Of a stretch of DNA of 64,000 bases, positions 1 to 64,000 are shown piece after piece. A program made the position numbers and the translations under genes. Below the pieces are notes generated by a model that had not been told where the DNA came from, ran no database searches, and was given only the letters and a program-made list of their open reading frames with translations. Numbering within the stretch: the stretch's first letter is position 1; every line of letters starts with the position of its first letter. The DNA is from Gordius sp. MW1 (Eukaryota; Nematomorpha; Gordioida; Gordea; Gordiidae). Location of the stretch: positions 1,860,001 to 1,924,000 of the forward strand of contig OZ038532.1 in NCBI GenBank assembly GCA_964036665.1. Reading direction: 5' to 3'.

Positions 1-358
1 CAGAGCTGTTAAGTAACTAGTTACATGTAACTAGTTCCTTTCCTTCAGTAAAGTAAATGTAACCAGTTACTTTTACTTCAGGGTAAGTGTAACTGTAGTT
101 AGTTACATTATTTCAGTAACTGTGTAACTAAAGTTACAGTTACTTTTTGTAAATTAAATTTTTTTTTAATGAAATATTTAAATTACACGTCTAGTTTGTG
201 TACTTCACTTAAATTTAAATTTCCTTCGCGGATCAAATTTGAATTTCGAATAGATAATCTATTTTATCAGTAAATTACTAATATTATATAAAATATTATT
301 TTAGTACAAATTTGTATTCCAAAAATTTAAAGAAGTGACACAACTGGTAAAAAATGTA

Positions 359-1331
359 GGGGAGACAAGGGACTAAATGACCATAAAAAATTAAATCACG
401 TTTTAAAAAAAAAAAAATTTTATAATTTTTTTTAATAGTTACATTTTTTAGTCTATTTCTAGTATAAGGGAAAAAATTGAGAAAAAAGTGCCTATAATTT
501 CTTCAAAAATTGAGATTAAAATAATCATAAATCCTAGAAATTTGAAAAGTGCCCGGGAATTTAATGAATGGTGTGGTAGAATATGTCAAATTAATTTGAG
601 GCTGGGGATTGACAGCTTGTGGAAAAAGAGATTAACCCTGACGTTTTGACTTCTTAATAGTGTATGCAAACTCAAATCAATAAAAATATTGTTACTTTAT
701 AAAAAACATAGAAAATTTAACTGTAATATGATTGTATTTTACATGATAAAGATAAAAAAAGGGTCAAGATGACAATTTGACTCAAGTATATTTAAAAGAC
801 AGATTCTGCAATATAAAAAACTTTTTGTCGTTTTTTTAAGTATAATCATAGTCTATTTCTATTCTAAATTACACTAAGTTGAATTATAAACAAGATTTTT
901 GTTTTTTAAATTTTGTCAATTGTAAGGCCCAATGAAATATGGCTATAACTAGCCCCTCTCTGACTAGCCCCGATCCCTATTTTTATGAACAAATTCAACA
1001 TGTTATATTGCGAATAAAAATTTAATCATCAGGCGGTTTTTCTATAAAAAATATCCCTTTATAACATAAAACTTAAATTAGTCCAAAATATAAAGCCAAA
1101 AAAATGTTATGTACAAAATACAAAATTTTGACAAGGCTACTAATAGCCCCGAAAAATCGTTTTTCTTCTATAAAAATTTTAAATTTTATTTTTTCAAAAC
1201 AAAAAATTTTTTACTTATACCTTATGAAAATATACACATATAATTTAAATTTTAATCATATATCATTATTATTTTTAAAATAATTACAAAGATTATAGGA
1301 GCCCCGGGCTACGACTAGCCCCGGGCTCCCC
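359..1331. mobile_element. TA-target MITE, copy A
   Basis: The ends are imperfect inverted repeats: GGGGAGACAAGGGACTAAAT at left and, reverse-complemented, GGGGAGCCCGGGGCTAGTCG at right. TA flanks both sides (357-358, 1332-1333), as in Tc1/mariner-type insertions. A second copy lies at 32138-33091 with the same order of internal blocks, including repeated short 'actagcccc' tracts. No protein is encoded. It is nested in the hAT-like element at 1-3166, so it is the younger insertion. Confidence 0.75.
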
Positions 1332-1519
1332 TAATGAACATTTAATGAATTTTAATTGGTTATCTCTTATCAATTGTTCAGTTCTTTTTATATGTGTGCA
1401 AAACAAATTTTTATCTACTTAAAATATCATATGATTTTGGCCCAACCTTTAAATTTAAATTTTGAAAGCCATTTGATAAATTACTTTAGTACAATATTAA
1501 GTTATTGAAATAATAATAT

Positions 1520-2300
1520 ATTTTAATGGATGTTTAAATGCTCAGTAAAAAATTTAAAAATGCTCAGTAAATAAACTTGATAATGTTCAGTTATAAATAT
1601 AAAATTCTCAGTAATTTTTAAAAAAAATGCTCAGTAATTTTAATTAATAATACTCAATATTAACCTATTTAGCGTTAATATTTTATAAAAATAAAGTTAA
1701 ATTTAGTTTGTGGAAATTAAAATAGTTTTTTATTCTGGCTACATTAAACAGATTGGAGACCCGATTGTTAAATTTTTATCAATTAAAAGGTATCTTAGTG
1801 TCTTGAATTTTTTTCTCCTTCTCACCCTTCAAATAAATATGGCAAATTAGAAAAGCTATGAAAAGTAATGACCTATATTTCTCATTCTAAAATGTTCTGT
1901 CTCTCCCTTCTTAAATTTTAATAAGCTTGTGTTTATAATGTATTTATCTGCAAATGTATTGAGAGTTATCAATCTTAAACTTTATAAAGGCAAATAAAAA
2001 TTTTTATTTTAATATAATCACAAAATAATTATTAACAATTGAAAATAAAAAATAAAAAAATTTTGCTGGATATTACTTTCATCAAAAACCTAAATTTTTT
2101 TATATAATCAGTGTTAAATTATCTAAACCTACTATTACTTAACAATAAATGCTGATTTAGACTTTAAGGGTCTACCTCGCTTTCTTTATTGCCCCAAACT
2201 TTTGGCTTCTTTAGGTGGTTGGCAAAATGTAAGTTTGATTGCCAACAAAACCACATGCTTGCAAATATATTGTATAAAAAGCAACAAATGCACTTGCCTT
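1520..2300 (-). mobile_element. Partial copy of the TGCTCAGTA foldback-like element
   Basis: From 1536 to 1650 the motif TGCTCAGTA recurs about every 20-25 bases. The following ~650 bases match, in reverse complement, the interior of the element at 15463-16665. For example, the block around 1795-1915 matches 16240-16380, and the block around 2164-2270 matches 15850-15965. Similarity stops near 2300, before the second terminal array, so this copy lacks one end. The apparent frame at 2164-2379 is only a shadow of this repeat. Confidence 0.65.
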
Positions 2301-2499
2301 TAAAGCATTTTTCACAATCATTTGGAAATTGACATAACCAAAGCCAAAAATTCTTTGAAATTGCTAATGTTATTTTCACTAATCATCTGGTATACAATAC
2401 TCAGGATATTAAGATGTTTTTTGGCAGGCTATTAATATTATTTCTTGCAAATTCATAACCTTCTGTCCATAGCTTCAAATTTTTCATAGGTTTTGACAT

Positions 2500-2660
2500 T
2501 TTTTGGAGTATTTATATTCAGAGGACTAAGTTTTAACCTTGTCCAAAGCCATGACCTTAAACCTACTAAGTGGTAGGCGTTCTTTCAGTGAGAATTCATC
2601 TTTATTAGCGTATTAGCTGATTCTAAGGCATTAATAATTCATTGATACCTAACCAGGCGG
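2500..2660 (+). repeat. Dispersed repeat shared with 39630-39775
   Basis: About 150 bases around the string CCTTAAACCTACTAAGTGGT match 39630-39775 in reverse complement, including a downstream 'gctgattctaaggcatta' block. It encodes nothing recognisable. The other copy lies just upstream of the RLE LINE, so it could be part of that LINE's 5' region, but a 5' fragment alone would be unusual for a LINE insertion. Confidence 0.5.
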
Positions 2661-3171
2661 AAATACAGGACTGAGGAACCAAATACGTTGGATTTTTTTA
2701 ATCTTTCAAAGTCGAAAAGTATTTAAGTGTGCATTCACACATTTATAAATTCGAATAATAGTTATTTGTTAATATTTAATAATTTTCCTAATTTGAAAAA
2801 ACTTTTCATTACATTTAATGTACCCCTACCATCTAGCGCCCCCGACTAGCGTCTTTTTAGTCTTGGTAAATTAATTTTCAGTGAAAAGCGAACTAGCTTA
2901 TTAGATGACAATATAGAAAATAACGTATTATTGAAATCGAATCATCATTTATTACCTTCTGATTTTTATATAAATGTTTAAATAAATAATATCAAAACAT
3001 ATTGTTTTTTGTATCTTTAGGTGTAACTAGTTCCATCAGGTAAGTAACTGGAACTGTAATCAGTTACATTTGAAAATTTGTAACTGGAACTGTAATTAGT
3101 CACATTTTTTGTGAAAGTAACTGTAACTTAATTAGTTACTGTGGTAAAGTAACTTTAACAGCTCTGGTAAT

Positions 3172-4945
3172 ATGTATGTCAAAATTGATTCGGAACGTCT
3201 GCTTTACATCCGTTTAACTCAGACCATACTTCGCTTGAATATGTTCAATTGAAAGATACAGTTCTTAACGACGCTATTAAATTAACGTTAGGAAACTAAC
3301 CATCGGAAGTCCGCATCATATGCATGAATATGCTCAAGATTCAAATGCGTATTTTCCTAATTACGGTCGTCCAGATTTTTTCATTACATTTACATGCAAT
3401 CCTGCTTGGCACAACTTACAGGAGCTATTATTTAATGGCCAATCACCAGTCGATAGGCATGACGTCACAGTACGTGTTTTCGCTAGAAATTTAAATAAAT
3501 GCTTAATGTCATCTTTAAGCACGGATATTTGGCTCTATGCGTGGCTGGATTTACTTTATGGCATGGCAAAAGAGAGATTATATACACATATGGCTATATA
3601 ACAAGATCACCTCCAACTCCAACGATGTCGACGATGTAAATAAGGATTTTGAGTAATTGTTACAAAAAATATGAAACACGACCCTTGCGGAAAACTCAAT
3701 CCAAAATCGCCATGCCTGATAGACGGTGAATGCTCAAAGCGATATCCTCAAAGCCTGGTAACACAATTACGGGCAGTTATGGATATCCTTTGTACAAAAG
3801 AGGATCAACAAAAGATGGTGTTAACGTGGCAACCTTTCAACTTCGGAACGCCATCGTTGAGATGACCGCTGGTTTGTTCCATTTTATTTTTTGCTATTAA
3901 AATTACAAAGCGCATATCAACTACGAATATTGTAACCCCTTTTACTAAAAATCTATCAAATACATTTGTAAGACGTTAAATGGCAATTTTCATCGTTCAA
4001 CCAGATAGCACTGCGAATATAGGGAGCCTTCACACCGATGAAATCGCACGGTATCAGGCTGGAAGATACTTAAGCTGCAATGAAGCTATACGGCGTATTC
4101 TATCCTTTCCTAAGCATGAAGAAGTCCTGCTGTGGTTCACTTAACTGCACATCTAGAATGTACAACGCGTTTATTTTACAAACGTAAATGTCAAACAAAT
4201 ATGTAGCCTTAAATCCCCCAGATACAATATTGACAGCTTTCTTCAAGCTATGTCAGCATGATGATTTTGCGCAAGCTATACGCGAAGTGCTTACGTTTTA
4301 CACTTGGAATTCGCGCAGCAGATCTTTAAACATCGCAAATTCGGAAATCGAACCGTCGGACGGCCTGTTCAAAGATAATGAGACCTATTCATCACAGTCA
4401 AAATGAATGTTTCTTTTTTTGCATGCTTTAAGTTAATCCGCGGTCCAGGTGTTTCAAGCATTAAAAGAGGTCAACGGCGTTGCACATAACACAGTGCATG
4501 CCAAATGTATTAGAGCATGATTACCATTGGGATGAATGCATTAGTGACGCGTGTCATACTTTACATTCAAAACAAATTCTTGCATTTTAACTATTGATCT
4601 CCTGCTCTCCGTCATGTCCTTTTGATTTATGGAGTAAATATAAAACATGCCAAAAAATCAGTCTTCGGAATAGTCATGCACATCTTAATATTAACATGGA
4701 TTAAATGCAACAACACTATAATTATTCTTGAAGATTTATGCTTACAACTTTTGCCTCAATTGGGTATGCCTGCATTAAATCGATCTGCTGCTGCTCCATT
4801 TGATTTAGACTTACATCGTGAACAAAATTTTAAACAAAATAATTTTTTATCTTATGTGGGATCTAATGTTCCAAAGCTTAGGCTGCAACAAAAAGCCATT
4901 TACGATATAATTTTGCTTGCTGTTATTATTTTTCGTTATAGTTGA
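3172..4945 (+). pseudogene. Helitron Rep/helicase pseudogene
   Basis: Degenerate coding sequence of the Helitron replication initiator plus helicase start. Readable pieces in order: a start resembling MYVKIDSERLLYIRL (3172-3220); MHEYAQDSNAYFPNYGRPDF then FITFTCNPAWHNLQELL and DRHDVTVRVFARNL (3320-3500), the conserved Helitron_like_N core; a cysteine segment DPCGKLNPKSPCLIDGECSK (3677-3736); PPDTILTAFFKLCQHDDFAQ (4212-4271); and QLGMPALNRSAAAPFDLDLH with QQKAIYDII (4757-4915), just before the helicase Walker A, which is absent. Several frameshifts separate the pieces. Family assignment comes from these motifs and is firm; function is lost. Confidence 0.85.
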
Positions 4946-5436
4946 ATTTTTTCGCTTTCACTTTACTCGCAGAAATTTTTATTTCCATTAATTCTGATTT
5001 CAACCAAATATTGTAACGTTTAACCAAATTTGAATGTGCTTTTTTAATTCCTCTTTATTTTAATACTATAGATTTTATGACAATACACTATTTTACACAC
5101 TTTTCTAAAATTTTTCTCTGCACTGTCGAACATTATCATTGACTTTTTAGGTTTTTAACTTACACCCTTTTGTCACCTAATTATGCATATTATGGCTAAA
5201 CATCGCACTTTTGTGACCTATAAAATTAAAAACTACCTAATAGGTATTTAAAACTGTTATAAATCTATTTAATTTTGAATAAATATGCCTTTTCCTATTA
5301 TTAAGTTTAATAATATATATTTAGATACTACAGTATTAAAATTTTTCACATCATAAACTCTCTTACAGACCACCCAAATTCTTTAATATATATCCTATTA
5401 ATACTTATTAATTATTTAACTGATTAAGAACTAATC

Positions 5437-5465
5437 CAAAGCAACGTTTGGCCGGGCACAGCTAG
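5437..5465 (+). other. Helitron 3' terminal hairpin and CTAG
   Basis: CCAAA and TTTGG pair across GCAACG, followed by CCGGGCACAG and the terminal CTAG. This is the standard Helitron 3' signal and fixes the right boundary of the element. Confidence 0.75.
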
Positions 5466-5654
5466 TATAATAAAAAGAAGAACAGTACACATCATCTGTA
5501 TACAAGAGACCAGGTGGAACGGAACCAAAGCGCGGGAGTTAGGAGAAGGATGCAAATTATTTTAGAGTGGGTCACCATATCGTAGAAACGGGGTCGGTAT
5601 CGTTCTAATCGAATCGTTTAGGGCCTGTGTGGTGGAAGTCAAGCGTGGTGAAAT

Positions 5655-6296
5655 AAATTTGATAGACTGCTCACAACGCACAAAATGTGTACCCTTTTTT
5701 GCACCATTTTGATGTGAACATGGTAAAGTGGTAATCATATAGAAATTAATAATTTTCGCAAATTAAATTATCTTAAAAAGGTAAATAAAAAAATATTGAA
5801 TTGGGTAGGTATTAAGTAAAAGGGATTGGAATATATTTTATTAAAGGGAAATTATAAAAGTCGTAACGATTCTATAAATCGTGAGTTTATATATCAATAG
5901 ATAACGATAAACATTCAGATAAAGTTCATTCGTGTATTCTTTCTTTTATAACCTTGTGCGTATCTTTCCCAAATTCCTTTCAAGGTATATGAATTTGTTT
6001 CCCCACAGATATCAAAAACAGCATTTTAAAATCAATAACAAAAAATTACATAAAAATTAAAAATGTAAAAACTGGTATTAAAGTTTGTTTAATAATATTG
6101 CGCCATCAATATTTTGTATAATATTAATTTATTGACGTTCTTTTTAATTTATAAACTAGTGAGGAAGGTAAAGTGACTGTTATAGGGCAAAATTACATGG
6201 TTAAAATACACCAATTGCACTCTTCAAAATGGAGGAAAATTTGACACACAATTAATTACATGCAACATATGGCATGAGCAGTCTATCTAGTCTATG
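5655..6296. mobile_element. MITE with GATAGACTGCTCA ends, copy 1
   Basis: The left end has GATAGACTGCTCA at 5661-5673. The right end, reverse-complemented from 6295, reads CATAGACTAGATAGACTGCT. It interrupts the LINE endonuclease between VVEVKRG and the segment resuming near 6297. A second copy at 49911-54005 shares internal blocks (a 'gtgtaccctttttt...ccattttga' segment and 'actagtgaggaaggtaaa'). No protein is encoded. Superfamily not recognised. Confidence 0.6.
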
Positions 6297-7134
6297 GTTG
6301 GTGAAGATTGCAAATCAAGGGGGCTTCCTAACCGTTATGTGTGCCTATGTTCCCCAAATTTGGTGTATGAAATCGAGGAAAGACAATTCTTCGATTCATT
6401 GAAAAGGGAAATTCAAGGATTACGACAGGAAGAAAAGTTAATTATTGGGGCGTCTTTCCACTCCCACCTAAGGAAAGATCGCCTCGGGTATGAACGAAAT
6501 AGGCTATGCGCATGGTCTGAAGGGGAAAAACCTCTCAAGTATACCAAGCATAAGACGTTGCGATAGTTAACACCTATTTCTATACGCGAAGATCATGTTG
6601 TGCTTATGGATGGGAAGCATTTTAATTGACTAATTGCTCATACGGCGAAAGAATTATGAAGTATCAAGGATTGCAAATTATTAAGGCTTTTGACTTAAGA
6701 TCCAATAAACAAATGTTCGCGTGATTTTAGACCCACTCGTGCTACCAATTTTATATTCGAACACAATTGAAAAAAACTATTTAAAACTGGTTTATTGACG
6801 AATCCAATATATTTTTTAACAATTATTGAGGCGACGAATATTAACGTTAATATTTATATAAAGGCCAATAAATGAGTTGAAAAGTGATCTTGAGTGCGGG
6901 CAGAAGGACACGGCGTATTAAGATGGGAAAAAGGTAATTATGATTTGTTGGTTAAAAATGAAGCTATTTAAACCCTGTCGATGTATTGCACATCTGAAGC
7001 ATAAGGGCTGCCTTTAACCTTAAGATAGGTCGATGAACTGCATGTCTCAGTTTGCATGAGGGATGCCTTTAACATATTCGTCTCCCTCTAATCAGCGTCA
7101 TAAATCACTTCTCACTTAAACCAACCAGTAATTA

Positions 7135-7277
7135 GGTATCTTTTGCAGACATAAAATTAAATTACTTTAATACATTTTAAACAAATTAATTAAGCACCTA
7201 CAACATAGGCATCTTCTGCAGACGATAAATTTAATTACTAATACATTTAACATTAAATAAATTAATTAACTGCCTAC
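7135..7277. repeat. Tandem duplication of ~72 bp
   Basis: Two adjacent units share 'ggcatcttctgcagac', 'taatacatttaa' and 'aaattaattaa...cctacaac' in the same order (about 7135-7207 and 7208-7277). It is a simple local duplication within the LINE remnant. Confidence 0.6.
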
Positions 7278-8270
7278 AACAAAGAAATCGCCAGGCACGA
7301 TTTTTTGGCTAAGGGTTACGTCGACGAACGATAGTTGAAACGGAACATAGACGACGATTGGGAGACGCTAAGTATTGGCATAAAGAAAACGGCAATTCAA
7401 GTCCTAGGCAGACTAATGGATGCAAAGCTTTAAATAGGGATCTATGGTGTTGGGATCAATCAATTAGGGATTTAATCGAAAGGAAAAAAAATCTATATAA
7501 ACGGTGGCATAAATCCTAAAATTCGGACGATTATCAAGAGTATAGGGAGAGCCGCAAAAAAGGCAGTTGGAATAACGAAGAATGCCGCATGCGCCTAGAG
7601 GGCAAACAAATTGGATCATAAAAGAGGCGAGGGGCTTACATAAAAATTAGCTAAGATAAGGGAGAAGAAACGTCGCGATGTCGAAGTCCTTAGAGTATTC
7701 CAAAATGAGAAAAGAGAAAGTAATAAGGTGGAGAGTATTCAAGGAACTTATGAATATTGCAAAGTGTCATGTATTTCATGACAAACGCGCTGATTCGCTT
7801 ATAAGAAATGCCCGTAGGAGACGAAGAAATAGTGGGCCATTAATAATTGGCTCCGAAAAGTGGGCTAAGGGCGTAAAAAGATTATCGGAAAAGCAAGGTT
7901 CCTTGAAACGCGCAGGCTATAGACAAAAAGTTGGTGCGGGAAATAAAGCAAAGATGTGCCGTATCCTTGGAATTGACAGGCTATAAATAAAGAATTGGCC
8001 CGAGAAACATAGCAGAGAACTAAAACTGTCATCAGAAAATTTCTGAATCTATCGCCCTGTGTAGCCGTCACCTGGAAATTGATAATACCGTGATTGGAGA
8101 AATAAATTGTGTTTTTGAAAGTAAAACTCCCTAAAAGAAATTTTTTTAAACACACCAAATCAGCTCCTATCCTCCCCAAGCACCCCGAAACATAAGGTAG
8201 TCATTCCCCCAAACTAAGATCAACACCCCGATTGCAAGGGTGCATATCCCCCTGCCCCAAGCTTCCCAGA

Positions 8271-9222
8271 CATCTTTCTGATACTTTTAATATAGACTAT
8301 TAAGATCTATTGCTATAAAATACTTCCCAGTGTTTAAGAAGAATAAATTTGATAAAATGTCGGGTTTTGGGCCTTACAAATTAAATAAAAAACACTTAAA
8401 TGTAATTGCTAATTACATATGAAATATATACATTATCATCTTTCTGATACTTTTAAGATAGACTATTGAGATCTAATGACATAAAATATATCCCAGTCTT
8501 CAAAAAAAATTAATTTGATAAAATGTCGGGTTTCGGGCCTTACAGAATAATTAAAAAACACTTAAATGTAATTGCTAGTTTATAATGAATTATATGAATT
8601 ATCATCATTCCTACACTTTTAAGATAGACTATTGAGATCTAATGACATAAAATACTTCCCAGTGTTAAAGAAAAATTAATTTGATAAAATGTCGGGTTTA
8701 GGGCCTTATAGATTAATTATAAAACACTTAAATGTAATTGCTAATTACATATATTATACATTATCATCTTTCTGATACTTTTAAGATAGACTATTGAGAT
8801 CTAATGACATAAAATACTTCCCAGTGTTCAAGAAAATTTAGTTTGATAAAATGTCGGGTTATGGGCCTTACAGATGCCTTAAAAAATACTTAAATGTAAT
8901 TGTTAGTTTATAATGAATTATATAAATTATAATCATACCTACACTTTTAAGATAGACTAGAGATCTAATGACATAAAATACTTCCCAGTGTTCAAGAAAA
9001 ATTAATTTGATAAAATGTCGGGTTTAGGGCCTTATAGATTAATTAAAAACACTTAAATGTAATTGCTAATTACGTATATTATACATTATCATCTTTCTGA
9101 TACTTTTAAGATAGACTATTGAGATCTAATGACATAAAATACTTCCCAGTGTTCAAGAAAATTTAATTTGATAAAATGTAGGGTTTTGGGCCTTACAGGT
9201 TAATTAAAAAACACTTAAGCGT
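8271..9222. repeat. Satellite array A, ~164-bp monomers
   Basis: About six tandem monomers. The landmark GGGCCTTA recurs at 8369, 8535, 8701, 8863, 9027 and 9188, giving spacings of 161-166 bases. Each monomer carries 'gacataaaatacttcccagtg', 'ttgataaaatgtcgggttt' and 'aaaacacttaaatgtaattg' blocks. The same satellite forms array B at 58850-60400. The array lies directly downstream (3' side) of the GPCR pseudogene. Nothing is encoded. Confidence 0.9.
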
Positions 9223-9778
9223 TGATTTAAAATTTGCCGAAGGTTAAACATTATAAGTCTAAGATAATTACGTATGAACAATTTATATCAAATAACAGAC
9301 AAACGCTATAAGTACACATTTAATATATAACAATTTGGGCAAAGAGTGACAAGTTTTAGGTAAGAAAATTTCGGTATTGAGCATTTAAACAAATTAGATC
9401 AACATAAAAAACATTCAGGAATCATAATCTTAGTATTTTATGCTTTACACACATTATTTATTTGAGCCTTGATTTAAACAGGTGAGGGATTAGTGTGATG
9501 CTTAGGATTTAAATCAATTTCTATTGTGGATGTCATATCATCCACCATATGCGAATTTGGGGAAATCTATTGAGCAAACGAGCGATGTCCAGGGCAAGAA
9601 GCAGATTCAAGAATTAACGATTTTAAATTTTTGGAGTCACGTTTGGGTTTTCTCTTAAACTTTATAAAATCTGGTTTATTGGATCGCTTGTTATTATAAC
9701 ATCTTTACCAGCACTATTCGCCAAAGGGATTTGTTCAGGAGATCCACTGCCTAAGCAAGCTTCCGTCTATTGCTGATA

Positions 9779-11060
9779 TTACAGCAAGGAGAGTTGGTTA
9801 AAAGTATCTCGAAATTGTTTGCTCATACGGCAATAAATAAAAAAATTTAAAGGATAACTAGCAAGGATGAGGAAATCAATGACCGTGGATAGTACGGCCG
9901 CTATTTGGTAGTTTAACACCGACATTTCGAAAGTGTTTTCTATAATGTGTAAAACGAATATTATTCCTAGCGGAATTTCAACGATCAAAAAAATAGTGAC
10001 GACCAACACTAGCATATAGGTGGTGGAGGTAATTTCTCGGATCTTTTTTCGTCACCACCGCGCTTGTCCTTCATTTTTTCCTACGATTAACAGCCTTGCG
10101 CATAGCATATATAGTAGGCCATTTAAAACGACGAGAGATGTACAAGGTACAACATGAACGAACACAACTCTAAACCAATAGTAAAGACGGAAATAAACAT
10201 TTTCCCAATTTAAAAGCCAAGGGGTGGGGGATGCTCCGCAATGGTAAACCATGTCTCTTGTGGAATCGATCTTTTGTAACGTTTTGACTTCACCCGACTT
10301 TTTAAGCATCACACCCCAATTTACATGGACCTCTTTGTAATCGCTTCAAAAAGCGTGGGATATTTGGAGTCGCCGCTGCTATGTAGATGCAGATCACTGT
10401 TATCAATACACGTGGCACGGTACACACGCCCGGGCTAAATTGGAGTAACATAATAAAGGTATCTTTGAGGTGCGAACGCAGTTATAAGCCATGTGGAGGC
10501 GGTGTGGAATATAGTAGGGATGTACATGACTGCATAGCCATAATACTTACATCAAGCAAGGTTGACAGGTTTAAATATCCTCGAAAGACGTAGTAATGTA
10601 ACATCCATGGGAGTGGAAAAATGCCAGTTAGTATATTGGTTATGGCCATATAGGCCAATAACGTATTTGTTGGAGAACGCATATTCTTATACAATAAAAC
10701 GACAACAACGAAGGTATTAGTTACCAAAGTTAAGCATATTAATCCTGTACCGGCATAACCTAGTAAGGGTACAGCGTATTTGATAGTTTTTTTGCCCAGA
10801 AAATTAATTGGATTATACCTTGGCAGCGTCGAATCCTGATTAGTTTCGTTTGTGATGATTGTGGTATAGTTACGTTTAATTTTTGTTTGAATACTCTGAG
10901 ACGTGTTCATGATAAAATCAGTAACTTCCTTGGGCAAAATTGTAGAAATGCTTATGTTCGTAGTATTTTCGATTAATGTTGAGCTTGTTTTGAACAGCAT
11001 GTTTTTACTGTGACGTTTGCGATATAAAAATCGCCGTATATTCGATAAATTATGTACCAT
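9779..11060 (-). pseudogene. SPR/MIP-receptor-like GPCR pseudogene
   Basis: Rhodopsin-class receptor resembling the sex peptide/myoinhibitory peptide receptor group, broken by several frameshifts. In coding order: Met start at 11060 with an Asn/Thr-rich N-terminus; TM1 and TM2 with RSPTNTLLAYMAITNILTGI and FPLPWMLHYYV (to about 10590); TM3 in another frame with YIPTIFHTASTWLITAF followed by PQRYLYYV; TM4 in a third frame with PRVLITVICIYIAAATPNIP; TM5 with YYWFRVVFVHVVPCTSLVVL (10052-10312); TM6-TM7 with TTYMLVLVVTIFLIVEIPLG and ASYPLNFFIYCRMSKQF, ending at 9779. A TGA replaces the Trp of the A-W-C-K motif near 10560. Loops are short, unlike the paralogue at 24840-27210. Not functional as read. 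Confidence 0.85.
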
Positions 11061-11109
11061 GTTATTTAAATGTTTTTAAATGCTATATTGTTCGTTACAT
11101 CATGCAAAT

Positions 11110-11316
11110 TGTTAAAGCTTTTTGCTTTATTCGAAATCAATGGGATATAACCACGTTACCAGTGTACGCGCGCGCGAAGAGAACATACGCGATATATGAC
11201 TGATAATAAAAACGCGAGAGGAAATAATATATCTTAAGCACGTGTTGTTTCCTTTTTTACTCCACCGGCAACATAGAACTTTGGCGTACATTACACATCG
11301 TCAGTTATCCTCTACA
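11110..11316 (-). repeat. 3' LTR of gypsy element 11110-13428
   Basis: 207 bases, matching 13216-13428 over its length (shared 'gctttattcgaaatcaa', 'actccaccgg', 'cgtcagttatcctctaca'). TG...CA ends and the flanking CAAAT duplication define it. Confidence 0.9.
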
Positions 11317-11649
11317 CTTCCCCCCTTATCACAAAGATTATGTTTCAGGCAGCTTGGGGCCTGTCGTATCCGGCGTGGGTATCTAGCCTCGGGCGGGGCC
11401 TTGTTAAGCTCCAGAGCCCTGGGAAGGGCATTGTGTTCACCCGCTTCTGTATCGGCATTGTCATTGGGAATCATTGGCAGGGAACCTTGACTGGCCGCCG
11501 TTGGCAAGGGCTTGCATCTATTAGCGCGTTTGCAATAGGACTCAATCGCGCGGGTGTATTCCGGTTCGGCCATCCCCCTTCATGTCCAACCATTATCCAG
11601 TCCAATATTTTCCTTGGTCTCAACTAATCCCAATGTCAATGATGACTTT

Positions 11650-13090
11650 TCCCTAGGGCCCTAATATTGAACGAGCTTCCCGCGCTTGATAACGGTGCCC
11701 TCCACCCATTTATCGGGCCCCAAAAGCATCCGCACCCACACTGGGTCTCCGACGTCGAACGTGCGCGACTTTCTGCTCTCCGTCTAATGTTGAGGTTTTT
11801 CCTCCAAGGTCTAAAGTTTTGTTCACCCTTGATCAACGGTGCTATTTTTGGTGCCGCGGCCGTGTAGTTGCATACCCTGCAACTTTTCGCTAGGTTTGCG
11901 ATGTCATCGCTCTCTCGAACTGGCACCAATGGGCTTGCCCAGCGCGAAAATTCCTCCAGCTCAATTATGTCGTCATTAAGCCATTTGTCTGATCCTTCCT
12001 CTACCCCCCTCCTCCAAGCTAAGGGTACTCGCCGTGCTGGGATAAATACCGGTCTGCTCTTGTTTTCCACTGGCACGTCGACTTCAATGTCCCTCACCGC
12101 TTGCATATTTGCCCCCTTCTGCACCGTCATCCGCCGAACCATATCTTCGACGTGTCTATTGGTTACGAGCGGCTCTTTTGGGGCCTTCTCCTCGACGAAA
12201 TTTACTATGTAGCGCTCCATGACGGTTCGCGAATTCCATTTGGCTAGCTCCACGTTTTTCCCGAACTCTTTTTTCCAGTTCGTTCCGAGTAAAGGCGGTC
12301 CCTTTACATCCGCCACTAACAGCGGCAGGCGCTTTCGGGTGGAACCTAGACGGGCCTCGGCTGTTACGTCCCCGATAATCTTTATCTAATTGCCGCCGAA
12401 CGCATGTACGGAAGGTCTAGGGTTTGTTTGCACCGGTAAACGCTCCTTCCACAAGTTAGCCGGCACGTGTAACGGTGGAGCCCGTGTCCATAAGAAAAGT
12501 TATCAAGGTGTTATTAACATATAAATCAATAGTCAAAATATCTAATGCATGGCCGAACCTGGTCATGCTCGGGCCCGTCCTCGTTGCGTCGACCGCAAAT
12601 GCCTCGTCCACTGGCTGGTGCATAGTCCTTAAACCCTCGCCGATTGCCCGACGACCTAGGGCGATTCCACGGCCTTGTCCCATTTAAGCTCCCTCTCGGC
12701 CATCAACGAAGCCTGCACCGTTGGGTCGTGGAGTCCTAGAATCAGCTGATCGAGCATCCTGGCTGATAATTCCCCAGGCTAAAAGCCGCAGTCTTTTGAT
12801 GCTTCCTTTAGCCTGCGAATATATCGCATGAGTTCTCCCCCCGCATTTGTCGAATATTTCCAAAAATAAATCTTTATGCAAGCGGGCAGGTCTGCTCCTT
12901 AAACGCTTTCTTCACTCTCCTGCTCGCATCTTTGAACGACCACTCGAGGGTTATCCGGGTACGCGTCGTCCGCGATAACCTTAAACGCCTCCGCCGATAA
13001 CGAACTTAGCAACCTGCATGTCTTCTGGGTATCAGAACGTCCCTGATTGTGCCTTGATGTTGGCCTCGAATTGAATTGGAAAAGTTTCAA
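11650..13090 (-). pseudogene. gypsy gag-protease-RT start fused to integrase tail
   Basis: Remnant polyprotein on the minus strand. Gag pieces: CRLLSSLSAEAFKVIADDAY (about 12960-13020), ELMRYIRRLKEASKDCGF, a stop, then ARMLDQLILGLHDPTVQASL and AERELKWDKAVE (12670-12830). Protease: NNTLITFLMDTGSTVTRAG (12456-12515), with the catalytic DTG. RT start: LLGTNWKKEFG, PVFIPARRVPLAWRRGVEE and FSRWASPLVPVRE (11911-12316). After a deletion, the integrase C-terminal segment FDVGDPVWVRMLLGPDKWVE with GTVIKRGKLVQY is read in another frame (about 11660-11765). It cannot retrotranspose alone. Confidence 0.85.
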
Positions 13091-13215
13091 TAGAATCTCC
13101 TAATCTGAATAATTCCATGTCGTTTCTAATGATTATTGAATTAGACACGCTTGAATAGAATCTTTAACTCCGAACAATTCCACGTAGGTTCTAACGATCC
13201 AGGCCCGACGCCAAT

Positions 13216-13428
13216 GTTAATGCCATTTTGCTTTATTCGAAATCAAAGGGATACAACCACGTTAATTGTATACGCGCGCGAGACGAAAACAAAACAAACG
13301 CGCTCGAACATACGATTATATCAAAAAAGCGAAGGAAATAAATGTGTCCATCACGTGTTGTGTGTCTTTTACTCCACCGGTAAAATAGAACTTCAGCGTA
13401 CATTACAAATCGTCAGTTATCCTCTACA
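13216..13428 (-). repeat. 5' LTR of gypsy element 11110-13428
   Basis: 213 bases, clearly diverged from the other LTR by several substitutions and small indels, so the insertion is not very recent. The outer edge is followed by the target duplication CAAAT at 13429-13433. Confidence 0.9.
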
Positions 13429-13433
13429 CAAAT

Positions 13434-15462
13434 CATTTATCAACGGTTTTAAAACAGGCATTAAAGTTAATTGTGATTCATTTCTGGGCACTGAAGCATT
13501 ATATAAACTAATACCCCATATTAATAAAGTAAAGATAACATGATAAAAAGCTGGCTTAGCCAACATAGTCTATAAAAGAGATATTTTCTCGCTATTTTAG
13601 AAAACTTTGTCCAGAATAGGAAAAGACATTCAGTTTCATTACTAAAATAAATATAATAGATTAATAGATGATTAGATTATATTATTATTGTTAAAATTGA
13701 TTTAATAATAGTATCACTTTTATTCATATAATTAAATATATATTGTTATTATGATATTTAAATATATAGCGCAACCTAGTCATTATTAAAAACGTTGCAA
13801 ACTTTCAATTATTAAACTAAATGCGTCTATGTAAATATTTGTAGATATATCTCTTTGAATCATACATGAATCATTATGGGGCATTAATTATATGTTAATT
13901 CTTACTATCGATTATTTACTTAAATGTCACTTAGGGGAATTAATTTTTTAAATTTATTGAAATTTGTATAGATTTTATTAGTGTTGTAAAGCTCAAAATG
14001 GCCACTAGATAACCAAGTCATATAAGAGCAGTATTGTATTTCTTAAGTAAAGCTCTTGATAAACTTTAAGTAATATTTATATTAAAAATAACTAATTTTC
14101 TTAAAATATTTGTTCTATCCAATCGATTTCCAATTTGACCTGATAAAATTCTTTTGATATATGAATTTAGAATAAAACAAATATGCCGTTTGGTTAAAGA
14201 TGCGAACTAACTACTGTTTGATCAATTATATGTAACAAATATCTAAAGTGGCTGGGTATGATTTATTATTCTTTCATATCATATGTCAGAAAATAATTGG
14301 AAAACAAGTGTCATTTAAATTCCATATTATTCGAGTCTAAAAGGCTCAAACGAGATTTTTGCCCTGGAATTAATAAATGGCTGATCAAATAGATAGGAAA
14401 CATGGCATGATGGTTATAATGTTTACAATTAAAACTTTCTAGTTATCTTTTGCAATAAAACTCATTTGCTTGATTTACCTCGCGCTTTATTACAGTTTTG
14501 CAGATGTTGTTGAACCTTTGTTTTTACAAAAGTGAATGCCTACCTAGTAATGATATAACTTGTTAACAGAAAGATTAAGCATCGTTTTTTATTTAAGAAT
14601 ATTTTTGAAATATCTAAGATGGCGATATTAAACTATTTAACTTGCCCAAAATTTAGAAATTTCATCTAGATTAAATATTGTTTGCTTGTTGATTATATAT
14701 ACTTTTAGAAAAGTCTAGTTGAACATGAAAGTGATATAATATGTAAATATTTATGTTATAAATTGGAAATATGCATGAAATATTTGGGAGATATAGCTAT
14801 TAATTTATTGGTAAATAATAGGTTTAAATAACTATTAAGTTAACTACCATTAATTGATTATTTTTGTAATATCTAAAGCAATTAATAATTAATTAAACAC
14901 AATTTGTTTGCAAATGCACATTTTTAATTGCATTTCCTTAAATTGAAAGTTGGGAAAATCAATTTCATATTAATAATAAAAGCGTTAGTTTTGTGATATA
15001 TTAAATTGAAAAACGCTACAAAAGCTCGCTTTAAAAATCACATTAAACAAGTTATGATTGATATTTTTAACTATGAATTTAGATTGATAATATGCAATTT
15101 CCATTAATATAATAGACAACCTCTACAGAAATATATGAAAGACTTATTTCAAAAATTCTTTTATAAAAAACACATTACATTCAAAATATGTAGGTAAATA
15201 TAAAAAACCTTAATGGAATTAAACGTGTGTATTATATATAAACATAAAAATTTTGTTAAACTTGCTGACTCAATAATTCTGGTAGGCATTTTTGAATTAA
15301 ATTAATTATTTATTATATCCTATGTATATATGATAAATTTTAATAAATCCTATTATTATCGCACAATGTTCTAAATATTTAATATCCTATGTTTGAGGAT
15401 TCGACCTATTTCCATAATTTATCATAATAGAAATGATTGAATTAAAATGAGAAAAAATTATT
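13434..15462. other. AT-rich stretch, nothing recognised
   Basis: Two kilobases of AT-rich sequence with stops in all frames and no repeat, RNA or coding signature that I can support. Confidence 0.6.
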
Positions 15463-15640
15463 GTGCTCAGTAATTAATTCATTTTTTGCTCAGTAGAATA
15501 TTCAAATGCTCAGTAGAATAAACAAATGCTCAGTAGAATAATTAAATACTCAGTAAATAATTTAATGCTCAGTAATTTAATTATTTGTTCAGTATAAAAT
15601 TCATTTGTTCAGTTTTTTATTCAAATCTTGCTCAGTAGTT
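15463..15640 (+). repeat. TGCTCAGTA array, direct orientation
   Basis: Spaced copies of TGCTCAGTA alternate with AT-rich spacers such as 'gaataaacaaa'. Unit length is about 18-24 bases. Confidence 0.8.
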
Positions 15641-16512
15641 TTTTTATTTATGCAAAGTAACTAAGAATTAGTTTTTCATAAAATCCCTGAGCGAGATTCG
15701 AACCTGAAATATCTGAGTAAGAGTCTTGCGTGTTTCCCATGGAGTCAAAGTGCTTGACTGGAAAGTGGTTTATTTTCGTTTATAAACCACTTAAAATACA
15801 TTTTATTTCATAAACTACCTCTTCCAAGTGCAATTGTTCATCGTTTTATAAACAATATATTTGCAAACATGTCGTTGGGTTGGCAATTAAACTTAAATTT
15901 TGCCAACCACTTAAAGAAGCCAAAAGTGTGCCTATAGGGCAAAAAAGGAAGCGAAGCAGACCCTTAAAGGCTAAATCAGCCTTTATTGTTTAGTAATGGT
16001 AAGTTTAGATTATTTAACATTGATTATATAACAAATTTTAGGTTTTTGAAATTAAAGTTGTCTCCAGCAAAATTTGTCTATTTTTGCATTTTAAATTGTT
16101 AATTATTATTATTTATCTGTATTAAATATTTGTGATTATATTCAAATAAAAAATTTATATTTTTCCTTTATAAAGTTTAAGATTGATAAATCTCAACAAA
16201 ATTTGCAAAAAAAATAAATTATAAACATGTAAAATTTAAGAAGGGAAAGGCAGAGCATTTTAGAATGGGAATTATAGGTCATTACTTTTCATAGCTTTTT
16301 TAATTTGCAATTTATTTATTTGAACGGAGGACTTATAGGGATAAAATTCAAGACACTAAGATACCTTATAACCTTTAAAAATTTAACAATCAGGTCTTCA
16401 ATCAATTTAATTTAGCCAAAAAATTATTTCAATTTCCTCACACTCAATTTAGCTTTATTTTTACAAAATATTAGTGCTAAATAGATTAAGATTGAGTATC
16501 ATTTATTAAAAT

Positions 16513-16665
16513 TACTGAGCATTTTTTTGAAAATACTGAGCATTTTAGATTTATAACTGAGCAATATTAAGATTATTTACTGAGCATTTTTGAATTTTTT
16601 ACTGAGCACATTAATAAAATACTGAGCATATTTTACTGAGCATTTTTGATTTTTTTACTGTGCAT
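16513..16665 (-). repeat. TGCTCAGTA array, inverted orientation
   Basis: Spaced copies of TACTGAGCA, the reverse complement of the left-end unit, ending at a TACTGTGCA variant. Confidence 0.8.
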
Positions 16666-17252
16666 TTAAATAACATCCTATTAAAATGCATTTGTTTTGA
16701 TTTGTAAGCTATCGACGCAAATGGAATCGATATATATAAGCTTCTAATTATAATTACATCAAGGCTGCAACGTGGAATATTGTAGGATAAAAAGGGGTCC
16801 CTCTTTTAAGGGATTAGGTTATTTTCTAATTTAATTACCTATATTGTGTGGAATGGGAGCAGGATTAAGCAGTGACAAAAGAATAAAATATGGAGCCGTA
16901 AAATTAATTAATTTAGCACGTTCTACTATCGAATCAATGCAGATTTAAAAACATAGCAAGGTAATAAACCTTATTGCTTAATAGCTAAAAATTATAATAT
17001 AGTTTTTTATAAACGATGTATAATTATTAATTTTTAACAGTTAACTAACCACAAGTGGTCAATGATCTTTTTCAATTGTTGATTTAAAGTTCTGAAATAG
17101 GACGTTTTTGTATCGCCATATAACTTTAAGACTTTCTTTGATTTATATAAATAACTTAGTTTACAAAATTTATTATTCTTGTCAAATTTCTGCAAAAAAT
17201 ATATTTTATGTATTGTTTATCAAGGCTCATTTTGACTTTTAATAGTTTATGC
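16666..17252. other. AT-rich stretch, nothing recognised
   Basis: No gene, RNA or repeat seen in these ~590 bases. Confidence 0.5.
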
Positions 17253-17415
17253 CATGGGCGTACCCAAGAGGGGGGGCAGGGAGGGGCGGCCACCCTCTAA
17301 ATCCAAATATTTGTTGAAATTTATTAAAATTATGGTCAATTCTAAAAAAGGTTTGTTTTGCCTTTCCCTAAATCATTATTGCCCCCCTCTAATTTCAATG
17401 CTGGCTACGCCCATG
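17253..17415. mobile_element. Short MITE, CATGGGCGTA family
   Basis: 163 bases bounded by CATGGGCGTA and its inverted copy TACGCCCATG. G-rich (GAGGGGGGGC) and C-rich (GCCCCCCTCT) tracts lie just inside the ends. Related copies lie at 35192-35319, 39783-39937 and 45792-45957, and a lone end at 21905-21943. The apparent frame 17254-17451 is non-coding. Confidence 0.7.
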
Positions 17416-18057
17416 GTGCTCATTTGTCAAACTTTATTTAAATTTTATTAATCATTTTATTTAGGCCTAAATGTCAAAACCTTCCATGAGTCTCAATTTA
17501 ATATAAAGAATAAATATTATCCCGCAGTATTTGTTAGAAGATGAGGAGAATATATGAGATTGATGATAAAAAGAGGAAACTTATACTTAAATAGACTTTT
17601 ATGACAGCACTAAAAATCAAAACGGGTATTGTCAACATTAGAGTTTACCAAAACAAATGCTTGGTGGTTTAATAAAAAACGTAGAGAAATATTTATGAAA
17701 AGTTTTTATCTTATTTGTCAGAACCTTACGACAATATTAAAAAGAACAAAAGAAGAGCAGCGATTTTTAAAATCTTAAAATATAACACTTATTAAGTCAT
17801 CAGAATACAAAGCTTGTCACTTTAAATATTGAAAATTAATTGAGACGAACACAATTTGAATAAATTAAAAAATAAATATGTAGAAAATAGACATTTAATA
17901 ATAGTGTAATATTAATAAAAGGATAAAAACCCATAATAGGCATATTATTTTTATTAAAACCTTTTGATGCCTATCTGATTGACTAAGATCTTATTTGTTG
18001 CTATGCAATTTATGGGCTCGTTTTTTGTTGTCCGTCCGTCGTCCGTCGTCCGTCCGT

Positions 18058-18124
18058 CGTCCACCAAGTTATTGGCGCCAGCTTTATGACCTGGAGGTCT
18101 TCAGTTCAAGCCAAGGAGAGGACG
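18058..18124 (+). ncRNA. tRNA-Leu-like SINE head (copy 1)
   Basis: The ends CGTCC and GGACG can pair like an acceptor stem. 'accaagttattggcgccag' resembles the D-arm/A-box region of a type-II tRNA such as tRNA-Leu. 'cagttcaagcc' is a B box with one mismatch. A run of T follows. It is a decayed tRNA-derived head, not a working tRNA gene. Confidence 0.5.
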
Positions 18125-18164
18125 AATTTTTTTTTAAATTTTTTTAAATTAAATTAATATTTTG

Positions 18165-19315
18165 TTCTTGTTAATAACATTGATAATATGAATTTTTGAC
18201 CGTCCGCTGGCTACTGACCAATGAAAAAAATGACCATTGGCCAAATAAATCGAAATTTTATTTTTTCGTCTTTGAATTGGGTATATTAGGTTAACATTAA
18301 TAAATACCCTATGCCCTTTCCTACAAGGGCCTACGCCTCTACTAATATGGGTCCTTATGCCCCTACAAAAGCCTATGCCTTTACTAATGGTGCCCCTACA
18401 AAAGCCTATGCCTTTACTAATGTGGGTTCGAATCCCGAAGAGGGCAAAATTTCTATTTTTTTTTAATTAAATTAATATATTGTTCTTGTTAATACCATTG
18501 ATAATATGACTTTTTGACAGTGTTCTGGCTACTGACCAATGAAAAAATGACCATTGGCCAAAGTATAAATCGAAATTTTTTTTTCGTTTTTGAATTGGTT
18601 AACATTGCTAATTACCCTGTGCCCTCCCCTACAAATGCCTATGCCCCTACTGATATGGGTCCCTGTGCCCCTACAAAAGCCTATGCCTCTACTAATGTGG
18701 GTTCGAATCCCGGAGAGGGCAAAATGTTTATTTTTTTTTAAAATTAAATTAATGTATTGTTCTTGTTAATACCATTGATTATATGACTTTTTGACCGTCC
18801 GCTGGCTACTGACCAATGAAAAAAATCACCATTGGCCAAAGTGTGAATCAAAATTTTTTTTTCGTTTTTTTTCAAATTAATATATTGTTCTTGTTAATAC
18901 CATTGATAATGTGACTTTTAGGCCGTCCGTTGGCTGCTGACCAATGGAAAAAATGACTATTGGCCAAAGTGTGAATCAAAAAATTTTTTTCGTTTTTTTT
19001 TCAAATTAATATATTGTTTTTGTGAATACCATTGATAATGTGACTTTTTGGCCGTCCGTTGGCTGCTGACCAATGGAAAAAATCACCATTGGCCAAAGTG
19101 TGAATCAAATTTTTTTATCGTTTTTTTTGACTCGTATGTATTTATAGACCGTCTATTGTTACTGACCAATGGAAAAAAGTGATTACTGGCCAAATTGTGA
19201 TTTGAAATTTTTTTTTCGTTTTTTAATCGTCTCTTATGTATTTATATCCTTTTTGACCATGTCTTGGCTACTGACCAATGAAAAAAATGACCATTCGCCA
19301 AATTGTTTTTAAATA
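18165..19315 (+). repeat. Degenerate tandem tail units with CCAATGG/CCATTGG hairpin
   Basis: The string 'ggctactgaccaatg' or a close variant recurs at about 18209, 18528, 18803, 18924, 19063, 19155 and 19267. It is usually preceded by 'ttgttcttgttaatacca' and 'ttgaccgtcc' and followed by 'accattggccaaa'. Each unit contains a short inverted repeat (GACCAATG...CCATTGGCC) around an A-rich loop. Between some units lie ~33-base repeats reading 'cctacaaaagcctatgcc' (18310-18430, 18620-18700). Nothing is encoded. Confidence 0.75.
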
Positions 19316-19649
19316 TCTTTCTAATTATTTTTTAAAATAATAATGATATTAAATCAAAATTTAAACCATATGTGTATTTTTCCATAAGGCAAAAGTAAAA
19401 AAAATTTTGTTTAGAAAAAATAAAATTCGCATTTTGTCAAAAATATAATCAAAAAAATTACGTGTGTATATAAACTTTTTATAACTGCTTTAAAGTCTTT
19501 GATGTAACTTAACGATAATATTTTAACCATTTAAATTGTAATCGAAGAACAGGAGGGCAATTATTAATATCACGTGGTCGATCATAGAAGCATATTAATT
19601 GTTATGCAATTTATGGGCTCGTTTTTTGTTGTCCGTTGTCCGTCCGTTG

Positions 19650-19720
19650 TCCGTTACCCTTCAAGTTATTGGCGCCAGCTTTGTGACCTGGAGGTTCAGG
19701 TTCAAGCCCAGGAGAGGACG
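19650..19720 (+). ncRNA. tRNA-Leu-like SINE head (copy 2)
   Basis: Same head as 18058-18124 but with an intact B box GGTTCAAGCCC at 19699-19709, followed by a poly-T run. It is probably the less decayed representative. Confidence 0.5.
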
Positions 19721-19822
19721 AATTTTTTTTTAATTTTTTTAAATTAAATTAATATTTTGTTCTTGTTAATACCATTGATAATATGAATTTTTGACCGACT
19801 GTTTTATAATTTTTTTGCGGCA

Positions 19823-19840
19823 CCCCCCCCCCCCCCCCCC
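19823..19840. repeat. Poly-C tract, 18 bases
   Basis: An uninterrupted run of 18 C, followed by 'tcc' and a T run. Length in the assembly may be unreliable. Confidence 0.9.
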
Positions 19841-19966
19841 TCCATTTTTTTTATAATAATAAATTGGTATGAAAAATAAACTAGTATGAAATTTTTTCCC
19901 GTAAAAACACCAGATTGCCCCAGGAAGTAGATATCATTCTACATAATATTAAGGGTGTTATTTAAC

Positions 19967-20520
19967 TGCTAAGTAAATAATTACAAATTGCTAAGTAATT
20001 TATGCTAAGTATTTTAATCAAAGTGCTAAGTATTTTATTAAAAAACGCTAAGTATTTTATGCTAAGTATTTTAATCTAAATGCAAGTATTTTAATCTAAA
20101 TGCTAAGTATTTTAATCTAAATGCTAAGTATTTTATTATTAAATGCTAAGTATTTTAATCTAAATGCTAAGTATTTTAATCAAAATGCTAAGTATTTTAA
20201 AGGAAATGCTAAGTATTTTATTTTTAAATGCTAAGTTTTTTATTTTTAAATGTTGAGTTTTTATTATTAAATGCAGAGTTTTTATTTTGATATACTTAGT
20301 TTTTTTATTAAAATGCTAAGTATTTTATTTAAAAAATCTAAATTATGAATTTAAATCAAAATGCTGGGTATTAAAAAAATATAAGATAATAAGGTTTTAA
20401 AGCTAAAAAGGACAAAGTTTTAATGGTAATAATTTAAAAAAAAATGTTTAATTTTTAAAAATGCTAGGTTTTCTATTTTGAAGTGCTAAGTTATTACTTT
20501 AAAATACTAAGTTTTTTAAT
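19967..20520 (+). repeat. TGCTAAGTATTTTA array, direct orientation
   Basis: The most regular part is 20080-20270, where consecutive units are 21, 22, 21, 21, 21, 22 and 22 bases long, about two turns of B-DNA. Units decay after 20300. The frame at 20483-20668 is part of the decayed array. Confidence 0.85.
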
Positions 20521-21319
20521 TCAAAGTTTTATTTATGACACAAAAAAGTGTTTAAATTTGAAGTTAAGTTTTAATGGGAATTATTTTAATGAATTACCAA
20601 AATTTATAGTTGAAAAATATAATATTTTAATTTTATATTGTTATAATATAAAAAATAATTTATTTTAGATTTGAATAAAAAGATTATGATTATTTATTAG
20701 TAGGTGAAGAAATACCCTTCATGTTCTATAATGACTACACATAAAATAATCTAAATAGCCAATAGGATAATTGATAGAGATTTTATTCAACTACAATATA
20801 TAATTATAATAAGGGTGGCATGTATATATATTTCCTATAAATTAATTTAATTTATTAGTGTTTTTTGATTTCCTGACCACCCCATAGCCGTCCCCAAACT
20901 TTTTATAGAAATTTGATATTTGGGCATAGGGGAATCCCCATGGTGAATTTGGTGATTATAGCTGGTCGCAAAGTAGGTTTTTTTGGTTTTTCACAAATTT
21001 GACCACAAAACTTTAACCACAAAAGTTTGAGGTTTTCGGTTACATTTTTCTGGTAGAGAATTTTATAAGGATTAAAATGCACTAAAAATTACGAAGCTAG
21101 CACCAATACTTTTGAAATTATGGGAATAATAGTAAAATTTGTAAAACGCACTTGAGCGTGATTTTGACCATTTTAGCGTCCATAACTTAAAAATTATTGG
21201 CCCAAAATGGCTAAAATTTTCAGAGATTACTATTTTCTATAGGGTCTAAATTCTCACAAAAAATCAGCTCGATCTGAGATGGTGGGCCGAAACCGTTTTG
21301 ATATGTCATGGAATGGCTC

Positions 21320-21720
21320 ACTTAGCATAATTTATTTAAATACTTAGCAAATGATTTAAATACTTGGCACAATTTATTTAAATACTTAGCAATAATTTAA
21401 ATACTTAGCAATAATTTAAATACTTAGCATAATATATTTAAATACTTAGCATATAATTTAAATACTTAGCAAAACATTAAAATACTTAGCAAACAAATAA
21501 AATACTTAGCAAATAAATAAAATACTTAGCAAAACAATAAAATACTTAGCAAAATTTATTTAAATACTTAGCAAATGAATAAAATACTTAGCATTTGAAT
21601 TTAATACTTAGCATTAATTTAAATACTTAGCAAACAAATTAAATACTTAGCAAATGAATAAAATACTTAGCAATGACGCTTAAAAATACTTAGCAATTTG
21701 AATAAAATACTTAGCAAATA
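21320..21720 (-). repeat. TGCTAAGTATTTTA array, inverted orientation
   Basis: About 20 copies of TACTTAGCA separated by 9-13 AT-rich bases, in opposite orientation to the array at 19967-20520. Confidence 0.85.
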
Positions 21721-21904
21721 ATTTGTTGTGTAATATTAATACTTTTATCATTAATCATACTTGTCCAAAATTTTCTGCTAGAACCCATCAGGGTTTTATA
21801 ACTAAATTGCCGGCCAAGGCCAGCCAAAACCCTTTAATTGCCCAATTTACTAATTTTAGGTCGAGACCCTTTTTTTTGCTCTCAGGGAAAAAATTTTAAA
21901 TCTG

Positions 21905-21943
21905 CCCCCCCCCCCTAATTCAAAACCTGGCTACGCCCATGAT
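21905..21943. repeat. Lone end of the CATGGGCGTA MITE family
   Basis: A C-run followed by 'aaaacctggctacgccc' and ATG matches the right ends of the MITEs at 17253-17415 and 45792-45957. No partner end was seen nearby. Confidence 0.5.
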
Positions 21944-22127
21944 GTTTTAATTATTTTTTTATTAAAATACAATAAAATATATAAAACGCAATAAAATGTT
22001 ATATTCCAAAGCATTTTTAGCTTTTGATGGTCGCCCTCTTCGTCTTTTTTGACCTATACTAATATTTTTTGCTTTTAATTTAATTGTACCTAGTGGTAGC
22101 TATATATAAGTAATGGATAAAACATAT

Positions 22128-22210
22128 TTTGAAGTCTAAAGTCTCAGTTGATTGAATGAGTGACTAGCTTCACTAGCTCGTAAGTTCGAATCCCGGAGAT
22201 GGCAAAATTT
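22128..22210 (+). ncRNA. tRNA-derived SINE head
   Basis: 'gtctcagttgattgaatg' resembles a tRNA D arm. It is followed 35-40 bases later by a perfect B box within GTTCGAATCCCGG (22184-22196), then 'agatggcaaaattttt'. The acceptor stem does not pair well, so this is a SINE head rather than a tRNA gene. The 3' 'gagggcaaaa'-like ending matches the heads ending near 18440 and 18715. Confidence 0.5.
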
Positions 22211-22377
22211 TTATTTTTATATATTGTTCCTTTTTAAATATTTGTATAAATTAATAATTAACTAATAATTTTGCATTTAATACCCCCCTATAGGCACTCT
22301 CGCCCCTTCCCACCTTTCTCGCCCATAAATTGCATAGCAAATATGCTACTTCTATACGGAGTATAGATGAGTTTCGT

Positions 22378-22430
22378 TCCCCCTTACCTTCCCCCTTTCC
22401 CTCCTCCCCTTCCCCCCTCCTCCTTCCCAC
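22378..22430. repeat. Polypyrimidine tract
   Basis: About 50 bases almost entirely C and T (runs such as 'ccctttccctcctcccctt'), isolated in AT-rich DNA. It could form a triplex or promoter-like element; nothing more can be said. Confidence 0.8.
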
Positions 22431-22439
22431 GAGGGCCGA

Positions 22440-24839
22440 AGGCCCGAGTTAAATATTATTAACCAAATAATTCTAACTTTTTGTAAATGTTGTTATAATT
22501 ATTTATTTCGTTATTATAATCATTTGAACATCGAAGGTATAATTAGGTATACTTTTAATGGTAATAGGTTTGGAGTCAAGGTATGTCACAAGATATGATT
22601 AAAATAGTGTCTATTCTGGCCATTAATAGATATGTTTTATTAAAATAGGAAACCGGTGTGCTAATAAATTCGCCCAACACATTAAATGGAAAAACGGTGA
22701 ATAGGTTAAATATAAAAATCCATCATAAAATTTTTCTCCTTAATCTCATCCTTTATCCAATTTACTAAACGTGGTTGTCAAAGTCAACATTTGATTAGTT
22801 GACAAAACACATGATGTCAATTAAATTTTATTGAAAAATTGTTTTACTGATTGCAACCTCGAACATTAATTAGGGTTAGGGGTGTGCTAGGAGAATACAA
22901 TATAGTTTTTAATTGAACTTTGAAGGTTTATTAATAATCATTAATAAGTTAAAGAAAAGCACTTGTCCAATTAAATATCCCAAGAGTTTCAGATGGCTTT
23001 AGAGCCAAATTTTACCTGGAATAATAAAACATTTAAAAACTTATCTGTAGCCTTGATTAAAAAGAACTAGTAAAATTTTTTGTCCATCCCTAAAATTATT
23101 TTAAAAAAATTCCAGGAATTAACGGGGATTCCTTGGGGCGCCATGTTTATATGTTAAATTACTTAATAATGGGTTATAATTAGAAATCCCAATCATTACT
23201 AATGTCACTTCCCAGTTTGAGCTGCAATATGTTAGCCATTACCTAAAGATCCATCTTTTTCGCTACAAATGAATTGTTAATATGACTCTGTTTACTTTGT
23301 CAATTGGGTAAATTTGAAGTAAATTAATTTCAAACATTTCCTAAATAGTTTGAGTGCTCATTTTAAGTTTTTGCCAAATTTGAGTGATTTTTTTGCTTTT
23401 TGACAAATTTCAATATTACATTTTTTTTGAAATTACAATAAGCCTATGAAATTATTTTGACTTATAAAAATTTCATTTGACGATTTCCCTAAATTATGCT
23501 CCTTGTTAGCGTTCACGAGAGAAAAAATACTAATAGTTTGACCTATTTTAAGTAAAATTGATGTTGAACTGAATGTCATAAAGTTGATTAAAAATAATTA
23601 TTCCTTGTTATTTTATAGCACTTGACTTTCACTATTGATTTTTGCGCTCAATACAATCATTTTATATTTTTAATTAATTATAGTCACCCATCATTAATAT
23701 TTAATTTTAATCAAGATTTGCTAGGTTTCTTTTGAAGCGATTTCCATTCCATATATTCGGGTCTTAAAAACGTGTTTTTCAATAATTTTAATGACTTGCC
23801 TCTATTGAAGATATAACAGTAAATTTCATCCTTCAAATGTTAAAAGTAAAGCAATAATACTTTAATCTAGACTAAATGAGTATTTAAGTAGGTAAATTTT
23901 TTTAAAAATGTCCAGTTTAAATTGTATTAATAAGGTTTAATAACAAACCACTTTCCGTTTTTTGCTTTATATTGTGTAAACCAATTAAATTTCATTAAAT
24001 TTTTCTAAATTTTTAAGGCACAGTTTAGAAACAAATACACAAATATTAATTACTATACATAAACCCATAAATTGCATACCAATTACTTGTATTTAATTAT
24101 TGAAATTTAAAATTAACCCCTCCTAATTTCCCTCCTAAGTGTTCTTAAATTAAGATCGAATTTGATAAGAATGTATCCACATAGAATAGCGATGAAGTTT
24201 TCAGAAAATTATTATTACTGTAATTATTATTATTAGCAATATATTCATCAAATTAAATTACACAAAATAAATTCACTTTTTTATAAAGATTTTATTTATG
24301 ATGTTTAGGCTTATAAATTTTTAAATTCAAAGAAATACAGTTTACAAGTAATTAAGGGGAAAGATATGTATATAGAATGATTTTAATTATATTATTATAA
24401 TTTTGTTAATTATATATGTGTAGAAATTGTATTATGGTAATTTTACACGCAAGCCATGACATATCAATCAATATTAATTAAGTTCAAAACAAACACCTCA
24501 TTTTCTGTCAATAATGGATTCAATTTACGATATACCTTATTTTCTATTTTTATGCCTCGATTTGATCTTTTTTAACCTACCCACAAAATTAGGCCAGGCC
24601 CTAACTATGATTTATATTATATCATAGATTTTTTCAATTCAAATATTTAAAGCTAATGATAATTAAAAGTCTTTTAGACACAATCATAAAGGTTTTGAAT
24701 TATTAAAACAGTAAATATTACATAAATAATCATGGGTATACTTGATTTAAAAACAGATATTTGACTTAAACAAAAAATTGTATGACAAAAAATATCGTTA
24801 ATTATCAAGGACTACACAAAAAGCCGAGGGTATGCTTGC
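22440..24839. other. AT-rich stretch, nothing recognised
   Basis: Downstream flank of the GPCR gene. Apart from one 'cccataaattgcat' motif at 24064-24080 (see findings) I see no gene or repeat. Confidence 0.5.
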
Positions 24840-27210
24840 TTAACTTTTAAAAGCACTAATTTTTGCAAAAGGTACGGATAAAACATAATAACAGCGTTGA
24901 AGGAAACGATTTAAAATCCCTTTAAAATTTTCTCTAAAGTGATGGCTCATGAGGCAATAAATGACAGTTGAAAGGGTAACTGGCGAGAATTGCGAAATCT
25001 AAAACGCATCCCACAGCTTGCGCAATTTCGTAGTTAATAATGCGTAAATTGAAGGTATTGTCTAATATGTGGCAAATAAACAATAATCCAACGGGAATTT
25101 CAACTATCAGTGCCAACGATACCACCACAATGAGCATCAATGTCGTCTGTTTCGTTTGCTTTATCTTACGCCAGTTCCTAACCTTGGCTTCGGTGATCTT
25201 AGTTTCCACAAGGGGGGATTCTGGAGCGGGTTTAATTTTTGTTATAGGAGTATCGTTTTTTTGCATTACTTCAGTAACGACTCTAAACGAGTCATTAGAT
25301 GGAGGAATTGAGTGCCGGAGAGATTCGTGCAACGTAACTTTTTCATGATTCCGTCTCTGACCTTTAACATCGTATTTTACTTTTGATTGGCGGCCAGAAA
25401 AGGAAATTTTACTAGCTATTCTGTTATTCATTGTTTTGTCAATGGCGTTAACATGCTCCGAGAGACAGTTATTTTGATTATTAGAACCATCGGTTAAACT
25501 AACATACTTTTGATCATTTGCACCCTCATTTTTTATTAATTTTTGGCAGTTGGTCTCCAATTCTATTGTTTCGTGGCAATCTTGCCGGATGTCCCATTGT
25601 ATATGATATTTCAGTGAAGTGAAACGCATATTAATTTTATTTTTTTTGGCCCCTATGTTTTTTCTATGATTATTTAATGTTAGTCGTTTTGCGTCATCCT
25701 TCTCACCTTTTAACAGCGGGGCTGTCGGTTCATTATGCGTTCCGTAATTCTTCACTGTTCGAGCACGGAATTGTGATCGCCTTAGCGTTGAAATGAGCAC
25801 TGTATTCAAAACAACCATGATAATACATGGGACAAGATGTACAAAAATGACCCGAAACCAGAAATAAAAATTAAAGTATAAATTTTTCCAGCCTATAATC
25901 CATGATGGGTACCTATAAGCGCAATGTATTTCACCGCTTTGAAATATATCAGTGTGATTATTTGTTGAAAAAAACACACCAAACTGTCGAAGGTTTATCG
26001 GTCGGCCCAATATGTTTAGCATCCTTTTATTTGCGTTAATTTTTTCACCTACGATTAAACGTTTGTCGTCAATCTCTTTCAAATCATCATTAATTTGGCT
26101 TGGAATCGGACCAATCGGCATTGTTAGATTATACACATTTACTGAATCGCGAATATGATCGTTGTTTGTCACTATTTTGTCAGACTTGGTTTCCCTTACT
26201 TGAAAAACTTTAATATCACCGGGGTATAATTTGACCTTTGGAGGCACAACTTCTTTGCTATGCCATCTTAATACTACTGGGACATATTCGTGCTCATAAA
26301 ATCTTGGGAGATTATATAGTACTGAAAAGGTCATAATGAAAATAATGACGTAAAAAATTGTTTTTAATGACCGCCAGTAGTACTTAGTCAAGGAATAAGA
26401 CATCGAAATTGATAGCACTTGGCCTACTTCAACAGGTTTTCGCATGAAAATGTTAGATGGGATATTCCACCAAGGCTTTGACTTATTTATGCCTCTTAAA
26501 ATATTCATCTTTAAAGGATCAGGCTGTGCGGAGTTAGTCATGATCTCTTTATCGTTTGTAATGTTTTTCGTAGTGTTAATTTTATATTCTGTACCGTAAT
26601 TACTCGTCGTCTGATGCTGAGTCTTCGCTGTTTGGGAGATTTGTTGACGAGCCATTCTGACCTTTGTCAGGAGAGGGGGGTTTACGGTTCTACAAACACA
26701 AATATACCTGTGAACAGCGAGAGATAGGACGAGCCAAACCGAGGCCGTGTGAAAAATAGTGGGTAAGTAAATGGTGGCGTAATCGTGAACCTTACACCAA
26801 GCCACTCCTATGGGAAACTTGTAACGTTGAGCGGCATAGTAATATATAAACCATGGGAGTGGACTTACTGCTGTTAACATATCGGCCAAAGCCATGGCCG
26901 CCAACAGAACGTTTGTCGGAGATATCATGTTGGATCTCAATAGAATGACAATGATTAAACTGTTTGTTAGTAGAATAATTAGTATGAGAATGGGTGAAAT
27001 ATACCCGTACAGGGGCAAGGCTAGGGCCAAGGGCTTACTATCAAAACCTTCTATATAAAAATTTTCTTCCTCCCTTGGAATTTTTTGTTTAAATTCAAAC
27101 GGTGTATGGTCAAATAGTATGTTATCATATCTATCATATACATGAGTTGAATGATAAAGAGCCATAATCGTAGGAGGTGTGAGGATTAAAGGTGACGAAA
27201 TTGAAATCAT
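24840..27210 (-). CDS. SPR/MIP-receptor-like GPCR with long loops, frameshift in TM7
   Basis: Seven-TM receptor, probably for a neuropeptide, acting at the plasma membrane through G proteins. The open frame runs back to a TTG at 27321; the first ATG codons are at 27210 (chosen) and 27165. Numbering from 27321: TM1 ~101-127; TM2 with SPTNVLLAAMALADMLTAVS; Cys176 and Cys467 as the likely TM3-ECL2 disulfide; TM3 with YLPTIFHTASVWLVLSLAVH and HRY in place of DRY; TM4 ~318-338; TM5 with FWFRVIFVHLVPCIIMVVLN; TM6 with TTLMLIVVVSLALIVEIPVG; TM7 with DFAILASYPFN. ICL2 (~110 residues), ECL2 (~145) and ICL3 (~215) are very long. After SYPFN the frame shifts and stops at 24934. One frame over, a plausible tail VIYCLMSHHFRENF continues to a stop at 24840. 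The motifs PTIFHTAS, WFRV.FVH and TTLML...EIP suggest the sex peptide/myoinhibitory peptide receptor family. No introns are seen. Confidence 0.8.
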
Positions 27211-27321
27211 GATTTCCCCAAATATTAATTTTAATTTCAAAACACAATATTGGTCTTTATTGTGCGTGAGGTTAGGATAAATGTTATTCCTTAAAGTTTC
27301 AAGCTGAAACCGAAATGGCAA

Positions 27322-28690
27322 ACAAACGTTTGAACAGAGCGTGTAAGCGATAAATAGATGATTAAAAATTGATCGCGCTGAATTAATTCATGAAGGCACA
27401 TAAATTAATTAGTCCGGAGATTAAGTCATAAAATAACAAATGGTGCAATTGACTTGGAGATGCCTAATATTGATTTTTAGAGTGCCAAAACAACAAAACA
27501 AGTTTGGCGATTCAATACTATACGTACATATCATTGTATGAAAATGGGGCTATAAAATTTGATACAATACTCGGCGTCTTAAATAGTATTTTATCGACAT
27601 TTATAATAATCGATTCGCAAATTTTGCTAAATGAATTTAATTTTAATATATTTTAAGGTAGTGAGGTATGAAATCGAGTTAGATTTTATATAAAGAGCAC
27701 AATAATATTGATAAAATGCAATATAGGACACACTATCTTTTGCTTAAGCGCTTCATAAATTTGCACCCAGCGGGTTAATAAGATGGATCGGGTTAATGGA
27801 TATTTTTTGTGTATGTGTGTGGCCAACAAAATTCATTGTATTTTAGATTAGGCTTTACTCATATAAATTTTAATGAATATTTTCCTTTGGGTGATATTAT
27901 ACTGACATTATTACCTTATATATTTCACAATTTATCTGTTATACAAAGGGGAATAGGGGAATGGAATTTCGCTTAATTCTTCTTAAAAAATAAATGATGG
28001 ACTAATAAGGCTATATATAAAGCATATCAAAAAATATTCACTACTTAAAATAAAATCTAATATGATATTTACGCTTATTTTTTGAGGAACAAACGATAAT
28101 AGCTATTTAATTTAGGAACTATAATTGACTTCACATTTATCAAAATGTTTATATAATCTGCATTAATTTGTTAAGCCTTATATTTATTATTTTCAGCAAA
28201 TCAATTTATGTATCAATTTGACTTAATTCAGCTAGAAATTCTGTAGTAATTACCGTTAGCAGCCTAGAAGCCTCTGTCACGGCAAAGTGTGCTAAAGGAT
28301 TAGATTGCTTAATATAATAACTATGCAAGCAATCAATACGACCAAGGCCTGCGTAATTAACTATATAAATGAGTGGATTACAGTGTGAATTCTGTGATTT
28401 ATTGAGGAGCATGGTCGATAGTGAATCACATTTCGTTCTTTAGGCTTAAAATATTATGCGATGTTCTATGGAAGTAAATTCAAAAATTTGGTCCACGTTG
28501 ACGCTTACAACATTAGTAGGTATTTTTAATTTACAGGTGGAAAGTTTTTATTGAGAGATTACATACATATAATTTTGTCGATGTTACCTTAACTATAGAA
28601 TGAATTAACCTTAACTCTAGTCTGTTGCTATATATAGTTTTTTTTTACAAATTTGATCATACAGGCTCATACCATCATCTACCATATATA
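27322..28690. other. Upstream flank of the GPCR, nothing firm
   Basis: AT-rich. A frame at 28206-28412 (minus) has no recognisable motif. No promoter element can be assigned. Confidence 0.4.
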
Positions 28691-28699
28691 TCTGATATA

Positions 28700-28870
28700 A
28701 ACTTATGATGTTAATTCAAGGAGAATTAAAGGAATAATATGTATGATGTTAATTCAATATGAATTCAAGGGATAATAAGAACTTATGATGTTAATTCAAT
28801 GGATAAGGAAACATTATTCTATGGATGTGGGGAGAATTATGATGTTAATTCAATAAAATAGGACACATTA
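28700..28870 (+). repeat. Short tandem repeat around 'atgatgttaattcaa'
   Basis: The string 'atgatgttaattcaa' occurs four times, at about 28704, 28743, 28786 and 28838, spaced 39-52 bases. The last two units share a longer 'acattattct.tggatgtggg' block. Confidence 0.8.
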
Positions 28871-29252
28871 TTCTTTGGATGTGGGAGGATTATGCTTATG
28901 CTCAAAGTCCGTAGATTAGGTGAAAAGCCACATATCAATTCAACCCCTGCCACTAGCTTCCCCAAAACCCACTTTTCCAAATCCACACCTTCAACCCTCC
29001 ATATTTCCCTTTCTGACAATTTCCATCTCATCTCACCTTCCCAGCTAACCCACTCTTGGAACTAGCTCCCCCAGCACCCACTTTGCCAAGTCCACACCCT
29101 CAATCTACATATTTCCCTAATGACAATTTGCATCCCATCTCACCCTAACAGCTAGCCCCCTTCAAGAGTTTATGGAATGCTAAACATTGTTGATGGAACA
29201 CATGGTCGAAGAACAAAACCAGAGAGAGCCTTCATTTTTTAAAGGGAAAGAT

Positions 29253-29882
29253 GTCTTATATGTGAATACGTATATTTGTATATCATGTGCTACAGATTGT
29301 ATTATTGCTATAATTATATATTTTAATATTCTAAGACAAATCCGAGTTGGTAATTACCATATGTTTTTAATTTGATCTTATAATTATCCTATGTGTATTA
29401 GATTCCTCACCCCGGCCCTAATTATTACTTCTCCTAATCTATAATATATCATTATACTACTTAATAAATGATTATCCTTAGATTAGATATGATTGATTTC
29501 TAATAAATTATCTCTTTTCCTCCTTAGAATTAAGCATTGAATTTTGAATTCCTTCTTTACTCTTTTTGTTCAATAACCATGGTTTATTGAGGCCTTGGGT
29601 TCTTCTGTCGCTATCACCATTTATTAGAAATCAATCATATCTACTAAGGATAATCATTTATTAAGTAAAGATAAAGATAGTATAATGATATATTATAGAT
29701 TAGGACAAGTAATAACTAGGGCCGGGGTGGGGAATCTAATACACAAAGGATAATTATAAGATCAAATTAATAACATGGTAATTACCAACTCGGATTTGGC
29801 TTAGAATATTAAAATATATAATTATAGCAATAATACAATCTGTAGCACATGATATACAAATATACGTATTCTCATATACGAC
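29253..29882. repeat. Long inverted repeat (hairpin), ~260-bp arms
   Basis: Left arm 29253-29509 and right arm 29619-29882 are reverse complements with only scattered differences and small indels; examples are 'gtgctacagattgtattatt', 'aaatccgagttggtaattac' and 'ccaccccggccct'. A ~109-base loop separates them. Transcribed, it would fold into a dsRNA of ~255 bp. There are no TIR-type ends or obvious target duplication, so it may be a foldback MITE or a locally inverted duplication. Confidence 0.85.
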
Positions 29883-31198
29883 TATATCGTACTTATTTCA
29901 TGTTATGTCACTTTTTCACGAAAGCCTCTACAATTTATTATATTTTCAACAGCACACGCTTTATTACAGAGATGTAATTAATTATCCAATTAAGAAAGGG
30001 GTAATTGAAAAAGATCTTTTTATGGTTGTAATGGAAATGGAAGCCACTTTATCTTCAGTATAGCTTTAAAGCATGACAAAATTATTTGTACCCTAACCTA
30101 AAAACCGCTAAAGCGAATATACAATAATATCGTGATAATATAACAAAGAGCACGAGTTTTTAATGTTATTAATGGTTAAAGTAGTCAAAAAAATTAAAAA
30201 TTTTATAAATGATCATAATGAATGAGTAACTTCTTATGCTAAAGATTTATCAACATGTTTGCTTACAACTATCTGACTAATCCATTAAGTTTGCGATAGT
30301 AAAATAGAAATAGCTAGCAGATTTAATATAAAAGCAACCCTTTTCCCTGGAAACCAAATATTTTAAGAGTATAGCTTTTCTTTTATTAAGTTTAATTAAT
30401 TTTAGCTGCTGCAATTAGGTCGTTTAAAAAATGCTTGAAAACGGTTGTTAAAGGGAATTAGAAATTCTGGGAGCTTACAAACATATAATTGGATTTAAAA
30501 TTTTAAATGATACTATATTAAACATTAAATTTATCGCTGATAAAGATCCAAAATAACAAATTTGAAAGTCTTAGGCGACCTTCAAACTTGATTTTATTCT
30601 AAAAAAAATCTAACGTATGTTTACTATTGATTTTTACATTATATTTAAATCGTGGTCATGCCTACCTATTTACTAATTATACTCGTAGTTAGTATTAAAT
30701 TTATGTATTATGTTTACCTTAATTTATATTTTTTTATAAATTCTTATTCAATGGCAGAATCTAATAAATCTTATATCAATGCTTAAACGTTAATATTTAG
30801 CCAGTTCAGCATTTATTTGATATATAACAACACCTAGATAAGTTGCCTAAAGAAAATATATAGAGGTAATAATTAGTTGGGCATAACAATAATGGAATTT
30901 GGGAGAGTACGAAAATATTTAAGCAAACCAGCGGTCATTAGATAGTCTATTTGCGAAAGCAAAATACATAAGTCCAAAGCAATTAAAAACCCGTAAATAT
31001 TTCCAAGGCAATTATTGAAAAATTACAAGTTGGACGCAGAGAGACAGGACAGGATGGACAGGACAACCAAAAATGAGCCTATAAATTGCATAGCAATTAA
31101 TATTAGTTTTACCAAAGAGGCGTAGTTCAGTATGCACTTAAATATTATAAATAGCTAGTTATTTAAGCTAATAATAAGGTAAATATCATATCGCTCGC
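29883..31198. other. AT-rich stretch with one recurrent terminus motif
   Basis: Only the motif 'ataaattgcatagcaattaa' at 31081-31100, preceded by a 'ggacaggacaggatggacag'-like microsatellite (about 31040-31065), is notable. Together these match, inverted, the start of the SINE-like cluster at 17998. Confidence 0.5.
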
Positions 31199-32137
31199 TA
31201 GGGCCCTGCACTGCCCCTAAAGCCTGACTTAATCCAAACCAAGCCCAACTCGATCCGATTTGAGAGAGTTGTGGGCCGAGCTCTAACTAAAATTTTTGTA
31301 AGCCTCGGCTGGGGCTTTATGGGGCAGCCCAACCCGCAGCCCGACCCAAGACTACAGCCCGACCCGAATTGATTCAAGCCAACCAACCACTCATATGAAA
31401 TAAATAACTTAACTAAATATAAAGTATCCATCTTCATTTCATACAGCGTAATTTATTTGGCTTTTAAACTCCGACTCCATACTTTTCCCTCTGTCTATTA
31501 TAATTTTTTTGATCAAAATTGCATCCCTACACTCGTATTTATATATATATACATAACTATTAAAATTAAAAATAATTTTAAAAGCATATTCTACCGTTAA
31601 ATAAAATTAATTTTTATAAGGCTAGATTATTACGTTAGAATAATAATTATTTAAAACTTCTTGCTTGAAACCAGTAATTTCTGGAGTAACCGATAAAAAA
31701 TTTAGGGAGGCGCTGGAGGTAAGGAGGACAAGATAGAGGTAATGACATGCCAATTTTTAATATTTTAGCATTTTGAGTAATGTAAAAATGTTTTCATAGT
31801 TATAAAAAAGTTTAAATCTACAAAAACATTATTAAACCCTTTTTAATCTCGATATTACATTTTATAAATTTAAAAGCAATAAACCATTCTCAGATATATT
31901 TTTATTGAAGTAATTTATTAGATATTATTATACATGTATAACGTGTTTGATGTTTTTCTCACATATAATTTAAAAAAGTAAATTTAATTGCACTTAAGCG
32001 ACCTAGCTATTATAGCAAGGTTATTGAATTTAATTTACATCTTTAAGGAGATCCATTTAATCTCAAGTCGACATTTTACATAGGCCATCAAAAATTTAGT
32101 TTATTAGTGATTTATTTAAATGGGGATTTACATTATA

Positions 32138-33091
32138 GGGTAGCCCGGGGACTAAATAGCCCTAAAAATTTAAATCACGTTTTAAAAAAAATCAATAAAG
32201 TTTTCCATAATCTTTTTATTGGAATACATTTCTACAGTCTATTTCTACTAGAGGAAAAAAATTTAAGAAAAAAGTACTTATAGTTTTTTCATAAAATTGA
32301 ATTTAAAAAAATCAAAATTTCTAGAAATTTTAAAGGTGCCCGGGGCTAGTTATAGCCCTTTTCAGTGGATAGATTAACCCTTAGGCTTTCACTTCTTATT
32401 AGAGCATGCTAACTCAAATCAATAAAAGAACTGTTATGTTCCGGGGCCCGTGGATACGACAGTTATATTATAAAAAACATAGAGGAAGCAAATGTAATAT
32501 GATTGTAATTTATATAATACAAATTAAAAAAGCGTCAAGATAACAATCTGACTTAAGTACACTTAAAAGACAAATTCTGAAATAAAAAAAAACTTTTAGT
32601 CGTTTTTTAAAGTATAATATTACTATTCCAAATTGCACTAAGTTGGATTATAAACAAAATTTTTGTTTTTTAAATCTTGTCATTTGTAGGACACAATGAA
32701 AAATGGCTAGCACTAGCCCCTCTCCGACTAGCCCCGACCCCTGTTTTATCAACAATCAATAATTCAACATGTTATATTGGGAATGAAAATTTAATCCTTA
32801 GATGGTTTTTATGTAAAAAATATCTTTATAGGATAAAACTTAAATTAGTCCAAAATATACAGCCAAAAATATTTTATGTGCTAAATACAAAATTTTGTCA
32901 AGGCTACTATAGCCCCGAAAAATCTTTTTTCTTCTATAAAAAGTTAAAATTTATTTTTTCTAAACAAAAAGTTTTTACTCATACTTTATGAAAAAATACA
33001 CATATGGTTTAAATTTTAATTATATATCATTTTTAAAATATAATTACAAAGATAATAGTAACTCCGGGCCTCGACTAGCCCCGGTCTCCCC
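32138..33091. mobile_element. TA-target MITE, copy B
   Basis: Ends GGGTAGCCCGGGGACTAAAT and, inverted, GGGGAGACCGGGGCTAGTCG, flanked by TA (32136-32137, 33092-33093). It is homologous throughout to copy A at 359-1331, with a ~30-base extra block near 32437-32465. The frame 32677-32991 is not a gene. Confidence 0.75.
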
Positions 33092-33246
33092 TATCTCTAC
33101 TTTAAACTTCAAAGAAAGGGTTAAAACCATTTAAATCTCAAAATAACTGAATGGAAATCCAATCTTAAAAGTCGATGTACTCTTGTCAAACCCATTTCTT
33201 TAGCGTTTTCTTATTTATACTTCACCGCGATCGATTATTCTTTAAT

Positions 33247-33270
33247 AACATAAATTGCATAGCAATTAAT
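33247..33270. repeat. Isolated 'ataaattgcatagcaattaat' terminus
   Basis: A solitary copy of the recurrent quasi-palindrome AATTGC-ATA-GCAATT with its usual 5' 'ata'. Other copies lie at about 18000, 19600, 22322, 24066 and 31081. Confidence 0.6.
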
Positions 33271-34127
33271 AATAAACAAATTTGATATTGCATTGCAGGG
33301 CACTAAAGCCTATTAACAATATTAAACTAGAGAACCAAAAATTTACTTCTATTTATTAGTATCCTGATTCCTCAATCTCACTAATAAGATCATTTTTTTT
33401 TTATTTTAATGGTAATATAGAATTGTGCGCAATTAACAAATTTATAATGTTAGAAAATCTATTTATATTAATATTTGAAGGGGGCCTTTAGAACATTTTT
33501 AATCAATATGGAAACGATGGCTGAAATAATGATTCAAATATTAACAACTACAATGAATAAATACACGCCTTACCATTTTAGGGGAAAAGGTTATATATAT
33601 TTAAAAGCGCTTTTAGATGTATAATGTAGTTTCACTAGGGCACCTAATTACGGGTTTATACAATTTCATGATAGATATTGTAAACATAAAATTATCTGTT
33701 CACGTAAATCCTTACAGTATTATTAATTGTAATAATTTTGGCATTTATATAATTGTATTCAACGTTCAAACTATTGAAATATATATAAAAATAAATAACT
33801 CGATATTCTTTATACATTTTCTAACTAGTTAAAAAACATTAATAATTATATAAGTAAGTATAGAAATAGTATATTTAGGGCTTTAGTATTATAATAAAAT
33901 ACTTAGCTTTTGTTTTAAAAAATAGCTAAACCTCTTTCATATATTCTATTGTGTAGTAACCATATTTCAACTCGAGAATATTTCTTAATAATCTTAAATT
34001 AAGTGATGATTATTGGGCAAAACCCAATGTTCTCCAATTTTCAGATAATGATACATAATTTATAATATGACCTTTTAACCTGACGTACTGACCCTCAAAA
34101 TAAGATAAATCGAAAACATGGGCGAGG

Positions 34128-35191
34128 TAGAGTAATGCAAGGGTGACCCGAAACCCGACCAGAATTTGGCTCGACCCGACCTCGGGTCGGGTTTGGGTTG
34201 AAAATTTTTAAATGACTTCGGGTCGGTTTCGGGTTCAAAATTTTTTAATTCGGGTCGGGTCAGGGTCGGGTTGAAGCTTATGATTTTTTTATTGCACAAT
34301 AGACATATCTTTTAAATTAATGCCATTATATATAATATTTTATAATTAATATCGAAATGTATGATTAATTTATCTCATTCATTCATTTAAATTAATTTCT
34401 TTTAAGTTATATCTGAATTTCGGAAGCAATTTTGAACTCTAAAGGTAGGATATCTTGATGGACGCTATAAATTGATAAACATGTAATTGATATCACAAAA
34501 CTTATGATTTTCTGAACTCCCATTTTTCTTTTTAAATATTAGTGTCTCAACTTGTTTTATCGCCTAACATAAAACTCGAATAAAATTAATTTATCATGAT
34601 TATTTATTAAACGAATGATTAAAATGTATGAAAAACATTATTTTACAAACATGATTCAAAAAATTATATTTGAAAAAAATAATCAAATTTTCTCCTTTTA
34701 TTTTTGCACAATATTGCCACAGCCGTTATTGGCCTTAAAATCATAATTGCTTGATAATACAGACAGACTCATTTTAATTAGAATATCAGCATTATATATG
34801 TGAAATAATTGCGGGTTTGTTAAAATTTTGAAGATAATAATAGCCACATTTAGGAGCCGTAATTAACTTAAAAGTATACTCTAATAAGGGTCATTTATAG
34901 GCAATTTTAATTAGAGACTAATTTGATTTTATATATATATACTTATCTTTTTTAGCATGTGACCCTAAAAATAGACATATAACGTATTGCCTTTTTTGGG
35001 AGATAATATTTTGTTGCCATTTAAAACCATTAAAATCAATTTTACAATATAATTTTTTTTTACTTTCGGGCGGGTCAGGTTCGGGTTGAAAATTTTAAAA
35101 AGCTTTCGGGTCGGGTTCGGGTTAAAAATTTTAAAAAGCTTTCGGGTCGGGTCGGGTTCGGGTTGAAAAAAAGTGACTTTGCAGGGCTCTA
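34128..35191. mobile_element. Non-autonomous hAT-like element with CGGGTCGGG arrays
   Basis: The left end TAGAGTAATGCAAGGGTGAC and the right end, inverted, TAGAGCCCTGCAAAGTCACT form TIRs like those of the complete hAT at 55476-57980. Inside each end lie arrays of the CCCGACCCGAACCCG type (34150-34275; 35068-35165). The right array has three near-identical units separated by 'ttgaaaattttaaaaagctt'. Interior ~750 bases are AT-rich with no frame. The 8-mers outside do not match. Confidence 0.65.
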
Positions 35192-35319
35192 AGGTGTAGC
35201 CAGGTTTAGGATTAAGGGGGGAGGGCGAGGGGGCAAAACATATTTTTTTTTTAAATTTTTAAGGGTTTTTGTATCTTTATTTTTTGTCGCTCCACCCTGC
35301 CCCCCTGGCTATGCCCATG
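35192..35319. mobile_element. Short MITE, CATGGGCGTA family (left end worn)
   Basis: Begins 'ggtgtagccagg' directly after the hAT-like end and finishes 'cctggctatgcccatg'. G-rich and C-rich tracts sit inside the ends as in the copies at 17253, 39783 and 45792. Confidence 0.6.
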
Positions 35320-35849
35320 GGCTTAGATGTAACAAATTTATTAAATTTAGTTAAAAATCTTGTAAAATACAGCATGCGTGTTATCTAGAAACTCTTAAGC
35401 TAATTGTAGATTTTAAATGGTGTGTCTATTCAACCTTTAGACATAGAAATCGACATAGTGAAAAGATCCATACTTATAAAATATTAATGGTTAAAAGCGA
35501 GAGTGTAACCTAAATATAAATGTTCTAGCTAAAGTTATAAGATAAAAGCTGGTGTTAATTTTTTTATGGCGGTTTGCAATATAGCATTTAGTCTTTTTCC
35601 CCCACCATTAGCCTTTTCTGAATGGCCACTCAATCCCAGTTAAAACTGTGAATCAATCAGTGAATATATAGTGTAAGTGAGATTGGAGCAATATGTCAAT
35701 TTCTTGCCTATCACCGCTCTACTTTGAGCAGGTCCGACCTCCTCATTTATGGCTCGTGTTTAAAATAGCATCTAAAATCATCTAGTTAACAAACTGCCTA
35801 AAATTTTATGAAATTAAATCTAATATTACAGTTTCGCCAAGTTTGATAA

Positions 35850-38800
35850 ATTTTTTTTTTTTTAATATATATATTTAAACATAATATTAAATGGTACAAA
35901 TATATAATAATGATATTAAAAAAAACATTATATGAGTAATATGTTTTCATCTTCCTCTTTTAGAAGAGGCCAGGAATCCAAAAAAGATTTGAAATTAAAT
36001 TTTGCAATTAAGATGGCTATTGATTGTTTTAATAAAAATGCGGGGGAATATTTGGAGGGAGGGGATCGCCTGCCTATTTCTTTGAATAAAGCCAACGCCA
36101 TTTTTCCATAGGATCCTGAACAGGAGCAAACTATTGGGATAAAAATACTAGAGTCCAAAAGGGCCTTGTATTTTTGGAGCTTGCGTTCTTCGGCGAGGGC
36201 CATGGGGTCATAATTAAGATTAAAGGGGGCAAATAGGTCTATGCATGTAAAATCCCACTTTAAAGGGAGACCATTTTCCCATGGGACTAGCGATGAACCG
36301 TCAGGACGCATTCGACCTTCAAGGGCAGGATCTGAAGGTTCAAGTATGGATGGAATTTGGGCCTTTCTAAGGGCTGACTGGATAATAGAATTAATTTTAG
36401 AGTGTCGCAAGTGTCTAAATTTATTAAGTCTGCAGTGTAACGGGTGGCGTGCTTCTTCATCCACAGGCAGGTTGCAATTTTTACAGGCATATGCCTTTGT
36501 GTATTTTATTCCAAGGCGTAGTGCTACATTGTAGGATAGCTCGCAATCCTCTAACATCATATTGGAAAACCTGCTAGGAAAAGCCTCTAGCCATTCATGT
36601 CCAGATTTATCGAACACCAAAGATCTAAGGTTGTAATGTTGTTTGGTATCGCAGCTCGAAAGGAGATAAGCAACGGAGCGCGAAACCAAACATGCATCCC
36701 AATCCTTTTGATTTGGTGTTTGTGGTGGTGAGCTTTCTGGTAGAACATTTAAATTCCAAAGGGATAGGGCCTGTATAAATGTTTCATCAAGGGGGTATGA
36801 GATTAGTTTGGCGACGATGGATTTTGAGGATAAGTGGGATGATATAAATGAGGCCAAGGATAAGGAGCTTGGTGAACGAATTCCCAGACCCCCAGATTTT
36901 GTTGGTAATGTGGCTTGTAGCCAGGTGTTAGTATCGAATGATAAGTTCAGGGTGGATTCGATGACAGATTTTATGTGGGTTTCGAATTATGTAAAATATG
37001 TGTATGCAAAAATGCGCTTGTTGATCGGAAGCAAAATAATATTTTGGCTATATTAAAGTAGTTTTTCAATATGTAAAATGCGTGATGGGCGGGCATAAGC
37101 TTAAAAATTTCATTTTTACATTTTAAATTTTTAAGGTTATTGTCGAGATAACTTCTTAAGCATTCAGGAACGCCTATTGGAGAACCTAGTAAAAATACCT
37201 CGTCCTTCTTGAGGCGTAGAAAAGATGCAAAGGATGGGTGGATGTCAGTTGTGCTGTCAGAATAAATTTCGCATTTTGTCGCGTTTAATGATAGGTTAAG
37301 TTTTATGTAGTATTCATTAATGATTTTAAGAGCTTTGATTAGCTCTTCCGTGGTGCCTGATAGGGTGGCATCGTCGAGATACCATACGTTTAACCTCAAA
37401 TTGCATTTGTCGTTGATTTCATCTATTAATGGTTTGATGGCCATACAAAATAAGGGGGGGGGGGGGGGCCAAGGGGGTCCCCCTGTTGAATGCCCTCAGC
37501 TGAATCAATGAAAAATTGTCCAAATTTTAAAATAGACGGGGTGCCATAACTTAAAAGAATATAGTTGGCATATTGGGGAAAAGCATCGATGAAAGTGTTA
37601 ATAAAGGAATTTCTATTTAGGTTGTTAAAGGCATTTTGAAAGTCTAATTTTATAAAAGACTCGCTAGGCGGTAAATTTTCAAGAGTCAATCTAGCAGCAT
37701 GCGTAGCTATTTCACAACCCCCTTTAACACCGAATCCTAGCTGATGAGGCATTAGAGATGGGGATAAATTATGCTTGATTGATTTGCATATAACTTTGGA
37801 TATGATTCTCCGGAAGACTCCGCCGATGGCGATCGGTCTTAGAGTTTTGTTCTGTTTTTGAATAGCAAGTAACTTGGCCCCAAAAATTATTGGTCGTACT
37901 TCTTGAGGAATGTTGCCATTAATAATTCAATTGCAAAATTTAGTTAGTGCAACGAGCAGAATTGAAGAAAGATATTTTCAATTTTAATAAGATCTTGAAG
38001 ATAAATTGGTTTGATACCATCCAAACATGCAGCAGAGTCAATTGGAAAGGAATGGATAGCTTCACTAATTTCTGAGGATTCTAGGGTTAAGTTGGATGGC
38101 ACAAGGGGGAAGCAATACTGAGACAAATGTTTTGGGTGTTTGGCAAGGAGGTGTTCATATGATTCCTGACTAGGGGTTACAATTGGATTGTTCTCCTCTA
38201 AATGTCTCATGGCTCCTTTTATATTAAAAGAGTGAATTTTCCTGGATATCCTAGTTGCTGTTTGTTTTGGAGTTGATGATATTAATTTTCGTTCATCAGG
38301 TGTATAATCTGCAAGTGTATTATTAATGTCAAAATTCAAAATTTCATTTTTAATTTTTTGTGATAGGTTTGTTTCCTTAGATTTGGGTGGGGCCAAAATG
38401 TGAGAAGAGAATTTGATTAATTTTTCCCATGCAACAATGTTGTGTGGGTCACTTATGATAGTATTTAGCAAGTTTATTAAAAATTGTTGCAAACAAGGTC
38501 GTGCTCCTCTTGGAATTCTTGAAATTGTGGGGGTGAAGCCTTGTGCCAAAAGGACTTTACTCCATGTTGAATCAGGAGGCTCATCACTGTAATAAACATT
38601 ATTAGGGGTAGCTGAGAATGTACTAGAGTTAGGTATAATGTCAATATTATTATTAGTTTCAATTTCTAGTGCTGTAGGAGGACATATTATATTTGGAGGG
38701 GCCAGCTTACCAGATGAAGGGCATTTAGCTGATAATGGGCCATGGGGGACAAAACAATTTTTTTTGTTTAAACAAATGTTCCTCTTACATGTAGGGCATA

Positions 38801-38900
38801 GAGATTTAAGTGCTACCATGGGTGTAAGGTGACAAATAAAGATTAATAAGAATTTCAAACGTGCAAGGTTGAAATTCACAGGGTATGTGTTATATTGTTA
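35850..38900 (-). mobile_element. LINE with restriction-like endonuclease
   Basis: Non-LTR retrotransposon on the minus strand. The 3' end is marked by a poly-A tail (T run at 35850-35863). The single long coding region runs 38819 to 35928 with only a few breaks. A 5'-truncated relative lies at 43433-44592. The exact 5' end is unknown; sequence to about 39775 could belong to its 5' UTR. Confidence 0.8.
35928..38819 (-). pseudogene. RLE-LINE reverse transcriptase, three frameshifts
   Basis: Start chosen at the ATG at 38819 (MVALKSLCPTCKRNICL), giving a Cys-rich N-terminal finger. Next is the region with IPRGARPCLQQFLINLL (~38470-38520), then DGIKPIYLQDL. After a frameshift and a TGA near 37930 come GNIPQEVRPIIFGAKLLAI and LRPIAIGGVFRRIISKV, then RT motifs: KLDFQNAFN, EGIQQGDPLGP and WYLDDATL. 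A second frameshift sits at the 14-base G run (37455-37468), a third near 36980. The C-terminus has SGGLGIRSPSSLSLASFI, a zinc knuckle C-K-N-C...H-P-L-H-C, and RPDGSSLVPWENGLPLKWDF, the PD-(D/E)XK-like endonuclease, ending at 35928. This order (RT, CCHC, RLE) fits R2/NeSL/Hero-type LINEs; the exact clade is not resolved. Total about 960 residues. Confidence 0.8.
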
Positions 38901-39629
38901 TTGTGCCTTTATGTAATAACATAAGTCTGTTTATTCTCATATTTAAGTGGTATACAGCAAAAGTAGGTTGTTATGCAATATAAATTTAACCCTTTAAGGT
39001 GAGATCAGGGAGTACATAAATGAGCATAGTAAAATTTTATATTGCATAAATGAAAGATAATATGAAACATAAAATTGCATTTATCTCAAATTTTGATAAT
39101 CTGTTTTAAAAAGATTAAACCATTTATCCAGGGAAGATCAGGGTTTATTGGTATGAATATATGGTATTGCCGGAATAGCAGATGTTTTCCTATAAGTTTT
39201 ATTGGGATTTCATGAGATATAATTGGTATAGAAATATTGTAATTAAATAAACTACTATAATAGTCTTGCTAAGGAATAAGGATGAAGAAATAAATGTGAT
39301 GTAAATCAATTGGGAAATATAGAAAGGTTATTTAAAGCATATTAATCTTTTAAATTAATGCAAAAAAAAAGTAATTTTAGTTTTACAATGGCTAAATTGT
39401 GCAGAGCCTTTTAAGTATACATAATTTAGTTTATATTATCAACATCATTTGATGAAAAATAAACTTGTATTGGTTATATAGGATTGAATAAATCTTGAAG
39501 TTTTTTGAAGCTGGTTATATATGTTAAATATTAATGGAGAGATGTGTTGAAGTGTAAATCTTCATGTTTAAAATGTAGTATGTCTTAACGCGGAATTTGG
39601 TATGAGGTGTATAGGCAGTGAACTCCCAG

Positions 39630-39775
39630 TACAAATAATGCCTTAGAATCAGCCAATAGGCTCATAAAAGGTGAATTCATTTAAGAGAACGCCTACCACT
39701 TAGTAGGTTTAAGGCCATGGCTATCGATATGATTAAGACTTGGTCTTCTGAAGATAAATATTCAAAACAATTTGT
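39630..39775 (-). repeat. Dispersed repeat shared with 2500-2660
   Basis: Matches 2500-2660 in reverse complement over ~150 bases, centred on CCTTAAACCTACTAAGTGGT. It lies between the RLE LINE and the next MITE. Confidence 0.5.
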
Positions 39776-39782
39776 CACAATC

Positions 39783-39937
39783 CATTGGCGTAGCCAGGTT
39801 GGCAACTAGAGGGGGCAATAGTGCTTAGGGAGGGGAAAATAGTAATTTCTTGAAATTAAAGTCATACAAATTTTTAATAATTTCCTAATTTAGAGGGGGC
39901 AGCTGCACTTCCCTGCCACCCCCTGGCCACGCCCATG
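39783..39937. mobile_element. Short MITE, CATGGGCGTA family
   Basis: 155 bases from 'cattggcgtagccagg' to its inverted counterpart 'cctggccacgcccatg'. 'agagggggcaatag' and 'agagggggcagctgc' lie inside the ends. Most similar in layout to 45792-45957. Confidence 0.75.
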
Positions 39938-39939
39938 AT

Positions 39940-41150
39940 AGCGTCCGTTAGTTTTAATAAAAGATATTATCTTTTTTAATATAATTCTGCAAATTGAATA
40001 TTCTATCATAGTAAAAAATTCAAAATGAAAAACCCAAAAATCGACTATGTTAAAGCACAAGCTCAGGAAAAGCCTTTATAAAATTAAATTTTGTGGTATA
40101 TGGAGATAAAAGTAATTTTATGAATTTTCTTATTAGCTAATCTAAGAATAGTCAGTGTGCAATGTGGAAGCTTATATTTAAATTAAAAAACTCAATTATA
40201 TTACTTTGATATAAGTAATTTAATACCTGCTTTATATTTTAATTATTTTTGGACCTTTGTAATCTAATATATAACTTTTTGAATCTCATCAATTTTAATA
40301 TTGTGGCTGTAATATGGCCATAAAATATTATTTGAATATATAAGGTAAAAACTGTTGTATGTGGGTTAAACCTAATATATTCTAACGAAAATTTAAATAA
40401 AGCAAATCTCTCTGGCGCCTAGGTTAAAACGTTTACTTCGAAATTTGATATACACACAAATATAAAAAGTTTATTATTGTTTTAATGAAAAGAAAGTTAA
40501 AGTAAATTTGAACACTGCTTTTTACATCCATGTAAATTATCATTTAACCTATGAACAATACCAAATTAAATATTGGTATTCAAATTCGCTGTTTAGGCCT
40601 CAAACTATATATAGGAATCTTTTGCCTTTTCCTAATGGATCTACTTAATAAATACCTATAAATATTATTTAATCCTTACTTCTCTTCACAAAAAATATCT
40701 CCTTCGTCCAATTTTGCTTAATCTTTCATGTCAAATTTGATAGATATTTTTTTAATCCTTAAGATATGGCCTATAAAATATGTGCTTTAAGGCTATCCAC
40801 AAATAAATACTTGGAAATTTATTAGATTGTTGTCAGGGCGGTTTAGAGGTTTAGATAAAAGTATATTAACCAAGTAAATTGACTGACAAAAAATATGTAG
40901 TTGGGTAGTACCATTCTCCTTAATACTATTTCATTTAATCTGTCACTTTTAAAAGTTATGTTAATAGTTCAAATTAAAAATGACAAGGTTTAATGAGTTT
41001 GGACTTTGATGAAAAGAGGAGAATTATTCAGTTGTAAGATGGGTCAATATCTTTACAGGAAAATTGAAATATATAATCAGATAACAATAAAATCTTTTTG
41101 TTGGATAAAGATTATATCCGATTTAAATGTCAACGTAACCATAAGGAGGG
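39940..41150. other. AT-rich stretch, nothing recognised
   Basis: No coding, RNA or repeat structure that I can support. Confidence 0.5.
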
Positions 41151-41152
41151 GG

Positions 41153-42758
41153 CAGGGACGTACGCAGGATTTTATTTTTTTTTTGGGGGGGGGGGGGGGG
41201 TTTCAAATTTTTTTTTCAGTTATCAATCAAAATAATTTATAGGAAATTTTTTTTTTGCATTTTGATTAAAGATCTATATACATAATGTAGCATCCATTTA
41301 AGTTTGTCCAACCAAATTTAGATTTTAAATTCTATTGAGGCTGGTTTAATGAAAACAAAAAAAACTAATTAGGTACTAAAAAATTATAACACAGCACATT
41401 ATTATGTTGTGAAATCTCACTTTGTAATTCTCCTTTATTTGTTCTAATAATAAAAAAAAAATTATCTGGATAATAAATACCCACTTTCAAAACTAACATA
41501 AAATTCCTAAGATATTTTTTCAGTAGTTTTCCCTTTTCAACTTTACAGCATTTAATGCCTTTGATAGGTGTAAATTAACATTTAAGGTTCTAAATTAGTT
41601 ATTAATAACACAGGCGTAAGCAAATTTAGAGTCCTGCAAATCGTTTTTCATTTGGCTGGGCTCAATTCAAGCTTGGGGTTTATGCCCGTCCCAAAAATAA
41701 TGTTTTTAAGCCCTTTTAATTAATAATCAAATTAAAAATTCAGAATCTAAATTTATCTCGTAGCATACAATAAGGTTAATTGCTATTAATAATAATAAGT
41801 GAGAAAACATACAAATTTCGATAAATGTTTGTTGAATATTAAATTATTTTGCAACAATTGAATCATCCTATCTTTCAATTCAATAATAAAATTCTTTGCT
41901 TTGCAGTTAAGAAAAATTATTTGAAATATAATTTGAGAAGCTCGATAATTTTAGTAGAATCCAAGTTACAGGAGTCTTCTCGACCCCGATTAATTGATAC
42001 TTGATACAATTATTATTTATTAATATCGTTATTGCTCACGTTCTGTCACTTTTTATAAAATCTTATTATTCGCAACATTATTCCCAGTAATAAAAAGATT
42101 TAGGAATTGAATCTTCTGTTACTTATCACCACAAATAATTTGTTAAGAAATTCATTTTTTAGTAAAGTAAATTTGGATATTACGCCGCTATCTTACTTAT
42201 TAGATTTTATTTGCATTACATAAGTGAAGAAAGAATAAAATAAATTATATTACTATTTAATCAATATGAGACAAAATTAGTTACTATTTAATCATTATTT
42301 TCTTACTTTATTTAATTCCATTTATTTCGATTATTTTGATTTTGCCCAATAGAATATGTAAGCGCGATATCCATGCGAGCGAAAACGCGAATGATAATAA
42401 TTAGGCTATCGAAAACGAGAATAATAATATCTCTCGCGAAAAGTTTAAAAACGGTACAATGAACTTGTTCATCCACGCATGACCTGCCAGCGCAGCTGGC
42501 ATTAGCACGCGTATAACAAAGCGAGGGGAAAGAGAGGTGAGGGGGGAGACGCGTATGGTATGCGCATAGGAAACTTGGCTTTGACTGCGCGCGCATAGGA
42601 GACTGTGCATAAGAGACTCCGCATGGGTGCGCCTGCGCGTAAGAGACTTGACTGCGGCTGCGCGCACATGCGCAATCACAAAAATAAGTTTTATAAAATT
42701 TGGTCCGTGGGGGAGGGGGGGTTTCAACCCCAAAACCATCCCCTTGCGTACGCCACTG
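41153..42758. mobile_element. Possible TIR element, CAGKGRCGTACGCA ends
   Basis: The left end reads CAGGGACGTACGCAGGATTT and the right end, inverted, CAGTGGCGTACGCAAGGGGA. A G-rich run and 'tttcaa' follow inside both ends. Flanking bases do not show a convincing duplication, so the ends may belong to one decayed element or to two. The frame at 41006-41242 spans the left end and is not a gene. Confidence 0.45.
42355..42700. other. GC- and CpG-rich island-like segment
   Basis: About 350 bases with many CpG and repeated 'gcgcatagga' / 'gcgtaagagactt' words stand out in AT-rich DNA. Overlapping minus-strand frames (42312-42833, 42401-42739) contain the resulting repeats (SQVSYA) but show no known motif. 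It could be a decayed promoter or the interior of the TIR element at 41153-42758. Confidence 0.45.
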
Positions 42759-43027
42759 AGAGTGGATCGTGAGTGAGGACATCAGGGTATAACACATGGA
42801 TGTTGCAGGATTTAGATAAGGGTAGAGCGTCAAACAGTAAAAATTATGAGCTTAGTATAATAAAATTTTACATTGCTACATTGTAAAACTAATTGGAGTG
42901 CTCCACCCACTTATTAACCTTATGTGGTGTCCTTGGTAGAGTTTTTAAGCTATCACAGGTCCTGATTTATGGACATCATCAATAAAAACTTCAGTTTTAT
43001 CTACTGTAATTTCATCATAATCTGTAT

Positions 43028-43215
43028 TAGAGATCTGCAAGGGCGAGCCCGGCCCCCGTGCGGATACGGACGTATCATAAAAATTTTGACAGGCCGGGCC
43101 CGGACGGGCTTTACAATCAATGGAACGGGCTCGGGCGGACCTCAGATTTTTTTAACGGGCTTGAACGGACCTGACGTTTTATAAACGGGCTTGAACGGGC
43201 CAGAGATTATATAAA
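43028..43215. mobile_element. hAT-like left end with GGGCCCGG/ACGGGC arrays
   Basis: Begins TAGAGATCTGCAAGGGCGAG, close to the hAT TIR at 55476. It continues with repeats such as 'aacgggcttgaacgg' (43155-43205). A possible matching right end is at 47129-47140. The frame at 42969-43184 is not coding. Confidence 0.55.
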
Positions 43216-43432
43216 CGGCCATGGAATTACAAAGGTCCTTAAAAGTCAGACAATTACATAAATGTATAATTATTAATTCCTTTATTTTTTTGGCCTCTAA
43301 TTTTGTATATCCTGTTCATTCATTCCTTTTTCAAGCGTTAAATTTGACTTTAAAACATTTTTATTCTATTTGCTATAGATTTTACATAATTTAAGATTAT
43401 AGCTTCATATATTCTATAAGTAAGTTTAATTA

Positions 43433-44592
43433 CTTTTTTTTGAATTGAAATGCTTTATAAAAAAAAAGTATTAAATATAGAATGGAATTAATAAAAAGAT
43501 ACAAGAACGAAAATATTTATAAAAAATGATTAAAACACATTATCCGTTTCTTCATCTTCTTTAAGAATGGGCATTGAATCCATCAAAGAATAAAAATTGG
43601 ATTTAGCAATTGCAATGGCAATTGATTGTCTTAGTAAAAAACTATTCGATATTTTAGAAGGGGGCGAGCGTTTATTGAGTTCTTTAAAAAAATTTAATGC
43701 GCTCTTCCCAAACGTCCCTGAGTACGACGAGACGATAAGAATAAAAATGTTTGTTTCCGATAAAGCTGAGTATTTTAAGAAATTACGATGCTCTGCCGAT
43801 CCTAGGGGGTCGTGAGTATCGTTGGAGGGGGCAAACAGGTCAATACAGGTGTAGTCTCATTTTAAGAAAAGGCCTTTGTCCCATGGGATAAGTTACGAAC
43901 TGTCAGGACGCATCCGCCCTTCGAGAGAGGAATCTGACGGTTCAAGGATGGAAGAAACTTTTGTCCGTTTGAGGGCAGCTTCAAGCAGTGTATTTATTTT
44001 TTGGTTCCTACTCTACCGGCTTTTGTTAAATTTACAATGTAGAGGGTGACGCGCTTCCTCATCTACAAGTGAATTACAAGGCCGGCAAAGGTATGGAGAC
44101 GAGTATTTACAGCCCAAGGGGAGAACTATGTTGAAGGACAGGGTAGGGTTCTCTAAAAACATTTCTGAAAACTTACTAGGGAAAGCTTCAAGCCATTCAT
44201 AACCGGATTGGTCGAAAGCCAATGACCTAAGATTGCAATGCTGTTTGGCGTCGCATGTCGAGAGAAGGTAAGCAACGGACAGCGACACCAAACTTGCATC
44301 CAAATCTTTTTGGGCATATGATTGTGGAATGTCAACTCCAAAATTGACATTCTCATTCCATAAAGATAAGGCTTGATTGATAGAGGGGAGTGAGAAAGGG
44401 ACAAGGTCGTTAATAGAATGTTTAAAAGAAAGAGAGGAGGAAATAAAGGCGGCTAAGGAAATCGCAGTTGGGGAGCGAATACCTAGACCGTCGGATTTTG
44501 TGGGAAGAGTGGCTTGAAGCCAAGTATTCGTGTTAAATGAAATATTTAAAATTAATTCAAGTGTGGATTTAAAAAAGTGTTCATAATTGTGT
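43433..44592 (-). pseudogene. 5'-truncated RLE LINE, C-terminal part
   Basis: Relative of the LINE at 35850-38900. The minus strand encodes SVAYLLSTCDAKQHCNLRSL, YEWLEAFPSKFSEMFLENP and the zinc knuckle LCRPCNSLVDEEARHPLHC (44013-44303), then decayed endonuclease with a remnant of RPDS-type sequence (about 43900) down to 43560. A T run at 43433-43440 marks the poly-A tail. Similarity starts near 44592, so the copy is 5'-truncated as usual for LINEs. It is clearly diverged in protein from the larger copy and is not simply a duplicate. Confidence 0.75.
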
Positions 44593-44699
44593 AAAACATC
44601 GATGCATCAAAATTTTTGTGCTTAATTTTATCACCAATTTTACTGGTATAATTATTATTAGGGCCATATAATTTAACAGATATTTTTGTTCTAATGTAA

Positions 44700-45272
44700 A
44701 ACTTAGGTATATCAACTGATATAAATTAATCAAATCAATGTAAACTGCTTATTGAAAGTTGAATATTCTCATGTAATTTTATTAAAGTATTTTAATTTAA
44801 TGGTAATACTCAATTCTATCTTCTTAAGGCTTGCCAATATCGAATTTTGCTGCGCAGCAAAAATCGTCTTACGGGTTATAATATACCCGTGTCTTAACTT
44901 CGAATTCGCAGTAGATTTACATTTTAGACGCATAACATAACAGCGATGTTGTAAGATGCATAATTTTTGGTAAGCTTAAATGTTGTATGTTTGTAAATTT
45001 TTAGGTATCAGCAAAGTTTGGATATAATCTCAAGAGTTGAAATAAACAAAAAACGTTTTTATCAATCAAAAAACAAAATATTATTAATTACAACCGAGCT
45101 TGACCTATAAAATTGAATCGGATATTTAGACAAAGATAAATTCGCGTGATTTGAATCTGAATCCGATATTAAGACAAGCCCTTAGGTGTGTGTATTAACT
45201 TAAATTAATCAAATAGAAGTAAATTGTTGAAGGTGGAATATTCACCTAATTTTTTAAAGTAATAATTTAATG
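44700..45272. repeat. Two direct repeats of ~100 bp
   Basis: 44700-44805 and 45178-45272 share, in order, 'cttaggt', 'attaatcaaat', 'gtaaa.tg', 'tgaatattc.c.taattt' and 'aagta.tttaat'. Origin unknown. Confidence 0.5.
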
Positions 45273-45791
45273 AGTTAACACGTTTTCGCAAAATAGCGAC
45301 AAAATTATGCTTAATTTCATTTTAGATAATTATATGCATTTCTTTATAATAAATTATCTGTAAGATGATATTTGTTATATTCGATAAAATTTTTGGATTC
45401 ACTTCACAATATTCCCAAAGCAATTAGAAACTACATATGTTTTGCTAAAGATGCTTAATTTATTTTTAATCAACATTTAAACGATCATTATTAATAAAAT
45501 TAAATATAATTTGCATAAATGGCATTTATCACAAAGTATGAAAATTTTTAACAAAGCATTGTCATATATGAAGGTATTGGATATTAGTATGAATATAATA
45601 TAACATGTCATATTGATAATAAACTTTTAACATACAAATTATATGAAAATTTATGTCACTATAGAGTCTATCAGTGTAACATGCATTGCTTGATATGACT
45701 CTCAATGGTTTCACAATTCAACGGCTACATTAATAAATTTAAAGAACGCAAGATCTTGCTATATATTTAAGGTTTAATATATACAAATAGA
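45273..45791. other. AT-rich stretch, nothing recognised
   Basis: No gene or repeat seen. Confidence 0.5.
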
Positions 45792-45957
45792 CATGGGCGA
45801 AGCCAGCGTTGGAACTAGAGGGGGGCAATAATGATTTAAGGAGGGGCAAAATGATCATTTTTTTGCAGTTTCAGCCATAATTTTAATATATTTTAAGAAA
45901 TTTTGGATTTAGAGAGAGGCAGCCGCTCCTCCTTGCCTCCCCCTGGCTACGCCCATG
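45792..45957. mobile_element. Short MITE, CATGGGCGTA family
   Basis: 166 bases from 'catgggcgaagccagcg' to the inverted 'cctggctacgcccatg', with 'agaggggggcaata' and 'agagagaggcagccg' inside the ends. Confidence 0.75.
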
Positions 45958-46202
45958 CATAGTTATCTTTGAATAAATAGTAAAATATCTAACCTGACTT
46001 TTAAGAGATTTATAAGAAGGAGCATTAGAGGGAGTTAAAAAATAACGCTCCTGCTAATAAATCTCTTAAAAGTATTCTATACGAGGGACAAAATTTATAT
46101 CTAACTTGACAAACCTTCTTAAGATGGTATTGACAATAATTCTAGATAAATTAAATATATTTGATAATAAAGAACTAAAGAAATGTGTGCTATATAAGCA
46201 GT

Positions 46203-46347
46203 AGTGTTGTAAAAGCGGCTGGGTTTTGTTCAGTCGACCTTTGATTTTAGCCGACTAAACATAAAAAAACCAAATTTTGGTCTGTTTATGTTAAATCGAC
46301 TAAAACCAAAGGTCGACCAAACATAACCCACCAATCTTTACGACACT
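46203..46347. mobile_element. Hairpin MITE around GTCGACCTTTG
   Basis: The whole 145 bases are one imperfect inverted repeat. AGTGTTGTAAAAGCGGCTGG at left pairs with AGTGTCGTAAAGATTGGTGG at right (inverted). Both arms continue with GTCGACCTTTGRTTTTAG and end in a short AT loop. A second copy, split by an LTR element, lies at 54012-54096 plus 58818-58850. Non-coding. Confidence 0.8.
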
Positions 46348-47128
46348 AATAAAAAGTGGCTTAGCTAGCATTTTTCCCTTGGGGGGGGGGAGGCCGAACT
46401 TAAATTTTACGTGAGTAGAAAACGGTCAATGGCGATTCAATTCCTATAGCCATTTGTCACACTTAATAATCAGCTATTTCTTTGTGTAATTTCTTTTTCA
46501 ACACTTTAACTTCTACTTTTTTTAAATCATTGTCAATATTATGTTCCGAAATCTTAGATTTTCCATCTTTCGCTTACCTTCACTTACACATGAGCATGCT
46601 AAATAAGAAACCCACAACGGGCCTCTTTAGGTCAATGAGCCCGCCCGTTAAAAATATATCAAAATAATAAATGATAGACTTAGCCCTTTATAAAGCCTGA
46701 ACCCTGGACTGTATATAAAAATTTTATTTTGCTCCTTTTAATATTCGCTTGTAATCTTTTTTATTGAATAAATATTCCATAATGATATTTACGTAAAAAA
46801 TTATACTTAAATAAATATCAAATTATTCTACTCTAAGGTTTATAGATTTTTAAAGGGTATGATTGTAGTGGGCCATGTCTGTATATAGTCTCAAATTAAC
46901 ACTTTCAATTTGAAATGCGCGTTGAGATATTGGTGAATCAATGAGTAAGAAAAATTTAATTTATTTTCATTGTTAATTAATAAACATTAATAAGCGTAAA
47001 AAAATCTATATGATTTTGTAGGGGTCTCAGCGGGCCTTACTTATATAAATGCATGGTCCAACCCGCTAGGTTATATTAGGCGCGTCCCCGACCCGTTGTT
47101 TCCTTTAAACCAAACTTGCGGGTGATTG

Positions 47129-47140
47129 TGCAGGTCTCTA
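47129..47140. mobile_element. hAT-like right end TAGAGACCTGCA (inverted)
   Basis: Inverted from 47140 it reads TAGAGACCTGCACAATCACC, matching the hAT TIR. GC-rich subterminal words (46607-46650, 47030-47110) lie inside. It may pair with 43028, but the 8-mers outside differ. Confidence 0.45.
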
Positions 47141-47281
47141 AGCGTGATTACCCGCAAAAATATATCTTACTAGTTGAACCCGGCAAACGTTGTTTGCCAT
47201 TTACCCGGGTGTATTAGCAGAATATATGTCATCTTATAGATAAATTTCAATAGATTAAGAATATATCAAATATAATTTGTG

Positions 47282-47695
47282 AGCGTTTAGTGGCTAGTCT
47301 TTCGATTCGCTCTTCAGCTGATTCGGTAGCTCGTGAAGTTGTGGCTCGTAAGCGTTGAGTGGCTAGTCTTTCGATTCGCTCTTCAGCTGATTCGGTAGCT
47401 CATGAAGTTGTGGCTTGTGAGCGTTTAGTGGCTAGTCTTTCGATTCGCTCTTCAGCTGATTCGGTAGCTCGTGAAGTTGTCGCTCGTAAGCGTTGAGTGG
47501 CTAGTCTTTCGATTCGCTCTTAAGCTGATTCGGTAGCTCGTGAAGTTGTGGCTCGTAAGCGTTGAGTGGCTAGTCTTTCGATTCGCTCTTCAGCTGATTC
47601 GGTAGCTCGTGAAGTTGTGGCTCGTAAGCGTTTAGTGGCTAGTCTTTCGATTCGCTCTTCAGCTGATTCGTTAGCTCGTGAAGTTGTCCCTGAAT
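47282..47695 (-). pseudogene. Six 69-bp repeats coding a charged 23-residue unit
   Basis: Exact period of 69 bases, six units. On the minus strand every unit reads TESAEERIERLATKRLRATT followed by S-R-A. Variants change only one Lys to Gln, and one unit has GAA mutated to TAA. On the plus strand the same variants create stops, so minus is the coding strand, matching the Helitron orientation. Arg/Glu-rich 'ERxERLA' repeats of this kind occur at the N-terminus of some Helitron proteins, which is my best explanation. The plus-strand frame at 47566-47751 is a shadow. Confidence 0.65.
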
Positions 47696-48269
47696 GCATC
47701 TATAAGTCAATAAAAATACCTTTGATAAAGCTTCCAACTCTGGAATGTTAGCATTAAGTTGATTTGTATTACTTTTATCACTGCTACGAAGATTGCTAAA
47801 TAGAAATCTTGGTTTAAATATAAATATTGGTTTAAATTATGATAATTGGGTATTGTGAGAATATATTTGTTCTAGAAACTTTTTAAGTGTTTCTAATGGC
47901 TGAAGACTAACACTTTATGAATAATTGACTAAAAACATAAAATATTCATAACGCAGTATAGATATAACCCAAATAAGTTTATCCAATAATATAATTTACA
48001 CGGAAAAGCTTCTTTTATCATATGGAATAAAAAGCATATATGTAATTAATTGGGGAAGAGCATTTAATACTTATTGTAGAATCTAATGTTTATATTCCTC
48101 TGGTTCATTCATATGGTAACGGGTCTGACCTGATTTAATATGAAAGAAAATTTTTATGCAGCAATAAAACATTTAAGCTTCATATACTATACGTCATATG
48201 ACGTCATTATTAAGTGCTAAAACGTATAAGACAACGTATAAAACAAAAAAGCGTGACCCCTCGAAAACT

Positions 48270-48355
48270 ACAAGACCGATTTGGCTCAAACAAATCTTAA
48301 AACATGCTCCGGAGTATGGGGAATAAACTGTGAAATTTTGAGCCAAATCGGTCTG
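48270..48355. repeat. 17-bp inverted repeat GACCGATTTGGCTCAAA
   Basis: GACCGATTTGGCTCAAA at about 48272-48288 and its exact reverse complement TTTGAGCCAAATCGGTC at about 48338-48354 enclose ~50 bases. It lies in the 5' part of the Helitron derivative and probably belongs to its 5' subterminal region. Confidence 0.8.
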
Positions 48356-48431
48356 GTAGTTTTCCAAAATTGGTGGTGGCATAAACACAAACATACCCAC
48401 AAACACACATAGTTTCATTTTTATATATAAT

Positions 48432-49910
48432 TATAATGAAAAATGCATATAGTTAAATAACAACGAAACCATGTAATTAAAAGTTTATATTAAGGCTACA
48501 TAAAACTATATGGCATATAGTGAGTTTATACAAATCAATTAAAGCCCAAACTGGAATGGGTATATTGACAAGAAAAATATAATTTTTGTAAAATGATACC
48601 ATTGGTACAGCGACTGCCTTTATAACAATTTACTGTTACCCCAATATCAAATATATAATACATATTTGATTTAAGGTGATGTTAAAAAATAAAATAAGTT
48701 TTAATTGTCCGCCTTTTTTTATTGCGTTAATAAATAACAAAGCGAAAATGAATATCTATAAGTCACTTGGCTCAATTAAACTATTTAATTTTTTAAAATT
48801 TAATAAGATAATTGTTATTAATTAAATTACGATATATTAGATAATTGCTTTGGGGGAAAAACTTTAGATAATAACAAAAAAAAACGAAGAGTCTTATCAT
48901 GGTGTTATTTAAAAATTTAATTACAAGGAAAACGTTTCAACTTTTTAGCTAGAAATCTGATAGAAAATTAAGCTAATTAGTAAATACAATTTTATCAACT
49001 TGGCAGTTGCTTTAAAATTAAAAATATCCAAAACATTAAAAATTAACAATTGTACGGCTACTTTTTGTAACTCGGATATGAACTTAGTTGTCTGAGAAGG
49101 TGTCCACGTGCTTTCCAATTCATTTTTCAAGGCCTTAAATAAAATTTAATTGTTTTGTTTTTTAATATTAACTATCACATTTATAAATGATATATACCGA
49201 ATAGAAATATGTTGTTTCTATGGCTAATTTTTCGACATTTTTATCGGATTCCGTGAGAGGACCGAGAGAAAACTTATAAAAGTAATCAAAATAAAGTTAA
49301 TTACAAAAAAATAAAGCTTATAATTATCATATAATTTAATTATTTTGTTTCATTTTGATCTTTTACTGTAAATTTAATTTACCATATGTAAAAAAATTGT
49401 CAATTCTTTCGTCACTTTTACTATAGTTTAAATTTTTACTTTGAATCTCGACTTTTTAATGTAAAATTTATATTAATAAAATTAATTCTTAAATTGCTAA
49501 ATAGTCATAAAATGAAATTATTGGACGGAACACAATTATATCTGGTGATGACATTCAAGTTATAATTACAATTTAAAAACTTTATTTTTAATAAGAAGGA
49601 AAAATGTCAAATGGTTTAAAAAACTTACGTTTGCTACAGTGTCATTGCAGGGTATTTTATTGAGCATGAAGAGATTAATATCTATATTATTAAAATGTTG
49701 GTTCTTTATAGCATACCTTTTAGTTTTAAGACATCATTGACAAGTTTTAAGGCCATCCTATATCCTATGAATATGCCGTACCCTAAGGGTAGTTTATGCA
49801 CAATATGACATTACAATTTTTGCGACTATTGTTTATTTTGATTGGGAAAAAATATTTTGTATCGCTCTATGGCTGATTGCTAAAATATTTAAACAGAATC
49901 TATAACTTGC
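48432..49910. other. AT-rich stretch, nothing firm
   Basis: A minus-strand frame at 48945-49130 begins after a TTTAAG acceptor-like site and reads helical-looking sequence (SQTTKFISELQKVAVQLL), but no family is recognised and no donor fits. Confidence 0.35.
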
Positions 49911-50201
49911 ATACAAAGACTAGATAGACTGCCCATCAACTTTAAATAAGTGTACCGCTTTTTCGCCATTTTGAAATGTGCACAAATAAGGGAAAGACAT
50001 ATAGAATTTTGGTTAATTTAACCGTTAAAATGTAATCAAAAAGTAATGAACTAGTTAAGCATTAAAAATAGCATTTTAAAATATATATCATTTACGAAAT
50101 TAATAAAAATAAAAAATAAAAAACTGTGATGATGTGATGTTAAAGCAATTTAGTACCATCTGCATTTTATTAAATAATCATCAATTAACATTCCTTTTAA
50201 C

Positions 50202-50330
50202 TGTAATGTTATACAATTTGTGTTTATACACGTTTTTTATAATATCGTTTAGTTCTATATACCTGGAGTATATAAATTATCATTACCAGATGTTATTTTA
50301 AAATAATAAACTATTTGCATATTGAGTATC
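50202..50330 (+). repeat. 5' LTR of gypsy 50202-53867
   Basis: Starts TGTAATGTTATACAATTTG and matches 53734-53862 almost base for base. The last few bases (expected 'tattaca') are lost where the inverted protease fragment begins. Confidence 0.9.
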
Positions 50331-50434
50331 TGTAATATACTCTTGTTGATTAATGATACTGATGAGTTAGTATCATATAACATCTTGAAATTTTTTTGAT
50401 TTATCCTTACATGGATGTATGGTTTAAGGTGATT
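50331..50434 (-). repeat. Inverted copy of the protease segment
   Basis: Matches 50662-50768 in reverse complement over ~100 bases with very few differences. Segments 'actcttgttgattaatgat', 'agtatcatataacatcttga' and 'ccttacatggatgtatggtt' are shared. Together the two copies form a hairpin with a ~230-base loop. Confidence 0.85.
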
Positions 50435-50499
50435 TTAAAAGAATAGACAATCAATAAAACAATTTGCTACAAAGAAGGATGATCATCAACAATCATTCA

Positions 50500-53400
50500 T
50501 AAGGAATTGCTATAGATGAGGTAAGTCACATGCAATAAAGCAATGTCCAGCATTTTTAAAAGAATGTTCCATTTGCCATCATAAAGGACATTTTGCAAAA
50601 ATGTGCAGGACCTCAAACAAAGTGAACCAGATTATTAATACAATTGGCAAACTTTATGACTTTAATCACCTTAAACCATACATCCATGTAAGGATAAATC
50701 AGAAAAATTTCAAGATGTTATATGATACTGGCTCATCAGTATCATTAATCAACAAGAGTATCTACAACATGTTAAATTCACCTAAATTAACACCATGCCC
50801 AAGATAAAAGCTTTTGGGAATAGTCCAGTTCCTATATGTGGAGAAACACAGGTCTATGTTAATTTAAACAATAAAACTTTAAAGTTAACAGCTATTGTAA
50901 CTACGGTAGAAGATGATGCCATATTTGGGTTAAACTGGATGGAAGCCTTTCACCTACAACTTCCTCATCTAGTTAAAATTAATGCTATAGAAGAAAAACC
51001 TCAAAACATAGAAGAGGAATTGGTTGAAAAGTATACGAATGTGTTCAGTGATGGCACTGGGTGTATTAAAGATTATGAGGTGAATCTTTTTGTAAAGGAA
51101 GAAGCCAGAGCCATAGCAGTGCCTGCACGAAGGGTTCCTTTCCCTTTAAGGAATAAAGTTGAAGAGGAAATCAGAAGATTATTGGACGAAGAGATAATTG
51201 AACATGTTGATCCTGCAACAACACCAATAACATGGGCAACTCCTATTGTAAATGTATTAAAATCAAATAAGTCCATTAGAATCTGCCGAGATTTTAGAGT
51301 GACTATTAACCCCTTCCTAACTTTAAACAACCATCTACTTCCGACATTTGACGATTTGATTCTGAAGATCGCAGGAGGGCAAAAATTTACAGTAATTGAT
51401 TTACGGGATGCCTATCTTCAGATGAAGGTCGAAGAAAAGTCGCGACATTATCTCACTATTGCAACATATTTAGGTTATTATCGATATAAACGTCTTCCAT
51501 TTGGACTTTCAATAGCGCCAAATTTATTCCAATGTTATATGGAAGAATTATTAGAGGGGATTCCCCATACTGGGGTACTTCTAGACGATATCATAGTTAC
51601 AGGAGTAAATGAAAAGGATCACCTGAAAAATCTCAACGAGGTACTAAAAAGGGTACAGGACGCTGGTCTAAAAGCAAAGAAGGAAAAGGTTAAATTTTTC
51701 CAAAATTCCGTTAAATATTTGGGACATGTGATCGATGCAACAGGGATCCACCCAACTCAAGAGCGAGTGGAAGCCATTGTTAATTTTCAACAACCACAAA
51801 ACAAAAAAGAACTACCTTTTCTTTTTAGGACTAGTTAATTATCAGGAGAGGTTCATTCCAATGTTACACGAAAAATGCGCACCCTTGCATGCATTGACGG
51901 GCTCATCAATAGGTTGGAAATGGACGGCTAAAGAGCAGAAGATTTTTAACGATGTTAAACTGATGCTTTCAACGTCAAATACTTTGGTACCGTATTCAAC
52001 CTCATTACCGTTATACCTAACGGTAGATGCTTCTGAAACTGGTGTAGGTGCTGTACTATCACACTTATATGCAGACGGGTCCGAAAGAGCTATTGCGTAC
52101 GCGTCCAGGACGTTAAGCGAGTCCGAAAAACGATACTCTACAATTGATCGGGAAGCGCGAGCTATTGTGTTCGGTGTTCAGAAATTTGATCAATACGTAC
52201 GGGGTCGAAAATTTGTATTGATGACGGATCACAAACCTCTAGAGAGATTATTCGGGAATCATCGGGATTTACCGAAAGTGATCAATAATCGATTAATTCG
52301 ATGGGCTTTATTTTTAAATGGATATCAATACGACATAAAATACCGATCAGGAAAAAACAATCAATGCGCTGATGCATTGTCAAGACTGCCAGATCCAAAA
52401 TACCTTGAAACGGATCAGATCAATCACGTAGGATTACTTATGTTAGATGAATTAAAGTTAGATTACGAAATGCTAAAAACATCTAAGATCCTTTTTGTCG
52501 TGAATTAATTTCAGCGATTAACCGTGAATGGCGGTTTGATTTAAAAAAATGCCGTTTTGACATGAAAACGTACTAGAAGGAACTGTCATTTGAAGATGGA
52601 TTATTATTGTGTGGAAATCGGTTAATAATACCGAGGAACCTACAAAATTTAGTTTTAAAAATATTACACCAAGGACACCCCGGTATTACAGGAATGCTTA
52701 ATTTAGCCCGGTATTATGTTTGGTGGCCCGGAATGGACAAGAGTATTGATTTGTTTGTAAAGGAATGTGACGGTTGTCAAGAAGGCCGACAAGCCGAACA
52801 AGAAGTTCCCTTATATTCTTGGTCCGTACCTGACCGTCCTTGGGATCGAGTTCATATAGATATTGCCGGACCTGTCGAAGGAAATTATTGGTTGGTTTTA
52901 ATTGATGCATTATCGAAATGGGTGGAGGTAGCCACACTATCGTCGATTAAAGGACCACAAATTGTGAGGCAGTTACGAAATTGGTTTTGCAGGTTCGGTA
53001 TTCCCTTGCAAATAGTATCGGACAATGGACCACAATTTGTCGGTGAAGAATTCACAAAATTTTGTAACAACAACAACATTAAGCACGTAACATCCACTCC
53101 ATATCACCCCAAAACAAATGGATTAGCTGAGAGAATGATCCGAACGCTAAAATCAAGATAATGGGCAGCAAGAAAATCAGGGGGAGAGAAAGAATTATGC
53201 CTTCAACAAATAATTATGACATACAGGAATACATCTCAGGCAACCACGGGTAAAGCTCCGGCGGAATTGTTGTTGGGAAGAAGAGTAAGGACAGCGTTGG
53301 ACCTTATTCGACCAGATCCGAAAGAAAAGTGGAAGGAGAGATTAGCTAAACAAAAGAGCTATCATGACCGAAAAGCATGTTATAGGGAATTTAATCTTGG

Positions 53401-53713
53401 AGATCCAGTATGGATCCGGAATGAAATTAAAGCGGGTTGGTACCAAGGATTTATCATAGAACGTAAAGGTCCATATTCTTATAATGTTCGCACTGATAAA
53501 GGAATTAAACGGAAACACGCGGATCAGTTAAAATTCAGGATGCAATCCCAGTTCGTCGAAACTAACCATACTAGTCTGGAACCGAATGTTGAAAAAGTTG
53601 CAAGTTCGAATACTAGTCTGGAAACGAATGTTGAAAAAGTTGCAAGTCCGATTCCGTTAAGGCGATCGACCAGAAAGCGAAATCCTCCGTTACGTTATCA
53701 TGAAGAGTTTTAG
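50500..53713 (+). pseudogene. gypsy gag end and pol (PR-RT-RH-IN)
   Basis: Two zinc knuckles remain at 50508-50612: CYR-stop-GKSHAIKQC (one Cys changed to TGA) and CSICHHKGHFAKMC. Protease: KMLYDTGSSVSLINKS (50716-50763). RT (to 51838): IFGLNWMEAF, VPARRVPFPLRNKVEEEIRR, TVIDLRDAYLQMKVEEKSRH, RLPFGLSIAPNLFQ and LLDDIIVTG, where Leu replaces the usual Tyr of YxDD. RNase H: LTVDASETGVGAVLSH, TDHKPLERLF and CADALSRLPD (51840-52400). Integrase: HPGITGMLNLARYYVWWPGM with CDGCQ, then HIDIAGP, SDNGPQF and NGLAERM (52600-53150), and a C-terminal NLGDPVWIRNEIKAGWYQGF to the stop at 53713. Breaks near 50800, 51810, 52505 and the TAA at 53159 inactivate it. Confidence 0.9.
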
Positions 53714-53733
53714 CTTTTGAAAGTGGGAAGAAA

Positions 53734-53867
53734 TGTAATGTTATACAATTTGTGTTTATACACGTTATTTATAATATCGTTTAGTTCTATATACCTAGAG
53801 TATATAAATTATCATTACCAGATGTTATTTTAAAATAATAAACTATTTGCATATTGAGTATATTACA
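53734..53867 (+). repeat. 3' LTR of gypsy 50202-53867
   Basis: 134 bases from TGTAATG to 'tattaca', preceded by the polypurine tract and followed by the TTAAC duplication. Confidence 0.9.
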
Positions 53868-54011
53868 TTAACTAATGAGGAAGGAAAATTCCTTTTTTCT
53901 GTTTTAACAATGACATGGGAGATAGTTAAATTCAAAATGGTATATTTAATAGTACACAATTTGCCATATAAAACATATGACCCGAGCAGTCCGTGTAGTC
54001 TATGCTTGCAT

Positions 54012-54096
54012 AGAGTGTTGAAAAAACGGCTAGATTTCTTTGGTCGACCTTTGATTTTAGTCGATTAAACATAAATAGACCAAAGGTTTTACCAAA
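54012..54096. mobile_element. Left arm of hairpin MITE, interrupted
   Basis: 'gagtgttgaaaaaacggct' through 'ggtcgacctttgattttag' matches the left arm of 46203-46347. The partner arm starts again at 58818 ('tttggcttgtttatg') and then is lost in satellite DNA. Confidence 0.65.
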
Positions 54097-54101
54097 AATC
54101 C

Positions 54102-54758
54102 TGTGGTATCACTAGTCCCTGTTTTCCCCCCTTTCTCCTCTTAATTTTTAGTTTGATCCAGTTGGAGGCGCTTTGTTTTAGATTCCCTCCTTTTCCAGTT
54201 TTAATTACCCTTCTTTCTCTTAGAGAGAGTTAAAAATAGATTTTATAAATGGTCGTAAAAATATACCCCATCCAAGGTCACGGTGATCTCGTGTTAGTTT
54301 GATTCTTCTAAAGCCCCCATTGTATTGCTTACCACCTTCATACTTACTACATCTTCTATTCCCCCCCCCCCCGATGATGGTTGTTAATTTCGCTAATTGT
54401 TAGTTGTTAGCGGCGTTGTTTATGTTTACGGTGCGCCATATTTATTTAGCGCCATCTTTATTTACGCCCCTCACCAATGATCTCTATATCTATGTATTAT
54501 TGTTGTACGCTACCATTTTATTTTTGTTTATCAACATCCTACATCATGCATCATTATTGTTAGTACTATTTAAAACCGAATTGTAAAACGAATAGTGAGT
54601 AGAAAGAGTAGAAATTCTTTAGTGTTAATAAAGTCTTAGTGGTAGTGTTAATAAACTCTAGTAATAGTAGTCTTAAAAAATTTGAAAATTAATTCAGTCC
54701 TCTCTTTTTGGGGGAGGACCTAAAGAACTAAAAAAATACTATTCCCAGGAATAGTAAA
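54102..54758 (+). repeat. 5' LTR (657 bp)
   Basis: Starts TGTGGTATCACTAGTCCCTG. It contains a 12-base C run near 54361 and an inverted repeat 'gtcctc...gaggac' near its end. Differs from the 3' LTR mainly by a ~35-base block around 54350-54385. The 60-residue frame present in both LTRs (54404-54586, 58458-58640) has no known motif and is probably not translated. Confidence 0.85.
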
Positions 54759-55475
54759 TTGGTGTCAGAACAAAATACTAAAGCCGCGCCCGCAATGGAA
54801 ATTCCAATATCCTGATTCCGGTGGCAAGACAAAAGGAAAATATATTCACACTAATTATTCGAGCAACTAACTAACAACAGAACGATCGTCTTAAAAGGAA
54901 AGTTAATCATGTTCAAAAAATGAAATATTTTCTGGGAATTAATATTCTTTCTTAGCAAATATTCAATGAAGTGATTCGAAAGCAACATTTGGGAATTCTG
55001 AAAATCAAAATTCGTAATGTCTGGTAAAATTGAATTCAAACCCACTGAAAACAAATGATTTAAATAGAAGCCTAGTTTCTTATTGTGCCACTTTAATATT
55101 ATTTTAAGATAGTTTACTTGAATGATTCACATATATTAATTGTATGACGAATTGTTAGTAATCAATATTAAACCAAAACCCCGCGCGTTTCTTTGAATAT
55201 TATTTGGCTATTTTTGTAAATGGAATGGTATTAAGATTTTGAAGGAAGGAATGGAGAGGGAAAGAACAATTTTTGTAAAGTGAATTATATTAATATTTGG
55301 AAGGAAGGAAACGTCAGAAAATTTTTTTGAAGGAAGGAATTGACGGAGATTTTTTGGTTAGCAATTGTACTACTAGACCGGCTCATAGAGTCAACCTATA
55401 AGGCTCTGTACTCATTGAGTCATCCTTGGTTTTTGGGGCACTGAACTCAGTCAATGAGTCATCCTCGGTTATGAG

Positions 55476-57980
55476 TAGAGACCTGCACGGGCGGCCCGAG
55501 GCCCGGCCCGGCCCGGAAAAGCCCGGGCCTGGACGGGCCCTAAATTTTCAGGCCCCGGGCTTCCGGACCGGGCCGGGCCTAATTCATTAAGAATAGGCCC
55601 GGCCCGGAATTTTGAGTTAGTTGCATTTTGCATAAGTACTTTGATTCTGTTTAAAAAACATATTTCAAAAAATTAATTAATTACAAGTTATTGCATCTGT
55701 TAAACATTCATTCATTTATTTCGCGCTTTTTTCAATATATTACAAACAATTGAGTATGGAACAAAGAAGAAAACTACTGCAAATAGCTGAATATATCCAG
55801 AAAGATTTTTATAAGGTAAGAGAAAATCTTCGGGGGAAGAGTGAAGTGTGGAAAAGATTCCTTTTTATCTTTGACAATATGGATATGAAGATAGATTATG
55901 TTTTCTGCAAAGCTTGCAAGAATGTATTATCTTATAATTCTTGCCAATCAGGTATTTATTAATGTTAGTTTTGATAATGCTTAATAGGGAACACTCATCT
56001 CCAAAGGCATAAATGCTCTAAAGAAGTCCAGGAAAAGAAAAATATGGAAAAATTGGACAATTATTTATGCAAGCCATCCTCAGCAAAACTAAAAAACCCT
56101 GCAATAATTAAAAAAGATCTCATATCCTCAATAGCCCATTTTTGTGGAATGGATATGAGATCTTTCAATACAATTCATGGTGATGGGTTTATACAATTAG
56201 CCCAGCATTTAATCAGATTGGGGTGTATACATGGCAATATTGATGCTAAGGATATTATGCCATGTCCAACAACTATATCCAGACATATGGTTCAAACTAT
56301 GGAACATGCGAGAAATAAGATATATCCCACCATTTTCAAAGCCCTTTCTGAAGGATACTGCTCAGGTATAAAATTATGCATCAAACTATATAATGTATTA
56401 ATAAGGCACAACAGATATGTGGCATGATAGTTATAAAAAAAACAACTATATTACATTGACGTTACACTATGTGATTGGTTATAAACTTTACAAAATTGTA
56501 TTGTTTACAATTAAGTTTGAAGAAGACAGGAAAACTGGGGAAAATATAAGGAAGGAAATACTAAACAAATTTCTTTCTTTAGGTATTATATTATGTTTAG
56601 GTTTTTATAAAATGATTTTGAGGTTACACCCACAAACAATTTGTAGATATGGTCATAGTTACTGATCAAGGCAGTAACATGATCAGTGCCTTTCAATGTC
56701 AAAAAAGGCTAAATTGTGCAGCTCACATGCTCAACACAATTTTACGGAACACATTTAAAAATGAGTATCTAGAGAAGACTCATCCAATTATCTTTGAGAG
56801 TATGAGTCAGTGTCAAAGCCTTATTGTAGATATGAAACGGACAGGGTAAAAAACTCAAAATTTAAATTTTTATTTATTAGGTTGGTAAATAAACTAACTC
56901 ACGGCCTACATTTATGTGTGGAAACAAGATGGAATAGCCGTCTTCGAATGCTTGAAACATTCTTGAATGTTTATGGTGAATTGAAAAGCCTTCTTGAAGG
57001 CTCCACACTTCTTGATAAATTTAATGACATAAATAAATATATGCTGGAGGAACTTGTAACCTTTTTGAAGGTTTTCAAAATTGCTACTGACGAGCTAGAG
57101 GCAGATTTAAAGCCAACGTTGCATCTAGTAGGCTTGTATTATTATAAATTGGAAAAAGAGTTGGAATTATACATTGAAAAAAATACAACGATGCAAATTT
57201 TAGCATCCCGTTGTCTTGAATTTTTACATGGCAAGTTTACCCTTGATATAAATCACAAAATAGCCATATTTTTGTGCCCACAATTTAAAAGCCTGAAAAT
57301 GTTGCCCTCACCAGATTTTAACATGATATGCCAAGTAGTTAAAAACCTAGTTTCTAGGGATGGGGCAATTCATTACAATCACAACCACAAGTAACTGGTG
57401 TTAGTGCCAACAATCATACAGGTCAAGGTAATTAAATAATTCTCAAAATATAATATTTATAACTAGGTGGTGATGGTTCATCGTTTCAAGACTTTAGTAC
57501 GTGGCATGAAACATCTTCTATGATGGAGGAAGATGTAGAGGAGAATGAAGTTGACAGTTACATAAATTTAAAGATCAATGAGAGAAATATAGAATTATTG
57601 GAATGGTGGAAAGACCACAGTGGGCAATTTCCAGCGCTTAGCTGCCTTGCTTGTAAGATTTTTTCAACACCTGCTTCATCTGCCTCGAGCGAGAGGTGTT
57701 TTTCGTCCGCGGGCCGCATTTTTAAAGAGCGAAGAACAAACTTAAACTCGGAGATTTTTGATGCTTGTATTTTTTTACATCAAAATAGTTCCATTATCGA
57801 TTTATAATTTTATTATGTGCGTTTTATTTTTTAATAAATAATTTTACCAAAATTGCGTTTGATTTAATTATTAGAAATTATTAAAATTCCGGGCCGGGCC
57901 CGGGCCGGGCCCGGGCCTTATTTTTAAAGATGCTAAAATTCGGGCCCGGGCCGGGCAAAAATCGATTTTGCAGGCCTCTA
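55476..57980 (+). mobile_element. Nearly intact autonomous hAT transposon
   Basis: TIRs TAGAGACCTGCA (left) and TAGAGGCCTGCA (right, inverted). A perfect 8-bp target duplication GTTATGAG flanks it (55468-55475, 57981-57988), diagnostic of hAT. Dense GGCCCGGCCCGG-type subterminal arrays lie inside both ends (55490-55610; 57888-57955). One transposase gene fills the interior. It is inserted in the LTR element at 54102-58812, so it is one of the youngest insertions in the window. Confidence 0.92.
55756..57807 (+). CDS. hAT transposase with five 35-40-nt introns
   Basis: BED zinc finger, RNase-H-like core and hAT dimerisation tail. ATG at 55756. Reading continues only if five GT-AG introns are removed: 55952-55987 (36 nt), 56366-56405 (40), 56583-56622 (40), 56846-56880 (35) and 57428-57466 (39). 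Joined exons give WKRF...DYVFCKACKNVL then NTHLQRHKCSK (BED finger split by intron 1); TTDMWHDSYKKNNYITLTLH (split by intron 2); VTDQGSNMISAFQ with CAAHMLNTIL; ETRWNSRLRMLETFL; and the C-terminal WWKDHSGQFPALSCLACKIF with SSERCFSSAGRIFKERRTNL. A shift remains around 57325-57360, from an indel or a further tiny intron (GTAG...TCTAG, 23 nt). About 612-620 residues, normal for hAT. No other in-frame stop seen. Confidence 0.88.
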
Positions 57981-57988
57981 GTTATGAG

Positions 57989-58187
57989 GAACAAAATTCT
58001 GGAGTGTCGGGAAGTAGTGTCAATCAACGTCAATATCTAGGTCAATATCAATGTTAATGTCGGTGTCAATGTGATTGTCAAGGTCAATGTCGGTGTCAAA
58101 AAGTCGAAGTCTTAATACCTCCGTTGGCGGCTTTAACCCTCACGAGTGGTCCACAGGGGTAGAGTTAATTTTGGGAAAAGGGGTAGG
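57989..58187 (+). repeat. GGTCAATGTC-type simple repeat in LTR-element interior
   Basis: Between 58015 and 58105 the words 'gtcaatgtc', 'gtcaatatc' and 'ggtgtcaa' alternate, a degenerate 6/12-base repeat. The polypurine tract of the LTR element follows. Confidence 0.7.
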
Positions 58188-58812
58188 TGTGGTATCACTA
58201 CTCCCTGTTTTCCCCCCTTTCTCCTCTTAATTTTTAGTTTAATTCAGTTGGAGGCGCTTTGTTTTAGATTCCCTCCTTTTCCAGTTTTAATTACCATTCT
58301 TTCTCTTAGGGAGAGTTAAAAATAGATTTTATAAATGGTCGTAAAAATATACCCCATCCAAGGTCACGGTGATCTCGTGTTAATTTGATTCTTCTAAAGC
58401 CCCCATTGTATTGCTTACCACCTTCATACTTACTATGTTAATTTCGTTAATTGTTAGTTGTTAGCGGCGTTGTTTATGTTTACGGTGCGCCATATTTATT
58501 TAGCGCCATCTTTATTTACGCCCCTCACCAATGATCTCTATATCTATGTATTATTGTTGTACGCTACCATTTTATTTTTGTTTATCAACATCCTACATCA
58601 TGCATCATTATTGTTAGTACTATTTAGAACCGAATTGTAAAACGAATAGTGAGTAGAAAGAGTAGAAATTCTTTAGTGTTAATAAAGTCTTAGTGGTAGT
58701 GTTAATAAACTCTAGTAATAGTAGTCTTAAAAAATTTGATAATTAATTCAGTCCTCCCTTTTTGGGGGAGGACCTAAAGAAATAAAAAAATACTATTCCC
58801 AGGAGTCGTAAA
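58188..58812 (+). repeat. 3' LTR (625 bp)
   Basis: Matches 54102-54758 along its length with scattered substitutions and one ~35-base deletion. Confidence 0.85.
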
Positions 58813-58849
58813 AATCCTTTGGCTTGTTTATGCAAACAAGATTTATGTT

Positions 58850-60400
58850 TAAAAATACTACCCAATCTTCAAGAAATTAATTAGATAGAATTTCGGGTTT
58901 CGGGCCTTACAGATGAATTAAAAAACACTTAAATGTAATTGCCAATTTAAAATGAATTATATACATAATCATCTTTCTTACACTTTTAAGATACACTATT
59001 GAGATCTAATGACATAAAATACTTCCCAGTCTTCAAGAAAAATTAATTTTATAAATTTCGGGTTTCGGGCCTTACAGATGAATTAAAAAACACTTAAATG
59101 TAATTGCTATTTAAAATGAATTATATACATTATCATCCTTCTTATACTTTTGAGATAGACTATGAAGATCTAATGACATAAAATACTTCCCAGTGTTCAA
59201 GAAAAATTAATTTGATAAAATGTCAGGTTTTGGGCCTTACAGATTAATTTAAAAACACTTAAATGTAAAATTACATATGATTTATATACATTATCATCTT
59301 ACACTTTTAAGATACACTATTGAGATCTAATGACATAAAACACTTCCCAGTGTTCAAGAAAAATCTATTTGGTAAAATGTCGGGTTTTGGGCCTTACAGA
59401 TTAATTAAAAAACACTTTAAATGTAATTGCTAATTAAAAATTTATATACATTATCATCTTTCTGATACTTTAAGATAGACTATTGGGATCTAATGACATA
59501 ATATACTTCCCAGTCTTCAAGAAAAATTAATTTCATAAAATTTCGGGTTTCGGGCCTTACAGATGAATTAAAAAACACTTAAATGTAATTGCTAATTTAA
59601 AATGAATTATATACATTATCATCCTTCTTATACTTTTGAGATAGACTATGAAGATCTAATGACATAAAATACTTCCCAGTGTTCAAGAAAAATTAATTTG
59701 ATAAAATGTCAGGTTTTGGGCCTTACAGATTAATTAAAAAACACTTAAATGTAAAATTACATGTGAATTATATAAATTATCATCTTACACTTTTAAGATA
59801 CACTATTGAGATCTAATGACATAAAATACTTCCCAGTGTTCAAGAAAAATCTATTTGGTAAAATGTCAGGTTTTGGGCCTTGCAGATTAATTAAAAAACA
59901 CTTTAAATGTAATTGCTAATTAAAAATGAATTATATACATTATCATCTTTCTGATACTTTAAGATAGACTCTTGAGATTTAATGACATAAAATACTTCCC
60001 AGTCTTCAAGAAAAATTAATTTGCAATAATGTCGTGTTTTGGGCCTTACAGATTAATTAAAAAACTTAAATATAATGGCTAATTACATATGACTTATATA
60101 CATTATCATCTTTCTTATACTTTTAAGATAGACTCTTATTACCTAATGGTATTTAATACTCCCCAGTGTCCAAGAAATATTAATTTGAGAAAATGCCGGG
60201 TTATGAGCCTTACAGATTGATTAAAAAACACTTAGATGTAATTGCTCATGTAAAATGACTTATAAACGTTATCATCTTTCTTATACTTTTAGGATAGACT
60301 TTCATGGTTTAATGATATTTAATAATCCAGGGTCCAAGAAATATTAATTTGATAAAATGTCGCGTTAAGGGCCTTCCAGATTAATTAAAAAACACTTAAA
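58850..60400. repeat. Satellite array B with trimeric higher-order repeat
   Basis: Same ~164-bp satellite as 8271-9222. GGGCCTT landmarks lie at 58902, 59067, 59232, 59389, 59552, 59718, 59875, 60041, 60205 (as GAGCCTT) and 60369. The spacing pattern 165-157-163 then 166-157-166 repeats every ~486 bases, and variant-specific words such as 'gagatagactatgaagatct' recur at ~59150 and ~59636. Three monomer types therefore form a higher-order unit. The last two monomers are more diverged. Confidence 0.9.
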
Positions 60401-60464
60401 TGTAATGGCTAATTACATATGACTTATACACATAATCATTATTCTGATACTTTTAACATTAGAG

Positions 60465-60650
60465 CTTTTTTTTAATTAATCTTTAATGCCCATAACCCGA
60501 CATTTTATCAAATTAATTTTTCTCAAACCCTGGGAAGTATTTTATGCCAGTAGATCTTAATAGTCTCTAAATGTATCAGAAAGATAATAATGTATATAAT
60601 TCATATGTAATTAGCAATTACTTTTAAGTGTTTTAATTAATTTGTAATGC
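60465..60650 (-). repeat. Inverted satellite monomer at array edge
   Basis: One monomer in reverse orientation: 'cccgacattttatcaaatta', 'ctgggaagtattttatg', 'gtaattagcaattac'. It ends array B and marks an inversion junction near 60460. Confidence 0.8.
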
Positions 60651-60720
60651 CGCTTTTAAAATTTTTTCCTTCTTTCAATGCAAACTTTACACCCCGAGTG
60701 TTAAAAAATTAATGAAGTCC

Positions 60721-61335
60721 CTAAAACTTTTTGACGTCGAGTGGTTGCGGATATAAAATAATTTCTTGCATGGGTTTCTTGCACTTCTCTTTGGGTTCCA
60801 CCAGTTCATTCCACAATTTGAATGTGTATCTTTCGTCAGCCTTAAACATATAAATGTAATAAAATATTTCAAAATCTTACCATTAAGATATTAGAAAATC
60901 TTGCAACTGTATGTGAAAGCTAGATAATCGTTTTTGAAAATCATAAAGATTGAAAATAAATATTGCGCCTTAAAAATTTCGCCTAAAATGTTTGTTTATT
61001 ATTACAATTCATGAAATTTTTCGATTGCTAAAACAACAAATTATACTTTTTTAAATTTTGGACAAAATAAGAAATCGCAATTTTACATCGCTAATATATT
61101 CCTAAATTTTAGATTGTTTAACATTGGCTTACATACATACACTATCATTATAAATGGCCATGGCTATACTTACCATTTATTTTACCAAGCGAAGCGCAAC
61201 CATTTTCATAAATGCGTTCCTTATAATTACCATTACGAACACATTCGGTAATTTATTTGTTTACGTGGCAAGAATAGCCATTTGTAAAACAACTTGGACA
61301 AATGTAACAAACACTAAGTGTCAAATTACTTGTAA
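60721..61335 (-). other. Possible exons of an unrecognised gene (weak)
   Basis: On the minus strand a strong donor ATG|GTAAGT (exon ending at 61174) lies ~330 bases before an acceptor-like TTTAAG|GCTGAC (exon starting at 60840). After it the frame ADERYTFKLWNELVEPKEKC continues to a stop at 60721. Upstream of the donor the minus strand reads ECVRNGNYKERIYENGCASL. The reading phases do not join cleanly, and a stop precedes the upstream piece, so this could be chance or a decayed gene. No family recognised. Confidence 0.25.
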
Positions 61336-61959
61336 ATAGTTGTTTTAATCTAAAATTTAGGTAGAGTAATAATTTAATTTTTGCAAAAAATTTTATGCAA
61401 TTTTTTTTAAGTCTCAAGTTAATTGAATATCAATTATTATGAAGCATTAAAGATAACTAACAATTAAATTTAAATGACTTTTCTGTATAATTTAGTTTTA
61501 TGTCATATTTTAAATAATATAAAAATGAGAATGGTATATATGTACAAGCACGATTTAATTTTATTGATAAAGCTGCCCTTCAATGTGTTAAATACACTAA
61601 TAAATAAATAAAAAACTGTAATAAACAATTTAGTATAAAATGCATCTTCCATAAATCATAATATTAAAAATGTATAGGATAAACATATCATTTTCGTAAT
61701 TTAGAAATTTTAACTCAGGTGGGAGAGATTTTTTCAATTGCTTTTCTGCTTAAGGGTAAACCTAAAAAAGATTGCAAAATATAATTAATATACATTAATT
61801 TTCTGGTGTCCTTTTTCAATCTATCATTGCCTTTCCAAAACTTTGGAGGCATTTTAATAGACTCTTCTATTTTCAATACCTAAAAGGTTTGCAACAGTTT
61901 AAATATAATTGCTTTTTAGAAAGGGCTGATGAGAGTCACTAACATCATAATTATTAGTA

Positions 61960-62770
61960 TCTATGTTGGATGTTTGAGGATTGCCTATGTCGTATCCGTA
62001 ACGACGGACCCTAAATACCTCACCCCCCCCCCCCAAATTTCCCCAGCCTTAGTGATTCATTAAGTATCGAGTTTTTGTTCTACTTGAGTTTTGAATTTTG
62101 TGTTCTAAAAAGTTAATTATTGATTAATGGGTGTATTTAAAGTTCTAGTTCGTTGTATCCTCAAGAGTTCAAGAGTTAAGGGAGCAGGTGTATTAAGAGT
62201 TGGGAATGTTTAATATTGTATCTTGTTGTATCCTCAAGAGTTAAGGGAGCAGGTGTATTAAGGGGAATATTTATGTAGGGGATTGAATATTGTATCCTTA
62301 TAGTGATTAAAATGAGACCGGAAAGGTTCTAGAGATGTAAAAGTAGATAAGTTAAAAAAAGGCCGGGGTTAATTTAATAGCTATTCGAGAGAAAGAGAAG
62401 TAAACATAATAAATAAAAAGAACAGGCCGGGGTCAGGGAACCCTGTCGTTAGTATAAAAATCCCTGTTTCCAGTTAGAGATTATTTATTTTTCATCGCTA
62501 GTTATTCCCCCGTTGGGGGAATTACCTTATCTCCTCTGTCCTTACGAACACTTGCGAAATTCCCTTCCCTTCTAAACCCCTACGACAATTATATATATAT
62601 ATTGAATATGAAGATCAAATAAATTATTGTCTATACTTATTATCGATTCGGAAATAAACGGAATAAAACTCATGAATTTAATCTTTGTCTAAACTTCCCC
62701 CGAAGGATCTGCAAATATGACATAACACCTCAAACTCTGACGTTACGGAAGCCCTTGAACATAACAATTG
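61960..62770 (+). promoter_or_regulatory. Possible solo LTR or promoter segment
   Basis: Contains a TATA box (TATAAAA 62453-62459) in 'gtataaaaatccctg', then a paired 'cccccgttggggg' hairpin, an AATAAA further on, and a purine/pyrimidine change. It ends '...cataacaattggccacg', resembling an LTR end plus primer-binding site. Two direct copies of a ~40-base block ('tcctcaagagtt...gagcaggtgtattaag') lie at 62157-62200 and 62229-62262. No target duplication was found, so the LTR reading is tentative. Confidence 0.35.
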
Positions 62771-62859
62771 GCCACGACAAGCCTTCTTCCTTCTTTACAG
62801 GACATAATAGCCTACATCTTATTTATGAAATTAAAACAAAACTTATGTTACTTGCAGGC

Positions 62860-63060
62860 ATTCTGAAAATGTCATGGACTCTACACTTTGACATATTAGC
62901 TTAGAAATGTTCAATACCAATGAAATACGTATCAAACAACTTATCATCAAGGCACATTGTCAATTTGAATTATAAACTCATTTTCAGAATCCACATTAAT
63001 TGGCCAAGATTTTACATCTCTCTGGGCATAATTTAGTGTCAAAGTATTCCATGTTGTTAA
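62860..63060 (-). other. Possible decayed coding sequence interrupted by a MITE (weak)
   Basis: The minus strand contains TTWNTLTLNYAQRDVKSWPI followed by NVDSENEFIIQIDNVP-stop. If the piggyBac-type MITE is removed, another frame reads LKAANFCLVVTSLREFNNME across the site. A further minus frame at 63736-63939 (NMGSFHQFLYSNIL) lies on the other side. I cannot assign a family; it may be an old transposase or host gene fragment. Confidence 0.25.
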
Positions 63061-63070
63061 ATTCCCTTAA

Positions 63071-63685
63071 CCCTCGAGAGCATTCCTGAAAATCCCGAAC
63101 GCGAGAGCATCCGTGGGGTATATTTGACCCCATTTTTTAACTTCTTATAACTTCTAAAGCATTCTTTTTAAACCTTTCAAATTTTAAACATTTGTTTATA
63201 AAGGTCTTAAGATTGATGGTATAAATTTTGATATGAATCTAATCAACATTACAAAACTTATTAACAATTTTCTGGACCCTCATTTTTATTTTGGTTATTT
63301 TAGAGCTTCCCCTCATTTTACCTCTTGATATTATATACCTTAAAATAAATCAAAATAAACGTGATTTTTTATAAAAGAATGTTCAAAATTTATTAAAAAC
63401 ACAAATTATAAAAGATATTATCAAACGAAAAAAAATACATACATTTTTTCCAATAGAAAAAAACATACGTGAGAGCATTCGTGAGGTACACAGGACCCCT
63501 GTGGCCAAAAAGATGCTATATTTTAAAAAGTAGTGGGCCAAAAGTTATAAAATTTTCCTCAAACTTAGTTCTTGGTAAAATACTAGGCTACTGAAAAGGC
63601 CAGATCAATTCGCTTTTGAATGCGTTTTATATTTAAGTTTATAACTATCATGGGGTCCGTGGTACCCCACGAATGCTCTCGAGGG
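63071..63685. mobile_element. piggyBac-type MITE
   Basis: 615 bases with perfect 15-bp TIRs CCCTCGAGAGCATTC, flanked by TTAA on both sides (63067-63070, 63686-63689), the piggyBac target. Subterminal copies of the same word occur inside (GCGAGAGCATCCGTGGGGTA at ~63101; 'gtgagagcattcgtgaggta' at ~63470). The word GAGAGCATYCGTGRGGTA thus occurs near both ends in both orientations. No transposase is encoded. Confidence 0.88.
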
Positions 63686-64000
63686 TTAAAGAGGTGACAA
63701 CAAGGCAAAAATTTGCTGCTTTGAGAGCCACATGATCATGTGGTTTCTGTAATATTATATTTTTCCTCATTAACTAGAAAACTATTATCCGATATGTGTG
63801 AGAAATCCAAGCATTTTGATAAGTGGATTTGTTCTGAGCCTATTGATCTTTGTCTAATGACAAGGATGTTGCTGTATAGAAATTGGTGAAAACTTCCCAT
63901 ATTCTGCCTTGGCTTTTTGTAAATCGAATATTCATTCAAATAATGTCCAAATAGTTATTTCTACAGCAATATAATATTTAAAAAAATTGTACTTACCATC

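Follow-up and report, generated by a model that had tools for sequence, protein, structure and literature searches.

Two elements with inward-facing core arrays in a Gordius genome are non-autonomous MULE foldback transposons

Within a window of 64,000 nucleotides of the Gordius sp. MW1 genome (contig OZ038532.1, positions 1,860,001 to 1,924,000, forward strand; numbering below is that of the window), two elements bounded by inverted arrays of a short core are each one complete non-autonomous DNA transposon of the MULE foldback type. They are very probably internally deleted copies that were moved in trans, with the arrays as putative transposase-binding sites. A preliminary description of the sequence had proposed non-autonomous foldback-like transposons, and this reading was upheld by shared ends, 9-bp target duplications, empty sites and transposase-bearing relatives. 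The boundaries that it gave, 15463-16665 and 19967-21720, were accurate within about 15 bases, and the termini and duplications moved the ends to 15449-16678 and 19953-21730. Element 2 has its A end on the left and its B end on the right, and its orientation is therefore opposite to that of element 1. The features are as follows.

15440..15448, left copy AATTAAAAT of the element 1 target duplication (locus L009); right copy TATTAAAAT at 16679-16687, 8/9 identical
15449..16678, plus strand, element 1, core TGCTCAGTA, B end left and A end right
15449..15463, plus strand, terminus B of element 1, family form GAGAACAAATTATTG, with A replacing one C here
15464..15659, plus strand, B-arm array of element 1, core TGCTCAGTA, mostly 20-bp steps
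15769..15990, plus strand, decayed C-terminal part of a MULE transposase, with SWIM finger region, basic tail and one internal stop
16513..16664, minus strand, A-arm array of element 1, inverted cores TACTGAGCA
16665..16678, minus strand, terminus A of element 1, reverse complement GGATGTTATTTAAA
19944..19952, left copy of the element 2 target duplication TAATATTAA (locus L039); right copy at 21731-21739, perfect
19953..21730, minus strand, element 2, core TGCTAAGTA, A end left and B end right
19953..19966, plus strand, terminus A of element 2, GGGTGTTATTTAAC
19967..20322, plus strand, A-arm array of element 2, core TGCTAAGTA, mostly 21-22-bp steps, decaying inward
20834..21315, plus strand, foreign piece of 460-483 bp in element 2, present in L040 and L041 too
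21319..21716, minus strand, B-arm array of element 2, inverted cores TACTTAGCA, mostly 19-22-bp steps
21717..21730, minus strand, terminus B of element 2, reverse complement CACAACAAATTATT
1528..2603, minus strand, partial third copy, family 1, A end GGATGTTTAAATGCTCAGTA
2138-2281 and 2499-2603, minus strand, transposase relics of the partial third copy
22007..22078, minus strand, separate transposase relic outside element 2, 22/24 residues identical to the third family
39598..39779, plus strand, separate transposase relic around the catalytic glutamate

The inverted arrays are real. Exact cores occur 21 times on the plus strand of the window, where base composition predicts about 0.6, and 24 times on the minus strand; only three lie outside the two blocks, all inside the partial third copy. 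Genome-wide, the pair pattern TGCTMAGTA-N12-TGCTMAGTA gave 327 + 320 occurrences, against 0 for the reversed control pattern. The arms are foldback-like, being long, inverted and built from short tandem units in variable number. As had been proposed, the cores of the two elements are one base apart: in family 1, that of element 1, TGCTCAGTA accounts for 281/289 cores and TGCTAAGTA for none, and in family 2, that of element 2, TGCTAAGTA accounts for 769/790 and TGCTCAGTA for none, all cores facing inward in both families. This switch between C and A runs through nearly all sites of both arms. Part of the core conservation in the logos stems from the search pattern itself.

The number and spacing of the cores departed from the preliminary description in several respects. 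For element 2, we counted 35 core sites at ≤1 mismatch (15 + 20), of which 30 are exact (12 + 18), and not about 40. Units of 21-22 nt hold for its left arm, but in the right arms of its family the steps are mostly 19-22 with a mode of 20, and two arm sets out of four show repeated steps of 14 bp. The suggestion that every site would lie on the same helical face was not supported. At a period of 10.5 bp the mean resultant lengths of the four arm sets were 0.37, 0.32, 0.37 and 0.30, compared with 0.40, 0.46, 0.33 and 0.30 (SD 0.03-0.04) for a null with gaps drawn evenly from 18-24, so that three sets are at or below the null and the fourth is barely above it (0.37 vs 0.33 ± 0.03). In a period scan the best period differed between arm sets (10.0, 11.0, 10.9 and 10.2); for the most part this reflects steps of 20 versus 22 bp.

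Aligning copies for ends and target duplications, as had been suggested, revealed both. Terminus A reads GG[A/G]TGTTATTTAA and terminus B [GAG/CAC]AACAAATTATT; the two termini of one element differ, whereas each is homologous between families 1 and 2 and opens into an inward-facing array. As for the TIRs of the Mutator superfamily, the two ends are unlike over their outermost 14-15 bp, and the inverted repeats are the subterminal arrays. We fetched 30 relatives per family, and both termini were kept in 25/30 (family 1) and 26/30 (family 2). Flanking duplications of 9 bp, a length within the 8-11 bp (usually 9) of the superfamily, were 9/9 identical in 17/25 and 23/26 of these and 8/9 identical in a further 6/25 and 1/26, while mismatched-pair controls gave 0/600 and 0/650, respectively. 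By the fixed rule no duplication was recognisable in 2/25 and 2/26; in one such locus, L060, GTTTAGTAA is seen by eye on both sides, with four extra bases at the end. Joined flanks matched sequence across the junction in 8/51 cases, showing that paralogous empty sites exist, and for L012, L024, L062 and L066 the empty site is clean and single-copy in the window. The terminus together with its first core recurs exactly 234 times for A and 288 times for B. Among the ends listed, exact A and B termini form 32 pairs within 8 kb; in every pair they face each other, with 0 in any other geometry, and the pairs span 0.5-6.2 kb.

The search for a larger, transposase-bearing copy, also proposed beforehand, was successful. 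Family 1 (L074), family 2 (L071) and a third family (L073) each include a copy that holds transposase pieces between the same termini and is flanked by a perfect 9-bp duplication. The transposase is of the MULE (Mutator) type and carries a SWIM finger at its C-terminus. The spliced frame of L073 runs uninterrupted for 521 codons, and its 521 aa matched MULE (PF10551, 6e-10), Transposase_mut (PF00872, 3.6e-6) and SWIM (1.3e-4) in Pfam, all above curated cut-offs; a piece from L069 matched PF10551 at 1.4e-6. In families 1 and 2, none of the small number of copies fetched had an intact transposase. The N-terminal zinc-like domain gave no recognised Pfam domain, and FLYWCH (PF04500), the N-terminal zinc finger of Phantom, had no match up to E 0.1. 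By eye, a C...C...HxH pattern can be made out in alignment A1. The AlphaFold model of the N-terminal domain, built on a 3-row alignment, was useless (pLDDT 35.5).

Transposase pieces are oriented from B to A in 30/33 piece/end pairs; 3/33 transposase/end pairs and 1/7 MULE/end pairs have the wrong geometry, all but one of them in the rearranged locus L070. A transposase relic lies within the element in 30/30 fetched family-1 loci and in 22/26 two-ended family-2 elements, each time in the B-to-A direction in the latter. Both elements had been described as encoding no protein; this holds for element 2, but the relic at 15769-15990 of element 1 shares 57% identity with the transposase over 74 aligned columns (E 1.7e-19). 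The foreign piece of element 2 often occurs elsewhere in the genome as inverted pairs with a few kb between them, and probably represents a long inverted repeat that belongs to a different transposon. A partial third copy had been noted at 1520-2300; it exists, but it starts at 1528 and its transposase relics extend to 2603. It holds three exact cores, or four with one mismatch allowed, and a B end with a core behind it was not found within the window. Only 6/63 MULE-domain places on C1-C4 are near a listed exact end, which indicates that many MULEs here belong to other families or are decayed copies. The window also contains a rhodopsin-family GPCR frame, which points to an animal genome. A search for the nematode SL1 sequence gave no match, but neither did its controls, so the result carries no weight.

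The suggestion of an undescribed class is not supported, since the transposase is that of a MULE and published MULE foldback elements, such as Tm1 (PMC3169594) and Muta1 (PMC5225508), already have tandem repeats in subterminal position. As described in PMC3169594, Tm1, a Mutator/Foldback element of Meloidogyne nematodes, resembles the Gordius elements in its asymmetric terminal motifs, inverted arrays of a short unit in variable number, 9-bp duplications, and a single MULE class that codes for transposase beside numerous non-autonomous derivatives. Its unit CGATTCAGTATCGC and TGCTCAGTA have only TCAGTA in common, and its units of about 14 bp number 1-9 per arm beside a GA-rich motif D, in contrast with a 9-bp core, TGCT(C/A)AGTA, at steps mostly of 19-23 bp and up to ~20 per arm here. 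Its transposase carries Pfam FLYWCH, whereas ours has SWIM and no FLYWCH match. Muta1 of Aedes aegypti, an active MULE classed as a type 2 foldback element in PMC5225508, is likewise accompanied by hundreds of derivatives, with 8-9-bp duplications, a similar-sized transposase with introns, and, behind the terminal motif, a subterminal array in which 12 bp are repeated 9 times in tandem. However, its 12-bp units have spacers of 3-4 bp between them and its terminal motif forms an imperfect palindrome, whereas here the spacers exceed the core length and the two termini differ. According to PMC6446971, the Phantom group comprises animal MULEs with 8-10-bp duplications, variable TIRs, a FLYWCH or SWIM finger in some and a minisatellite in aphid members; the Gordius families resemble this group by description, with the difference that FLYWCH had no match here. 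The text of PMC13359780, as far as it was available, makes no mention of tandem repeat, subterminal, SWIM or FLYWCH. The kind of element is already known, while the families look new as judged on the literature searched, in which both cores together occur in no paper.

We considered whether ordinary satellite or minisatellite arrays could be paired in inverted orientation by chance. Tandem units with slippage-like variation of spacing and number would suit such arrays, but the shared exact termini and the strict polarity, TGCTNAGTA never facing outward in the two arms of any of 51 elements, do not, and the duplications and empty sites refute satellite DNA without defined ends or target duplication; we regard this origin as next to impossible. 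It is also highly unlikely that these are P-superfamily (Galileo-like) or Rehavkus foldback elements instead of usual MULEs. Galileo of Drosophila does have long, internally repeated arms (PMC3688188), and Rehavkus shares the 9-bp duplication and has a minisatellite, near one end (PMC6446971). However, Galileo is moved by a P-superfamily THAP transposase and Rehavkus is marked by a PHD finger, whereas the enzyme here has MULE and SWIM domains, the 521-aa protein had no match to THAP or PHD up to E 0.1, and arrays stand at both ends.

As to function, the arrays might be promoter, replication or host-factor sites, or passive products of slippage, if the transposase needs only the outermost ~25 bp; we consider this rather unlikely. 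The exact recurrence of terminus and first core hundreds of times and the absence of helical phasing would fit, as would the mobilisation by Muta1 transposase of elements with differing TIR length (PMC5225508). Against it, the same core stands in both arms, the same one-base variant pervades each family, and transposase pieces diverge along with the core variant in a hand comparison; moreover, the Galileo arms contain several transposase-binding sites within their internal repeats, demonstrated by footprint and shift assays in PMC3688188. That the imperfect inverted arms mainly make hairpin RNA for small-RNA silencing, with the array shape as a by-product, seems improbable. Inverted arm matches of 69-79% over about 70-200 bp in family 1 and 69-78% over about 150-390 bp in family 2 would permit hairpins, and PMC6446971 takes up this possibility for MULE TIRs. 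The cores, however, are near-constant whereas step lengths and spacers differ between arms, so the shared signal is the core and not overall arm complementarity.

We favour the reading in which the core arrays are probably multiple transposase-binding sites. Two sister Mutator-superfamily foldback families very probably populate this animal genome, elements 1 and 2 being internally deleted members in which the short termini A and B are unlike, the 9-bp core is arrayed inward behind both, and little or no gene is left. A MULE transposase encoded by longer relatives with the same termini, and read from B to A, very probably moved them in trans, each insertion duplicating 9 bp of target; such movement follows from the ends, the duplications and the transposase inside the same ends, all of which were observed. 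The arrays probably mark and pair the two ends, gaining avidity from a short word. The one-base difference throughout would fit a changed enzyme recognition followed by replacement of sites. Tentatively, and with less than even confidence, we suggest that the sister families diverged by this core change (TGCTCAGTA, TGCTAAGTA and, in the third, TG[C/T]TCAGT), then installed in nearly all of up to ~35 sites in both arms, which would leave each family responsive to its own transposase alone.

If true, this would be a natural experiment in transposase recognition, in which multi-site arms let recognition drift stepwise without loss of function, and such drift would help explain the repeated origin of foldback arms. 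PMC3688188 (2013) described it as untested whether transposase binds the tandem repeats in Foldback and Phantom arms, and the Gordius families offer matched sets for this question: hundreds of ends, sister cores one base apart and an uninterrupted third-family transposase frame. In these non-autonomous MULEs the arms are kept, while the gene is whittled to a family-specific remnant or replaced by a foreign piece.

The inverted arrays of the 9-bp core TGCT[A/C]AGTA noticed in the preliminary description are real, as the window holds 21 exact cores on the plus strand and 24 on the minus strand against a base-composition expectation of about 0.6 on the plus strand. In element 1 (15449-16678) and element 2 (19953-21730), the two array-bounded blocks, the plus-strand cores all lie in the left arm and the minus-strand cores all lie in the right arm. 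The genome-wide array search (211.8 Mb, 12 contigs; the window is C6:1860001-1924000) returned 647 core pairs at a distance of 21 bp, whereas the reversed pattern gave none. In a sequence logo, the core stands out over the spacers, an effect partly built in by the search pattern.

We collected 30 loci per family by BLAST, taking those that matched best in each search rather than a random sample, with the window copies (L009 for element 1 and L039 for element 2) counted in. The left and right ends are GAGAACAAATTATTGTGCTCAGTA and ACTGAGCATTTAAATAACATCC in family 1, that of element 1, and GGGTGTTATTTAACTGCTAAGTA and TACTTAGCAAATAATTTGTTGTG in family 2, that of element 2, with both termini present in 25 of the 30 family 1 loci and in 26 of the 30 family 2 loci. 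Shared ends and target duplications, on which the earlier transposon reading depended, were both found in many copies: the flanking 9 bp matched perfectly in 17 of 25 family 1 elements (8/9 in six, 4-5/9 in two) and in 23 of 26 family 2 elements (8/9, 5/9 and 3/9 in one each), while flanks of different elements, paired as a control, gave 9/9 matches in 0 of 600 and 0 of 650 cases, respectively. In the window, the duplication of element 2, TAATATTAA, is perfect and that of element 1 matches at 8/9 bp. An element's two ends differ, and each has its homologue in the other family: terminus A is GG[A/G]TGTTATTTAA, and terminus B is [GAG/CAC]AACAAATTATT. In the window, element 2 is oriented oppositely to element 1. 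Exact termini with the first core occur genome-wide 234 times for A and 288 times for B, with 0 in the control. The ends listed for pairing (98 A on contigs C1-C4 and 99 B on C1-C3) formed 32 A/B pairs separated by 8 kb or less, and in every one of them A and B point towards each other; no other geometry occurred. These pairs span 0.5-6.2 kb, and one B end is common to two of them.

When the flanks of 51 elements were joined with a single duplication copy and searched, including against the window, a junction-spanning match was obtained for 8 of the 51. The following window sites are uninterrupted repeats containing the target once:

39290-39490, empty site of locus L012
43922-44210, empty site of locus L024
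19079-19285, empty site of locus L062
18154-18493, empty site of locus L066

L037 and L050 also gave near-clean empty sites, and the junction matches of L026 and L040 were poor. The empty sites therefore show that insertion was precise, with a 9-bp duplication. The L062 and L066 sites are provided by dispersed and locally repeated sequence (window 18000-19290 and 19600-19800) with the words GGTTCAAGCC and GTTCGAATCCC, which we take to be tRNA-like box B words. The joined flanks of L050 have two matches in L072, a family-1-like transposase locus, at 525-699 and at 2484-2603, of which 525-699 is an empty site.

The larger, transposase-bearing copy that was to be looked for was found in three forms, each with pieces of a Mutator-superfamily (MULE) transposase, both ends and a perfect 9-bp duplication:

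L074, family 1, 2138 bp
L071, family 2, 2099 bp
L073, third family, 2498 bp

The termini are common to the elements and to MULE-transposase-bearing copies. The L073 frame has three exons and two GT-AG introns (39 and 38 bp) and gives a 521-aa protein, in which Pfam matched MULE (6e-10), Transposase_mut (3.6e-6) and SWIM (1.3e-4); FLYWCH, THAP and PHD gave no match at E values up to 0.1. By eye, this protein contains LHADATY, ISDTAG...CWAH and NNALESTNR, presumably the triad contexts, as well as an N-terminal C...C...HxH and a tail, KRRRGRPSK, which we take to be AT-hook-like.

A search with one transposase piece gave 151 matches, part of which were listed; from 29 of the 61 places listed on C1-C4 came 33 transposase/exact-end pairs less than 3.5 kb apart, and the transposase ran from B to A in 30 of them. 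Two of the three exceptions lie in the rearranged L070 and one adjoins a separate insertion. The Pfam MULE search of the genome found 128 places, a few of them adjoining arrays; on C1-C4, 6 of 63 such places were near a listed exact end, so many MULEs here belong to other families or are decayed copies. The geometry was consistent in 6 of 7 MULE-domain/exact-end pairs. With end assignments matched to identities by hand, transposase pieces adjoining AAGTA ends were 49-85% identical to the family 2 query (19 places, query excluded) and those adjoining CAGTA ends 34-51% (9 places, several short remnants). MULE transposase pieces adjoin A and B ends at L069 and L070, the loci read from among the Pfam places that adjoin arrays. 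L070 (C2:16218001-16227000) holds transposase-bearing copies in tandem with a 2951-bp period plus an inverted neighbour, and its termini have an unusual same-strand order. In L069, a Ty3-like retroelement frame (2900-6000; integrase and reverse transcriptase-like by eye) lies inside a family 2 transposase copy.

The window copies have lost the transposase gene. Element 1 retains, at 15769-15990, residues 450-520 of the L073 protein (57% identity, one stop), and a remnant lies inside all 30 family 1 loci, mostly residues 460-520. In family 2, 22 of 26 two-ended elements contain a remnant, always in the B to A direction and within residues 201-249 in 21 of the 22, L046 retaining more. The family 2 remnant search gave no match in L040, L049 and L053 and none inside element 2, its single match there lying outside, at 22007-22078. 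The differing remnants and interiors therefore indicate that the two families are separate deletion derivatives. Other features of the window are:

20834-21315, foreign piece (460-483 bp) in the interior of element 2
22007-22078 and 39598-39779, two relics of the same transposase lineage outside recognised elements
24934-27321, minus strand, rhodopsin-family GPCR frame
50795-52508, plus strand, reverse transcriptase/RNase H frames

The foreign piece is common to element 2, L040 and L041; it has at least 44 matches and is often found elsewhere as inverted pairs about 2-6 kb apart. It probably represents a long terminal inverted repeat belonging to a different transposon family.

The families differ in their cores, with TGCTCAGTA in 281 of 289 TGCTNAGTA cores of family 1 and TGCTAAGTA in none, versus TGCTAAGTA in 769 of 790 cores of family 2 and TGCTCAGTA in none. 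The A arm of the third family carries TG[C/T]TCAGT in steps of mostly 22 bp, its B arm being more degenerate, and TG[C/T]TCAGTT pairs with 22-bp steps occur 17 times genome-wide (control 0). Other end/core combinations among the exact ends listed, such as GGATGTTATTTAAATGCTAAGTA at two places, mean that there are more families than these first two. The commonest steps are 20 in family 1 B arms, 14, 20-22 or 44 in family 1 A arms, 21-22 in family 2 A arms and 19-22 in family 2 B arms. The earlier suggestion that the cores share one DNA face was not supported, as a 10.5-bp phase gave no clear gain over a random-gap null.

By architecture, Tm1 of Meloidogyne is the nearest described relative found; in the available part of its description (PMC3169594), it has asymmetric ends, inverted arrays, 9-bp duplications and a MULE enzyme, and this kind of element is therefore already known. 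TCAGTA is common to the Tm1 unit and the family 1 core, which is a lead only (PMC3169594). Set against relatives as described in the excerpts available, the present families are distinguished by the greater length of their arms and spacers and by the single-base switch in the core. Muta1 is a precedent for an active MULE with a terminal motif and an array (PMC5225508, in part), and Galileo for binding at internal repeats, those of Foldback and Phantom elements being described in the same excerpt as untested for binding (PMC3688188). In these families, the transposase probably binds the cores, and many core sites near each end would raise occupancy and promote pairing of the ends; changes in the core may have accompanied changes in the enzyme.
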